Assembly: GCA_022508505.1 (NCBI GenBank)
Contig: JAFLVC010000005.1
Coordinates: forward strand, 1 to 64,000
Direction: 5' to 3'
Origin: Clostridiales bacterium
GTDB taxonomy: Bacteria > Bacillota > Clostridia > Christensenellales > Pumilibacteraceae
Length of the DNA stretch: 64,000 nucleotides
The translations under genes were made by a program, and so were the position numbers. The notes beneath the pieces are model-generated. The model was not told where the DNA came from. It did not search any database and saw only the letters and a program-made list of their open reading frames with translations. Shown here one piece after another: positions 1 to 64,000 of the stretch (its first letter is position 1; each line of letters opens with the position of its first letter).

Positions 1-41
1 CACGCTGGAGGTCGAGGGTTCAAGTCCCTTCCGGGTCGCCA
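1..41 (+). tRNA. 3' part of a tRNA (Asp or Val likely; 5' end outside the window)
   Basis: T-arm GAGGG-TTCAAGT-CCCTT, acceptor 3' strand and CCA end; visible anticodon loop tail CAC + GCTGG stem fits GTC or GAC. Confidence 0.75.
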
Positions 42-48
42 AACTTTT

Positions 49-124
49 GCCTCGGTAGCTCAGTCGGTAGAGCAAGGGACTGAAAATCCCTGTGTCGGTG
101 GTTCGATTCCGCCCCGAGGCACCA
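49..124 (+). tRNA. tRNA-Phe (GAA)
   Basis: Cloverleaf gcctcgg...ccgaggcacca, anticodon loop CTGAAAA, TTCGATT T-loop, encoded CCA. Confidence 0.95.
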
Positions 125-138
125 CAACCTACATGAGC

Positions 139-214
139 GCCGGAGTAGCTCAATCGGTAGAGCAACTGATTTGTAATCAGTAGGTTGCGGGTTCGAGTCC
201 CATCTTCGGCTCCA
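139..214 (+). tRNA. tRNA-Thr (TGT)
   Basis: ACTGA-TTTGTAA-TCAGT anticodon arm, GTTCGAGTC T-loop, encoded CCA. Confidence 0.93.
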
Positions 215-246
215 AACAGGTGTTTATTGTAAATACCTGTTTTTTG
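215..246 (+). terminator. Intrinsic terminator after tRNA-Thr
   Basis: aACAGGT...ACCTGTT followed by TTTTT. Confidence 0.75.
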
Positions 247-340
247 CTTGCTAATATCCATTTACCCAAGCGGGTGAGAATAGCATACAAGTCAAATTTA
301 TCGAAAGCTGCGCCGCCGCGTCGCTTTTTTGTAGAAACAA

Positions 341-366
341 AAAGACCGCCTTACAACGGTCTTTTA
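341..366. terminator. Hairpin terminator
   Basis: AAAGACCG-ccttacaa-CGGTCTTTT. Confidence 0.6.
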
Positions 367-429
367 TGTTGAGCATGGAAGCGGAAAATAAAAAGAACGC
401 CGCTAGCGTTCTGTGAAGGGAAGTAAAAT

Positions 430-453
430 AAAAGACCGTCGCTTGACGGTCTT
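430..453 (-). terminator. Terminator of the minus-strand tRNA-Gly
   Basis: AAGACCGTC-gctt-GACGGTCTT; T-rich tail on the minus strand. Confidence 0.7.
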
Positions 454-454
454 G

Positions 455-529
455 TGGAGCGGAAGACGAGATTCGAACCCGCGACCCTCACCTTGGCAAG
501 GTGATGCTCTACCCCTGAGCCACTTCCGC
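455..529 (-). tRNA. tRNA-Gly (GCC)
   Basis: Reverse complement gcggaagtggctcaggggtagagcatcaccTTGCCAAggtgagggtcgcgggttcgaatctcgtcttccgctcca. Confidence 0.95.
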
Positions 530-633
530 ATATTTTTTGCTTTGCCGAAGTCGTTTTTCAAATTCAGCATAGTAAATATATCACTATTAGATTTACTTGT
601 CAAGCATTTTTAATAAAAATAGCGTAAAAATGT

Positions 634-662
634 TTGACAATCTTTTGAATACATAGTATAAT
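634..662 (+). promoter_or_regulatory. sigma-A promoter for rpmF
   Basis: TTGACA-N17-TATAAT exact consensus. Confidence 0.85.
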
Positions 663-688
663 CTTTTCGTAACAAAAGGAGGTGGATT

Positions 689-877
689 ATGGCAGTCCCC
701 AAGCACAAAACATCGAAGCAACGCACGCACACGCGCGGTTCGCAGTGGAAGTTGTCGGCACCCACGCTCATCGAGTGCCCGCAATGCCATCAGCTGATTC
801 CCATGCATCGAGTTTGCCCGAGCTGCGGTTATTACGACTCGGAGCTTAAAGTCGAAAAAGGCCAAAACAACGACTAA
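689..877 (+). CDS. rpmF: 50S ribosomal protein L32
   Basis: MAVPKHKTSKQRTHTRG...; two CxxC zinc motifs; SD aggaggt. Confidence 0.95.
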   Translation: MAVPKHKTSKQRTHTRGSQWKLSAPTLIECPQCHQLIPMHRVCPSCGYYDSELKVEKGQNND

Positions 878-925
878 AAAATTGCCCCGTTAATGCGGGG
901 TATATTTTTGCAATAATGAGGCGAA

Positions 926-1954
926 ATGAAAATCATAATTGACATCGGCGGTTGCGATTATCCCGACAAAATGATTTTGGGCGTATGCAACGCCGCCAAA
1001 GCGCACCCCGACTACCAAATGGTTCTTGTGGGCGATAAGGAGTTTATCGAACAACATCTCGATAAAACTGTCAATAACGTCATTATCGAGCACGCGCCCG
1101 ACATAATCACAAACGAGGACAGCCCCACGCGTGCGATAAGGCAGAAGCCCAATTCGTCGCTCGTTCGGGCTATTTCCGTTTTGAATGAGTCGGACGACGC
1201 AATCGGATTTATAAGCGGCGGAAGCACGGGCGCAGTTCTCACCGCGTCCACGCTTTTGATCGGCAGGATCAAGGGCGTACACCGCGCCGTCCTCGCATCG
1301 CTCATGCCGTGCGCCGTCGACGGCAAGCTCGTCTGCATAGCGGACTGCGGCGCAAACGTCGACTGCAATCCCGAATTCCTTCCGCAGTTTGCGTTGATGG
1401 CGCACTACTATATAAAAGCGGTGTTCGGCATCGAGAACCCGACGGTCGGACTGCTTTCCAACGGCGCGGAGGACAAAAAGGGCGACGAGCGCACCAAAGC
1501 GGCGTTTCCGCTGATAAAGGCTCTGCCCATAAACTTTGTCGGCAATATGGAAGCGCGCTATGCCATGTCCGGCGATTACGATATAATCGTTTGCGACGGG
1601 TTTGCGGGCAACGTGCTCGTAAAGTCGGTCGAGGGCACGGCAAAGACTGTCATGAAGCTCGTAAAACAGGCTATGACCTCGTCGTTTAAGGCCAAGATGG
1701 GTGCGCTGCTATTGAAAAAGTCGATAACGGCGCTCAAAGACAAGATGGACTATCACGCGTACGGCGGCGCGGCGTTCCTCGGTCTAAACAAGCCCGTAAT
1801 CAAGACGCACGGCTCATCTAACGAGGTGTCGACGGCGGCGTCCGTAAACAACCTCATAAGGATGCACGAGCACAACACAGTAGAAGAAATCAGAATCGGT
1901 ATTTCGGCGATAGAGGCTGCAGCCGAGGCACCGAGCGAAGGCGAAAAACAGTGA
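926..1954 (+). CDS. plsX: Phosphate acyltransferase PlsX
   Basis: PlsX motifs (FISGGSTGAVL, LSNGAEDKKGDE, DGFAGNVLVKSVEG). Confidence 0.95.
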   Translation: MKIIIDIGGCDYPDKMILGVCNAAKAHPDYQMVLVGDKEFIEQHLDKTVNNVIIEHAPDIITNEDSPTRAIRQKPNSSLVRAISVLNESDDAIGFISGGSTGAVLTASTLLIGRIKGVHRAVLASLMPCAVDGKLVCIADCGANVDCNPEFLPQFALMAHYYIKAVFGIENPTVGLLSNGAEDKKGDERTKAAFPLIKALPINFVGNMEARYAMSGDYDIIVCDGFAGNVLVKSVEGTAKTVMKLVKQAMTSSFKAKMGALLLKKSITALKDKMDYHAYGGAAFLGLNKPVIKTHGSSNEVSTAASVNNLIRMHEHNTVEEIRIGISAIEAAAEAPSEGEKQ

Positions 1955-2592
1955 ATTCGCTTTGCGACATACAAAAAGCAATAGGTTACGAGTTTAAGGA
2001 CGCGCGGCTTTTGGAGTCGGCGCTCACGCACTCGTCATACGTAAACGAGCATGCCGCGACCGGGAACGAGCGCATAGAGTTTCTCGGCGACTGCGTGCTC
2101 AATTTTATTGTGGGCGAACGTTTGTTCTCGGACGACAGAACGGCGAGCGAGGGCAAGCTTTCGTCCCGCCGCGCCGCGCTCGTGTCGCGTGCGCCGCTCG
2201 CGCGCATAGTAGACGAGCTCGGTCTTTTGAACGTACTCAAAGTGGGCGCGGGTGTGAATAAATCTGCGTTTTCGGTCAAGGCGCGGTCGGATATATTCGA
2301 GGCCGTCCTCGGCGCGGTGTATCTCGACGGGGGGTTGGACGCCTGCCGTGGGGTGCTCGACAGTGTGTTTTTCGGCGCCGTTATGCCGGAGCGCGACTAT
2401 AAGTCGGAGCTTCAAGAATATGCGGCAAAGCATAATTTGTCCGTGACCTACGAAACGCGTCAGGCGGACGGCGGGTTTGAAAGCGACGTGCGCGTCGGGG
2501 ATAGCATGTATTCGGGCAGGGGGAGCACCAAACACGGTTCGCAGATATCGGCGGCAAAAGCGGCGGTGTCGGCATTCGTCGAAAAGCGATAA
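1951..2592 (+). CDS. rnc: Ribonuclease III
   Basis: NERIEFLGDCVLNFIV signature, C-terminal dsRBD. Confidence 0.95.
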   Translation: MNSLCDIQKAIGYEFKDARLLESALTHSSYVNEHAATGNERIEFLGDCVLNFIVGERLFSDDRTASEGKLSSRRAALVSRAPLARIVDELGLLNVLKVGAGVNKSAFSVKARSDIFEAVLGAVYLDGGLDACRGVLDSVFFGAVMPERDYKSELQEYAAKHNLSVTYETRQADGGFESDVRVGDSMYSGRGSTKHGSQISAAKAAVSAFVEKR

Positions 2593-2631
2593 TATTTTCG
2601 CACGCTTTATTAAATGCAAACGGCAAATCGA

Positions 2632-2660
2632 TTGATTTTTGCGTGTATACATGTTATAAT
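2632..2660 (+). promoter_or_regulatory. Promoter upstream of smc
   Basis: TTGATT-N17-TATAAT with extended -10 (TGtTATAAT). Confidence 0.7.
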
Positions 2661-2711
2661 TAACAATGGTGTGTTAAACACACCGCAAGCAATTATCGGC
2701 AGGAACGGATT

Positions 2712-5700
2712 TTGAAGTTTAAGAAGCTTTCCCTCATCGGGTTCAAATCCTTCGCCAACAAGCTTGAAGTCAAGTTCGGCGAAGGCATAACCGGAATAGT
2801 CGGCCCCAACGGCTGCGGCAAGAGTAATGTTGCCGACGCCGTGCGTTGGGTTTTGGGCGAGCAGTCGGCAAAGCTCCTGCGCGGTAACGGCATGATGGAC
2901 GTCATCTTTAACGGCACGAAAAAGCGCAACTCGCTTTCGTATGCCGAGGTTTCGCTCACTTTCGACAACAAGGGCCGCTCGCTTTTCCCGTCGTATGAGT
3001 TTCAGGAAGTCGTAATTACTCGTAAGCTTTTCAGGTCGGGTGAGAGCGAATATTACATAAACGGCAGTCTTTGCAGGCTTCGCGACATATCCGACATGCT
3101 TCGCGACGCCGGTTTTGCACGTGAGGGCTACACGATTATCGGTCAGGGGCGTGTGACGGAGCTCATAAACTCCAAGCCCGAGGATCGCCGCGCCATATTC
3201 GAAGAAGCCGCCGGAATAAGCAAGTACAAGTTTAAAAAGACCGAGGCCGAGCGCAAGAACGAGCGCACCCGCGCCAATCTGGAACGAATAAAAGACGCAA
3301 TGAAGGGCGACGCCGACAGGCTCGGGCCTTTGACGCGTCAGGCGGAAAAGGCGCGGCAGTACAGTGAGCTCAGCGAAAAGCTCAAGTTTCAAGAGATAAA
3401 TTATTACATAAAAAGCTACGAGACCGCCGCCGACACCAAAGAGGAACTCGGCAAGATCGTAGCCGATTACGACGCGCAGATACGCGAAAAGCAGGCAGAG
3501 TACGAGACCGCTTCGAGCGACTACAATTCCGCCATGGAGGAGCTGCGGCGCATCGACGAAAACCTCGAATCGTACAGAAACGAGCTCTTGATGTTGAGCG
3601 TCGATAAGGAAAAGGTCGCAGGTCAAATTGAGCTTCTTACTCATCAGCTCAACAGCCTGTCAAAGCAGAACGACAGCTTGATGTCCGCAAACGCTACGCT
3701 CGGCGATAACTACAACAAGCTAAAGGCCTCCGCCGATCAAAAGCAAGGCGAGCTCAACCGCAAGACGGAGGAGCTAAAGGCCAAAACCGCCGAGTACGAA
3801 AAGCTCAATGCCGAATACACCGAGCTCAACAATCGCGTCGTCGCGCAGGAAGAAGAACTCGAACGCGCAAGACGCGCCATGCTCGCCGCAATGGAGCGCA
3901 AAGCGGCGGTGTCAATGAGTATGGGCGAGCTCACCGCAGAGCGTGCCGGACTTTCGGACAGGATAGAAGTGCTCAACGCGCGAATCGCCGCAACCTCCGA
4001 AAAGATTGCGACAAACGCCGCGGAATTATCAGACCGCGAAGAAAAGCTTAAAAAACTCGCCGAAGAAAAGGCTGAGCTTATCGGTGAATTCGATAGGTGC
4101 AACGCCGAGTTTGCCGAAACGGACGAAAAGTTAAGATCCACCGCGGACGAGCTCGTCGACACCAAGCGCGAGTACTCGATGTCTGTCGTCAGAAAGAACA
4201 TGCTCGCCGAGCTTCAAAATTCGCTCGAGGGTTATGCCGTTCCCGTGCGGAAACTTTTAAACGACGCTAAGAGTAACATTCGGATTGCCTCCGCAGTTCT
4301 CGGCGTCGTAGGCCAGATTATAAAGGTCAAAGAGGGCTTCGAAACGGCTGTCGAAATGGCGCTCGGCTCGACGGTCGGCAACATCGTCACGAAGGACGAG
4401 GACGACGCCAAGCTCCTTATTGCGTACCTCAAAGAAAACCGCTACGGTAGGGCGACATTTCTTCCGATTACGAGTTTCAAACCGCGCGCGATCGACGACG
4501 CGTATCTGCCGCTCCTAAAGCGCGACGGCTGTTACGGCGTAGCTACCGAGGCGGTGTCAAGCGATAAAATGTTCTCGACTGTTGTCAGCGGGCTTCTCGG
4601 CGGCACGGTCATTGTGAATAACATGGATACGGCGATTTCGCTTGCCAAGGCGAGTAACTATGCGTTCAAGATTGTTACGCTCGACGGCGACGTCGTATAT
4701 CCTCACGGTTCTATTACGGGCGGCAGCAAAAAGTCTGACGTGCCGAGCGTGTTCTCGTACGAGCGCGATCTCAAAGATATAACGGCACGCGTGGACGAGC
4801 TCAAGGTGCGCGTGGATGAGCTTAACTCCACTCACGCACGGCTCGAAAAGGCGCACGGCGAGCTGTCGAAACGCATTCGCGAGCTGCGCGAGGATATTCA
4901 CGACTACGAGCTCGCCGAAAACACGGAAAACCTCGAGTGCGCCAACCTAAAAGAGGAAATCGAATCGCTTTTGCGTTCAAAGTCGTCGGACGACGGTATT
5001 CTCGACGCGTTCATAAAGCGGCTCGAGGAGATAAACCTCGATATTGAAGCTACCGAAAAGACTCAGGACGAGTTAGGCACCGAGCGCCGTGAGGAGGACG
5101 ACAAGTCGCACCGCGAGTTCGACGAGCTCCGCTTAAAGCGCGATGGGCTACGCGACAAGGTCAGCGCGCTCAATATCGGGCTGGTCACGTTGAGAATGGA
5201 TGCTGAGACGCTTCAAAACGACATAGTTCGGTTAAACGACGAGGCGCAGGCGGCGGCGACCAATATGGAAGCAAACGACATGGCGATTCTCGGCAACAAC
5301 AGTGCCATGCAGGACCTCAACGATAAGCTCAAGGAACTTACCGCAAGCAGCGGCGAGCGCGGCGACAGCAGGCGCGAGGAACTCAGCGCAAAGCTTTCCG
5401 ACCTTGCAAAATACAAGTCCGACCTCAACGAGCGCTCCGCGAGAAGCGACAGGGCGCGCATAGAAAAAAGCGACGAGATAAGCGCGCTCACCGAAAAGAA
5501 GCACGAGCAGGAGATTTTGCTGACGCGCGTCGATTCGGACATGGAAACAATGCAGCAACGTGTAAACGAGGAGTACGGGCTCAATTACGAGCAGTGCCTC
5601 GAGTTTAAGGACGAAAACTACGACCAAGAAAGCGGCAGCATCGAGATAGCCAAGCTAAAGCGCAGGATAAGCAATCTCGGCAATATAAATATGGACGCAA

Positions 5701-6308
5701 TAGAGGAGTCGCAAGAACTCCTTCGCGTGTATCACGAAAAGGAGATACAGTGCGACGACCTCGAAAAGAGCCTTGCCGACGAGGAGCGCGTCATAAAGGA
5801 AATGTCTGCGACAATGCTCCGCGATTTCAACGAGTGCTTCGAAAAGATTCGCGTCAATTTCCAAAGCATTTTCGCAGAGCTGTTTAACGGCGGCACGGCC
5901 GACCTCGAGCTCACAGACAATCCCGATCCGCTTCTTCGCGGCGTGGAAATCAAGGCTCAACCGCCGTCAAAGAACTTGCAGTCGATTACGCTTTTGTCGG
6001 GTGGAGAAAAAACGCTCACCGCAATAGCCATACTGTTTGCGATACTCAAGTTGCGCCCTATGCCGTTCTGTCTTTTGGACGAAATTGAAGCGGCGCTCGA
6101 TGATGCAAACGTCGGAAGGTTCGCGCAGTATCTCAAAAAGTTCTCTCAGGACACGCAATTTATTGTTATAACGCACAGAAAGCCTACCATGGAACAGGCG
6201 GACTGCCTGTACGGCGTTACGATGGAAGAAGAGGGCGTATCAACCATAGTTTCGGTGCGCCTCAACGACGCTGTTCAAGGCGCCGTTTCCGTTCCGGCTG
6301 AGGAATAG
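2712..6308 (+). CDS. smc: Chromosome segregation protein SMC (TTG start)
   Basis: Walker A GPNGCGKSN, coiled coils, hinge, LSGGEKTLTAIA signature, Walker B FCLLDEIEAALDD. Confidence 0.97.
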   Translation: MKFKKLSLIGFKSFANKLEVKFGEGITGIVGPNGCGKSNVADAVRWVLGEQSAKLLRGNGMMDVIFNGTKKRNSLSYAEVSLTFDNKGRSLFPSYEFQEVVITRKLFRSGESEYYINGSLCRLRDISDMLRDAGFAREGYTIIGQGRVTELINSKPEDRRAIFEEAAGISKYKFKKTEAERKNERTRANLERIKDAMKGDADRLGPLTRQAEKARQYSELSEKLKFQEINYYIKSYETAADTKEELGKIVADYDAQIREKQAEYETASSDYNSAMEELRRIDENLESYRNELLMLSVDKEKVAGQIELLTHQLNSLSKQNDSLMSANATLGDNYNKLKASADQKQGELNRKTEELKAKTAEYEKLNAEYTELNNRVVAQEEELERARRAMLAAMERKAAVSMSMGELTAERAGLSDRIEVLNARIAATSEKIATNAAELSDREEKLKKLAEEKAELIGEFDRCNAEFAETDEKLRSTADELVDTKREYSMSVVRKNMLAELQNSLEGYAVPVRKLLNDAKSNIRIASAVLGVVGQIIKVKEGFETAVEMALGSTVGNIVTKDEDDAKLLIAYLKENRYGRATFLPITSFKPRAIDDAYLPLLKRDGCYGVATEAVSSDKMFSTVVSGLLGGTVIVNNMDTAISLAKASNYAFKIVTLDGDVVYPHGSITGGSKKSDVPSVFSYERDLKDITARVDELKVRVDELNSTHARLEKAHGELSKRIRELREDIHDYELAENTENLECANLKEEIESLLRSKSSDDGILDAFIKRLEEINLDIEATEKTQDELGTERREEDDKSHREFDELRLKRDGLRDKVSALNIGLVTLRMDAETLQNDIVRLNDEAQAAATNMEANDMAILGNNSAMQDLNDKLKELTASSGERGDSRREELSAKLSDLAKYKSDLNERSARSDRARIEKSDEISALTEKKHEQEILLTRVDSDMETMQQRVNEEYGLNYEQCLEFKDENYDQESGSIEIAKLKRRISNLGNINMDAIEESQELLRVYHEKEIQCDDLEKSLADEERVIKEMSATMLRDFNECFEKIRVNFQSIFAELFNGGTADLELTDNPDPLLRGVEIKAQPPSKNLQSITLLSGGEKTLTAIAILFAILKLRPMPFCLLDEIEAALDDANVGRFAQYLKKFSQDTQFIVITHRKPTMEQADCLYGVTMEEEGVSTIVSVRLNDAVQGAVSVPAEE

Positions 6309-6317
6309 GAGTGAATT

Positions 6318-7220
6318 ATGGGACTGTTCTCTCGCATAAAAGAAGGACTTAAAAAGACAAAAGAAGCGATCGCCTACAAGCTCAACAAGCTTTTTACGGG
6401 CGGCGTTTTGACCGACGATTTTTATGACGAGCTCGAAGAAATTTTGCTCACATCCGATATCGGCGCGGAAACGACGGACACCGTCATGGAGCGGCTCAAA
6501 AAGGAAATCGACAAGAACCATGTGCGAGATACCGCAACAGTTCGCACACTGCTAAAGAACATTCTCGTCGAGCTTTTGGAAGAAAACGAAAAGCCGGACT
6601 ACACGTATCCGCTCGTCATCATGCTTTCCGGCGTAAACGGCGTGGGCAAGACGACGGCTATCGGCAAGCTTGCCAAAAAGTTCAAGTCCATGGGAAAGAC
6701 CGTCACTATCGCGGCGGCGGACACTTTCCGCGCGGCGGCTTCCGACCAGCTCTCCGTGTGGGCGGACCGCGCGGGCGTCAGGATTATCAAGCACGCCGAG
6801 GGCGCGGATCCCGCAGCAGTCGTTTTCGACGCGGCGCAGAGCGTAAAGAGCAAAAACGGCGACGTCCTTTTGGTGGACACCGCAGGCAGGCTTCACAACA
6901 AAAAGAACCTCATGGAAGAGCTTAAAAAGATTTCGCGAGTAGTGTCCCGCGAGCTTCCGGACGCCATGGTCATGAACTATATTGTTCTCGACGCGACGAC
7001 GGGACAAAACGCGATTTCGCAGGTAGAAGTCTTTAACGAGGCAATCGACATCGACGGAATAGTCCTTACCAAGCTTGACGGAACGGCAAAGGGCGGCGTG
7101 GTGCTCGCAATAGCGGGCGAGCTGTCCGTGCCCGTCGTGTACGTAGGCGTAGGCGAGGGTATCGACGACCTCGAAGACTTTGACGCAAAAACGTTCGTGA
7201 ACGGCATAATGGAAGATTAG
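6318..7220 (+). CDS. ftsY: Signal recognition particle receptor FtsY
   Basis: GVNGVGKTTAIGKLA, DTAGRLHNKKNLMEEL, TKLDGTAKGG. Confidence 0.96.
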   Translation: MGLFSRIKEGLKKTKEAIAYKLNKLFTGGVLTDDFYDELEEILLTSDIGAETTDTVMERLKKEIDKNHVRDTATVRTLLKNILVELLEENEKPDYTYPLVIMLSGVNGVGKTTAIGKLAKKFKSMGKTVTIAAADTFRAAASDQLSVWADRAGVRIIKHAEGADPAAVVFDAAQSVKSKNGDVLLVDTAGRLHNKKNLMEELKKISRVVSRELPDAMVMNYIVLDATTGQNAISQVEVFNEAIDIDGIVLTKLDGTAKGGVVLAIAGELSVPVVYVGVGEGIDDLEDFDAKTFVNGIMED

Positions 7221-7226
7221 TTATTC

Positions 7227-7250
7227 GACCGACGTTTACGTCGGTCTTTG
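7227..7250 (+). terminator. Terminator after ftsY
   Basis: GACCGACG-ttta-CGTCGGTC-tttg. Confidence 0.65.
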
Positions 7251-7267
7251 TGATTTACAGGCAAAAA

Positions 7268-9331
7268 ATGAGTAAGGGAAAAACTATCTTATATTATATA
7301 ATAATATTCGTGCTTTCTGCGGCGGTTGCTATCGGGGTTTGGACGATAGGACTTGTGTACGCCGAGGAAGGCGACGGTTGGAATATTGCTTTCGGCGTTT
7401 CTCTCGGCGCAACAGCGCTACTTAGCGTTTTGAACATTGTGTGCAATTTCGTGATTTCTCGAAAGTTCGGAAGGATGAGGTTTCAAGAATTGTTCGATTA
7501 TGCCGAAGACATGCGTAAAAAGGCGCAGAGCGACATAGAAGGCGTGAGAAAAAAGACGGTTTGCCACGTTGTTTTGGCTTACGTGTATCTTGCGGCGATA
7601 TTTGTATTGATTTGCTTGTGCGCGTTTGCAATGGGAAAAGCTAAACTCGGTGTGGACGTGACGACTACGTTTATGCTGATTTTTATTTACTTCTTGGCGA
7701 GCGTATTCGATATTTTGTTTTTTCCGATCGGCAAAGAGCTAAATCAATCGGAAATTGAGCTCTCGAAAGGCGATTTTCCGCTCATGCACGAAACGACAGA
7801 ACGGGCGGCACGCGCTGTCGGCTTTAACGGCAAAATTCGAATCTTTTTAGTGGAGAATAATATTACCGTCAACGTTTACCGCGGAGCGGCTTACATAACA
7901 ATCGGATACAAGGAAGCGGCACTGTTCACAAGCAAAGAGCTGTATGCCGTCATGCTACACGAGTTTTCGCATATAGTCCATGCCGACGTTAATCATGCTA
8001 AGCGGATTAATCGCATAGAACGGCTCTGGGATCCGGACAATACGGACGCCGCTTTAACATTCCTTCCTCGATTGGCTTTTTTGAGCTTGATTGCTAACTT
8101 TCTTTCATATAATATCGAAATATACAAGACTTTTTCTTCGATCATAAACGAACAGGCGGCGGACGAAACAGTGCGGCGTTTGGATTGCAACGGAAGCTTT
8201 GCCGACGCTTTGGCAAAGACGGAAATGATTGCAAAATACGTAAAATGCCCTGTGCCGGAATTGGATTATTACTTTTTCGAATCGGAAACTCTGCGCAATG
8301 ATTTTGCGACCACCGATTACAAAACGTACTTTGAGTACTACAAGAAGTACGGAGAAATCTGGCGTTACGAATTTGAACATGAATTGCCGTCAAAAGTGTC
8401 TACGCACCCTACGTCTAAAATGCGCATACAAAGCTTCGGGCTCGATTTGCAGTCTTGCGTCGAAAATGCGACCGATCCCGATCCCATGTACGTCGTAGAA
8501 CAACAGCGCGTACTCGAGCATGCAGACGCGTATATTTATAAGCATAGTGCGGAACATTATGCCGAGCAGAGGGAACAGGTGTATATCGAGCGCAAGGCGG
8601 CTATTGAAAGCCTTGACAGCTCCGAAGAAAAAGGTGAGGATTTTAAAGGCGCGGCGCGCGAGAAGGCGCTTTGGGCAATTCTCGGCGTAGACGACGACCG
8701 CGCCATGGCTTTAGCCGACAGAATGATTGAGGATAACGACCGCGCGCATGCCGCATACTTTGTCAAAGGCTTCGTGTATAGCAGACTGCACGACGACAGC
8801 TGCGTCGAGTGTCTCAAAAAAGCCGCCGAAAAACCCGAGTATGCGGAGCAGGCGTACACGCTTATCGGTCAATATGCGCTCATGACAGGCAACGAGCAAT
8901 TGCTCGAGGAGTACCGAAGCGACATTGCCGACGTAATGCAGACTGCGCAGGACAAAATGATTGAGAACGAGTTTAAAAAGAGCAGCCCCACCGAGCCGTG
9001 CGATTTGGATATATCCGTCATAGCGGAGCTTGCGGACAAAATCAACGAGACGGTAAAAAACGCCGTCAAAAAACTGTATGTGAGCAAGTTCACGGCGCCG
9101 GACGGCTCGGTGCATTATCCGTTCGCTTTTGAATTGACTTTTAAAGCGGCGGCCCGAAATAACAACAATGATTTTGCTATTTCTTACGCGATTTTCGAGG
9201 TTATCGAGGCGCGCAACGACGAGCCGTCATTTATACTGTGCAACCCTCGCGTCGGACTTGCGCGCAAAGTCAAGCGTGCGGAAGGCGTTTTGGTGTACGA
9301 TTGCGTCAAAAAAATCAAAGTAGAAAAATAA
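7268..9331 (+). CDS. Membrane-associated M48-like zinc metallopeptidase
   Basis: N-terminal TM segments; HEFSH (HExxH) motif, downstream NEQAAD; ATG at 7268 preferred over the track start. Confidence 0.7.
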   Translation: MSKGKTILYYIIIFVLSAAVAIGVWTIGLVYAEEGDGWNIAFGVSLGATALLSVLNIVCNFVISRKFGRMRFQELFDYAEDMRKKAQSDIEGVRKKTVCHVVLAYVYLAAIFVLICLCAFAMGKAKLGVDVTTTFMLIFIYFLASVFDILFFPIGKELNQSEIELSKGDFPLMHETTERAARAVGFNGKIRIFLVENNITVNVYRGAAYITIGYKEAALFTSKELYAVMLHEFSHIVHADVNHAKRINRIERLWDPDNTDAALTFLPRLAFLSLIANFLSYNIEIYKTFSSIINEQAADETVRRLDCNGSFADALAKTEMIAKYVKCPVPELDYYFFESETLRNDFATTDYKTYFEYYKKYGEIWRYEFEHELPSKVSTHPTSKMRIQSFGLDLQSCVENATDPDPMYVVEQQRVLEHADAYIYKHSAEHYAEQREQVYIERKAAIESLDSSEEKGEDFKGAAREKALWAILGVDDDRAMALADRMIEDNDRAHAAYFVKGFVYSRLHDDSCVECLKKAAEKPEYAEQAYTLIGQYALMTGNEQLLEEYRSDIADVMQTAQDKMIENEFKKSSPTEPCDLDISVIAELADKINETVKNAVKKLYVSKFTAPDGSVHYPFAFELTFKAAARNNNNDFAISYAIFEVIEARNDEPSFILCNPRVGLARKVKRAEGVLVYDCVKKIKVEK

Positions 9332-9353
9332 TAAGAATTTTTTGTCAAAACAG

Positions 9354-9382
9354 TTGCAAATAATTTTATTACGGTGTATAAT
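9354..9382 (+). promoter_or_regulatory. Promoter upstream of ylxM-ffh
   Basis: TTGCAA-N17-TATAAT. Confidence 0.7.
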
Positions 9383-9422
9383 AGCGGTGTAAAGTCAAAA
9401 TGCTTTACACCGTTATCTGTTT

Positions 9423-9743
9423 ATGGCAAAGGATTTGGAAATAACTAGGCTGTGCGACGCATACGGCGCATTGCTCACGGCGCATCGGCTTGACATGATT
9501 CGCAGCTATTACGACGACGACCTGTCGCTCGCCGAGATAGGCGAAAACAGCGGCATTACGCGCCAGGCGGCGCTGTGCAGCATCCGCCAAGCGGAAAAGG
9601 CTTTGCGCGGCTACGAAGCGGCGCTCAAAGCAGTCGAAAAGGCGGACAGGCTCAAAGAGGAGCTGACGCAGATTCGAAATGAACTCGACGAAAACCCCGA
9701 CGGCGCAAAAGCGGCGCTCGACAGACTGATTTCCGAAATTTGA
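9423..9743 (+). CDS. ylxM: YlxM-like HTH protein (SRP-associated, UPF0122)
   Basis: Sigma-70 r4-like HTH (SLAEIGENSGITRQAALCSIRQAEKAL), directly upstream of ffh. Confidence 0.88.
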   Translation: MAKDLEITRLCDAYGALLTAHRLDMIRSYYDDDLSLAEIGENSGITRQAALCSIRQAEKALRGYEAALKAVEKADRLKEELTQIRNELDENPDGAKAALDRLISEI

Positions 9744-9754
9744 CGAGGTAGAAC

Positions 9755-11098
9755 ATGGGTTTATTTTCATCACTTGCCGAAAAGCTCGGCAACGTATTTT
9801 CCAAGATAACGTCGCGCGGCAAGCTGACCGAGGGCGACATAAAGCAGGCGATGCGCGAGATACGCATTGCGCTTTTGGAAGCCGACGTCAACTACGCAGT
9901 AGTCAAGGATTTCGTCGCGCGCGTGTCCGAAAAGGCGGTCGGCGAGGCGGTGCTCAAATCGTTGACTCCAGGACAGCAGGTCGTAAAAATAGTCAACGAG
10001 GAGCTTATCGAGCTCATGGGCTCGACCAACTCAAAGCTCGAGGTTTCGTCCAAGCCCCCGACGGTAATCATGATGTGCGGACTTCAAGGCGCGGGCAAGA
10101 CGACGTTTTGCGGCAAGCTGGGCAGCTACCTCGTAAAGCAGGGCAAAAAGCCTATGTTCGCGGCGTGCGACGTCTACCGTCCCGCGGCAATCAATCAGCT
10201 CCAAGTCGTCGGCAAAAAGGTTAATCTTCCGGTGTTTGAAATGGGTACGGGTAACCCCGTCAAGATCGCCGCAAAAGCGGTTGAGGAGGCGGTGCGGCTC
10301 GGTTACGACACTGTCATAATCGATACGGCAGGCCGCTTGCACATAAACGAACAGCTCATGAACGAGCTAAAAGAGATCAAGCAAAAGACCAACCCCACCG
10401 AGATTTTGCTCACCGTCGACGCAATGACCGGCCAAGACGCCGTAAACGTCGCAAAGACTTTTAACGACGAGCTCGACATCACCGGCGTAATTCTCACGAA
10501 GCTCGACGGCGACACGCGCGGCGGCGCGGCGCTATCTATTCGCTCGGTAACGGGTAAGCCGATTAAGTTCTGCGGCACAGGCGAAAAGCCCACCGACATA
10601 GAGCCGTTCTATCCCGACCGCATGGCATCGCGCATACTCGGCATGGGCGACGTCCTGACTCTTATCGAAAAGGCGCAGAATGCCGTTTCCGAAGAGGAAA
10701 TGAAAAAGCTGGAAAAGCGAATGCGCGAAAACAAGTTCACGCTCGAGGACTTTTTGACGCAGTTCAAGTCGCTCGCAAAGATGGGCGACATCAACGAAGT
10801 GGTCGCCATGATTCCCGGCATGAACAAGGCGAACGTCGATTCCAAAATGATCGACGAACGCATCGGCAAGTACAAGTCAATTATACTTTCCATGACGCCG
10901 CAGGAGCGCAACCATCCCGAAATAATCAAGTCGTCGCGCCGTAAGCGCATTGCGGCGGGCAGCGGCACGACCGTGCAGGAAGTAAACGCTCTGTTGAAGC
11001 AGTATGAGCAGACCAAAGAAATGATGAAGGCGGCGAGCTCGGGCAAGATGCCGATGATGCCGCAAAAGATCATCCGTCAAAAGCGTCGGTTCAGATAA
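9755..11098 (+). CDS. ffh: Signal recognition particle protein Ffh
   Basis: GLQGAGKTTFCGKL, DTAGRLHIN, TKLDGDTRGGAAL, M domain. Confidence 0.97.
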   Translation: MGLFSSLAEKLGNVFSKITSRGKLTEGDIKQAMREIRIALLEADVNYAVVKDFVARVSEKAVGEAVLKSLTPGQQVVKIVNEELIELMGSTNSKLEVSSKPPTVIMMCGLQGAGKTTFCGKLGSYLVKQGKKPMFAACDVYRPAAINQLQVVGKKVNLPVFEMGTGNPVKIAAKAVEEAVRLGYDTVIIDTAGRLHINEQLMNELKEIKQKTNPTEILLTVDAMTGQDAVNVAKTFNDELDITGVILTKLDGDTRGGAALSIRSVTGKPIKFCGTGEKPTDIEPFYPDRMASRILGMGDVLTLIEKAQNAVSEEEMKKLEKRMRENKFTLEDFLTQFKSLAKMGDINEVVAMIPGMNKANVDSKMIDERIGKYKSIILSMTPQERNHPEIIKSSRRKRIAAGSGTTVQEVNALLKQYEQTKEMMKAASSGKMPMMPQKIIRQKRRFR

Positions 11099-11146
11099 CC
11101 GAAATTAATAAAACAATGTTAATTACAACTTAAAAGGAGAAATATC

Positions 11147-11437
11147 ATGGTAAAAATCAGACTCACACGCCTCGGCGATCACAAATCGCCCTTCTACCGC
11201 ATAATCGTCGCAGACTCGCGCTCGCCGCGTGACGGCAGGTTTATCGAAGTGCTCGGCACTTACGATCCGCACCTCGACGACGGACTCAAGCTCGACGCGG
11301 ACAAGGCAAAGGAATGGATCAAGAACGGCGCACAGCCCACGGACACCGTTCGTTCGCTTCTCATCGATGCCGGCGTGCTCGATTCCAAAAAACGCACGCA
11401 AAAGACCAAGGTCGACAAGAAAAAGAAGGCGGACTAA
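11147..11437 (+). CDS. rpsP: 30S ribosomal protein S16
   Basis: [34 protein letters not shown]. Confidence 0.97.
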
Positions 11438-11440
11438 TCC

Positions 11441-11659
11441 ATGGTCGAGCTTGTTAAGTACATGGTTACTGCGCTCGTCGACAACAAGGACGAGGTCAGC
11501 GTCACCGAGGACGGCGAAACCGTCAGAGTCAAGGTCGCAAAGGACGACATCGGCAAGGTTATCGGCAAGCAGGGCCGCATAATCAAGGCCATTCGTTCTG
11601 TCGTTAAGGCGGCCTCCGTCAAGGACGGCAAGAACTACTCGGTCGAGGTCGACGAGTAG
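11441..11659 (+). CDS. khpA: KH-domain RNA-binding protein
   Basis: GKVIGKQGRIIKAIR KH motif; conserved position after rpsP. Confidence 0.9.
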   Translation: MVELVKYMVTALVDNKDEVSVTEDGETVRVKVAKDDIGKVIGKQGRIIKAIRSVVKAASVKDGKNYSVEVDE

Positions 11660-11662
11660 GCC

Positions 11663-12163
11663 TTGCTTACCGTCGGTCAAATAGTAAAACCGCAGGGCAT
11701 ACGCGGCGAAGTTAAGGTGAAAACCTCTGACCCGTCGCGTTTTTGCGTGCTTAAATCTGTGGAAGTGAACGGCAAGCCGTACCGCATAACGGGCGCACGT
11801 GTTTCGGGCGCCGACGCGTTCATAAAGCTCGAGGGCGTGGACGACAGAAATGCCGCCGAAGCGCTTCGCGGCGCAATGCTCAAAATCGATAGGGCGGCTG
11901 CCGCGCCGCTTGACGCAGGCGAGTTTTACGTCGCGGACTTAATCGGTGCACAGCTCGTTGCGCGAGACGGCGAGGTTACCGAAAAAGTCGGCACGATAAC
12001 AAAGGTCGACTCATTCGGCGCCGCCGACGTCTTTACCGTAGAGGGCGAGAAAAGCCTTTCCTTTCCGTTTTTGAAGGCGCTGAACCCTGAGTTTAGCGAA
12101 TCCGAAAAAACGCTGTACGTAGACAAGAAAAAGCTGAGCGAGGTATCGGTGTATGAAAATTAG
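11663..12163 (+). CDS. rimM: 16S rRNA processing protein RimM
   Basis: VGQIVKPQGIRGEVKV, PRC barrel. Confidence 0.93.
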   Translation: MLTVGQIVKPQGIRGEVKVKTSDPSRFCVLKSVEVNGKPYRITGARVSGADAFIKLEGVDDRNAAEALRGAMLKIDRAAAAPLDAGEFYVADLIGAQLVARDGEVTEKVGTITKVDSFGAADVFTVEGEKSLSFPFLKALNPEFSESEKTLYVDKKKLSEVSVYEN

Positions 12164-12851
12164 AGTGCTCACGCTTTTTCCCAAAATGTTCGACTGCATG
12201 CAAGAAAGCATGTTCGGGCGTGCCGTCAAAAACGGCATAATAGACTTTCAAGCTGTCGACATCAGAGAGTACAGCGCTGACAAAAAGCACTTTAAGTGCG
12301 ACGACGCGCCTTACGGAGGCGGCGCGGGTATGGTCATGACGCCGCAACCGATATACGACTGCATAAACGCGGTCGATCCAAATCACGAGTATCTTCGCGT
12401 GTTCATGTCGCCATTGGGACCGCGCTTTGACGATAAGGCGGCGAGAGAGCTTTCCACGCACGACAATATTTTGATACTCTGCGGGCACTACGAGGGTGTC
12501 GACAGGCGTGTCATAGACCTTTGCATTGATCGCGAAATTTCGGTGGGCGACTACATACTGTCGGGCGGCGAGATTGCGGCAATGGCGGTAATCGACGCGG
12601 CGTCGAGGTTTGTCGACGGCGTGCTGGGGTGCAGCCTTTCGCACGAGACCGAAAGCTTTTCGGACGGACTTCTCGAACACCATCAATACACGCGACCTCC
12701 TGTGTTTATGGGGCTTAAAGTGCCCGAAGTGCTGTTAAACGGCAATCATCAAGAGGTCGATAAGTTCAGGCGGCAAGAGAGCGAAAAACTTACGAGAGAG
12801 CGCCGCGCCGACTTGTTGGACAAAAGCGGGGAAGAAAGCGATGGAAATTAA
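12153..12851 (+). CDS. trmD: tRNA (guanine-N1)-methyltransferase
   Basis: LTLFPKMF, YGGGAGMVM, LCGHYEGVDRRV, GDYILSGGE. Confidence 0.96.
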   Translation: MKIRVLTLFPKMFDCMQESMFGRAVKNGIIDFQAVDIREYSADKKHFKCDDAPYGGGAGMVMTPQPIYDCINAVDPNHEYLRVFMSPLGPRFDDKAARELSTHDNILILCGHYEGVDRRVIDLCIDREISVGDYILSGGEIAAMAVIDAASRFVDGVLGCSLSHETESFSDGLLEHHQYTRPPVFMGLKVPEVLLNGNHQEVDKFRRQESEKLTRERRADLLDKSGEESDGN

Positions 12852-13677
12852 TTGGTTTCCGGGCCACATGGCAAAGTCGACGCGCGAGATTGAAAGCGCG
12901 CTCAAAATCGCCGACTGCGTGGTTTACGTTCTCGACAGCCGAGCGGTAAGGTCGTGCTTCAATCCCAAGTTCGACGAGATGATAAAAGTTCCGATCGTAT
13001 ACGTCATAAACAAAGCGGACGCCGCGCCCGCAGACATAGTAACACAATGGGTTAAAAAACTTTCTACGGGCGGAAATACGGCGATAGCGACCAACGGCAC
13101 CGAAAGCATAAGTCGCGGCAAGCTCGCGTCGGCGATAAAGGCAGTGTGCGCGCCTACGCTCGACAGGCAGAAAAAGCGCGGACTCAACGCGCATATCCGC
13201 GCGGCGGTCGTCGGCGTTCCCAATACGGGAAAGTCGACGCTCATTAACAGCCTTTGCGGAAAAGCGCGGCTTACGACGGGAAATCGCGCCGGCGTTACGC
13301 GCGCGGCGACCTGGGCGCGGGTTGACGAAACGCTCGACGTTCTCGATACGCCGGGTACGCTATATCCCAAAATTACAGACAGGCGCGTCGGCGAAAACCT
13401 CGCGATTATCGGAAGCATTCGCGACGAGGTTTTAGACGTTACGGAGATTGCGGCGGCGCTCATATCGAGACTTGACGAGATAGACGGAACGCTTCTTTCG
13501 GCGCGTTACGGCGAAATTACGGGCTCATACGGCAGACTTGAGCAGATTGCAATTGCTCGCGGCTATAAAATTCGCGGTGGCGAGCCCGACTATGAGCGCG
13601 CGGCGGCGACTGTCGTCGACGACTTCAGAAAAGGGCGGCTCGGCAAGATCGCGTTGGAGAAGGCAGATGAAAAATAG
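12841..13677 (+). CDS. rbgA: Ribosome biogenesis GTPase RbgA/YlqF
   Basis: INWFPGHMAKSTREI, circularly permuted GTPase motifs, GVPNTGKSTLIN. Confidence 0.93.
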   Translation: MEINWFPGHMAKSTREIESALKIADCVVYVLDSRAVRSCFNPKFDEMIKVPIVYVINKADAAPADIVTQWVKKLSTGGNTAIATNGTESISRGKLASAIKAVCAPTLDRQKKRGLNAHIRAAVVGVPNTGKSTLINSLCGKARLTTGNRAGVTRAATWARVDETLDVLDTPGTLYPKITDRRVGENLAIIGSIRDEVLDVTEIAAALISRLDEIDGTLLSARYGEITGSYGRLEQIAIARGYKIRGGEPDYERAAATVVDDFRKGRLGKIALEKADEK

Positions 13678-14299
13678 GGAAACCGCAGTCGAAAAGGCGA
13701 AAAGGCTGATAGACTTCGACAAATCGTTCGGCGAAGTCGTTTGCGGCGTCGACGAAGCGGGGCGGGGACCTCTCGCGGGTCCGGTTTCAGTTTGCGCGTG
13801 CATCATGCCGATGAGCATTCCAATTCTCGGCATAGACGACAGCAAAAAGCTTTCCGAGAGCAGACGCGAGGAGCTGTACGAAAAAATAATCGAAGTCGCC
13901 GACTACTGCGTGGTTCTCATCGACGAGAAAACGATTGATGAAATAAACATTCTTCAAGCGACAAAGCTCGGAATGAAACGCGCGATAGAGGGGTTGAAGA
14001 AAGCGCCGTCGGTCGCGCTCATCGACGCTGTTAAAGGTCTTGACGTGTCGGTGCGGTGCGAGTCGATTGTAAAGTGCGACGCAAAAAGCTACGCCACTGC
14101 CGCAGCTTCCATAATAGCTAAGGTGACGAGGGACAGGCTCATGCGCGAGCTGGATATTAAATATCCGCAGTACGGCTTTGCTAAAAACAAGGGCTACGGC
14201 ACCAAAGAACATATCGACGCGCTAAAAGCTGTCGGCGCTTGCCCTGCGCACCGCAAAAGCTTTATCGGACACTTTGTTGACGTCGACGAAACGGCATAG
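13667..14299 (+). CDS. rnhB: Ribonuclease HII (start ATG 13667, overlapping the rbgA end)
   Basis: CGVDEAGRGPLAGPV; residues upstream of M44 in the track ORF are out-of-frame rbgA coding. Confidence 0.93.
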   Translation: MKNRETAVEKAKRLIDFDKSFGEVVCGVDEAGRGPLAGPVSVCACIMPMSIPILGIDDSKKLSESRREELYEKIIEVADYCVVLIDEKTIDEINILQATKLGMKRAIEGLKKAPSVALIDAVKGLDVSVRCESIVKCDAKSYATAAASIIAKVTRDRLMRELDIKYPQYGFAKNKGYGTKEHIDALKAVGACPAHRKSFIGHFVDVDETA

Positions 14300-14316
14300 G
14301 CTGTAGAGGTGTTTTT

Positions 14317-14694
14317 ATGCGAAAAAAACGAATAAACACGCGCGGAAAAGAGGGCGAGGACTTGGCTGTAAAATACCTCGAAACCAACGGTTACAGGATT
14401 CTCGACCGCAATTACACTACGAATATTGGCGAGGTCGACATATTCGCTACGGATAACCGCACCCTTATTGCTGTCGAAGTCAAGTCGCGGCTTTCGCTTC
14501 AGTATGGCACGCCTGCGGAAGCTGTCGGATATAATAAGATCAAAAAGATTTCTCAGGTAACCTCACAGTATATAAAGCAGTTCAGACTGTTCGGCGTTGC
14601 CGTCAGGTTTGACATTATCGAGGTGTACCTCGAGGACAAAAAGGTCAATCACATTAAAAACGCATTCGACACTTATCTGAATTGCAGAACGTAA
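14317..14694 (+). CDS. YraN/UPF0102 family endonuclease-like protein
   Basis: GEDLAVKYLETNGYRILDRNY...GEVDIFATDNRTLIAVEVKSR. Confidence 0.9.
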   Translation: MRKKRINTRGKEGEDLAVKYLETNGYRILDRNYTTNIGEVDIFATDNRTLIAVEVKSRLSLQYGTPAEAVGYNKIKKISQVTSQYIKQFRLFGVAVRFDIIEVYLEDKKVNHIKNAFDTYLNCRT

Positions 14695-14699
14695 AACAC

Positions 14700-14728
14700 T
14701 TGCTTTATTGCACTTAAAGTGGTATATT
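14700..14728 (+). promoter_or_regulatory. Candidate promoter of the atp operon
   Basis: TTGCTT-N17-TATATT. Confidence 0.6.
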
Positions 14729-14736
14729 ATTCGGTA

Positions 14737-15396
14737 ATGGATAATTTGCCGTCCATCGCACCCGGAGTGCTTTATCAAAGCGGAGACTTTAAATTTACCG
14801 TCACGATGTTTTCATCGCTTATCGTGACGGCGCTTTTGATTGTTTTTGCTATAGTGGTGCGCGTCGTGTGCATTCCGCGTTGGAACAAGGACTTTAAGCA
14901 CATGTCGCCGCTTCGCGCATTTTTGGAGTGGATAGTCGGAATGTTCTCGTCGGACAGCGAGGAGCTTACCGGCACGTACTCAAAGGCGATAGGACCTATG
15001 TATTTCGGCGGTGCGGCGTTTATAATGTTCGGCGTGCTCATTGAGCTTTTCGGTCTGCGCTCGCCGATGAGCGATCTCAACTGCGACCTCGTGCTCGGCA
15101 CAATGACGTTTTTGACTGTGCAGGCGCTCGGCATAGCAAAGCACAAGGCGAGGCGGCTCAAACACTTTGCGCCTGTAATTCCGCTCGTTACCGATTTTGT
15201 AGTGCCGTTTTCCATGGCTCTCAGACTATTCGGAAGCGTTTTCTCGGGCTATTTGATAATGGAGATAGTCTACGGAGTGTGTCCCAACATACTGCCCGTC
15301 GCCATGGAGCCGCTGTTTACGCTGTTCCACGCCGTAATTCAGTCATACGTATTCATGTTCCTGTCTATGAACTTCATAAACGAAGCAATAGAATGA
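14737..15396 (+). CDS. atpB: F0 ATP synthase subunit a
   Basis: C-terminal [16 protein letters not shown]-like ([17 protein letters not shown]) motif; first gene of atp operon. Confidence 0.92.
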
Positions 15397-15440
15397 GTAT
15401 TCTCGCTTCCCGAATTTCGGAAAGCGGTACGGAGGTAAAT

Positions 15441-15707
15441 ATGCAAGCTTTAATCAATGCAATCATGCCGGTAATAACCTTTCTCGGCGCAGACACCTTT
15501 GCGGCAATCGGCGCAGGTCTTGCCGCGCTCGCGTGTATCGGCGCCGGACTTGGCATGGGCATATCGACCGGCAAGGCTGTCGAGGGTATCTCGCGCCAGC
15601 CGGAAGCGCACAAGCAGATACGCTCTACGCTGTTCATAGGTCTTGCGTTCTGCGAAACGACGGCTATTTACGGTGTGTTTATCGCAATAATGCTTATCGT
15701 AATGTGA
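15441..15707 (+). CDS. atpE: F0 ATP synthase subunit c
   Basis: Two-helix hairpin, GISRQPEA loop, [10 protein letters not shown] ggaggtaaat before ATG 15441. Confidence 0.95.
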
Positions 15708-15732
15708 TTTCGGTATAATTTCGAGGCATATC

Positions 15733-16251
15733 ATGACTTTGATATCGGCAAACATTTTCGACGCGCTCGGGCTTGATTGGCGTTCCATACTGTTTTACTT
15801 GGGCAACCTTGTAATACTGCTTGTCATTCTTGGGCTTTTGCTGTACAAGCCCATTAAAAAAATGCTCAAAAACAAGCGCGACAGCCTAAACAGCGTGTAC
15901 GACGAAAATGAAAAGCTCAAGTCGGAAAGCGAAAAACTACAAGCCGACTACGACAAAAAGGTGGAAGAACTTCAGACAGAGAGCGCACGCCTTTCGGCAG
16001 AGGTTGCCGAAACAGCGCAGGCGCGCGCTGACGCAATAATAGGAGAAGCGCAGGCAAAGGCGAAGTCTATCGTCGACGCCGCAAAAAAGGACGCGCTCGT
16101 TCAAAAAGAGCAGCTCAAGACGGAGTACCGCGACAGCGTAAACGAGCTTGCCGTCGGCATTGCGCAAAAGCTGTTGGAGCGTGAAATTACCGAGGCCGAC
16201 AACGCCGCGCTCATCGAGCAGGCGCTTTCCGAATGGGAGGAGTCCGAATGA
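15733..16251 (+). CDS. atpF: F0 ATP synthase subunit b
   Basis: N-terminal TM, YKPIKKMLKNKRDSL, long amphipathic helix. Confidence 0.93.
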   Translation: MTLISANIFDALGLDWRSILFYLGNLVILLVILGLLLYKPIKKMLKNKRDSLNSVYDENEKLKSESEKLQADYDKKVEELQTESARLSAEVAETAQARADAIIGEAQAKAKSIVDAAKKDALVQKEQLKTEYRDSVNELAVGIAQKLLEREITEADNAALIEQALSEWEESE

Positions 16252-18117
16252 CAGACGGCGCTCCCGTTATCGAAATTACATCCGCTACCGAACTAGGCGA
16301 AGCGGAAAAGAAGCGAATAGAAAAGGTTTTTGCCGCAAAGCACAGCGGACAAAAACCGAATTTTGTATATAAGATAGATAAGGCCATACTCGGCGGCATA
16401 CTCGTCGTCGACGGCGACAAGTTCTACGACGGAACGCTCCGCTCGCAGATTGACAAGTTTGACAACGGGTTTATTCTCAGCCAAAAGTTTGTCGATGCGG
16501 CGACGGCGTCCAAGTCGGTCAAGGCAAAAAAGCCGCGCCGCGGCAAAAGCACCTTCGGAAAGCCCGCAAGGGTGCGCGTAAGCGTAAGCGAAAACGCGAC
16601 GGCGGAGGACATTCGAAAGAGCGTCGACGAGGAGCTCAATAAGAGCGTCGCCGACTACCGCAAAAGCTTTGACGTAAGGCATGCGGGAAGTATCGTGTTT
16701 TGCGGCGACGGCGTCATAAAGGCGAACGGACTGTCAGACGCCGAGTACGGCGAAATGCTTCAGATAGAAAACGGTGCGCAAGCGATAGTTTTAAGCCTCG
16801 AAGAGGACGGCGTCGGCGCGATTGCGCTCGACGACGTAGACAATGTTTCGGCGCACATGCTCGTAAAAACTACGGGAATGATCGTTTCTGTGCCCGTCGG
16901 CGAAAAGCTACTCGGAAGGGTTATCAACCCGCTCGGAAAACCGATTGACGGCCTCGGCGAGTTTGAAGCTGACAGGTACAGACCTATAGAAGCGCCCGCG
17001 CCGCCCATAAACGACAGGGACAAGGTCAACACGCCGCTCCTTACCGGGCTACTCGCGGTCGACTCAATGATACCGATTGGGCGCGGGCAGCGCGAGCTAA
17101 TAATAGGCGACAGGCAGACGGGAAAAACCTCGCTTGCCGTCGACGCGATAATCAATCAGAAGGGAAAGGGCGTCGCTTGCGTGTACGTCGCAATCGGGCA
17201 AAAATCGTCAACCGTGTCGACGATTGTAAACACGCTGACAGAGCACGGCGCAATGGACTACACCGTTGTCGTTTGCGCGACGGCACACGACAGCGCACCG
17301 CTTCAGTACATCGCGCCGTATGCGGGCTGTGCGGTCGCCGAAGAGTTTATGTACTCCGGCAAAGACGTCCTAATCGTGTACGACGACCTGTCCAAGCACG
17401 CCGTGGCGTACCGCGCTATGAGCCTTTTGCTAAAGCGCCCGCCTGGACGCGAAGCGTATCCGGGCGATATATTCTACCTGCATTCAAGGCTTTTGGAGCG
17501 TGCGGCAAAGCTCAAAAAAGAGCTCGGCGGCGGCTCCATGACTGCGCTCCCCATAGTGGAAACTCTGGCGGGCGATATTTCCGCATACATTCCGACCAAC
17601 ATCATATCGATAACCGACGGGCAGATTTATCTCGAAAGCGACCTGTTTAACGCTGGCACGCGCCCCGCGATAAACGTCGGGCTTTCGGTGTCGCGCGTCG
17701 GCTCGAGCGCGCAGGGTAGCGCAATGAAAAAGGTCTCCGGAAAGCTTCGGCTCGACCTTTCGCAGTACCGCGAGCTCGAGGTGTTTGCGCAGTTCGGCGC
17801 CGATCTTGACGACGTTACGGCAAAAAAGCTCGAGCACGGCAAGCGCATAAGCGAAATATTGAAGCAGGACGTCCACCGTCCGATGGAGATTGAACATCAA
17901 GTGGTACTGTTGTACCTTGCGACAAAGGACATGCTTAGCTCTTTTCCCGTCGCGCGCGTCACCGAGTTTAAAGACAGATTTATCAAGTATTTCGACATCA
18001 ACTACGCGTCCGTAGTAGCGCAGATCAAAGAGAAAGGCGAAATAACCATGGACGCGAGCATAAAAATCGAGGAAGCGGTCAACGCATTTTCGGCGTACTT
18101 CCTGAAGGTCGGCGGCG

Positions 18118-18134
<17 letters not shown>
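16248..18134 (+). CDS. atpA: Fusion: delta subunit C-terminal domain + linker + full F1 alpha subunit
   Basis: N-term ~75 aa VIEITSATELGEAEKKRIEKVF...YKIDKAILGGILVVDGDKFYDGTLRSQIDKF matches the delta CTD; then complete alpha (AEDIRKSVDEEL..., GDRQTGKTSLAVDAI, VGLSVSRVGSSAQ). Confidence 0.92.
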
Positions 18135-20746
<2,612 letters not shown>

Positions 20747-20786
20747 AACAAGAACGTTTGCATACATTCGCGCATAAACACCGAGT

Positions 20787-21779
20787 ATGCAGATTGTAGT
20801 CGATTTGTCGCGCTTGCGGCATAATATCAGGATTATACGCTCGAGGCTGTCGGGCGGGTTTTGTGCAGTCATCAAGGCAAACGCCTACGGGCACGGCACG
20901 GCTGTCGCGCCGTACGTAGAGCCCGTCGTCGACTGCTTTATGGTCGCGACGTACCACGAGGCGGAGGAAGCGTTGCTATCCGGCGTAAATAAACCAATAC
21001 TCGTCATGGGCGGCGAGCTTCCGACGGTCAAGCCGGACAGCCGCATAATCCCCGCAGTGAGCACTGCGCGCGACGCCGAAGCGATGATTCGCGCAGGAAT
21101 AAACTTTTCGGTCGCAGTCGATACGGGTATGAACCGTCTCGGCGCAACGGCTGCGGAGCTTAAAGAAATTGCCGCTGTGTGTGATAGCTACGGCGCCGTG
21201 CCGTGGTCTGTGTATTCGCACGTCTATAACGGTATGAGCTCGGCGGGCGAGCAGGCGCAAAAATTGAGCGACTTGACATACGATATTCCGATATTCAAAG
21301 CGCGGCGGCACATATACTGTTCGTGTGCGCTCGACCTTCCGCAGAACGAGAGGTTTGACATGACGCGGTGCGGGATAGCTATGTATGGCTTTGCGCAAGG
21401 GCTCGAAACTGCATTAAAGGCGCGGGCAAAGATAGTGCGCATTGCGAGAGTATCGCACGGAAGCCACGTCGGCTACGGCGATTTTATCTTAGAGCGCGAC
21501 GCCACGGTAGCAACCGTGCGCATGGGCTATGCCGACGGACTGCGGCGAACGGAAATGCCGCTGTACCTAAAGGTGCGCGGCGTGAAGTGCCCGGTACTCG
21601 GTATGCCGTGCATGGATCTTACAATGATAGATATTTCCGGCGTTCCTGCTCGGGTTGGCGAATTTGCGTACATGATAGCAGATAAAGCGGACGTCGAATA
21701 CTTAGCCAAGGCGTATAATACAATAGTGTACGAGGTGCTGACCGGGCTGAACGGGCGAGCTGAAAGGATTTACATGTGA
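20787..21779 (+). CDS. alr: Alanine racemase
   Basis: AVIKANAYGHG PLP-lysine motif, VGYGDFI, VLTGLNGRAERIY. Confidence 0.92.
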   Translation: MQIVVDLSRLRHNIRIIRSRLSGGFCAVIKANAYGHGTAVAPYVEPVVDCFMVATYHEAEEALLSGVNKPILVMGGELPTVKPDSRIIPAVSTARDAEAMIRAGINFSVAVDTGMNRLGATAAELKEIAAVCDSYGAVPWSVYSHVYNGMSSAGEQAQKLSDLTYDIPIFKARRHIYCSCALDLPQNERFDMTRCGIAMYGFAQGLETALKARAKIVRIARVSHGSHVGYGDFILERDATVATVRMGYADGLRRTEMPLYLKVRGVKCPVLGMPCMDLTMIDISGVPARVGEFAYMIADKADVEYLAKAYNTIVYEVLTGLNGRAERIYM

Positions 21780-21848
21780 TTGCTTCCGCGCGAAAACAGA
21801 GAGTAGAGTGCCGCGTGCGGACAAGCCGTGACTTTTGCATATTTATTG

Positions 21849-21877
21849 TTGCGTTATCGGGGTTGTCGTGGTATACT
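21849..21877 (+). promoter_or_regulatory. Promoter upstream of rsmD
   Basis: TTGCGT-N17-TATACT. Confidence 0.5.
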
Positions 21878-21905
21878 TAAGATACATCACAGTAACGGCG
21901 GAAAT

Positions 21906-22466
21906 ATGCGCGTAATATCGGGTAAGTACAAAGGACGGAATATTTATTCGCCGCGCGGCGAGGTGCGCCCGACTACCGACATAGTCAAGGGCAGTCTGTT
22001 TTCCATACTCGAAAACAGGGGGCTCGTGGAAGGTGCGGCTGTGCTCGACGTGTTTTGCGGCACGGGCGCGGTGGGCATTGAGGCGCTGTCGCGTGGAGCC
22101 GATTCCTGCGTCTTTGTCGACCACAACACAGACAACGTTTCGCGCAACCTTGACGCCATGGGAATAAATGCGCGGCTCGTACGCGCCGACTTTCGGCGAG
22201 CGCTCAGACTTCTCAGAGGCAGTAAGTTCGATATAATATTTGCCGATCCGCCGTACGCCGCGGGATATGCGGAAGAAGTATTGAAATGCGTTTTTAAGTA
22301 CGACATGATTAAGCCGAACGGCGTCATAATTATCGAACATAGTAGCTCAAATGGCTTGATAAACGCGCCGGAAAATTGTATAATAGAACGTAGAGTTTTG
22401 GGAGCGGCCGCTCTCGAAATAATAACGCGAGGTGATAATGAAGGCGGTATTGGCGGGAGCGTTTGA
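21906..22466 (+). CDS. rsmD: 16S rRNA (guanine966-N2)-methyltransferase
   Basis: MRVISGKYKGR, RPTTDIVKGSLFSIL, FADPPY. Confidence 0.92.
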   Translation: MRVISGKYKGRNIYSPRGEVRPTTDIVKGSLFSILENRGLVEGAAVLDVFCGTGAVGIEALSRGADSCVFVDHNTDNVSRNLDAMGINARLVRADFRRALRLLRGSKFDIIFADPPYAAGYAEEVLKCVFKYDMIKPNGVIIIEHSSSNGLINAPENCIIERRVLGAAALEIITRGDNEGGIGGSV

Positions 22467-22935
22467 TCCATTTACGGCGGGACACCGAGATCTTGCTCTT
22501 CGCGCGTCAAAGATTTTCGACGGCGTAATCGTCGCCGTCGCCGAAGATACCGGCAAAGCCACGGCAGCGCTTTCCGACAGGCTTGCCATTGCCGAGCTTT
22601 CGACGTCCAATCTCGAAAACGTCGAAGTCGTGCCGTTTTCGGGACTGTTGACCGACTTTTTGAACGAAAACGCGCCCGTCGTGCTGCTTCGCGGACTACG
22701 CGGCGTTCGCGACGCCGAGTACGAACGCGACCTTTGCCGCATTTACGGCGGCGAAAGCGACTGCGAATGCGTATATCTTTTTTCTCGAGCGGAGCTCGAG
22801 CACGTTTCGTCGACTACGGTAAGACAGCTTGCCGAGCTCGGCGGAAAGCTCGATAGCTACGTGGTACCGCAAGCAGCCGATTATGTAAAAAAAGTTTACT
22901 GCAAAACCGCAAAAAGGAGTAATCATGAAAGATAG
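22438..22935 (+). CDS. coaD: Phosphopantetheine adenylyltransferase
   Basis: AVLAGAFDPFTAGHRDLALRAS, LLRGLRGVRDAEYER, VSSTTVRQL. Confidence 0.94.
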   Translation: MKAVLAGAFDPFTAGHRDLALRASKIFDGVIVAVAEDTGKATAALSDRLAIAELSTSNLENVEVVPFSGLLTDFLNENAPVVLLRGLRGVRDAEYERDLCRIYGGESDCECVYLFSRAELEHVSSTTVRQLAELGGKLDSYVVPQAADYVKKVYCKTAKRSNHER

Positions 22936-23389
22936 CGAAAACGCGCTCGAAATCCTCGAGAAACTGCGCGAGGAGCTCAACACTTCGCACGGACTGTTTT
23001 CCAAAAAGGTAGACGTCCCGCTTTGCTGCGATCTGTGCGACAAGCTCGTGCGCACACTTCCGAACTCCTTGGAGGAGGCGGAGTACGTAAAGCAGCGCCG
23101 CAAGGAAATACTCGCCAATGCCGACGTGGTCGCAAAGAACACCATTCGCGCCGCCGAGGAAAAGGCGGAAAAGCTTGTGAGCGAGTCCGAAGTCGTAAGG
23201 GCGGCGCAGGTGAGCGCCAAACAGATAATAGAAAACGCGTATGCGCAGTGCGACAACCTGATATTGCGCACAAAGGCGCACCTCGACGGTCTGTTCAAGG
23301 ACATGGAGCAGTTTTTGCTCTCTACGCTGTCAGTCGTTCGCACAAACAGAGAGGAATTGCGCGCCGCTCGCATAGATGACAACAACTAA
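22925..23389 (+). CDS. Conserved hypothetical coiled-coil protein
   Basis: ORF with SD (aaaggag), translationally coupled to coaD; heptad-rich. Confidence 0.65.
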   Translation: MKDSENALEILEKLREELNTSHGLFSKKVDVPLCCDLCDKLVRTLPNSLEEAEYVKQRRKEILANADVVAKNTIRAAEEKAEKLVSESEVVRAAQVSAKQIIENAYAQCDNLILRTKAHLDGLFKDMEQFLLSTLSVVRTNREELRAARIDDNN

Positions 23390-23400
23390 ACGGAGATAAA

Positions 23401-24435
23401 ATGTTTAACGTCGTAAGAAGAATCATGTCGGCTGAGGAAGTGCGGCAAGCCGAGCCGTTTCCCGCCGAGCTAAAATCGAAAAAGCAAGCCGCCGAAAAAC
23501 AGATTGCCGACATTCTCACCGGCAAGGACAAGCGCAAGCTGTTTATAATCGGTCCGTGCTCCGCCGATAATGAGGACGCGGTGATTGACTATTGCTGCCG
23601 TCTTGCACGCGTCGCGGAAAAGGTCAAGGACAGAATCTACGTCCTTGCGCGCGTGTACACCAACAAGCCGAGGACGCGCGGCGAGGGGTATAAGGGCATG
23701 TTCCATAGCCCCGATCCGCACAAAAACGCCACCGACATTCAGGCGGGCATTTTGGCGCTTCGGAAAATGCACATACACGTCGTAAAAGAGAGCGGACTCT
23801 TTGCCGCCGATGAAATGCTTTATCCCGACAACCTCGACTACATCGGCGACGTGCTCGGCTATATCGCGGTCGGCGCGCGCTCGTCCGAAAATCAAATGCA
23901 CAGGCTTGTCGCAAGCGGTATCGACGTTCCCGTCGGAGTTAAGAACCCCATGAACGGAAGTCTTACCGTTCTTCTAAATTCCATCTATGCGGCGCAGATT
24001 CCCAACGAGTTCAAGTACGGCGACATACAGGTTAAAACGCCGGGCAACCCTTTGGCGCATGCCGTTTTGCGCGGCGCGGTCGACGTTTACGGCAACAACA
24101 TCGCAAACTATCACTACGAGGACGTCATGCGGCTTGCCGATATGTACAACAAGCAGGGGCTCAAAAACCCGTCGGTCATCATCGACACCAACCACTCGAA
24201 CAGCGGAAAACGCCCCGAACAGCAGCCGCGAATAGTCAACGAAGTGCTCAACAACACGCACGAGTCTGCGGAGTTTAACAGCTTCGTAAAAGGATTTTTG
24301 ATAGAAAGCTATATCGAAGATGGCAATCAGAGCCCTTCGGACGGCGTTTACGGCAAGTCGATAACTGACGCCTGCCTCGGCTGGAGCAATACAGAAAAGC
24401 TTTTGCTTCGCGCCGCCGACAAGATTTCGATGTAA
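23401..24435 (+). CDS. 3-deoxy-7-phosphoheptulonate synthase, AroG type
   Basis: LFIIGPCSADN, VYTNKPRTRGEGYKG, DTNHSNSGKRPEQQ. Confidence 0.94.
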   Translation: MFNVVRRIMSAEEVRQAEPFPAELKSKKQAAEKQIADILTGKDKRKLFIIGPCSADNEDAVIDYCCRLARVAEKVKDRIYVLARVYTNKPRTRGEGYKGMFHSPDPHKNATDIQAGILALRKMHIHVVKESGLFAADEMLYPDNLDYIGDVLGYIAVGARSSENQMHRLVASGIDVPVGVKNPMNGSLTVLLNSIYAAQIPNEFKYGDIQVKTPGNPLAHAVLRGAVDVYGNNIANYHYEDVMRLADMYNKQGLKNPSVIIDTNHSNSGKRPEQQPRIVNEVLNNTHESAEFNSFVKGFLIESYIEDGNQSPSDGVYGKSITDACLGWSNTEKLLLRAADKISM

Positions 24436-24547
24436 TTTCGTCCGAAATTCGTCCGAAAATGTCGAATTAGGTAAGCTTTAATCGAAAAAGCGCGCTTGTG
24501 TGCCATAAGTTTTTCAATGTGCTATACTGCTTACGTTGGAGGCAATC

Positions 24548-24889
24548 ATGGCACTGAATCAATCTGGAGAACTGAAAAAACGCGCTTGGCTCGCCAAACA
24601 GCGGCTGAAAATGGGGTATTGGGAATCGACTAAGGGCGAAACGGGCGCTTTTGAGCCGCGAGCGCCGCGACTGATGCAGAATGTACCTGCGCCTGATGAC
24701 GGTCTGTACCGCAAGGTGTGCGCGATTCTCGATCGCGACGAGCTGACTATTAATCCAATAGGTCAGCTAATCGACGACGAGGTGTACGAGGGGCTCGACC
24801 CTGCCGCGAAACAGCGGTACATTCTCGAACTGTCGGATAAGTTTCGCGAGCTGAAAGAACGGTATTACCGCGAAAAAACAGGCGCGTAA
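24548..24889 (+). CDS. Hypothetical protein (113 aa)
   Basis: Intact ORF between own upstream -10-like TGcTATACT and pcrA; SD ggaggc. Confidence 0.6.
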   Translation: MALNQSGELKKRAWLAKQRLKMGYWESTKGETGAFEPRAPRLMQNVPAPDDGLYRKVCAILDRDELTINPIGQLIDDEVYEGLDPAAKQRYILELSDKFRELKERYYREKTGA

Positions 24890-24908
24890 AAAAGGGATTT
24901 ACAAACAG

Positions 24909-27137
24909 ATGTACGACATAGAAGAACTAAACGAAGTACAAAAGCTCGCGGTTTTGGACACCGAGGGCGCCGTGCTCGTCACCGCCGGCGCGGGCAGCGG
25001 CAAGACGCGGCTGCTTACGCACAGGATAGCGCACCTTATTAATGATTGCGGTGTAAAGCCGTACAACATTCTCGCGATAACCTTTACAAACAAGGCGGCA
25101 AACGAGATGCGTACGCGCTTAGAGGGAATGCTCGACGCCCAAGGGATTTGGATTTTCACATTCCACGCCGCGTGCGTGCGCATACTGAGAAGCTACATAG
25201 ACAAGATCGGATTCGGAAAGAACTTTACTATTTACGGCGAGGCAGAAACCAAGTCCGTCGTAAAGCGCATATGTAAATCTCGTGGATTAACCGACGACAT
25301 GAATAAACGCATTCTGTCGGCGATTTCCGACGCCAAAAACAAGGGGATAGCGCCTAGCGAGTATGCGGCGGTGTTTAAGTTTTCGCAGGACGCGGATGAT
25401 ATTGCCGCGGCGTATGCCGAATATCAAAAGGCACTGCGGGCGAACAATGCGCTCGACTACGACGACCTTTTGATACTTACCTTGAAGCTTTTACGGGAAA
25501 ATCAAGAGGCGCGCGAGTATTACCAAAATAAATTCCGCTTTATTCATATCGACGAGTTTCAAGACACTAACATAATTCAGTACGAGATAGTCAAGCTTCT
25601 TGCGCAAAAGCACGGAAACATCTTTGCGGTCGGCGACGAGGATCAGTGCATTTACACTTGGCGCGGCGCGTCGATTGCAAACATTTTCGATTTTCAGCGC
25701 GACTTTAAGTGCAAGGTGTACAAGCTTGAGCAAAACTACCGCTCGACTACCAACATTTTAAATGTTGCAAATAGGATAATCAAGGGCAATCAACAGCGGC
25801 TCGATAAAAAGCTTTGGACGAAAAATCCCGACGGCGAAAAGGTGGTGTGTTACGCAGTTGCGACCGAGGGCTTTGAGGCGGACTACGTCGTAAAGACGAT
25901 ATACGAGCTGACGCACGATCTCAATTACAACTATTCGGACATTGCGGTACTCATGCGACTCAACGCATTGACGCGCCCGTTTGAGGAGCGGTTTTTGCAG
26001 TACGGCATACCGCACAGGATTTACGGCGGCTTCAAGTTCTATGACAGAAAGGAAATTAAGGACGTTCTCGCATACGCTCGGCTCGCCGTAAACCCGCTCG
26101 ACGACGAGGCGGCGTACCGCATAATAAACTTTCCCAAGCGCCACATAGGCGAGGCGTCGATAGAAAAGCTTCGCGCCTATGCAGAAACAAACGGACTGAG
26201 TGTTTACGACGTCGTTACGAGCAAGATTTTGCCGTTCAACGACGCGCTCAATGCAAAGCTCGAGGGCTTCGGCGAGGATATTGCAAGCCTTCGCAGCCGC
26301 GTCGACGGAGATACTGTGGACTTTTTCAGACACCTGCTTAACAATATTCTAAACATCAACGATTTGTTCGCGGACGACGACGAGAACAGGCTCGAAAACT
26401 TGAACGAGCTTATAAATTCCGTTCGTGAGTTTGCGAAAAATAACCCGGGCGGCACCGTCGAGGACTATTTGCAGACGGTTTCGCTGTACAGCGACACCGA
26501 CGACATGTCGGAGGATAACAACGCCGTGACGGTAGCAACCGTCCACAGCGCCAAGGGTTTGGAATTTCCCGTCGTGTTTGTAGTTGCGCTCGAGGACGGT
26601 GTTTTTCCGTCCATTCGTATGAATGAAACCAATTCCGACCACATGGAAGAGGAACGCCGCCTTATGTACGTCGCGGCGACGCGCGCAAAAAAGCGGCTGT
26701 ATTTGACGTACTCAAAGTCGAGATATCTCTACGGCGAAACAAAGTACAACATTCCGTCGCGGTTTTTAAAAGAGGCAGGGCTTGTTGAGGTCAAGACCGA
26801 CTACCGCGACGTCTACACCTCGTCGCCGTCGTACGGAGCGAGCTCGACGAGGAGGACTTTCGACGGCTTTGCCAAGCCGACATATACGTCCGACGGCGGA
26901 AGGTTTAGCGGCGCGTACAAGAGCGACTACGGCAAGACCGCAGAGCAAAAGCAAAGCGCGGGCGGCGACAAGGGCGTGTATATAGGCGCTACAGTCATGC
27001 ACAGACGGCTCGGCAAGGGCAAGGTTATCGGTCTCGAAAAATTGGGCGATAATGTTTACGCCAAAATAGATTTCGAAACGGGCGGAGTCATGCAGCTTGC
27101 CGTTGGTTTTGCTCCGATCACTGTCGTAGAGGAATAG
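24909..27137 (+). CDS. pcrA: ATP-dependent DNA helicase PcrA/UvrD
   Basis: TAGAGSGKTRLLTHRIAHL, DEFQDTN, VGDEDQCIYTWRGA, superfamily 1 motifs. Confidence 0.96.
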   Translation: MYDIEELNEVQKLAVLDTEGAVLVTAGAGSGKTRLLTHRIAHLINDCGVKPYNILAITFTNKAANEMRTRLEGMLDAQGIWIFTFHAACVRILRSYIDKIGFGKNFTIYGEAETKSVVKRICKSRGLTDDMNKRILSAISDAKNKGIAPSEYAAVFKFSQDADDIAAAYAEYQKALRANNALDYDDLLILTLKLLRENQEAREYYQNKFRFIHIDEFQDTNIIQYEIVKLLAQKHGNIFAVGDEDQCIYTWRGASIANIFDFQRDFKCKVYKLEQNYRSTTNILNVANRIIKGNQQRLDKKLWTKNPDGEKVVCYAVATEGFEADYVVKTIYELTHDLNYNYSDIAVLMRLNALTRPFEERFLQYGIPHRIYGGFKFYDRKEIKDVLAYARLAVNPLDDEAAYRIINFPKRHIGEASIEKLRAYAETNGLSVYDVVTSKILPFNDALNAKLEGFGEDIASLRSRVDGDTVDFFRHLLNNILNINDLFADDDENRLENLNELINSVREFAKNNPGGTVEDYLQTVSLYSDTDDMSEDNNAVTVATVHSAKGLEFPVVFVVALEDGVFPSIRMNETNSDHMEEERRLMYVAATRAKKRLYLTYSKSRYLYGETKYNIPSRFLKEAGLVEVKTDYRDVYTSSPSYGASSTRRTFDGFAKPTYTSDGGRFSGAYKSDYGKTAEQKQSAGGDKGVYIGATVMHRRLGKGKVIGLEKLGDNVYAKIDFETGGVMQLAVGFAPITVVEE

Positions 27138-27147
27138 GAGGCAGAGT

Positions 27148-29085
27148 ATGAACGATATCGAAAAAATGCGAGAGCTTGTCGACAAGCTCAACGACCTCGC
27201 GTACAGATATTACGTGCTCGACGAGCCCATTGTCTCCGACAAGGAATACGACGCATTATACGACGAGCTCGTCGCTTTGGAAAAGACTATGGGCGTAGTT
27301 CTTTCCGATTCGCCCACGAAACGGGTGGGCGGCGAGCCGCTTAAAGAGTTCGAAAGCCACACGCACATTCGGCGTCTTTACAGTCTCGAAAAGTGCAACA
27401 GCTTCGACGAGCTTCGCGCTTGGTTTGATAAATTGAAATCGTCGCTCGGAGCGGCGCCTCTATGCACACTTGAATACAAGCTCGACGGGCTGACGCTGTG
27501 CTTGACGTACCGCGACGGCAAGCTTGAATGCGGCGCGACGCGCGGAAACGGCGAAACGGGCGAAAACGTCACCGAGCAGGTAAAGACAATTCGCTCGGTA
27601 CCGCTATCCATACAGTACGCCGGAGTGGTCGAAGTTCAGGGCGAGGGCATAATGCGGTACAGCGCGCTCAAAAAGTACAACGAGACGGCGGCCGTGCCGC
27701 TTAAAAATCCGAGAAACGGCGTTGCGGGCGCAATACGCAACCTCGACGTAAAGGAAACGGCAAAGCGCAACCTCGATGTCATTTTCTACAACGTCAACTA
27801 CATGGACGGCGACCGTACCATGTCTCAGCACGAGCAGATCGAGTTTTTAAAATCGAACAGGTTCAAGACAGATATTTGCTTCAAGTCGGACGATATCGAA
27901 AAAATAATAGAGCGAATTGAGGCTGTCGATAGAGGCGCGCTCGACTTTGCAATCGACGGAATGGTGGTCAAAGTAGATGACCCTTCCGTCCGCGAAAAAT
28001 TAGGCTACACCGACAAATTCCCCAAGTGGGCTATTGCGTATAAGTTTGAAGCGGAGGAGACTACCACCGTACTCGAGGACGTTATTTGGCAGGTCGGGCG
28101 AACCGGCAAGCTCACGCCGCTCGCAATTTTGGAGCCCGTTGAGCTGTGCGGCGCGACGGTTCGGCGCGCTACGCTCAACAACTACGGTGACATCTGCCGA
28201 AAAGAGGTCACGATCGGCTCGCGCGTGTTCATCAGAAGAAGCAACGACGTCATTCCCGAGATTCTCGGAGTGGCGCAAAAGAGCGACGCGGCGCGGCAAA
28301 TAGAAAAGCCGACGGTCTGTCCGGGCTGCGGAAGCGAGCTCATTGAGGACGGAGCTAACCTGTTCTGCCCGAATTTTTACGGCTGCCGTCCGCAGATTGT
28401 CGCGCGTCTTGTGCAGTTTTGCGCCAAAGAGTGCATGGACATCGAGGGCATAAGTATAAAGACTGCCGAACAGCTTTACGACGTGCTCGGCGTTCGCTCG
28501 GCGGCGGAGCTTTTCGACCTAACCGAAGAACAGCTTAAAAAGCTCGACGGTTTTAAGGACAAAAAGATAAGCAATTTTATTGCCGCCGTAAAAAAATCCA
28601 AGTCGTGCGACCTTCCGCACTTTATAAATGCGCTTTGCATAGACAACGTCGGAAGAAAGACGGCAAAAGACCTTGCCGAGCATTTCGGCTCTATTGACGC
28701 GCTTCGAGCGGCGAGCGCAGAAGAGCTTGTCGGCATTCCCGACATAGGCGAGATTGTCGCTCATTCCATAGTCGACTACTTCGCGCGCCACGGCGAGGTT
28801 GTAGACAGATATAAAGAGCTCGGCATAGATCCCAAATTCGAAAAGAAATCGGACGGCAAGCTGAACGGACTGAAGTTCGTTCTGACGGGAACGCTTCCCA
28901 CATTGAAGCGCGACGAGGCGCGCGCCATGATAGAAGCTGCGGGCGGCGTTGTTCAAGGCTCCGTTTCAAAGCTGACCGACGTTGTTGTTGCGGGCGAGGC
29001 TGCGGGCTCAAAGCTCGACAAGGCGACGGCGCTCGGTATCAAAATTATAGACGAAACCGAGCTCATGAGCATGCTAAAAGCTTGA
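27148..29085 (+). CDS. ligA: NAD+-dependent DNA ligase
   Basis: LEYKLDGLTL, Cys4 zinc finger, HhH, BRCT. Confidence 0.97.
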   Translation: MNDIEKMRELVDKLNDLAYRYYVLDEPIVSDKEYDALYDELVALEKTMGVVLSDSPTKRVGGEPLKEFESHTHIRRLYSLEKCNSFDELRAWFDKLKSSLGAAPLCTLEYKLDGLTLCLTYRDGKLECGATRGNGETGENVTEQVKTIRSVPLSIQYAGVVEVQGEGIMRYSALKKYNETAAVPLKNPRNGVAGAIRNLDVKETAKRNLDVIFYNVNYMDGDRTMSQHEQIEFLKSNRFKTDICFKSDDIEKIIERIEAVDRGALDFAIDGMVVKVDDPSVREKLGYTDKFPKWAIAYKFEAEETTTVLEDVIWQVGRTGKLTPLAILEPVELCGATVRRATLNNYGDICRKEVTIGSRVFIRRSNDVIPEILGVAQKSDAARQIEKPTVCPGCGSELIEDGANLFCPNFYGCRPQIVARLVQFCAKECMDIEGISIKTAEQLYDVLGVRSAAELFDLTEEQLKKLDGFKDKKISNFIAAVKKSKSCDLPHFINALCIDNVGRKTAKDLAEHFGSIDALRAASAEELVGIPDIGEIVAHSIVDYFARHGEVVDRYKELGIDPKFEKKSDGKLNGLKFVLTGTLPTLKRDEARAMIEAAGGVVQGSVSKLTDVVVAGEAAGSKLDKATALGIKIIDETELMSMLKA

Positions 29086-29110
29086 TATTGTTCTTTCGAT
29101 GTGATATAAT
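29082..29110 (+). promoter_or_regulatory. Promoter at ligA 3' end, reading into the structured element
   Basis: TTGATA-N17-TATAAT, extended -10 TGaTATAAT. Confidence 0.75.
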
Positions 29111-29113
29111 ATA

Positions 29114-29175
29114 CGCAGTCTCGATTGCTGTCGCAATCTTGGCGCAAATGCGCCTCGCGCATCCGCGCGACTGCG
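29114..29175. other. Four-way-junction (cloverleaf-like) inverted-repeat element; possible structured RNA
   Basis: Closing stem CGCAGTC/GACTGCG (7 bp) enclosing GATTGC-tgtc-GCAATC, GGCGCA-aa-TGCGCC and CGCG-catc-CGCG. Confidence 0.6.
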
Positions 29176-29253
29176 GTATTGAATCACAACGCAAAAATGC
29201 TATTGCAAGCAAGCATATTTTGCTTGTGATATAATTATTATGTCGAGGTGTTT

Positions 29254-30132
29254 ATGAAGAGTATGACCGGATACGGAAAGGGCGTCGCTACCCGCGATAA
29301 GCGAACCGTAACCGTAGAATTAAAGTCGGTGAACAACAGGTTTACCGAAATCGGGTGCAAGCTACCCAAGTCGTTGATGTATCTCGACGACGTGGTGACT
29401 AAGTGTATCAAGGCTCGCGTTTCGCGCGGAAGCGTGGACGTCTATTTGACGTACGAAAACCTTTCCGATTCATCTAAAAAGGTAAATATCGACAGCGCAC
29501 TCGCGGCGGAGTACGTGGCCGCAGCAAAGCGCATTCGCGCCGAGTATTGCTTGGCAGACGATTTTGCCGTCACTGCGCTACTTAGAACCCCCGAGGTCGT
29601 AACGGTTACAGTGCCTGACGACGATCGCGACACCGTCGCTGAGCTTGCCAAAGAAGCGACGGATACAGCGCTAGACAATCTCGAAAGAATGCGGCTTGCC
29701 GAGGGCAAGAGTATTTACGACGATCTCTATAAGCTCGTGGGCAATCTCGACGCGTACTTAAAGCTCGCCATATCTCGCGCACCGTTGGTTGTCTCGGAGT
29801 TCAAGAAAAACGTCACGGCACGGGTAAAAGAGCTGTTGGACGGCCACGAGGTCGACGAAGCAAAGCTTCTCAACGAAGTTGCGTTCTTTGCCGATAAGGC
29901 CGACATAAACGAGGAAATTTCAAGGCTCTCTTCGCACATCGCGCAGTTTAGAGCTATTTGCGACGACGGCAGCTCGCCGCAGGGCAGAAGGCTCGATTTT
30001 CTCTCGCAGGAGATGGTGCGGGAGGTGAACACAATGGGCAGTAAGTCAAACGACTTGACGCTCACGGGTTACGTAGTCGCAATGAAAAACGAGGTCGAGA
30101 AAATCAAGGAGCAGATAAGGAACGTCGAATAA
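29254..30132 (+). CDS. YicC family protein (endoribonuclease YicC-like)
   Basis: MKSMTGYGKGVA...LKSVNNRF, C-terminal EMVREVNTMGSKSND. Confidence 0.93.
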   Translation: MKSMTGYGKGVATRDKRTVTVELKSVNNRFTEIGCKLPKSLMYLDDVVTKCIKARVSRGSVDVYLTYENLSDSSKKVNIDSALAAEYVAAAKRIRAEYCLADDFAVTALLRTPEVVTVTVPDDDRDTVAELAKEATDTALDNLERMRLAEGKSIYDDLYKLVGNLDAYLKLAISRAPLVVSEFKKNVTARVKELLDGHEVDEAKLLNEVAFFADKADINEEISRLSSHIAQFRAICDDGSSPQGRRLDFLSQEMVREVNTMGSKSNDLTLTGYVVAMKNEVEKIKEQIRNVE

Positions 30133-30731
30133 TGGATAAAGGATTGTTGGTCGTAATATCCGGCCCGTCCGGCGCGGGCAAGGGAACAATTTACAGCAGA
30201 GTTATAGAGCGTACCGGCATGCAGCGTTCGGTGTCCGTTACGACGCGCGCTCCGCGCCCCGGCGAGGTCGACGGTATCGATTATTTCTTTAAGACCGAAG
30301 AACAGTATCAGCAGATGATAGCCGCCGACGAGTTTTTGGAGACGGCCGCGGTTTACAACAATTTTTACGGCACGCCCAAGGCGCCTGTTTTCGACAATAT
30401 CGACAACGGCAGAGACGTGCTGTTCGAGGTGGACGTCCACGGTGCGCGCTCGATAAAGCGCAAGTACCCCGAGGCGATCGCAATATTCGTCATGACGCCC
30501 AGCTTTGAAGAGCTCGAAAGGCGGCTCAGGGGGCGTGGCACGGAAACAGAAAACAGCATAGCGACACGGCTCGGCTCTGCAAAGAACGAGCTCGGCAAAT
30601 ACGAGCTTTTCGACTACATCGTTTTCAACGACAACATCGACGACGCGACAGAACGCGTACTCGAAATAATCAACGCGGAGCGTTGCCGCGTAAAAAACAA
30701 CATCAACGCTATTACATCACTATTGAAATAG
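30132..30731 (+). CDS. gmk: Guanylate kinase
   Basis: VISGPSGAGKGTI, SVTTRAPRPGEVDGIDYFF. Confidence 0.96.
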   Translation: MDKGLLVVISGPSGAGKGTIYSRVIERTGMQRSVSVTTRAPRPGEVDGIDYFFKTEEQYQQMIAADEFLETAAVYNNFYGTPKAPVFDNIDNGRDVLFEVDVHGARSIKRKYPEAIAIFVMTPSFEELERRLRGRGTETENSIATRLGSAKNELGKYELFDYIVFNDNIDDATERVLEIINAERCRVKNNINAITSLLK

Positions 30732-30770
30732 TGTAACCCAAGAATTAAAAACTTTTGAAGAGGTATAATT

Positions 30771-30968
30771 ATGTTAATCGATCCGCCCATTGACAAGCTT
30801 GTGGAAAAAGTCGGAAACAAGTACGCGCTCGTAGGTCTTCTTTCCAAGCGCTCGAGAACGCTCATGGAAAAGCGCGCCGACTATCTCGAACAGGAAAACG
30901 TAAATCCCGTTTCGTTTGCCGCTCACGAAGTAATCGACGGCAAGATAGAACTCGTAGAAGAGGGTTAA
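30771..30968 (+). CDS. rpoZ: RNA polymerase omega subunit
   Basis: KYALVGLLSKRSR; position between gmk and coaBC. Confidence 0.88.
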   Translation: MLIDPPIDKLVEKVGNKYALVGLLSKRSRTLMEKRADYLEQENVNPVSFAAHEVIDGKIELVEEG

Positions 30969-30971
30969 CAT

Positions 30972-32153
30972 TTGAAAAAATTCGAGGGCAAAACCGTCCT
31001 TGTAGGCGTGTGCGGCGGTATTGCCGCTTATAAGACGTGCTCTCTCGTTTCAAAACTCGTGCAAAGCGGTGCGGTCGTACACGTCATGATGACCGAAAAC
31101 GCGACTAAATTCGTCGCTCCGCTCACGTTTGAAACGCTGTCGCACAACCGAGTAACGGTCGATACATTCGACCGCGATTTCACTTGGGAAGTGGAGCACG
31201 TCGCGCTGTCTAAAAAGGCGGACGTCCTCATTATAGCTCCTGCCACCGCAAACGTCATTGCAAAGCTTGCAGTCGGCATTGCCGACGACTTTTTGACGAC
31301 TACGGCGCTTGCCTGCAAGTGCCCGACCATTGTGGCGCCCGCCATGAACTGCGAAATGCTTTCCGCGCCGCCGACCGTTCAAAATCTCAAAACTTTGGAA
31401 GACCGCGGCGTGAAAATCGTGTACGGCGGCGAGGGGTATCTCGCTTGCGGTGATACCGGTCGCGGAAGAATGGCGGAGCCCGAAGCGCTGTACGAAGCTA
31501 TATCGGAGCTGTTTTGCAAGCATGATTATCTCGGAAAGACCGTGCTCGTGACTTCGGGTGCGACGCGCACCTCGCTCGATCCCGTGAGGGTTTTGACCAA
31601 CCGTTCGAGCGGAAAAATGGGGTATTCGATTGCGGTTGCCGCTTTTGCTCGCGGCGCAAAGGTAATTTATATAAGAGGGTTGACAGACGGCACTGCCATT
31701 CCGAGCGAATGGAAAACAGTCGACGTAACCACTACTTCGGAGCTGTTTTCGGCGGTCCAAGACAATATCGGCTTTGCGGACGTTCTCGTCATGGCCGCCG
31801 CGCCGTGCGATTACGATGTCGATTGCGCGCCGCAAAAACTAAAGGCGCAAAAACTGATTGTCGAGCTCAAAAAGGCTCCCGACTGCGCCAAGTGGGCGGG
31901 CGAGCATAAAGGCGACAAAAAACTTGTAGTGTTCGCAGCAGAAACCGAGGATTGCGAAAAGAACGCAAAAGAAAAGCTCGAAAAGAAGAACGCCGACCTC
32001 GTCGTTTTAAACGACGTCACAAAAAAGGGCGCGGGCTTCGACGTCGACACCAACATAGCAACGTTAATCACCAAGGACAGTCAAGAGTCGCTTCCTTTGA
32101 TGAGCAAGCGCCTTCTTGCGGACAAGATTCTCGATAAAATCGGCTCGCTATGA
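30972..32153 (+). CDS. coaBC: Bifunctional phosphopantothenoylcysteine decarboxylase/synthetase
   Basis: GVCGGIAAYKTCSLV, APATANVIAKLA, PAMNCEM, synthase domain. Confidence 0.95.
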   Translation: MKKFEGKTVLVGVCGGIAAYKTCSLVSKLVQSGAVVHVMMTENATKFVAPLTFETLSHNRVTVDTFDRDFTWEVEHVALSKKADVLIIAPATANVIAKLAVGIADDFLTTTALACKCPTIVAPAMNCEMLSAPPTVQNLKTLEDRGVKIVYGGEGYLACGDTGRGRMAEPEALYEAISELFCKHDYLGKTVLVTSGATRTSLDPVRVLTNRSSGKMGYSIAVAAFARGAKVIYIRGLTDGTAIPSEWKTVDVTTTSELFSAVQDNIGFADVLVMAAAPCDYDVDCAPQKLKAQKLIVELKKAPDCAKWAGEHKGDKKLVVFAAETEDCEKNAKEKLEKKNADLVVLNDVTKKGAGFDVDTNIATLITKDSQESLPLMSKRLLADKILDKIGSL

Positions 32154-34348
32154 TAGCAAAGGTCATTGTGGATATTTCGGCGAGCGACGTCGACCGCGTA
32201 TTCGATTATACGGCGATCGACGGTGCGGAAAAAGGCTCGCGCGTAACCGTGCCGTTCGGCAACAGAAACATCGAAGGGTACGTGATTGACTTTTCGGACA
32301 GTACCGACGTGCCCGCCGATAAATTGAAGTCCATAACCGAAGTTCTCGACGACCGTCCGATAATCTCGGACGAATTTTTAAAGCTGTGCGACTACATGAC
32401 CGAGCGCTTTCACCTGCGCAAAATCGACGTGTTGCGCTTGCTGTTGCCGTCCAAAATGCGAGGCGGTAGAATACGTGCGCTCGAAAAGAACATAATCGAA
32501 ATATCTTCCGAATTTATCGACCAAGACCCTTCGCTTTTTATAAAGAAATCGGCGGTATCTCAGCGCGACGTGTACGAATATCTTTTGGAAGTCGGCGAGG
32601 CGGAGCAGAGCTATCTAAACGCCAATTACTCCGCAGCGGCTGTCAGAAATCTTCTTTCGCGCGGAGTGCTGGTGGCGCGTCGCGAGCGCGTGTTTAGAAC
32701 GCCGTACGCCGGAATTGTGCAAAAGGACAGCGGCGTCGTGCTTACCGACGCGCAAAACGCCGCAGTAAATTCGATAATGACGAGCGATAAACCGACGCTG
32801 CTTTTCGGCGTAACGGGAAGCGGCAAGACAGAGGTTTATCTCGACTGCATAGAAAAAACGCTGAATGGCGGCAAGACTGCGATTATGCTCGTTCCCGAAA
32901 TCTCGCTTACGCCGCAGGTTATGCGCGTGTTTCGCTCGAGGTTCGGCGACGAGGTCGCGCTTCTTCATTCGGGGCTTTCGGACGGCGAGCGGTTTGACGA
33001 GTGGCGGCGGCTACTTACAGGCAAAGCGCACGTGGCGGTCGGAGCGCGCTCCGCTATATTCGCGCCGCTTAGCAACGTCGGGCTTATAGTAATCGACGAA
33101 GAGCACGACACCTCGTACATATCGGAATCCAATCCGCGCTACATAACACGCGACGTCGCGTTTTTCCGCGCCGCGTACAGCGGTGCTAAGGTCGTCATGG
33201 GCTCCGCCACGCCGTCGGTGGAAAGTTTTTACGAGGCTGAGCGCGGCAATTATACGCTCGCAAAGCTCTCCGAGCGCATAAATAAGCGCAAAATGCCCGA
33301 AATCGAAACGGTAAATATGTGCAACGAGGCTATCTACGGCAACGGCGGTATGTTCTCGGCAAAGCTCGTGACGGCGCTTGACGAGTGCTTAAAAGCGGGC
33401 AATCAAGCGATACTGTTTATCAACCGTCGCGGCTACAGCTCGTACGTCATGTGCAAAAAGTGCGGGTTTGTCGCAAAGTGCGAGGACTGCGACGTTTCGC
33501 TCGTCTATCACAAGGACGAAAACGTATTGAAATGTCACTATTGTCAGCGGCGGTATTCAATGCTCGATTTTTGTCCAAACTGCAAAAGCCCGCATATAAA
33601 GCAAGGCTTTATGGGCACGGAGCGCGTCGTCGAGACGATTAACAAGATGTTCCCGTCGGCGCGAGTGATTCGCATGGACAACGACACTACGCGCACCAAG
33701 GACGCGCACCTAAATCTTTTGAGCTCGTTTGCGAGCGGCAACGCCGATATCTTGGTGGGAACGCAGATGGTCGCAAAAGGGCACGACTTTGCAAATGTTA
33801 CGCTCGTCGGGATTATCGACGCGGACATGAGCCTGCACTTTTCGGACTTTCGCGCAGTCGAACGCACCTTTCAGCTCATTACGCAGGTTGCGGGGCGCGC
33901 GGGGCGCGAGAGTAAGCCGGGGCGCGTCATTTTGCAGACTTATACGCCGGGGCACTACGTTTATCGGTTCGCGTCCGAGTACGATTATGAAGGGTTTTAC
34001 AAAAAGCAAATCAATCTTTTGCAGACTACTGCTTTTCCGCCGTTTACCGAGATATTGCGTATCTTGGTCACTTGCGAAAACGAAAGCGCCGCGCTCGACG
34101 CTACGCGGGACGCAATGGAAAAGATACGCGATCTTGCAAGCTCTCATCCGGACGATTTCGTGTATCTGAGCGCAATGCGGTCGCCCAAAAAGCGCATACA
34201 GTCAAAGTACAGAATGCAGATTTTGATGCGCATAAAACCCGACAGAGACGGCATAAGAAGCGCGGTCTATACCGCGACCGACGAAGTCGCCGCGCTCTAT
34301 CCGCAGGTAAAGCTGTTTACCGAAATAAATCCAAACGACCTAAGTTAA
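32150..34348 (+). CDS. priA: Primosomal protein N' (PriA helicase)
   Basis: GVTGSGKTEVYL, DEEHD, CxxC zinc motifs, VAGRAGR. Confidence 0.96.
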   Translation: MIAKVIVDISASDVDRVFDYTAIDGAEKGSRVTVPFGNRNIEGYVIDFSDSTDVPADKLKSITEVLDDRPIISDEFLKLCDYMTERFHLRKIDVLRLLLPSKMRGGRIRALEKNIIEISSEFIDQDPSLFIKKSAVSQRDVYEYLLEVGEAEQSYLNANYSAAAVRNLLSRGVLVARRERVFRTPYAGIVQKDSGVVLTDAQNAAVNSIMTSDKPTLLFGVTGSGKTEVYLDCIEKTLNGGKTAIMLVPEISLTPQVMRVFRSRFGDEVALLHSGLSDGERFDEWRRLLTGKAHVAVGARSAIFAPLSNVGLIVIDEEHDTSYISESNPRYITRDVAFFRAAYSGAKVVMGSATPSVESFYEAERGNYTLAKLSERINKRKMPEIETVNMCNEAIYGNGGMFSAKLVTALDECLKAGNQAILFINRRGYSSYVMCKKCGFVAKCEDCDVSLVYHKDENVLKCHYCQRRYSMLDFCPNCKSPHIKQGFMGTERVVETINKMFPSARVIRMDNDTTRTKDAHLNLLSSFASGNADILVGTQMVAKGHDFANVTLVGIIDADMSLHFSDFRAVERTFQLITQVAGRAGRESKPGRVILQTYTPGHYVYRFASEYDYEGFYKKQINLLQTTAFPPFTEILRILVTCENESAALDATRDAMEKIRDLASSHPDDFVYLSAMRSPKKRIQSKYRMQILMRIKPDRDGIRSAVYTATDEVAALYPQVKLFTEINPNDLS

Positions 34349-34358
34349 GAGGTGTATT

Positions 34359-34808
34359 ATGGCAAGAAGAAATATTTATCAAGTCGGAGACAACACTCTC
34401 CGCGAGGTTAGTAAGCCCGTCACGGAGTTTGACGACAGACTTTGGCAGCTCCTCGACGACATGCGCGACACTCTGATATACGCAGACGGCGCAGGACTTG
34501 CCGCGCCGCAGGTTGGGGTGTTAAAGCGCGTGTTTATCGCCACGTTCGACGGTGGAAACACCATAATCGAGGCTGTAAACCCCAAAATTGTCAAGACTAA
34601 AGGCAAGCGCGTCGCTCCCGAAGGGTGTCTATCCATTCCGCGGATCAGGGAAAAGGTGGAACGCCCCAAACACGTGGAAGTTGAAGCGTTTGACCGTCAC
34701 GGCAATCCCATAGTCTTGAAGGCGAGCAATTTCGAAGCGTCGTGCTTTTGCCACGAGATAGACCACCTCGACGGCATTCTGTTTACCGATAAGTCGATAA
34801 AGAAGTAG
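34359..34808 (+). CDS. def: Peptide deformylase
   Basis: GAGLAAPQVG, EGCLSIP, CHEIDHLDGILF. Confidence 0.96.
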   Translation: MARRNIYQVGDNTLREVSKPVTEFDDRLWQLLDDMRDTLIYADGAGLAAPQVGVLKRVFIATFDGGNTIIEAVNPKIVKTKGKRVAPEGCLSIPRIREKVERPKHVEVEAFDRHGNPIVLKASNFEASCFCHEIDHLDGILFTDKSIKK

Positions 34809-34815
34809 GGAAATA

Positions 34816-35730
34816 ATGAAAGTACTTTTTATGGGAACGCCCGAGTTTGCGGTGCCGAGTCTTCGCGCGCTTATCGAAAGCTCACACGAGGTAGTCGGCG
34901 TCGTAACGCAGCCCGACCGCGCTGTAAAGCACGGAAAAACGGAGAGCGGAGCCGTGAAGCTTGCGGCCGCCGATTTGGGACTGAAAATAATACAGCCCGA
35001 AAAGATACGCGACTGCGTTGGAGAGCTCAAGGCTTTCGGTGCGGATATTGCGGTGACGGCGGCGTACGGTCAGTTGTTGACGCAAACCGTTCTCGACGCA
35101 TTCCCGCGCGGCGTAATAAACGTGCACGCCTCGCTTTTGCCAAAGTATAGGGGTGCATCTCCGATAGCCGCCGCAATCGAAAACGGCGAAGCGGTTACAG
35201 GCGTAACTATTATGCAAACGGCGCTCGGGCTCGACAGCGGAGATATCCTTTCCGTAGCGCGAACGGAGATCGGAAAAACCGAAACGGCGGGCGAACTTAC
35301 GGGTAGGCTTGCCGAAATGGGCGCAAAGCTTTTGATATCGACGCTTGACGGCTTTGATAAAATCGTGCCAATCAAGCAGGACGATACTTTGGCGACGCAC
35401 TGTCGCACAATCAAAAAGCACGAGCAAATAATCGATTTTTCGCGCTCTGCGCAGCAGGTGGTCGATAAAATCCGCGCGCTTTCGCCACTTCCGTCGGCTA
35501 AGACTTCTATAAACGGCGAGGTGTACAAGCTGTATGCCGCGGCGGTCGCGGAAGATAGTTATTCGGGAAGTGCAGGCGAAATCGTGCGCTGCGACAGTAA
35601 GCTCGTAATAGCCTGCAGGGACGGTTGCGTGGAAATACTCAAAATTCAAGCGCCGTCAAAGCGCGTTCTCGACATTGCCGAGTTTTTGCGCGGTAAAAAA
35701 TTTGCGGTAGGTACGGTTTGTGGCAAATAA
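34816..35730 (+). CDS. fmt: Methionyl-tRNA formyltransferase
   Basis: MGTPEFAVPSL, NVHASLLPKYRGASPIAAAI. Confidence 0.96.
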   Translation: MKVLFMGTPEFAVPSLRALIESSHEVVGVVTQPDRAVKHGKTESGAVKLAAADLGLKIIQPEKIRDCVGELKAFGADIAVTAAYGQLLTQTVLDAFPRGVINVHASLLPKYRGASPIAAAIENGEAVTGVTIMQTALGLDSGDILSVARTEIGKTETAGELTGRLAEMGAKLLISTLDGFDKIVPIKQDDTLATHCRTIKKHEQIIDFSRSAQQVVDKIRALSPLPSAKTSINGEVYKLYAAAVAEDSYSGSAGEIVRCDSKLVIACRDGCVEILKIQAPSKRVLDIAEFLRGKKFAVGTVCGK

Positions 35731-36979
35731 CAAAAAGCCTATAAATGCCGGCGCGGTGTATGCCGACAAAATGACGGATAAAGCGGTCTACGACGCGCTG
35801 TGCGACGTTTATATTGGCGGCGCATACTGCGCTCGCGCGATAACTGACGCTATCAAAAATCTCAAAGAACAGCGCGCCCGCGCATTCGTGACGAGCGCGT
35901 TTTACGGCGTGCTGGACAAGAATGTGCGGCTCGAAAAGATAATAAAAGAGCTTTGCGACAGACCGCCGCAAAAAAACGCCGAGGTTTTACTCAAGCAGGG
36001 GCTCTACTACGTCGGATATTCGGACATCCCGCACTACGCCGCGGTCAATCGGATTGTGGAACTGTCAAAGTCGATAGGCGGCGTATTCGGCGGGTTTATC
36101 AACGCCGTGCTCAAAAAATCTATAGGTTATTCGCCTAAGTTCAAGAGCACGCTCGAACGGTTTTCTTACGAACACTGCACGCCCGAATGGCTGTGCAAAA
36201 TGCTGATTTCAGATTATTCGGAAACGCGTGCGGCGTCCATTCTCGACGCCGAGCTACCGAGCGGCACTCACGTCCGTCCGGTAAAGGGTCGGACGACGGA
36301 CGCCGAGTTTTCGGAAGCGTGCAAAGGACTGAAAAGCACCGAATACGGCTACTATTGCGACAAAAACGCTCTCGATAAGCTCGAAGGCGGAACGTATGCC
36401 GTACAGTCGCTTTCTTCAGTAAAGGCGGTCAGAAAGTACGCCGAGGGTCTTACAGGCGGCACGGCGCTCGATCTTTGCGCCGCGCCCGGCGGAAAATCGG
36501 TGTATTTGTACGAGCTTGGCGACTACAAAATTACTGCGTGCGACATATATCCGCACAAGCTAGACCTCATGCGCGGCTACGCCAAAAAGTACGGCGCTAA
36601 GATTTCGGTCAGGCTTAACGACGCGACCGTGCATAACGCCGAGTTCGACGGCGCGTTCGACTTGGTCATTGCCGACTGCCCGTGCAGCGGAACGGGCACG
36701 CTCCGTTCCAGGCCGGACATATTGTTGCACAGAAAACCGTCCGACCTCGCGGGACTTAACGCACTGCAAACGAAAATTCTCGCGGCGTCCGCAACTTATC
36801 CAAAGCGCGGCGGGATTTTGTGCTATTCCACTTGCTCTGTATTAAAGTGCGAAAACGAGAGAATTGTGCGCGATTTTTTGGAATCGCATTCGGAATACAC
36901 GTTGCTTGACGAGACAAAGCTTTTACCCGATGCCGACGCTTGCGACGGATTCTATATAGCGAGGTTTGTGCGCTCGTGA
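35720..36979 (+). CDS. rsmB: 16S rRNA cytosine-967 methyltransferase RsmB
   Basis: N-terminal NusB-like domain; DLCAAPGGKSVYL, ADCPCSGTGTL, CYSTCSV. Confidence 0.9.
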   Translation: MANNKKPINAGAVYADKMTDKAVYDALCDVYIGGAYCARAITDAIKNLKEQRARAFVTSAFYGVLDKNVRLEKIIKELCDRPPQKNAEVLLKQGLYYVGYSDIPHYAAVNRIVELSKSIGGVFGGFINAVLKKSIGYSPKFKSTLERFSYEHCTPEWLCKMLISDYSETRAASILDAELPSGTHVRPVKGRTTDAEFSEACKGLKSTEYGYYCDKNALDKLEGGTYAVQSLSSVKAVRKYAEGLTGGTALDLCAAPGGKSVYLYELGDYKITACDIYPHKLDLMRGYAKKYGAKISVRLNDATVHNAEFDGAFDLVIADCPCSGTGTLRSRPDILLHRKPSDLAGLNALQTKILAASATYPKRGGILCYSTCSVLKCENERIVRDFLESHSEYTLLDETKLLPDADACDGFYIARFVRS

Positions 36980-38034
36980 AAACTCCGCTTTGCGATTTGC
37001 AGTATTCCGAATTGGAAGAGTTGGTCGCAGCGGCGGGCGAACCCAGGTACCGCGCCGAGCAGCTCTGCCGTCATATTGTGGCGTACGACGGCTTCGAGGA
37101 ATACACCGATCTTCCCAAAAGCTTTATTGCCAAGCTTCGCGAAAATTACTTCGACAGACCGTTTATCGAAAAGTCCCGTGTGGTGTCGACCGACGGCGCT
37201 ACTCGCTATCTGTTCGAAACGGCGGAAGGCGATCTTGTAGAGGCGGTGTTCTTGCCGCACGGCTACGGCAACAGCGTGTGCGTTTCCTGTCAAGTCGGTT
37301 GCGCCATGGGCTGCACGTTTTGCGCGTCCGGCTATTACGGCTTTAAGCGCAACCTGTCGGCGGGCGAGATACTCGCACAGGCGCTTTTTATTGCGCGCGA
37401 CAAAAAGGACGAGGGCGGCGTCAAAAAAATCGTCATGATGGGGAGCGGCGAGCCGCTTGCCAACTACGACAATACCGTAAAGTTTTTTAAACTGTTGAGT
37501 TCTAAAAAAGGGCTCAATATCGGAATGCGCTCCATTTCCATATCTACGTGCGGGCTTCCCGACAAGATAGAGCGGCTTGCACGCGACGGATTCAGCGGCA
37601 CGCTCTCGCTGTCTCTTCACGCTGCGACCGACGAAAAGCGCAAAAAAATCATGCGTGTCGCAAACAGCCACACCGTAAAAGACATTGTAAAATCCATGCG
37701 CACATTCTTCGACGCAACCCGTCGGCGCGTGGTTATCGAGTACATCTTGATTGCGGGCTTCAACGACACCGACGCGGACGTTTCGGCGCTAAAAAATCTT
37801 TTGCGAGGGCTTTGCTGCCACGTCAATCTGATTCCGCTAAACCCCACGGATCACTGCGACTTGAAGCCGCCGACCAAAAAACAGGCGTATGCGTTTTGCG
37901 CCAAGCTGAACGACGCCAAAATCTCGGCAACCGTCAGGCGTTCGATGGGCTCGGACGTAGCGGGCGCATGCGGTCAGCTCAAAAACCGCACAGTGGAAGC
38001 GGAGATGGTAAGTAAAAATTTATCGAAAAGGTAG
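36976..38034 (+). CDS. rlmN: 23S rRNA (adenine2503-C2)-methyltransferase RlmN (GTG start)
   Basis: CxxxCxxC radical SAM motif GCAMGCTFCASG. Confidence 0.94.
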   Translation: MKTPLCDLQYSELEELVAAAGEPRYRAEQLCRHIVAYDGFEEYTDLPKSFIAKLRENYFDRPFIEKSRVVSTDGATRYLFETAEGDLVEAVFLPHGYGNSVCVSCQVGCAMGCTFCASGYYGFKRNLSAGEILAQALFIARDKKDEGGVKKIVMMGSGEPLANYDNTVKFFKLLSSKKGLNIGMRSISISTCGLPDKIERLARDGFSGTLSLSLHAATDEKRKKIMRVANSHTVKDIVKSMRTFFDATRRRVVIEYILIAGFNDTDADVSALKNLLRGLCCHVNLIPLNPTDHCDLKPPTKKQAYAFCAKLNDAKISATVRRSMGSDVAGACGQLKNRTVEAEMVSKNLSKR

Positions 38035-38044
38035 TTAAAAACGC

Positions 38045-38073
38045 TTGCCATGCGCAGATAGGTATGATATAAT
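38045..38073 (+). promoter_or_regulatory. rplS promoter
   Basis: TTGCCA-N17-TATAAT, extended -10. Confidence 0.75.
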
Positions 38074-38087
38074 TATTAAGAAATATT

Positions 38088-38117
38088 GTGATGTGACTTC
38101 GCAATATCACTTTTTTT
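38088..38117 (+). terminator. Putative attenuator in the rplS leader
   Basis: GTGATGTG-acttcg-CAATATCAC then TTTTTTT, ~40 nt before the rplS ATG. Confidence 0.5.
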
Positions 38118-38156
38118 GTGTAGTGCGGAGTTTTTGCAAGCATAGGAGGCCTTACA

Positions 38157-38497
38157 TGAGCAACATCATTGCCGAAATCGAAAAAGAGTATATGAAGACA
38201 GACGTCCCCAAGTTTGACGTAGGCGACACCGTGCGCGTATCCGTCAAAGTTAAGGAAGGCAACCGCGAGCGTATTCAGGCATATGAGGGTATAGTCATTG
38301 CCAAAAAGAACGGCTCTGTCCGCGAGACGTTTACCGTTCGCCGCGTTTCTTTCGGCGTCGGTATCGAGCGTACGTTCCCGCTTCATTCGCCGCGCATTAC
38401 CGACATTGCCGTAATCAAGCACGGCAGGGTCCGTCGCGCAAAGCTCTATTACCTTCGCAATCTTTCCGGCAAAGCGGCTAAGATCAAGGAAAAATAA
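38157..38497 (+). CDS. rplS: 50S ribosomal protein L19
   Basis: [42 protein letters not shown]. Confidence 0.96.
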
Positions 38498-38516
38498 ATC
38501 GCATCAAATCAAAAAC

Positions 38517-38543
38517 AATCGGCACATATGCCGATTTTTTTGT
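38517..38543 (+). terminator. rplS terminator
   Basis: AATCGGCA-cat-ATGCCGATT-TTTTT. Confidence 0.8.
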
Positions 38544-38588
38544 GCCGAAAAAGAGTAAACGCGCATGTAATCGGCAACAATTTTTCAA

Positions 38589-41500
38589 ATGGAGCTTTTG
38601 TTCGTTTTGCCGATTATAGCCGCTGTTGCGGTGTTTCTCTATAAAATAGCGACCGCGCCCACGCAGCCTGTCTTTACGATTGAGCGCCTTGTTCGGCATG
38701 CCGCATTACGCCGAATAGAGGAGCTTGCGAAATCGTGCTCGTCGACAGTGCGCGGAAACGGTGTCGAATATGAGCGCCTTTTGAAACGCTTGGATGGGCA
38801 TTTGACGCGCATGGATACGAGCTGCGACGGTGAATGCGAACTTTGGAAATATGTGTTAAAAGCGTCTATTCCCGTCGTAAGGGCGGCAATTGATCTTTGC
38901 AATGCGAAGCTCGGCGAGGCTCGAAAGATAGGGCACGTGCGCGGTGTTCCGCGGTTGTTTTTGCTTTGCGACTACATTGTCGGGCTCACATGCGGTAGCA
39001 TTGACAAAAGCTTTGTGGAAAGCGCCGTCGACGCGTTCTGTAAGTTCGCACCGCTCGGCTACGATGAAATGTCGCAGCTTCTGCCCATGCTTGCATTTTG
39101 TTTGTTGGGCGTTCTGGAGCGCACGCTCTTTGACGCAATAGCCCGCGACAGCGAATATGAAAAAGGGCTTACCGACGGCGCGGCGGGGCAAGTCGGGCTC
39201 GATATGCTATTCTCTTGCGACTATGTGTGCGGGATTATAGACAGCGCAAACGACGACGGTGCGCTAAAAAAGCTGTTCGACGATAACGAAATATCTTCTT
39301 TTGACGAAAAGCTGACAAGGCGGGAACGTTTGTCAGAGCTTGCCGAAACGATAGATTCGATTGTTCGTTCACTGTGCGTGTTGTCCGAAAAAGAGCATGG
39401 CACGCCTTTTTCGCGCGACCGCGGAACGTATGTGTTCGGCGGGGAAACGAGGCGAATTTGCAACCGCTTCCAAAACCGCCGCCTTACGGTTTGCACGGAC
39501 AACCGCGGCGTTATAGAAATATCCGACAGTGCCCGTCGATTTTTCGCGAATTTCGCGGCGTCGGTTACGGTAAACGGAAAGACTATACAGCTAAGCGACA
39601 CCGACGGGGTATTTCAGTGCAACAATACGCTGTACAGAACTGTTGCCGACGGCCTTGAATACAGCGCGGACGTCATCGCGCCGCCGACAGACGGATGTAT
39701 GCTTGTACGCGTTTCCGTCGTAAACCGAACGCCGCAGCCAATATCGGCAACAATATCCGCCGCTTGCCGAGTTCGTGCCGCCGACGGCAATGTTCTGAGA
39801 TCGAAGAGTATCAAGAACATCGGCATTCTGCTATCTGCCGACGAGTACGAAGTGGGACTATGTGCCGATACGCAGTGCGATTATGCCGCAAATGAAGCCG
39901 AGCAGTCCGTTTGCGCAGAGCGCTACACGGAAGTCGGCGCATTTGAAAAACGTTCGGTGATGTTTGCTGTTTCGATCGGCAAAAAGCTAAACGCCCCACA
40001 GCTTTATAGATATTCGGATGAGCTTTACTTTTTACGTTCACTTGTCGCCGCACAAGCTTACTATGCAGATAACTATGCCGGCACACTGATTGACGATAAT
40101 ACGCAGCGTTTTGTTTACCGCGACGTAAAACAGGATATGTATGCTCCGACCGTCGATTGCGCAAGCTGTATTTTCGAGCGCGGCGCGGGCGGGTTTACCG
40201 ACGACGGGTACAGCATAGAGGTCGGCGCGACAAGTAAATATGCGCTAACCGGCATGCTATTCGATGGGGAGGTTTTTGCCGATGTAAAAAGTGACGGCAA
40301 CGAGAAAACCGTGCTATCGGGCGGCGGAGAATACGGCTCAATGAACGTGGTGCTTGACGAGGACGGCGTCGTTTGGTCGCCGTTCGGGAGTCTTGCGGGA
40401 GATGGCGCGACGTGCGAGTTTTGTCGCGGCTATATAGTTTACAGAAGCGTGCGAAACGGTTGTCTGACGACGCTCACGCGCACTGTTGCGCGAGGAAAGC
40501 GTGCCGAAATTTTGCTAGTTGCCGTCGACAACCGCACGGACATTGACAGGTGTATAGACGTCATGCTCACTTCGGAAGCGGACAGCGATGCGCGTATCGT
40601 AAAGAACGGTGACACAGTGTATGCAGTCGGCAAGAACGGATTCGCATTGATGTCGTCCGAAAGCCCCGCCGAATACTGCGAATACAAAGAAGGTTATCTC
40701 GATCACGGCAGAATCGCTCGCGCCTCGAATTTTCTAAGCGGCGGCGAAACGCTCGCGCCGACATTGTCCGTCAGGCTTTATATACCTGCGCGTTCCGAAA
40801 AAAAAGTTGCGTTTTGCCGCGCACTCAATTCCGGCGGTATTTTGATTGACGGAATTACAGTAGAGGATGCGGAGGAGTATATAGCATGCGAGGCGGAGTA
40901 CTATAAGAGCAGCGAGCGCATTACGTTGCGATCATCCGATCCTTTGCTTAACGCGGTGCATGCGCATTCTCTGTATGTAGCGCGCGCGCTTTTGGACAAG
41001 TACATGTACGTCGGGCGTTACGACCGAGCACTTCTTACGTGCTTTGCCGCAAAATATGCCGATCCCGACTGCGTATGCGACGCGCTTTTGTCACTTTTCG
41101 AAAAGCAGGAAAGCTGCGGGCGACTTGATATAGGGCGCAAAACGCAGATTGCGACGCTTCTTTTGCCACTTGCGACGATTGACTTAATAAATTACCGTGG
41201 AGACTGCAGGCTGTTTAGCGAGAGCGTGAGCTTTTCCGTCGGACGGTTACCGTTCAAAAAGGCGTCTGTGCTCGAGCATTGCTTCCGCGCAATAGACTTT
41301 TCCATTCTCATGTCGGCGAGCATGGACGAAAAAGCCGACAGGGCGTTCTCTGCACTTTTGCTTCGCGCCGCAAAAGCGTTTATCGAGTACAGCACAAACA
41401 CCGACAGAGTAAAAGCGTATTCTCTTGTCATTTCTCGGCTCGCGAAAAGAGAAGAATACCGGCGAAAAGCGCTCGAAGCCGCGCAGATTGAGTTCGATCC

Positions 41501-41912
41501 GCTGGGCGTTGCAACCGCATTTGCAAGGTATGAGGCGTACGACTGCGAAGGCGCGTACCAAGCCGTAAAAGAGCTTGCCGATAAGGCGTTTTCGGACGGA
41601 GTTTTTCGGCTTTACGCCGACCCTGACGGAGTCACTGCGTCGTTATTTTATACTTTGATAACGGAAAGACTGCTCGGCATATCGGTGCGCGGCGATAGGG
41701 CGAAGATATCTCCGAACACCGCGGCGAACACTCCGCATTTGGAGTTCGACATATCGTCGGATTTTGAAAAAACGCATATACTCATCGACGACAGCGATAC
41801 GGTCGGCTCATGGCAGATAAATTACGACAGAATTTCGATAGCGTCCGACACTATCAGATTATGCGACACTGCCGCAGACGTCGTTATCAGGCGTAACGGA
41901 AATGCCGGATGA
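38589..41912 (+). CDS. Large protein distantly resembling non-GT parts of cyclic beta-1,2-glucan synthase / GH94
   Basis: N-term TM; RGVPRLFLLCDYIVGL...PLGYDEMSQLLPMLAFCLLGVLE region; C-term ERLLGISVRGDRAKISPNTA resembles GH94 tail; no DWND-type catalytic motif seen. Confidence 0.5.
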   Translation: MELLFVLPIIAAVAVFLYKIATAPTQPVFTIERLVRHAALRRIEELAKSCSSTVRGNGVEYERLLKRLDGHLTRMDTSCDGECELWKYVLKASIPVVRAAIDLCNAKLGEARKIGHVRGVPRLFLLCDYIVGLTCGSIDKSFVESAVDAFCKFAPLGYDEMSQLLPMLAFCLLGVLERTLFDAIARDSEYEKGLTDGAAGQVGLDMLFSCDYVCGIIDSANDDGALKKLFDDNEISSFDEKLTRRERLSELAETIDSIVRSLCVLSEKEHGTPFSRDRGTYVFGGETRRICNRFQNRRLTVCTDNRGVIEISDSARRFFANFAASVTVNGKTIQLSDTDGVFQCNNTLYRTVADGLEYSADVIAPPTDGCMLVRVSVVNRTPQPISATISAACRVRAADGNVLRSKSIKNIGILLSADEYEVGLCADTQCDYAANEAEQSVCAERYTEVGAFEKRSVMFAVSIGKKLNAPQLYRYSDELYFLRSLVAAQAYYADNYAGTLIDDNTQRFVYRDVKQDMYAPTVDCASCIFERGAGGFTDDGYSIEVGATSKYALTGMLFDGEVFADVKSDGNEKTVLSGGGEYGSMNVVLDEDGVVWSPFGSLAGDGATCEFCRGYIVYRSVRNGCLTTLTRTVARGKRAEILLVAVDNRTDIDRCIDVMLTSEADSDARIVKNGDTVYAVGKNGFALMSSESPAEYCEYKEGYLDHGRIARASNFLSGGETLAPTLSVRLYIPARSEKKVAFCRALNSGGILIDGITVEDAEEYIACEAEYYKSSERITLRSSDPLLNAVHAHSLYVARALLDKYMYVGRYDRALLTCFAAKYADPDCVCDALLSLFEKQESCGRLDIGRKTQIATLLLPLATIDLINYRGDCRLFSESVSFSVGRLPFKKASVLEHCFRAIDFSILMSASMDEKADRAFSALLLRAAKAFIEYSTNTDRVKAYSLVISRLAKREEYRRKALEAAQIEFDPLGVATAFARYEAYDCEGAYQAVKELADKAFSDGVFRLYADPDGVTASLFYTLITERLLGISVRGDRAKISPNTAANTPHLEFDISSDFEKTHILIDDSDTVGSWQINYDRISIASDTIRLCDTAADVVIRRNGNAG

Positions 41913-41929
41913 TTTTATCTTACAATATG

Positions 41930-41959
41930 ATTGACATTTATGACGCATTACGGTTACAA
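41930..41959 (+). promoter_or_regulatory. Promoter upstream of the P-type ATPase gene
   Basis: TTGACA-N18-TACAAT. Confidence 0.65.
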
Positions 41960-41977
41960 TATCAAAGGCGATTAATG

Positions 41978-42040
41978 TAATTTACCGAATTGCGGCAATT
42001 TTTTAAATCGTCGACATATTGTTATATAGAAGTCCGCAAT
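41978..42040 (+). promoter_or_regulatory. Putative terminator/antiterminator leader of the P-type ATPase gene
   Basis: Imperfect hairpin ending in T6 at 41978-42003; AATTGCGG (41987) complementary to CCGCAATT (42033). Confidence 0.4.
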
Positions 42041-42071
42041 TTTCATAAAACAATCGGATTTCGGAGCGTAT

Positions 42072-44765
42072 ATGGATTGGTACAACAGATCTGAGGCGGA
42101 GACTTTACGCGAGCTCGGGACAAGCGAGAGCGGCTTGTCCGACGGGGAAGCGTCCAAGCGCCTTGCCCGCGACGGCGAAAACAAACTGAAAGAGGTCGGG
42201 CGCGATTCGATTGCAAAGAAGTTCTTTTTGCAATTTACCGACGTCATGGTCATAGTTTTAATAGCGGCGGCGATAATCTCCGCCGTGATTGCCGTTGTGG
42301 AAAAGCAGTATTCCGATTTTATAGACGTCGGAATAATTCTCGCTATCGTGTTGTTAAACGCCGTAATCGGAACTGTTCAGGAATGCAAGGCCGAAAAAGC
42401 GATGGAGTCGCTGAAAAAGATGAGCGCGCCTTACTGCAAGGTGCGGCGCGGCGGCGAGATAAAAAAGATAGAGACGACCGCGCTCGTAAAGGGCGACGTC
42501 GTTATATTAGAAGCGGGCGACGTCGTGCCTGCCGACATGCGGCTCATTAAGTCCGCCTCGCTAAAGGCCGAGTCGGCAACGCTTACGGGCGAGTCCGTTT
42601 CCGAAGAGAAGTTCACTCATGCCATAGCGGACGTAGAAATTCCGCTCGCCGATAGGGATAACATGCTTTTTGGGTCGAGCACGGTTACATACGGGCACGG
42701 TGAAGGTGTGGTTACCGCTACCGGAATGGACGCCGAGATAGGCAAGATCGCGTCCATGCTCGACACAAAAGAAAAGAACGTTACGCCGCTTCAAAAGAAG
42801 CTGAACAAGACCGGAAAATTCATTTCGATTGCCGTTCTTGCAATTGCCGCGGCGGTGTTTGTCATAGGAATACTTTCTGCCGTCGGGACCGGCTCGGTCA
42901 CTGTAGATAAAGTGCTCGACTCGTTCATGACGGCGGTAGCTCTTGCGGTCGCGGCAATCCCCGAGAGCCTTACGGCGGTCATTACGATTATAATGGCGCT
43001 CGGTGTGCAAAAGCTTTCCAAAGCAAACGCCATTATAAAGAAGCTGCCCGCGGTGGAGACTTTGGGAAGCACAAACGTCATTTGCTCGGACAAAACGGGA
43101 ACGCTGACACTAAACCGCATGACCGTCAAGACGGTTTACGCCGACGGCACGTTCGAGCCGAATGCCAAGTCGAATTCTGTTGAACGGCTTTTGCGGTGCA
43201 TGTGCTTTTGCAACGACACGATAGTAAGACAGGACGACGGATTTTTGACTATGGGCGATCCGACAGAGACGGCGCTCGTAGACTATGCACATACGTTTGG
43301 CGTCGATAAACCGGCGCTCGACAAATCGTACCCGCGCATAGACGAGATTCCGTTCGACTCGGAGCGCAAGCTGATGACGACCGTTCAAAAAGAAAACGGC
43401 GAAGAAATTATCTACACAAAGGGTGCGGCGGACATTCTCGTAAAGCTTTGCACGCACATTATAGTCGACGGCAAAAAGCGCAGAATAACGCAAGATGACA
43501 TTTCGGCGATTGAGGACGCTAACAGGCGTATGGCTGACAGTGCGCTTCGCGTCCTCGCATACGCGTACAAACAGCGCACTTCGACCGACGCTTCGACATA
43601 CGAGCGCGATCTCGTGTTTATCGGACTGACAGGCATGATCGATCCGCCGCGCGAGGAAGTCAAGAGCGCGGTAGAACTTTGCAAGAGCGCGGGCATAAAC
43701 GTAGTCATGATTACGGGCGACAACCGCAACACGGCGGTAGCCATTGCTACGCAGCTCGGAATTTGCCACGCTGGAAAAGAAGCGATTACGGGCGCCGAAT
43801 TGGAGCGCATGAGCGACGATATGCTAATTAAACGCGTCCGCGAATTTCACGTGTATGCGCGCGTTTCGCCGGAGCACAAGGTTAGGATAGTCAGGGCGTG
43901 GAAGGCTAACGGCATGATTGTCGCAATGACGGGCGACGGAGTAAACGACGCGCCGAGCATAAAAGCCGCAGACATCGGAATCGGCATGGGCATTACCGGC
44001 ACCGAGGTTACGAAAGAAGCGGCGGACATGGTGCTTGCCGACGACAACTTTGCTACGATTGTGTCTGCGGTCAAGCAGGGCAGAACGATATTTGCCAATA
44101 TGCAAAAGACCATTCAGTATCTGCTAGCGGCAAACATAGCCGAAGTGCTGTCGCTCTTTTTGTCGACGCTCATCTTTGCATTCGGAAAAGATCCTATAGT
44201 GTTCTTATTGCCGCTTCAAATACTGTGGGTAAACCTCGTGACGGACAGCTTGCCTGCCTTGGCGCTCGGCATGGAACCGCCGGAGGGCGACGTCATGAAA
44301 AACCCGCCGCTGTCGTCAAGCGACAATCTTTTCGCGGGTCAAGTCGGAATCAACATAATTTATCAAGGTATTTTGCAAACGGGCATAGTGCTCGGAGTGT
44401 TCCTCGGCTGTGCGTTCACGGGCTGGGGACATGAGGTGGGAACTACCATGTCGTTTCTCACGCTGTGCCTTGTTCAGCTATTCCACAGCTTCAACGCCCG
44501 TAGCCTTACAGGCAGCATATTCAACAAAAATTTCTTCAAAAACAAAATGTTGTTTATAGCGTTTTTCGTCGGCTCCGCGCTCACGATCGGTCTTGCGTGT
44601 CTACCGATAACGCACGACATTTTCGCGCTTCAGTGGCTCAACTTCGCGCAGTGGCTGACCGTCCTGTTGTGTTCGTTCTCTATAATTCCCGCTGTGGAAA
44701 TAGTAAAGCTCTGCATGGAAATAATAAGGGACAGAAAGGAAAAGAAGCAAATTGTAGAAAACTGA
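42072..44765 (+). CDS. Cation-transporting (Ca2+-type) P-type ATPase
   Basis: ICSDKTGTLTLNRM, TGDGVNDAPSIKAADIGIGMG, TGES, M4 AAIPESLTAV, M6 NLVTDSLPALALG. Confidence 0.93.
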   Translation: MDWYNRSEAETLRELGTSESGLSDGEASKRLARDGENKLKEVGRDSIAKKFFLQFTDVMVIVLIAAAIISAVIAVVEKQYSDFIDVGIILAIVLLNAVIGTVQECKAEKAMESLKKMSAPYCKVRRGGEIKKIETTALVKGDVVILEAGDVVPADMRLIKSASLKAESATLTGESVSEEKFTHAIADVEIPLADRDNMLFGSSTVTYGHGEGVVTATGMDAEIGKIASMLDTKEKNVTPLQKKLNKTGKFISIAVLAIAAAVFVIGILSAVGTGSVTVDKVLDSFMTAVALAVAAIPESLTAVITIIMALGVQKLSKANAIIKKLPAVETLGSTNVICSDKTGTLTLNRMTVKTVYADGTFEPNAKSNSVERLLRCMCFCNDTIVRQDDGFLTMGDPTETALVDYAHTFGVDKPALDKSYPRIDEIPFDSERKLMTTVQKENGEEIIYTKGAADILVKLCTHIIVDGKKRRITQDDISAIEDANRRMADSALRVLAYAYKQRTSTDASTYERDLVFIGLTGMIDPPREEVKSAVELCKSAGINVVMITGDNRNTAVAIATQLGICHAGKEAITGAELERMSDDMLIKRVREFHVYARVSPEHKVRIVRAWKANGMIVAMTGDGVNDAPSIKAADIGIGMGITGTEVTKEAADMVLADDNFATIVSAVKQGRTIFANMQKTIQYLLAANIAEVLSLFLSTLIFAFGKDPIVFLLPLQILWVNLVTDSLPALALGMEPPEGDVMKNPPLSSSDNLFAGQVGINIIYQGILQTGIVLGVFLGCAFTGWGHEVGTTMSFLTLCLVQLFHSFNARSLTGSIFNKNFFKNKMLFIAFFVGSALTIGLACLPITHDIFALQWLNFAQWLTVLLCSFSIIPAVEIVKLCMEIIRDRKEKKQIVEN

Positions 44766-44788
44766 GCACGTAAAACTGTAAAAATGTA

Positions 44789-44817
44789 TTGATTTTGCGG
44801 TGTGATTGTGATACAAT
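44789..44817 (+). promoter_or_regulatory. Promoter A upstream of dCMP deaminase
   Basis: TTGATT-N17-TACAAT, extended -10. Confidence 0.6.
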
Positions 44818-44885
44818 GTAACAATCTGAAATATTGCAGAGTGATTGACGTTGATAAAAGCAATGCAATCTGAGAATCAATCTGC

Positions 44886-44899
44886 GATTGTGATATAAT
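44886..44899 (+). promoter_or_regulatory. Promoter B upstream of dCMP deaminase
   Basis: Extended -10 TTGTGATATAAT, weak -35. Confidence 0.5.
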
Positions 44900-44956
44900 T
44901 GTATCAATGTTGTCGCGGCTCGGGCGTTCCGAGCTATGCACACTAAGGAGCAAAAG

Positions 44957-45451
44957 ATGGATAAGTGGGACGCGCGCTTTATGGAGATTGCGCATACGGT
45001 GTCGAGTTGGTCAAGCTGTTTTCAGGAAAACCGTCAGGTCGGGGCTGTCATTGCAAAGAACAAACGCATTCTAACCACCGGCTACAACGGCGCAAGCTCG
45101 GGCATTAAAAACTGCAAGGAGCGAGGATATTGCCTGCGCCGCAAGCTCGAAATACCGTCCGGCACTCGGCATGAGGTGTGCTACGCCACCCACGCAGAGC
45201 AAAACGCCATAATTCAGGCGGCAAGAATGGGAATGTGTATAGACGGCGCAACGCTTTACTGCACTCATCAGCCTTGCTCGATCTGCACGAAAATGATTAT
45301 CAACAGCGGCATCAAGCGCGTAGTTTACGAGGACGGTTATCCCGACGATTTCTCGCTGGAGCTGTTTAACGAGGCGGGAGTAGTGATTGAAAAGTACGTG
45401 CCCGGCGTGGTCGATCCCAAAACGCCGATCGGCGACGAAAGCAAACAGTAA
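44957..45451 (+). CDS. dCMP deaminase / ComEB-like
   Basis: [12 protein letters not shown] and [14 protein letters not shown] zinc deaminase motifs. Confidence 0.93.
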
Positions 45452-45475
45452 AAAACCTTTTACGGAGGAAATAAA

Positions 45476-45910
45476 ATGAACAAGTGTGAAAAATGCGGAA
45501 TTCAAGTTCCCGACGGAGCAAAATTCTGCCCGAAATGCGGGGCCCCGATTGCACAAAAGATCGAAACGCCCGCCGTAGAGCCGACGCAGCAAGAGAGCAC
45601 CAACACCGTCAAAAAGTCGACGGGCGGCTTCCTTAACAAGTATTTTTGGGTGCTGTTTGTCTCGGTAGGGCTTCTTGCGTACCTTCTCATGGAAGTCGCG
45701 GGAATGTATTTGGGCGTGTCCTCGGGCTTCGCAATAACTCTCGGCGTGTTTGCGCTCATATTCGGCGTATGCTTCTGTGCGCTCGGCTTGATGAATAAAA
45801 TCACCTCGGCCGGCAGCAACGCACTTCGCGACAATATATGCCTTGCTGTGGGAATCATAGTTGCGCTGACCGTTCTTCTCGGCACGATCGCCGTGTTCAA
45901 CTTTGCATAA
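45476..45910 (+). CDS. Zinc-ribbon membrane protein
   Basis: N-term CEKCG...CPKCG zinc ribbon, three to four TM segments. Confidence 0.75.
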   Translation: MNKCEKCGIQVPDGAKFCPKCGAPIAQKIETPAVEPTQQESTNTVKKSTGGFLNKYFWVLFVSVGLLAYLLMEVAGMYLGVSSGFAITLGVFALIFGVCFCALGLMNKITSAGSNALRDNICLAVGIIVALTVLLGTIAVFNFA

Positions 45911-45930
45911 ATATAATAGACATTATTTAC

Positions 45931-45966
45931 GGGGCTTACGATAGGGAATCGCAGGCCCCATTTTAA
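45931..45966 (+). terminator. Terminator of the zinc-ribbon gene
   Basis: GGGGC-ttaCGATagggaATCGcag-GCCCC then ATTTTAATTT. Confidence 0.65.
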
Positions 45967-46072
45967 TTTGTATTACAGAAAATCGGCGTATTGTATCTTT
46001 GCGTGCAGTGCAAGAGAATAATATACCTAAAATTAGAAACAAAAGATAAGATATAAGAGATAAGAATGAAAG

Positions 46073-46103
46073 AAGCGCGAGATTAAGATGCTCGCGCTTT
46101 TAA
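46073..46103. terminator. Hairpin terminator in noncoding region
   Basis: AAGCGCGAG-attaagatg-CTCGCGCTT-TT. Confidence 0.5.
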
Positions 46104-46305
46104 GATCCTTCGCCGACGCCCAAGATGACCAATTAAACCTAGCTTTTCTTTACGACATTCTATTTAGAAATAAGCCGTGCTCTTGTTATGTCATTCAGAG
46201 CGAGCGCCGGCGTAGCCGATGGAACTAGGCGCTTTCGCCGCAAGTTATAGTGAGTAGAGAAGAAGTTTTTTACAATTGAAAATTTATAAAATCTTTTAAA
46301 ATCCC

Positions 46306-46334
46306 TTGACAATGACATAATAGTGATATATAAT
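46306..46334 (+). promoter_or_regulatory. ctsR operon promoter
   Basis: TTGACA-N17-TATAAT. Confidence 0.85.
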
Positions 46335-46345
46335 TGATGTAGAAG

Positions 46346-46362
46346 TTTGACTTTCTTTGACC
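46346..46362 (+). promoter_or_regulatory. CtsR operator
   Basis: TTTGACTTTCTTTGACC; reverse complement GGTCAAA-GAA-AGTCAAA fits RGTCAAANANRGTCAAA. Confidence 0.9.
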
Positions 46363-46397
46363 TTTGATTTTCGTAATTATTCTAAAGGGAGGTGCCG

Positions 46398-46880
46398 ATG
46401 ACTGTCAGCGATATAATCGAAAGTTTTTTGCTCGAAACGCTTGGTAACGAGCTTTCGGTGAGCTTTAACCGAAATGAGCTTGCGACGTATTTTTCGGTTG
46501 CGCCCAGCCAGATAAATTACGTCCTCAGCACGAGGTTTACACCCGAACGCGGTTACATCATCGAGAGCAGGCGGGGCGGAGGCGGCTCGATCAAGATTAT
46601 ACGAGTCAGCGAAGACGCCGACGACGTCATTATCAGGTACATTGAAGAGACGCTCGCTTCCGGAATAGAATACGGCAAGGCGTGCCAAATAATAGACAGG
46701 CTGACCGATGACGAGATATACACCAAAAGCGAGGCGGCGCTTATAAAAGCCGCCATATCGGACAAAGCTTTATTGGCGCCGACGGTTGCAAAAGCGCGAC
46801 TACGCGGCGCAATACTTAAAAATATTCTTTTGGAAACGCTTAAATCCCAAAACGACGACAACAGCGACAGCGAGGAGTGA
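46398..46880 (+). CDS. ctsR: Transcriptional repressor CtsR
   Basis: MTVSDIIESFLLETLG...RNELATYFSVAPSQINYVLSTRFTPERGYIIESRRGGGG. Confidence 0.96.
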   Translation: MTVSDIIESFLLETLGNELSVSFNRNELATYFSVAPSQINYVLSTRFTPERGYIIESRRGGGGSIKIIRVSEDADDVIIRYIEETLASGIEYGKACQIIDRLTDDEIYTKSEAALIKAAISDKALLAPTVAKARLRGAILKNILLETLKSQNDDNSDSEE

Positions 46881-47392
46881 ACAATATGATTTGTGTTAAA
46901 TGCGGACAACGCCAAGCGACAACGGAGATTATTCAGAGATATAAAAACCACGTCGAAAAGCTGTATCTTTGCAGCGAATGCGCGAGGGATTACAGACCGG
47001 AAGTATTTGACGATTTCGAAATGCTCGACAAGCTGATAAACGGATCGCCGATGGGGCTTCTTTCGGGGTTCAGCGATTTTTTCAATACGAATAAGGCAAT
47101 TAGGCTTGTTTGTCCCGATTGCAAGACGTCGAGCGACGAGTTTTTAAAGAGCGGATATGTCGGATGCCCGAAGTGCTACGAGATATTTGAGCCGCTCATT
47201 CGTCAGACGGTCAAAAAACTGCAACAAGCCGACAGGCACGTCGGCAAGCGCCCTTACGGCGTGAGCGGCGGCAGCGGCGACGTCGCGCTGCTCAGGGCGG
47301 AGATTCAAGAGGCTTTGGACAGCGGAAACTATTCGCGAGTCAACGAGCTGAGCAAAGTGCTCGAAAAACTCGAAGGCAACGGAGGGCTGTGA
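46877..47392 (+). CDS. mcsA: McsA, zinc-binding activator of McsB
   Basis: Two CxxC pairs, UVR-like C-terminus; between ctsR and mcsB; start may be ATG 46886. Confidence 0.92.
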   Translation: MNNMICVKCGQRQATTEIIQRYKNHVEKLYLCSECARDYRPEVFDDFEMLDKLINGSPMGLLSGFSDFFNTNKAIRLVCPDCKTSSDEFLKSGYVGCPKCYEIFEPLIRQTVKKLQQADRHVGKRPYGVSGGSGDVALLRAEIQEALDSGNYSRVNELSKVLEKLEGNGGL

Positions 47393-47393
47393 T

Positions 47394-48395
47394 ATGGACG
47401 ACAACACCATAGTATCGACGCGCATACGGCTTGCGAGAAACATCGACGGCCTGCCTTTCCCGCACAAACTTAACGAGGCGACCGCAAGACAGATTACGGA
47501 CGGCGTCGAGCACGCGCTTTCCTCTGTCGACAGATTCACTCGTTTCGACATGAACAAGATATCAAACCTCGACGGCACTATTTTGCAGGAAAAACACCTC
47601 ATAAGCCCCGATCTTTTGACTGAATGTCCGTTCGGCTCTGTGTTGATCGGCATGGACGAAACGGTATCGATTATGGTCAACGAGGAAGATCATATAAGAG
47701 AACAGGTAATTTTGCCGGGATTGTCGCTTGAACGGGCATATAATCGCATAAATATGATAGACGACGCTATTTCGAACACAATGAAGTTCGCTTTTTCGCC
47801 GAGATACGGATATCTTACCGCGTGCGCTACAAATCTCGGAACGGGAATGCGCGCGTCGGTCATGATGTTCTTGCCAGCGCTCACGATGAAGGGACTCATC
47901 GACGCGTGCATAAACGATGTCGGTAGGCTCAATATGACGGTGCGCGGCATTTACGGCGAGGGTAGCAACGCCGAAGGGTATCTGTATCAGGTGAGCAATC
48001 AACGCACGCTCGGCATAACCGAAGGCGATATTCTCGATTCGGTCGGCAGCGCGATAAACCACATAGTCGATGCGGAAAACCGCGCAAGAGAGCTGTTGAA
48101 GCGCGATGAGCCCGAGCTTAAAGACAAGATCTTCAGGGCGTACGGACTTGCGACAAACGCTTATAAGCTTACTACGACGGAGGCCATGCATGCGCTTGCC
48201 ATGATACGGCTCGGCGCATACTACGGGTATATTTCGGTAAACGATCAAAAAATCTTTACTGCTCTCACGACAAAATGCTTGCCCGCAAATATGCAAAAGC
48301 TTAGCGGAAAGAATATAGGCGCACTCGAGCGAGACATTTTAAGGGCGCAATACATTGCCGCAGGCATTAAGAAATCTACAGTTAAAAACGATTAA
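47394..48395 (+). CDS. mcsB: Protein arginine kinase McsB
   Basis: VSTRIRLARN, NEEDHIREQ, GTGMRASVM, RGIYGEGS, C-terminal RDILRA. Confidence 0.95.
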   Translation: MDDNTIVSTRIRLARNIDGLPFPHKLNEATARQITDGVEHALSSVDRFTRFDMNKISNLDGTILQEKHLISPDLLTECPFGSVLIGMDETVSIMVNEEDHIREQVILPGLSLERAYNRINMIDDAISNTMKFAFSPRYGYLTACATNLGTGMRASVMMFLPALTMKGLIDACINDVGRLNMTVRGIYGEGSNAEGYLYQVSNQRTLGITEGDILDSVGSAINHIVDAENRARELLKRDEPELKDKIFRAYGLATNAYKLTTTEAMHALAMIRLGAYYGYISVNDQKIFTALTTKCLPANMQKLSGKNIGALERDILRAQYIAAGIKKSTVKND

Positions 48396-48419
48396 AGAAT
48401 TATAGGAGGAATATAATAT

Positions 48420-50843
48420 ATGTCGAATTATCCGATGGACGAAAACGCAAAAACTGCGTTCAACACAGCAAGAAGTATAGCGGAAGAATACTCAAACGAA
48501 TTTACAGGCACGGAGCACCTGTTGTACGGAATCCTCAAAACTGAATGCGTCTCTTCAAAATTATTCAAGATAAACAATCTCGATCCCGAGAAGCTGCGGT
48601 ATATTTTCGAGCAGGAAAACAAGGTGCTGCAAAAGCCCGTCGATTCGCCGCGTATACAGAATATTCCGTTTGCCGCATACAATATCGCAATGCGGTTTAA
48701 CGCGCCGCTCATAACGCCCGACCATCTCATGCTCGCAATTCTCGAAGAGCCGTTTTGCTATGCTGCGGCGGCGCTGTACCGCGAATTCAGCGTAAACTGC
48801 AATCTGTACAGAAGCAATATAATAGGATATTTACAGGCGAACAGCGCGTCGGCGAGATCTTCGGAACAAGGCGACATGACGGGCGTACGCACTAATGTCC
48901 CGACGCTTCCGGCACAGCTTGCCGATCTCGGTGTGGACGTAACACAGCGCGCCCGAGACAACAAGCTCGATCCCGTTATCGGAAGGGCTCAGGAGGTGGA
49001 GCGCATAATCGAGATTTTGTGCCGCAAAACAAAGAACAACCCGGTGCTCATCGGCGAGCCGGGCGTCGGTAAAAGCGCGATAGTCGACGGCTTGGCACGT
49101 GCGATAGTCGACGGACGGGTGCCGCGCCAGCTTCAAAACCATATTGTCTTTTCGCTCAACATCGGCTCGCTCATGGCGGGCACCAAGTACCGCGGTCAGC
49201 TCGAGGAAAAGCTAAAAGACGCAATCGACCTCATCATAAGCCGCGGCGACATCATCGTCTTTATCGACGAGCTTCATACTCTCATGCAGGCGGGTTCAAA
49301 AGAGGGCGAGGTTACTCCGGCGGATATCTTAAAGCCGTACCTTGCGCGAGGCGAAATGCAAACAATCGGAGCGACGACCACCGACGAATACCGCAAGTAT
49401 ATAGAAAAAGACAAGGCCATGGAACGTCGCTTCCAGACGATTACAGTAGAGCCTCCGTCTGTGGAGCAGACGATAGAAATTTTGCGCGGCTTGCGTCAGA
49501 ACTACGAGAACTATCACAAGGTCAAGCTTTCCGACGAGGCGATAGAGGCGGCGGCAAAACTTTCCGACAAGTACATTGCGGATAGGTTTTTGCCGGACAA
49601 GGCAATAGACCTCATTGACGAGGCGATGAGCTGTGCAAAGGTCAGCGTTTCCACCGATCCGTCGGACATAAAGGCGCTCACCGAAGAGCGTGAAGATTAC
49701 GACAAGAAGATGAAAGAGTTTGCGGCGCGAAGCGAATACGGTCAAGCGGAAATATATAAACAAAAGCGCGACGAAATCGACAGATTGATAAAGGAACGGT
49801 CGCTCAGAAACGCGGCGGAAACCGAGCGCGCCACAATGACAATATATGCCGACGATATAGCAGACGTCGTGTCGCGTTGGACGAAAATTCCCGTCAACAA
49901 GCTGACCGAGACGGAAAGCGAGCGGCTCAAAAACATGGAAGAAATCTTACACAAGCGCGTAATCGGTCAGGACAAGGCGGTCGAAGCGGTGGCAAAAGCC
50001 ATACGAAGAGCTCGCGCGGGATTGAAGAGCGACGGTCGGCCTATCGGCTCGTTTATTTTCCTCGGTCCCACGGGCGTAGGCAAGACCGAGCTGACAAAAG
50101 CGCTCGCAGAGGCCATGTTCGACAACGAAAACTCGATAATCCGCCTCGACATGAGCGAATTCATGGAATCTCATTCGGTGTCGAAACTTATCGGCGCGCC
50201 TCCCGGGTACGTCGGATTCGACGAGGGTGGGCAGCTTACCGAAAAGGTGCGCCGTCACCCGTATTCCGTCGTGCTGTTCGACGAGATAGAAAAGGCACAT
50301 CCCGACGTGTTTAACGCGCTGCTGCAAATACTCGACGACGGTCGGTTGACCGACTCGCAGGGGCGCACTGTTTCGTTTAAAAACACTATTATCATCATGA
50401 CGAGCAACGTCGGTGCGAGCGAGGCGAGCGCAAAGCGCGAGATAGGGTTTAACGCCGTCGGCAAAAAGGATTCGGACGTTCGCGACGAGGCATACATGAA
50501 GGCGTTGCGATCCATGTTCAGACCTGAGTTTTTGAACCGCATAGATGTGATATGCGTATTCGACAAGCTCACTAAAGAGGATGTCGGCGAGATCGCCAAG
50601 ATAATGCTTCAAAAGGTGGAGAATACGCTGAAAGACAAGAATATCACGCTGTCCGTCACGAAATCGGCGCTTGATTGGCTTATCGACAAGGGTTATGACG
50701 CCGATTACGGCGCGCGTCCGCTCCGTCGAGTTATCGAGCAGAACATCGAGGACGAGATTGCCGAGGCCATAATCGACGGAAAAATTTCCGAAAACAGCGC
50801 CGTTCGCGTCGATTGTGTAGACGACAGAATAGTTATCGGCTGA
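48420..50843 (+). CDS. clpC: ATP-dependent Clp protease ATPase subunit ClpC
   Basis: Clp_N repeats, two AAA+ domains [11 protein letters not shown] and [16 protein letters not shown]. Confidence 0.95.
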
Positions 50844-50890
50844 ATGATTCGTCGAATTTCAGCGACGGCAAACAAATTTATAAAACCGTA

Positions 50891-50919
50891 TTTACAATTG
50901 CTATAAAATCTGGTACAAT
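50891..50919 (+). promoter_or_regulatory. hpf promoter
   Basis: TTTACA-N17-TACAAT. Confidence 0.6.
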
Positions 50920-50955
50920 TATATCAGTACAAATTAAACTACGCCGGAGGCTAAT

Positions 50956-51504
50956 ATGAAGATTGAGTACTTGTGCAAAAACTATGACGCGAGCGAAAAG
51001 CTCAAGACAATCATCGACAAAAAAGTTCAAAAGCTCGATAAGTTTTTTGAGGACAACACGCGAATTAAAATCGTGCTCAAAAAGGGTAGCACTCGAAACA
51101 CAGACGACCTTTACACGCTCGAGCTCACGATCATTCTCGACGGCGTCGTCATGCGCGCCGAGGTGACTAGCGACAATATGTATTCCAACATCGATCTCGC
51201 AATACCCAAGCTCGAAAAGCAGATAATCCGTCACCACAAAAAGATTGAGAGCAAGTCCAAAAAGTTCCGTGCCAAGGATTATTCTATCGAAGCCGATCTT
51301 CCGGAGGAACCGCAGGAGACGGAAAAGTCGCTCGTCCGCTCGAAGTGCTACACGCTTACGCCTATGTCAATCGACGACGCGATAGAGGAATTGGAACTTG
51401 TCGGACACAATTTCTACGTATTTTTGAACAAGACGACGAACTCAATAAACGTTCTTTATGTGCGCCACGACGGCAACTACGGTCTCATTGAAACCGTAGT
51501 GTAA
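50956..51504 (+). CDS. hpf: Ribosome hibernation promoting factor, long form
   Basis: N-terminal HPF domain and C-terminal VRSKCYTLTPMSIDDAIEELELVGHNFYVF. Confidence 0.94.
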   Translation: MKIEYLCKNYDASEKLKTIIDKKVQKLDKFFEDNTRIKIVLKKGSTRNTDDLYTLELTIILDGVVMRAEVTSDNMYSNIDLAIPKLEKQIIRHHKKIESKSKKFRAKDYSIEADLPEEPQETEKSLVRSKCYTLTPMSIDDAIEELELVGHNFYVFLNKTTNSINVLYVRHDGNYGLIETVV

Positions 51505-51565
51505 AATGAGCAAAATTTATGTTGATTTTTGGTTAAAAAAACGGCGAGAAATCGATTGTGTGCGC

Positions 51566-51594
51566 TTGCTTTTATCGTGTTCGCGCTGTATAAT
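51566..51594 (+). promoter_or_regulatory. pgi promoter
   Basis: TTGCTT-N17-TATAAT. Confidence 0.7.
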
Positions 51595-51655
51595 ATGTTT
51601 GTTCGAATAGACGGCGGGTCCGCCGCCTTCGGCGTTACTAAAAAGGAGATACTCT

Positions 51656-53050
51656 ATGAAGCTGAAATTCGACTACAACAATATGATGGACAGTGCGATC
51701 GGCGCACACGGCATCAAAAAGTCGGACATCGACAAAGCGGGCAAAGCCCACGAAGCGGCGTATGCCGACGTTATTAACAACAGCGGAAAGGGCTGGCAGG
51801 AGTGGACGGAAACTCCGCTTTTGGACAAGAAAACGATTGACGAGCTCAATACTTTCGGAAGTAAAATAAGAGAAAAGGCGTCCTCCTTTGTCGTTCTCGG
51901 CATTGGCGGATCGGCGCTCGGACCCATCTGCGTGTTCAACGCGCTTTTGCACTTGCACCACAACGAACTTCCCGAAAAAATGCGCAAAGCGCCCAAAATC
52001 TACGTTGAGGACAACGTCGATCCGGAGCGCATGTCGGCGCTTCTCGACGTCATCGACATCAAGACTACATACTTCAACGTCATAACAAAATCGGGCGAAA
52101 CGAGTGAAACGCTCAGTCAACTACTCATCGTCTACAATCTGCTCAAAAAAGCGGTAGGCGAAGCGGAAGCGAAACAGCACATCACCGTCACTACTACTAT
52201 CGGGAAAGGCTCGCTCTACGCACTCGCAGAAAAGGAAGGTTTCAAAATTTACGGCATTCCGAGCGGCGTCGGCGGACGGTTTTCCGTTCTTTCAAACGTC
52301 GGGCTTGTGCCGTTTGCCGTCATGGGCATTGACATAGAGAGTATGCTCGGCGGCGCTCGCGCAATGCGCAAAGCGTGCGAGGAGAAAGACATCTACAAGA
52401 ACCCCGCGCTCATGACCGCGTTTTTGCAAGTGCTTTCCATGAAACAGGGCAAAAACATCTCGGTTATGATGCCGTATGCCGACGGACTCAGGACGATGGC
52501 AGACTTTTACTGCCAACTGTGGGCGGAATCGCTCGGCAAAGCGGTTGACAAGAAAGGCAAGACCGTAAACTGCGGTCAGACTCCAGCAAAATCATTGGGC
52601 GTCACCGATCAGCACAGCCAAGTTCAGCTATACACAGAGGGGCCTTACGACAAGGTCGTCACGTTTATCGGCGTGGAAAACTTCGGAGCTACCGTCGACA
52701 TTCCCAAAGGCGAAAAAGCGGAAGTGGGCGACTTCCTCAAAGGCCACACGCTCAACGAGCTCATCAACGCCGAGCGCAAAGCGACCGAGTTCGCTCTCAC
52801 CAAGGCCGGGCGCTCAAATTATACTGTGCTTTTGCCCGAAGTCACGGCTGAAACCGTAGGCGAACTACTTATGTACTTTATGTATATCACCGCGTTTGCG
52901 GGTGCGTATCTCGACATCGACACGTTCAACCAACCGGGCGTAGAAGAGGGCAAAAAGGCGACGTTCGCTATGATAGGCCGCGCCGGTTACGAGAGTAAGC
53001 TTGCCGAAATCAACTCTTCGCCCAAGAGCAACGAATACGTAATAGGCTGA
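51656..53050 (+). CDS. pgi: Glucose-6-phosphate isomerase
   Basis: VLGIGGSALGP, TKSGETSETLSQ, VTDQHSQVQLYTEGP. Confidence 0.95.
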   Translation: MKLKFDYNNMMDSAIGAHGIKKSDIDKAGKAHEAAYADVINNSGKGWQEWTETPLLDKKTIDELNTFGSKIREKASSFVVLGIGGSALGPICVFNALLHLHHNELPEKMRKAPKIYVEDNVDPERMSALLDVIDIKTTYFNVITKSGETSETLSQLLIVYNLLKKAVGEAEAKQHITVTTTIGKGSLYALAEKEGFKIYGIPSGVGGRFSVLSNVGLVPFAVMGIDIESMLGGARAMRKACEEKDIYKNPALMTAFLQVLSMKQGKNISVMMPYADGLRTMADFYCQLWAESLGKAVDKKGKTVNCGQTPAKSLGVTDQHSQVQLYTEGPYDKVVTFIGVENFGATVDIPKGEKAEVGDFLKGHTLNELINAERKATEFALTKAGRSNYTVLLPEVTAETVGELLMYFMYITAFAGAYLDIDTFNQPGVEEGKKATFAMIGRAGYESKLAEINSSPKSNEYVIG

Positions 53051-53115
53051 TTTTACACTAAAGATAAGGATTCTGCTGTAATTAACACAAATACCACAAA
53101 AAAGGAGTATAAAAT

Positions 53116-53346
53116 ATGAAATCGGTAAAAGTGTATTTTCCCACGATCGACAGCGTAAAGAACTTTGTCAATGCAGTTTCGCGCTATCCGTACGAGGTGG
53201 ACCTTCACAGCGGCAGATACGTCGTCGACGCAAAGTCGCTACTCGGCATTTACTCGCTCGATCTCGCCAAGCCCATCGTTTGCGAGATTTACAACGACAA
53301 TTGCGAAGAACTTTTAAAGGATATAACAAAATACATAGCCAAATAA
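53116..53346 (+). CDS. HPr-like small protein lacking the phosphorylatable His
   Basis: 76 aa, VKVYFPTIDSVKNFVNAVSRYPYEVDL...VDAKSLLGIYSLDLAKPIVCEI resembles the HPr fold. Confidence 0.65.
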   Translation: MKSVKVYFPTIDSVKNFVNAVSRYPYEVDLHSGRYVVDAKSLLGIYSLDLAKPIVCEIYNDNCEELLKDITKYIAK

Positions 53347-53373
53347 CGGCTATCACGTTTAGTAAGGAGAAAT

Positions 53374-54117
53374 ATGCGTCGAGACTATCTTGACAGTATG
53401 AAGGCCGACGGATTCGGCGAGTTTTTGACTGCTTGCGAGAATTTGCGCAACTGTAAGTACATTTTGGCGGAAAGTAAAATCACCGCACTTTTAAAGACCA
53501 TTGCGGACAACAAGCAGCTGTATTCAATGTTCGGCGCGTCGCTTTTGGGATTTGATTATAAGACGGTGTTTTCGGAATGCGTAAGCAACAATATGTTCAC
53601 GCTTCCGACCGATCCAAAAACGGCAATCGCGATCGTGTTCCGTATTCTTATGGACATTGACAGCGGAAAAATGCCGCTCCGAAACTTTTTGGAAGCGTAT
53701 TTTTACAGCGAGTCGGTCAACGAGTCGTACGCGCGGTTCGGGCTTGAAATAGTGTCGCCCTTCGAATCGTACTGCCGCATGTTCATATCGCAGGCGGAAG
53801 GCGAGAACGCCGATATGTCGCAGCGATACGACGACATGGGCGAAAAGTATAGAAACGACCTCAAGGCGGACGCTCTGGTGTGTCTTGCCGCGCTTATAGA
53901 CTATGCAAACGAGGCGATATCGGGCGTTTATGACAGAGCAGAATACACCGCATGCCTAAACGGACTTGTCAAAAACATCAAAGCTGATGACGGCGACGGA
54001 ATAATTTCTTCCTATTTGGGCGTCAAATACGCAGTAGCGTACTTCTTCAAGTCCAATCCGGACGTAAATGAGATATTCAAAAAGCTCGAATACAACATCA
54101 AGCGTCTTTCGGAATAG
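53374..54117 (+). CDS. Hypothetical protein (247 aa)
   Basis: ORF with SD aaggag, intact and followed by terminator. Confidence 0.6.
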   Translation: MRRDYLDSMKADGFGEFLTACENLRNCKYILAESKITALLKTIADNKQLYSMFGASLLGFDYKTVFSECVSNNMFTLPTDPKTAIAIVFRILMDIDSGKMPLRNFLEAYFYSESVNESYARFGLEIVSPFESYCRMFISQAEGENADMSQRYDDMGEKYRNDLKADALVCLAALIDYANEAISGVYDRAEYTACLNGLVKNIKADDGDGIISSYLGVKYAVAYFFKSNPDVNEIFKKLEYNIKRLSE

Positions 54118-54139
54118 AACAATTAAACAATATACACAC

Positions 54140-54167
54140 AAAAAGCCGCGCTTTGACGCGGCTTTTA
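54140..54167. terminator. Bidirectional terminator between convergent genes
   Basis: AAAAGCCGCG-cttтga-type hairpin: AAAAGCCGCG ctttga CGCGGCTTTT. Confidence 0.85.
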
Positions 54168-54191
54168 ACATTTGAAATAAATTATTTTCGA

Positions 54192-54938
54192 CTATTTTTC
54201 TGCGCGGTCGGCAATTTCGGGAACAAAGCCCTCAAAAATATAGTTATCGCAGATTTTCGAAACCTTTTGCGCGTGAAGTGCGCTCTTGACCGTCCAACCG
54301 AGAACGGGAAGTCCTGCGTTTGTGACGTATTTGTTGGGAAGATTCGACACCTTGTACGATATGAAATCGGGGTGTGATATGTCGTTGTATTTGAGCTTTT
54401 TTAGCCTTACCTTGTCGCGGTGCGGTGCGTCGAAATCGGCGTGGTTGAAGTACGATGACAGCTGACCGCGCATAATTCTCGGCGCGTTCTTGTAGCAGTA
54501 TTCCAAGGCGTACGGATTAAACGACTGCAACGCATACTCGCCGTTATAGCTTTTAAGCATGTCGATAAGCTGCTCTTCGAGTGTAAACGCGGTTTCTGCC
54601 TTTTTAATCTCGATGAGAAGTGGAACGCTTCCGTTTATCGTTTCGAGCACGTGCTCTAAAGTAGGAATGCCGTAGTCTGTCTTTTTGAGCTTTATTTCTC
54701 CGAGATCTGACGCTTTGAGGTTGGAAACGTACCCGTCGTGATTGGTCATGCGACTCAATTTTTCGTCGTGAAATACGACTATTGTTCTGTCGTCAGTCAG
54801 CCTTACGTCGAGTTCGATTGCGACGCCGTGCTTTGCGGCGTTTTCAAATGCGGGGAGAGAGTTTTCGGGAAATTCAAAGTTATGCAGTCCGCGGTGCGCG
54901 ATAGGTATATTTATAAGCCATGAAGTTTTGAGTTCCAT
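54192..54938 (-). CDS. Glycerophosphodiester phosphodiesterase
   Basis: IAHRGLHNFEFPENSLPAFENAAKHGVAIELDVRLTDDRTIVVFHD. Confidence 0.94.
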   Translation of the reverse strand: MELKTSWLINIPIAHRGLHNFEFPENSLPAFENAAKHGVAIELDVRLTDDRTIVVFHDEKLSRMTNHDGYVSNLKASDLGEIKLKKTDYGIPTLEHVLETINGSVPLLIEIKKAETAFTLEEQLIDMLKSYNGEYALQSFNPYALEYCYKNAPRIMRGQLSSYFNHADFDAPHRDKVRLKKLKYNDISHPDFISYKVSNLPNKYVTNAGLPVLGWTVKSALHAQKVSKICDNYIFEGFVPEIADRAEK

Positions 54939-54981
54939 GTCGGTCCCTTTTCGGTATAAATACAGGCGAGCCTGTACTATA

Positions 54982-55010
54982 ATTATAGCACCGATGGAAG
55001 TATTTTACAA
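54982..55010 (-). promoter_or_regulatory. GDPD promoter
   Basis: Minus strand TTGTAA-N17-TATAAT. Confidence 0.7.
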
Positions 55011-55068
55011 TCGATTTGCGGCGGTTTTGATAATTTTGCCTTATTTTTCCTTAAAACGGCTAAAATTA

Positions 55069-55097
55069 TTGCCGTTTTTTAATATATGTGTTATAAT
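55069..55097 (+). promoter_or_regulatory. lepA promoter
   Basis: TTGCCG-N17-TATAAT; -10 ends 6 nt before the ATG. Confidence 0.65.
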
Positions 55098-55103
55098 TTC
55101 GGC

Positions 55104-56909
<1,806 letters not shown>

Positions 56910-56911
56910 TA

Positions 56912-58039
56912 ATGCAAGACAAGTTTCGCGCATCGTTCACACCTGATAAAAAATATGGCGTTTACATTCATATCCCGTTTTGCAAATCAAAGTGTGCGTA
57001 TTGCGCCTTTGTATCATCGCCCGACATGTCGTGCAAAGCGCGTTACGTTGCGGATTTGGCGGACGAAATATCGAACAGTCCGGCAAAAAGCGGGGCAGTC
57101 GATACGGTTTATATCGGCGGCGGCACACCTTCGTGTTTGACGCGCGATGAGATTTTGCGCATTTTCGAGGCAGTTTACGGTACGTTTAATGTTGAAAACG
57201 GCGCCGAAATAACTGTGGAAGCAAACCCCGAGAGCTGCGGCGACGATTTTGCCCGCGCATGCGTCGATTGCGGAGTAAACCGCGTCAGTATGGGCTTGCA
57301 GTCGTCGGACGACGAGGTGCTAAAGCGCGTAGGCAGAGTGCATTGCTATTCTGACTTTGTCGCGGCAGCGGAAAGATTGCGTTCGCGCGGTATAAAAAAC
57401 ATTTCTTCGGACGTCATTCTCGGCTTACCCGGGCAAACGGCTGACGATATTCATAAGTCGGCGGAGACATTTTCAAAATATTGTACGCACGCGTCTGTGT
57501 ATGCATTGACTGTGGAAGAGGGTACGCCACTTTATGCAAGCGGGTTTTGTCCCGACGACGACGGCATTGCGGATATGTACGATCTCGCCGTTAAATTGCT
57601 CTGCGAAAACGGCTTTTCGCGCTACGAAGTCAGCAATTTCGCAAAATGCGGCATGCGTAGTCGGCACAATCAAAAGTATTGGAGCTTTGAGCCGTACTTG
57701 GCTTTCGGCGTCGCGGCGCATGGGTTTGACGGAGAACGGCTCCGTTACGCGCATACAAACGACGTAAATAAGTACATTCGCGGCTCGAGCTTGACCTTTA
57801 CCGAGCTTTCCGATAAGGACGTTTATAACGAGTACGTCATGCTCGCGCTGCGGACGGAGCGCGGAATAGACACAGACGATTTTGCTTCGCGTTTCGGTGT
57901 TTCGATCGAGCAGCGGGCGGGCAGTGTGCTCGACAGCCTTACAAAGAGCGGTCTCGTTGTGCGAGACGGAAAATACGTGCGCATTTCACCCGACAAAATG
58001 TTCGTCATGAACGGCATCATAGAAGAATTAATGATATAA
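56912..58039 (+). CDS. hemW: HemW-like radical SAM protein
   Basis: YIHIPFCKSKCAYCAF, YIGGGTPS, GLPGQT. Confidence 0.92.
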   Translation: MQDKFRASFTPDKKYGVYIHIPFCKSKCAYCAFVSSPDMSCKARYVADLADEISNSPAKSGAVDTVYIGGGTPSCLTRDEILRIFEAVYGTFNVENGAEITVEANPESCGDDFARACVDCGVNRVSMGLQSSDDEVLKRVGRVHCYSDFVAAAERLRSRGIKNISSDVILGLPGQTADDIHKSAETFSKYCTHASVYALTVEEGTPLYASGFCPDDDGIADMYDLAVKLLCENGFSRYEVSNFAKCGMRSRHNQKYWSFEPYLAFGVAAHGFDGERLRYAHTNDVNKYIRGSSLTFTELSDKDVYNEYVMLALRTERGIDTDDFASRFGVSIEQRAGSVLDSLTKSGLVVRDGKYVRISPDKMFVMNGIIEELMI

Positions 58040-58045
58040 AGCATT

Positions 58046-58621
58046 ATGATACCTGAGGGATTTAAAGAGGTCGTCCGCCTCGACATGCTCGGCAATAAGC
58101 ACAAGCTTATCGACAAACTAAACGCCGCCGCCATGATATTAGTTATTGCGTGCGGCGCGATTGGGCTTGTCTTGAATTATGTCTTGCGCATGTTGAGAAT
58201 GCCCGGCGGAATGTACTTCGTGTACTCGCTTGGCGGCGCTGCGCTGTGCATTGCGTATATATATCTGCACGAGCTCGCACACGCCCTTGCGATAATAATG
58301 ATAAAAAGGAAAAAGCCCGAAATCAAGTTCGGGAAATTCGTCGCGTCGTGCGGAGCTCCGTCCGTTACTTTTTCAAAGCCGCAGTACGTTTTTGCCGCGT
58401 CGTTCCCGCTCGTTTTTTACTGCGCGGCGCTCATTCCGCTGTGCGTGTTGCTTCCGGCAGAGTTCTTTCCGTTGCCGTTTTTGCCGCTTTGCTACAATGT
58501 TTTCGGTTCGATGGGGGACGTGTATATGATGCGCGTGATGACGCGGTCGAAAAAAGGTTGCGTCATTGTCGACAATGGCACAGAAGTTATAGCTTATGCG
58601 CCTATTGAGCCGCAGCCGTAA
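58046..58621 (+). CDS. DUF3267-like membrane zincin
   Basis: TM segments plus HELAHA (HExxH). Confidence 0.65.
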   Translation: MIPEGFKEVVRLDMLGNKHKLIDKLNAAAMILVIACGAIGLVLNYVLRMLRMPGGMYFVYSLGGAALCIAYIYLHELAHALAIIMIKRKKPEIKFGKFVASCGAPSVTFSKPQYVFAASFPLVFYCAALIPLCVLLPAEFFPLPFLPLCYNVFGSMGDVYMMRVMTRSKKGCVIVDNGTEVIAYAPIEPQP

Positions 58622-58730
58622 GAAAAAATTTATTTTAATAACTATATCTATATGTTGTGTTTGAAAATTTTATTGCATACTATTTTTGGAAAAGGATATA
58701 AAATTTATCGAAAAATTATCATAAAAACTA

Positions 58731-58759
58731 TTGACAAAGGTAAGGGGGTGTGTTAAACT
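58731..58759 (+). promoter_or_regulatory. hrcA operon promoter
   Basis: TTGACA-N17-TAAACT. Confidence 0.65.
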
Positions 58760-58763
58760 TTGT

Positions 58764-58790
58764 TTAGCAGTCTAAGGTTTTGATTGCTAA
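58764..58790 (+). promoter_or_regulatory. CIRCE operator (HrcA site)
   Basis: TTAGCAGTC-N9-GATTGCTAA vs consensus TTAGCACTC-N9-GAGTGCTAA. Confidence 0.9.
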
Positions 58791-58820
58791 TTTATTTAAA
58801 GCGGCGGGAAGCCGGTTTCA

Positions 58821-59897
58821 ATGGGGCTGACAAGTAGAAAAGAAAAGATATTGCAGGCTATTGTAGACGGCTACATAGAAAACTGCCAGCCGGTGTCAAG
58901 TGCAGAGATACGAGACAGGCACCTGCCGGCGCTTTCGACCGCTACAATACGAAACGAGATGGCAGCTCTCGAAGAAATGGGGTATCTCACGCAGCCGCAC
59001 ACTTCGTCCGGACGCGTTCCCACCGCAGAGGCGTATCGGCTTTACGTGGAAAAGCTGATGCCTCGCCGTAAGCTTTCGAGGTCGGAGCTCAAAATCGTCA
59101 AGCGTTACTTTAACCGAAAGGTTACAGAAATTGATGACATGTTAAAGAGTACGGCAAAGGTCATATCGGAAATTACCAACCTCACGTCGGTTGCTTACGT
59201 TCAAAACGCCGACGACGCGACGGTAACAAACATTCGCATCGTTCGCATATCCAATTCCACGGCGCTCATCATCATAGTTACCGATCTCGGCGTGTTAAAG
59301 GACACGACGGTCGATATCGGAAGCGGCATCACAGACGAGTACTGCGACAGGGCTTCGAGGATAATCACGGACATCTTCGGCGGGCACACGATAAGCGAAA
59401 TCAATAAACCTAAAGCGCTCGTCAAACAGGTGCGCAAAGAGTACGAGCAGTTATTCAAAACGATAATCCGCATATTCAAAAGTTATTCGCACGAGGAGTT
59501 GCAGTCGGACATCATCCTCGAGGGTAGCGCAAAGATACTCGAACAGCCCGAATACGCCAACCTTCAAAAGGCAAAAGCGATGCTCGAGTTTTTGGACGCA
59601 AAGGACGAACTCATACCCGTCCTGCAAAATTCCGACAACATGGACATTTCTATCAGGATAGGCAAGGATAACGAGATACGCGACGGTATGCCCGAATGCG
59701 CTATCGTTACCACGAGCTACACGATTAACGGCGTTACCGTAGGCAATGCCGGAGTTATCGGTCCTATCAGAATGGACTACTCAAAGGTCGTATCGGTGTT
59801 GGACTATCTGTCCAAAACCGTTCAGATGCTCCCCGCGGGCGACGGATCGTCAGCGATGAGCGAAGAATCCGACGACAACAAGCCGGACGAAGAATAA
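58821..59897 (+). CDS. hrcA: Heat-inducible repressor HrcA
   Basis: ILQAIVDGYIENCQPVSSAEI, TIRNEMAALEEMGYLTQPHTSSGRVPT. Confidence 0.96.
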   Translation: MGLTSRKEKILQAIVDGYIENCQPVSSAEIRDRHLPALSTATIRNEMAALEEMGYLTQPHTSSGRVPTAEAYRLYVEKLMPRRKLSRSELKIVKRYFNRKVTEIDDMLKSTAKVISEITNLTSVAYVQNADDATVTNIRIVRISNSTALIIIVTDLGVLKDTTVDIGSGITDEYCDRASRIITDIFGGHTISEINKPKALVKQVRKEYEQLFKTIIRIFKSYSHEELQSDIILEGSAKILEQPEYANLQKAKAMLEFLDAKDELIPVLQNSDNMDISIRIGKDNEIRDGMPECAIVTTSYTINGVTVGNAGVIGPIRMDYSKVVSVLDYLSKTVQMLPAGDGSSAMSEESDDNKPDEE

Positions 59898-59915
59898 TAT
59901 CAATCGGAGGATACA

Positions 59916-60473
59916 ATGAACGACGATAAGAGAGAGAGGACGAGGGAATTACCGGTTATGGAGATGCAGCAAGAAGAAAATAAGGCACTTCAAGCACAGC
60001 TCGCCACCATTACGCAACAGCTCAGCATTGCGCAGGCTATCGCAGTAAAGGAAAAAACGCGTTCCGAAGAGCTCTCGAATTTAGTCAACCGCATGCAAGC
60101 GGATTTCGACAACTACCGCAAACGCATGAACGAGAACAACAAAAAGCTCAAAGAAGACGGCATTTGCGCCGTTTTGGAAAAGCTTATTCCCGAGCTTGAC
60201 GTTCTCAAGCAGGCAATTCAGACCATTCCCGACGAAAAGGTCGCGGAAGGCGTCAAGATGATTTACCGTCAGGTGCTCGATATTCTCACCGTGTTCGGCG
60301 TGGAAGAGATCCCTGCGCTGGGCGAGCAGTTCGACCCCAATCTCCACAACGCGGTGATGCAGGTCAGCACGAGCGACAAGAGCAAGTCGGGTATGGTCAT
60401 CGAAGTATTCAACAAGGGCTATAGATTGGGCGATCGTATACTGCGACACAGTATCGTCAAGGTTGCCAATTAA
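59916..60473 (+). CDS. grpE: Nucleotide exchange factor GrpE
   Basis: MQADFDNYRKRM, C-terminal GYRLGDRILRHSIVKVAN. Confidence 0.95.
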   Translation: MNDDKRERTRELPVMEMQQEENKALQAQLATITQQLSIAQAIAVKEKTRSEELSNLVNRMQADFDNYRKRMNENNKKLKEDGICAVLEKLIPELDVLKQAIQTIPDEKVAEGVKMIYRQVLDILTVFGVEEIPALGEQFDPNLHNAVMQVSTSDKSKSGMVIEVFNKGYRLGDRILRHSIVKVAN

Positions 60474-60512
60474 AGCATATAAATTTTAAAATCAATTTCG
60501 GAGGATTTATTT

Positions 60513-62318
60513 ATGGGCAAAATCATAGGTATCGACTTAGGTACCACCAACTCGTGCGTAGCTGTTCTCGAAGGCGGCGAGCCTGTCGTTATTCCCAACG
60601 CAGAAGGCTCTCGTACTACGCCTTCCGTAGTCGGCTTCGCGAAGGACGGAGAGCGTCTCGTCGGTCAGGTCGCAAAGCGTCAAGCTGTTGCCAACCCCGA
60701 CAGAACGATTATCTCCATCAAGCGTAAGATGGGACTTCCGGAAAAAGTCCGTATCGACAATAAGGACTATTCGCCGCAGGAAATTTCCGCTATGATTCTT
60801 ACCAAGATCAAGAAGGACGCGGAAGCCTACCTCGGCGAGACCGTTTCTCAAGCGGTCATTACCGTTCCTGCGTACTACAACGACGCTCAGCGTCAGGCGA
60901 CAAAGGACGCAGGCCGTATCGCAGGTCTCGAAGTTCTGCGTATAATCAACGAGCCGACGGCGGCGGCGCTCTCATACGGTCTCGACAAGGGTCAGGATGG
61001 CGGCAGCCAAAAGGTCTTTATTTACGACCTCGGCGGCGGTACGTTCGATATTTCCATTCTCGATATAGGTGACGGCGTATTCGAGGTTCTCGCTACTGCG
61101 GGCGACACGCATCTCGGCGGCGACGACTTCGACCAAGTCATTATCGACTACCTCATCGAGCAGTTTAAAAACGATAACGGCATCGACCTCAGCAAAGACC
61201 GTATGGCTATGCAGCGTCTCAAAGAATCGGCGGAAAAAGCAAAAATCGAGCTTTCCGGCACGCAAAAGACGCTTGTCAGCTTGCCGTTCATCACATCCGG
61301 CGCGGCAGGTCCTCTGCACTTAGAGTATGAGATCACGCGCGGCAAGTTCGACGCGCTCTCCGCTAAGCTCGTAGACCGCACCATCGAGCTCACCAAAAAG
61401 GCTATGGCTGACGCCGGATTTACCAACAACGACATCAACAAGGTTATTCTCGTCGGCGGTTCTACTCGTATTCCAGCGGTTGTCGAGGCTGTTCGCAAGC
61501 TCTCCGGCAAGGATCCGTTCAAGGGCATTAACCCCGACGAATGTGTTGCTGTCGGCGCGGCAATTCAGGGCGGCGTTCTTGCCGGCGAGGTCAAGGACGT
61601 ATTGCTCCTCGACGTCACGCCGCTTTCGCTCGGTATCGAGACGGTCGGCGGAGTCTTCACTACGCTTATTCCGAGAAACACGACTATACCTACCAAGAAG
61701 TCGCAGGTATTCTCGACCGCTACCGACAATCAGCCGTCTGTTGACATTCACGTCTTGCAGGGCGAACGCAGTATGGCTGCGTACAACAAGACGCTCGCTC
61801 GCTTCGAGCTCGGCGGCATTCCGCCTGCACCTCGCGGCGTTCCTCAGATTGAGGTTACGTTCGACATCGACGCAAACGGCATAGTTCACGTTTCCGCAAG
61901 AGACAAGGGCACCGGCAGAGAGCAACGCGTCACCATCACGGCTTCCACCAACCTCACCGAAGCGCAGATTCAGCAGGCCATAAAGGATGCCGAGAAGTTT
62001 GCGGACGAGGACAATAAGCGCAAGGAAGTCGTCGACGCAAAGAACCAGGCAGACATGCTCGTTATCTCTATCGAGAAATTCTTGCGCGAGAACGGCGACA
62101 CCATTGACGAAGGCGATAAGGCTGATCTCAACAGAGAAATGACCAACGTCAAAGAGGTTCTCAAGACCGAAGATCTCGATGCTATCCTCGACGCTGTTGA
62201 GAGCCTGCAAAAGCTCAGCAACGGTATCTTCTCTAAGCTCTACGAAAACGGCAGCACCGCTCAACCTCAGGACGACGTCGTCGTTGACGATGCCGAGGTT
62301 GTAGGCGATAACAACTAA
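60513..62318 (+). CDS. dnaK: Chaperone DnaK
   Basis: [20 protein letters not shown], Hsp70 signatures. Confidence 0.98.
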
Positions 62319-62342
62319 TACAACTAAATTATTGCGGCGGCA

Positions 62343-62464
62343 GGCACTGTAGGTATACAGTGCCCGTCGGTCGCATTATTCGAGCACTCATTTCAGCATT
62401 CGCATAGCATTGTTCGAGATAGGACTTTGCCTATTTTGTGCACGAATTTATCTGCTATGCGAAT
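62343..62464 (+). other. Structured intergenic element between dnaK and dnaJ
   Basis: GGCACTGTA-ggta-TACAGTGCC (9 bp) and ATTCGCATAGCA...TGCTATGCGAAT (12 bp) with nested TTCG/CGAA and ATAGG/CCTAT. Confidence 0.65.
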
Positions 62465-62487
62465 CGCAAAAATTCCTCGGAGTAAGT

Positions 62488-63600
62488 ATGGCAAAAAATT
62501 ATTACGAAATATTGGGCATATCTAAAACCGCTTCGGACGATGAGATGAAATCGGCGTTCCGCAAGCTTGCGCGCCAATATCACCCCGACCTTCATCCCGG
62601 CGATGAAGTTGCGGCAAACAAGTTCAAAGAGATTAACGAAGCGTACGAAACGCTGTCCGATCCCACAAAGCGCGCAGAGTACGATCGCGAGCAGGCCGGT
62701 CCCTCGGCGGGCGCCGGTGGCGGAGCAGGCGGTGCGGGCGGTCAACGCGGCGGCCCCGGCGGAGCATTCGACGATTTCTTCAATATGTTCGGCGGTGCGG
62801 GCGGCCCCGGTCACGGCGGCGAGCCCGGCGGCGGTGCGGGCGACATCAGTCTTAACGTTACTTTGACGTTTGAGGAGGCGGCGTTCGGGACGCAAAAGGA
62901 AATTGCGGTCAACCGTTTTGAGCAGTGTGCGGCATGCCGTGGCACGGGTGCAAAGAACGGCACGCAGTTTGTAAAGTGCACCAACTGCGGCGGAACGGGT
63001 AAAGTCCGTTACGCGCAGGAAACTCCGTTCGGCAGGGTTGTAAGCATGAAGCCGTGTAACGTATGTAGCGGCAGCGGCAGGATAATCAAAGAGCCTTGTC
63101 CTTCGTGCGCCGGCAGGGGATCGATGCGCAAAAATTCCAACCTGCGCATAACGTTCCCGCCCGGAGTAGAGCCCAATCAGATAATGACCATACCCGGCGA
63201 GGGTGAGCGGCGTGCGGGTGCAAAGGCGGGCAACCTAATTTTGATGATAACCGTCTTGCCGCACAAGCTGTTTAGACGAAAGGGGCTCGATCTTCTTGTC
63301 GACATACCGGTTACGTTTACACAGGCGATGCTCGGCGACAAGGTGCTCGTTCCCGCGCTGAAAGGCAACAAAATATCGTTCCCGCTACCCGAAGGCGCTC
63401 AGAGCGGAATGACATTCAAACTAAAGGAGCAAGGTCTTGAAAATCCCAAAAAGCAGATTAAAGGCGACTTGCTAGTCACTATCGATATAGAATTACCCAA
63501 AAATCTCTCCGGTGATCAAAAACGTAAAATCAAGGAACTTCATGAGAGCTTTAAGCCCGAACAGTACGATAAAGCGCGTGAGTTCATGAGAAAACAATAA
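62488..63600 (+). CDS. dnaJ: Chaperone DnaJ (start ATG 62488)
   Basis: J domain with HPD, Gly-rich region, four CxxCxGxG. Confidence 0.97.
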
Positions 63601-63611
63601 TTAGCGTGAAT

Positions 63612-63640
63612 ACCGCCGAAATTTTCGGCGGTTATTTGCG
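63612..63640 (+). terminator. Terminator of the hrcA operon
   Basis: ACCGCCGAAAATTTTCGGCGGT palindrome, T-rich tail. Confidence 0.65.
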
Positions 63641-63737
63641 TTTTATCTGTAATATTCAATTTATATTGACTTTGTCGCCGCATGCGGTCGCAGACTGCGG
63701 CGCGTGCGGTTTAAAATATTTTACAAGGAGATACTCA

Positions 63738-64000
63738 ATGAAAGTATTGGTTATAAACGCAGGCAGCTCGTCGCTGAAATATCAGCTTATAGAGACCGAC
63801 ACCGAAGAGGTGCTCAGCAAAGGCGTCTGCGAGCGCATAGGCAACGACGGCTCGACGCTCACGCACACAGGTAAGGCAAAGGTCAAGCTTGAAAAGCCGA
63901 TGCCCACGCACAAGGAAGCGATAATGCTCGTTCTCGACGCTCTCGTCGACAAAGAGCACGGCGTAATTAACTCCATGTCGGAAATCGCAGCTGTGGGACA
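63738..64000 (+). CDS. ackA: Acetate kinase (5' part, truncated by window)
   Basis: [22 protein letters not shown] aaggag. Confidence 0.93.

What the first reader, a model, noticed from the sequence alone, without database searches (positions are those of the whole stretch)
29114..29175. Perfect four-way-junction fold between ligA and yicC
Seen: a 7-bp closing stem CGCAGTC/GACTGCG encloses three hairpins in series: GATTGC-tgtc-GCAATC, GGCGCA-aa-TGCGCC and CGCG-catc-CGCG. Nearly every base is paired, in a 62-nt GC-rich island within AT-rich flanks. A strong extended -10 promoter (29082-29110) points straight into it. It has no T-arm, so it is not a tRNA, and no U-run, so it is not a plain terminator. 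Candidates: small structured RNA, 5'-leader element of yicC, or a mobile palindromic/cruciform repeat.
Basis: partly seen in the sequence, partly recalled or inferred. Interest (0 to 1): 0.62.

Follow-up and report, generated by a model that had tools for sequence, protein, structure and literature searches.

The report
Promoter-targeting hairpin mobile element
The fold is the body of a 125-base non-coding mobile DNA element that jumped precisely into the promoter of the yicC gene, and related elements across gut Clostridia repeatedly choose the same promoter spot, which makes a new case of unusually exact, apparently harmless target choice by small bacterial repeats.

Summary
The four-way-junction fold at 29114-29175 is real and not chance, but it is only part of the feature. 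It is the left half of a 125-bp non-coding repeat (29111-29235). The rest is a hairpin with an invariant TTGCAAGCAA tip and a second TGTGATATAAT.

The genome has nine such copies, all exactly at the -10 box of promoters of unrelated genes. In 11 relatives the ligA-yicC promoter is conserved and lacks the element. A twelfth has an unrelated element inserted at the same -10.

The terminal hairpin recurs at about 140 sites in related Clostridia (control motif: 2). Its stem covaries strongly. It ends several element families with different sequences that share the same layout of three hairpins in a closing stem plus a bulged hairpin. These families target the -10 box sense, the -10 box antisense, or tRNA T-loops.

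Best reading: a non-autonomous mobile element family that inserts just downstream of -10 boxes, where the promoter survives. A single-stranded-hairpin mechanism like IS200/IS605 or REP elements fits best, but no mobilising enzyme was found, so the mechanism is inferred. No Rfam family and no paper found describes it. The leader or sRNA idea is not supported; the mobile-palindrome idea is.

The parts
29082..29110 (+). native yicC promoter: -35 TTGATA (29082-29087), 17-bp spacer, extended -10 TGTGATATAAT (TATAAT 29105-29110); the insertion target
   Evidence: 11 of 12 consensus matches; same promoter, overlapping the ligA stop codon, in 12 relatives and two Pumilibacter
29111..29235 (+). the whole inserted element (125 bp, family D)
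   Evidence: 9 copies in the genome; absent at the orthologous site in relatives
29114..29175 (+). four-way junction: closing stem 29114-29120/29169-29175 with hairpins 29123-29138, 29141-29154, 29157-29168
   Evidence: z -4.9; layout kept in other families of unrelated sequence
29178..29187 (+). guide-like segment ATTGAATCAC, which can pair with the right end GTGATATAAT
   Evidence: folds; first base covaries with the last target base (A-T 21, G-C 14)
29191..29223 (+). conserved right-end hairpin: stem GCAAAAATGC/GCATATTTTGC, 2-nt bulge, invariant tip TTGCAAGCAA
   Evidence: about 150 sites in 35 of 74 family genomes, 2 in the reversed-pattern control; stem covariation 608/712 paired cells against 439 +- 11 shuffled
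29225..29235 (+). second TGTGATATAAT (TATAAT 29230-29235) at the gene-side end of the element; new extended -10 in front of yicC
   Evidence: present at the right end of family D copies; direct repeat of 29100-29110
29254..30132 (+). yicC, the gene behind the invaded promoter
   Evidence: PF03755 and PF08340
44812..44899 (+). a second, unrelated -10-box element (family F) in the same window: TACAAT 44812-44817 ... TATAAT 44894-44899

Best explanation
The feature is a non-autonomous mobile DNA element, one of a superfamily in gut Clostridia. SHOWN: it is a dispersed 125-bp non-coding repeat inserted immediately 3' of the -10 box of the yicC promoter. Copies sit at the same point of other promoters. 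Its right end is a bulged hairpin with an invariant tip shared by families that differ in sequence and target but keep the same layout. INFERRED: the hairpins are read as single-stranded DNA by an enzyme supplied in trans, as in IS200/IS605 and REP elements. A short segment 5' of the hairpin pairs with the target motif and sets the target. Landing between -10 and +1 leaves the promoter working and adds a structured leader, and the element's own TGNTATAAT end gives the gene a second -10.
For: Nine copies in the genome at 79-100% identity, all oriented like the downstream gene and next to unrelated genes: nrdR, flavodoxin, sdaA, yitT, a macB-like ABC gene, a putative pantothenate-kinase operon, a surface-repeat protein and yicC (the ABC, kinase and surface-protein names are from the sequence by eye, not from a profile). 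Empty orthologous sites: ligA-yicC in 11 relatives and nrdR in G002, G004, G014, G018. A -35 of at least 4/6 lies 16-18 bp before the left -10 in 21/33 family D sites (17% of control TATAAT-like sites) and at least 5/6 in 12/33 (3.3%); for antisense family E 29/37 and 18/37. Hairpin covariation. 0 of 121 chance matches in viral contigs have a 4-bp stem, against 121 of 139 here. Right hexamers of several copies differ from the left TATAAT (TATACT, TAAAAT, TAGAAT), so the right copy looks element-borne rather than a target duplication. Same four-way-junction-plus-hairpin layout in families A, B, D and E.
Against: No enzyme was found. The genome has no Y1 transposase, the Y1 genes of relatives have other ends, none of the 28 Y1 loci checked carries the hairpin tip, and no ORF recurs inside or beside copies. 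The guide-target covariation rests on two large families and is partly shared ancestry. A short target duplication cannot be excluded for every copy. The genomes with copies appear to be draft assemblies, mostly MAGs. Recent movement was not observed.
Confidence: 0.7

Rival explanations
1. A MITE moved by an ordinary DDE transposase with a 6-bp target duplication, TATAAT.
For: TATAAT flanks both sides of many copies; in the near-identical L302-L304 family the base before TATAAT agrees on both sides.
Against: No terminal inverted repeats; right hexamers often differ from the left in a way shared by subfamilies, e.g. GGTAAAAT; in G000 the base before TATAAT usually disagrees between the two sides.
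Confidence: 0.15
2. A cis-regulatory leader or small RNA: the promoter drives a structured RNA that controls the downstream gene or acts in trans.
For: A strong promoter points into it; the fold is very stable; it would be the 5' leader of yicC mRNA if transcription starts at the left -10.
Against: Unrelated downstream genes, absent at orthologous promoters, sister families inverted relative to the promoter, no Rfam match at gathering score.
Confidence: 0.08
3. An element whose own structured RNA guides a recombinase to the target, as bridge RNAs do for IS110.
For: Conserved branched layout with changing sequence; segment that matches the target changes between families; the left promoter would transcribe it.
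Against: No recombinase tied to it; in family E the promoter transcribes the opposite strand; pairing segment is short and imperfect.
Confidence: 0.07

Closest known systems
IS200/IS605-family elements (IS608, ISDra2) and their non-autonomous derivatives
   Same: Subterminal bulged hairpin, guide-like segment 5' of it, insertion 3' of a short motif kept in the left flank, right end ending in a similar motif (features as given in PMC5934647 and PMC6006769).
   Different: No transposase gene or matching IS ends found; target is the whole -10 box; long branched body; the pairing segment is longer and farther from the hairpin foot.
REP elements with RAYT transposases
   Same: Short intergenic hairpins with a bulge, many families, no coding content.
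   Different: No GTAG tag, low copy number, 125 bp with a four-way junction, exact promoter target, no RAYT in this genome.
Correia elements (CREE) of Neisseria
   Same: Small palindromic MITE-like repeats that often border -10-like sequence and create promoters at their ends (PMC9330008, PMC2649163).
   Different: Correia elements have inverted repeats and mostly a TA duplication; here no terminal inverted repeats and the target is the complete -10 box of an existing promoter.
CGTC-tagged palindromic repeats
   Same: Dispersed hairpins without a known transposase (PMC3733652); family A has GTCGTCGTC before the hairpin.
   Different: Those hairpins have 8-9 bp stems and 4-5 nt loops and were reported from five phyla that do not include Firmicutes; family D has no CGTC tag.
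Clostridiales-1 RNA (RF01699)
   Same: Closing stem with hairpins and a GCUUGCA tip on the minus strand; weak full-length alignment, 14.7 bits.
   Different: Far below its gathering score of 48; sister families do not match it any better.

Membership tests
IS200/IS605-type non-autonomous element | subterminal imperfect hairpin at the right end | tested here: met
   bulged hairpin, invariant tip, strong stem covariation; recognition by an enzyme not testable
IS200/IS605-type non-autonomous element | matching hairpin at the left end | tested here: inconclusive
   first body hairpin of family D copies ends in TTGC-NNN-GCAA in many but not all
IS200/IS605-type non-autonomous element | insertion 3' of a fixed short motif, no target duplication | tested here: inconclusive
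   always just 3' of TATAAT in family D; right motif often differs, but no strain-level filled/empty pair
IS200/IS605-type non-autonomous element | guide sequence pairing with the cleavage site | tested here: inconclusive
   guide and target bases covary A-T 21, G-C 14, mainly two families
IS200/IS605-type non-autonomous element | Y1 transposase with the same ends in the genome or its relatives | tested here: not met
   none in own genome; other ends in relatives
REP/RAYT | GTAG or GTGG at the 5' foot of the hairpin | tested here: not met
   sequence of 29178-29192 and 139 sites
REP/RAYT | RAYT gene flanked by the repeat | tested here: not met
   RAYT-like genes of hairpin-bearing genomes lack the repeat within about 1.5 kb
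DDE-type MITE / Correia element | terminal inverted repeats | tested here: not met
   ends ATACGCAG and ...GTGATATAAT are not inverted repeats
DDE-type MITE / Correia element | target-site duplication | tested here: inconclusive
   TATAAT on both sides of many copies, unequal in many others
Any Rfam RNA family | score above the gathering threshold | tested here: not met
   only tRNAs in the window; best weak match 21.7 against 100
IS110 bridge-RNA element | IS110 recombinase with adjacent non-coding RNA | not tested

The most novel reading that the evidence does not exclude
A superfamily of tiny modular mobile elements in which one shared hairpin is the handle for a common enzyme, while an exchangeable segment re-programs the target between the -10 box in either orientation and the tRNA T-loop. 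This would be natural, guide-based retargeting of transposition to functional sites where insertion is tolerated.
Probability: 0.3. Interest if true: 0.85.

Novelty: new variant of a known kind. Interest (0 to 1): 0.6.

Why it matters
Most small bacterial repeats have a vague target, such as AT-rich sites, a TA or a tetranucleotide. Here at least two unrelated families land at the same point of working promoters, just behind the -10 box, in many species. That spot lets an element persist without breaking the gene, adds a structured leader, and supplies a second -10. If the pairing segment does set the target, the elements would be natural examples of DNA-guided retargeting. It also warns that conserved-looking 'structured RNAs' behind promoters in Clostridia may be mobile DNA.

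Tried and rejected
Rfam at gathering and permissive thresholds, window and sister loci: no family. Clostridiales-1 looked tempting (full-length alignment) but scores 14.7 against 48. IS200-type Y1 transposases: absent here, other ends in relatives. RAYT-like genes: real but not flanked by the hairpin. Recurrent ORF beside copies, found by all-against-all BLASTP: only the repeats themselves and unrelated genes. Viral contigs: 121 hits to the 16-mer, none with a 4-bp stem, so chance. Plasmid and phage collections: no match. Self-splicing intron idea, raised by the tRNA-Leu of G034 interrupted in its T-loop: only one full tRNA case among 139 sites, in an incomplete MAG; not pursued. Literature search by tip sequence and by terms found no earlier description. 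Two paper searches failed on syntax.

Full report
Observation. The sequence described is there. The 62-nt stretch folds as a closing stem with three hairpins, -33.6 kcal/mol, z -4.9. The promoter before it is TTGATA-17-TATAAT with a TG extension. The minus strand folds as well or better, in another shape.

The unit is longer. BLASTN of the genome finds the same sequence in eight further places at 79-91% identity. Aligned copies agree from directly behind a left TATAAT to a right TGTGATATAAT, 125 bp, window 29111-29235. Behind the junction come ATTGAATCAC (29178-29187) and a hairpin, GCAAAAATGC-TA-TTGCAAGCAA-GCATATTTTGC (29191-29223), best drawn with a 2-nt bulge and a TTG/CAA tip. Two copies lie head to tail on contig 9 and share one TGTGATATAAT.

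It is an insertion in a native promoter. In 11 relatives the ligA-yicC region has the same TTGAAA-17-TAYAAT promoter overlapping the ligA stop codon, with no element. L085 reads GCTTGAAATAACGCTTGCTTTGTGGTACAATATTATAAGAGGTGTTTATG. A twelfth, L091 (contig of the same length as G018:C1, so taken as genome G018), has an 81-bp insertion of another sequence at exactly the same -10. The right end of that sequence is itself a dispersed repeat, family F, with a copy in this window at 44812-44899. The nrdR promoter repeats the story: the D element in this genome, none in G002, G004, G014 or G018, and the F element in G003 and G008.

All nine copies are oriented with the gene behind them, and those genes are unrelated. 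Over 33 family D sites in several Clostridia, a -35 of at least 4/6 lies 16-18 bp before the left -10 in 21, against 17% of TATAAT-like control sites; at least 5/6 in 12 against 3.3%. A few rows of that automatic list are tandem or mis-registered sites, which lowers the score rather than raising it. So the target is a working promoter, not any TATAAT.

A superfamily. The pattern GCNNTTGCAAGCAAGC occurs about 150 times in 35 of 74 family genomes, 2 times in the reversed control, and in 37 of 392 genomes of the class with no control match. Of 139 sites read, 121 have a stem of at least 4 bp; of 121 chance matches in viral contigs none has. Stem pairs in 89 distinct hairpins: 608 of 712 cells paired, against 439 +- 11 when 3' arms are shuffled. 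The families are as follows. D: behind the -10 box, in its sense. E: at the -10 box in antisense; a -35 of at least 4/6 on the hairpin side in 29 of 37, on the other side 10 of 38. B: in the T-loop of tRNA genes or their 3' fragments. A and C: targets not settled. Their bodies have no sequence in common, yet members of A, B, D and E fold as three hairpins in a closing stem followed by the bulged hairpin (two of fourteen folded examples, L308 and L311, and some E examples do not show every part in the minimum-energy fold of the whole stretch). Within D, covariation is modest but present: four pairs with changes on both sides, against 1.4 in shuffles.

Mechanism. No ORF lies in the elements or recurs beside them, so they are moved in trans, if they still move. 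Hairpin ends, a motif kept in the left flank and a pairing segment 5' of the hairpin are features of IS200/IS605 and REP systems (PMC5934647, PMC6006769). In D the right hexamer is often not a copy of the left, and is shared within subfamilies, e.g. TAAAAT, so it seems to belong to the element. The first base of the pairing segment matches the last base of the target (A-T 21, G-C 14, A-C 1, G-T 1, others 10), mostly a contrast between families D and E. Against it: this genome has no Y1 transposase, and Y1 and RAYT-like genes elsewhere lack these ends. The mechanism is therefore an inference. A DDE-type MITE and an RNA-guided element remain as rivals.

Consequences for yicC, inferred. The native promoter stays complete because the insertion lies between -10 and +1. 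Transcripts starting there would carry the whole structure as a leader. The right TGTGATATAAT is a second extended -10, 18 bp before the yicC start codon.

Known or new. No Rfam family matches. Correia elements of Neisseria are the nearest precedent for -10-like targets (PMC9330008), and REP or CGTC repeats for dispersed hairpins (PMC3733652). They differ in ends, size and target exactness. No paper found describes this family, but the library holds only open-licence papers. I file it as a new variant of a known kind: non-autonomous palindromic mobile elements.

Noticed in passing
window 44812-44899 (+); L091; L464-L482: A second, unrelated dispersed element (family F, about 70-85 bp, right end GAATCAATCTGTGATTGTGATATAAT) that also sits at -10 boxes. 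It occurs at the yicC promoter of G018 and the nrdR promoters of G003 and G008, often in tandem arrays in which some of the downstream leader looks duplicated too.
   Followed up: partly
L061 (G034:C25:22225-22380): The only tRNA-Leu(UAA) gene found in this 94%-complete MAG is interrupted in its T-loop by about 68 nt that carry the same conserved hairpin. Leaving the insert out gives a sequence ARAGORN calls a complete tRNA. Either a second copy is missing from the assembly or the insert is removed from the transcript.
   Followed up: partly
L032, L036: Sister elements inserted in the T-loop of a second, partial 3' copy of tRNA-Arg and tRNA-Ile genes, some 100-300 bp behind the intact tRNA.
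   Followed up: partly
L050, L054, L219, L272 and others (G013, G031): Family A, about 40 sites, with 22 pattern matches in G013 alone: same layout, ends AATAAATTAGG and CTCCTCGAATA. Several lie just before terminator-like hairpins. Target rule not worked out.
   Followed up: no
L028, L047, L049, L199, L258: Family C, same terminal hairpin but a different longer body, several members with GGGAGTGTAGAACCACCTACATGACC; nature unknown.
   Followed up: no
L262:336-408 (-); L058:5085-5156 (-): A fluoride riboswitch and a Gut-1 RNA lie close to copies of sister elements in other genomes.
   Followed up: no
L327, L328, L329, L330: Small RAYT-like Y1 proteins (about 166-172 aa) in Clostridia genomes that also hold the hairpin, but not flanked by it.
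   Followed up: partly
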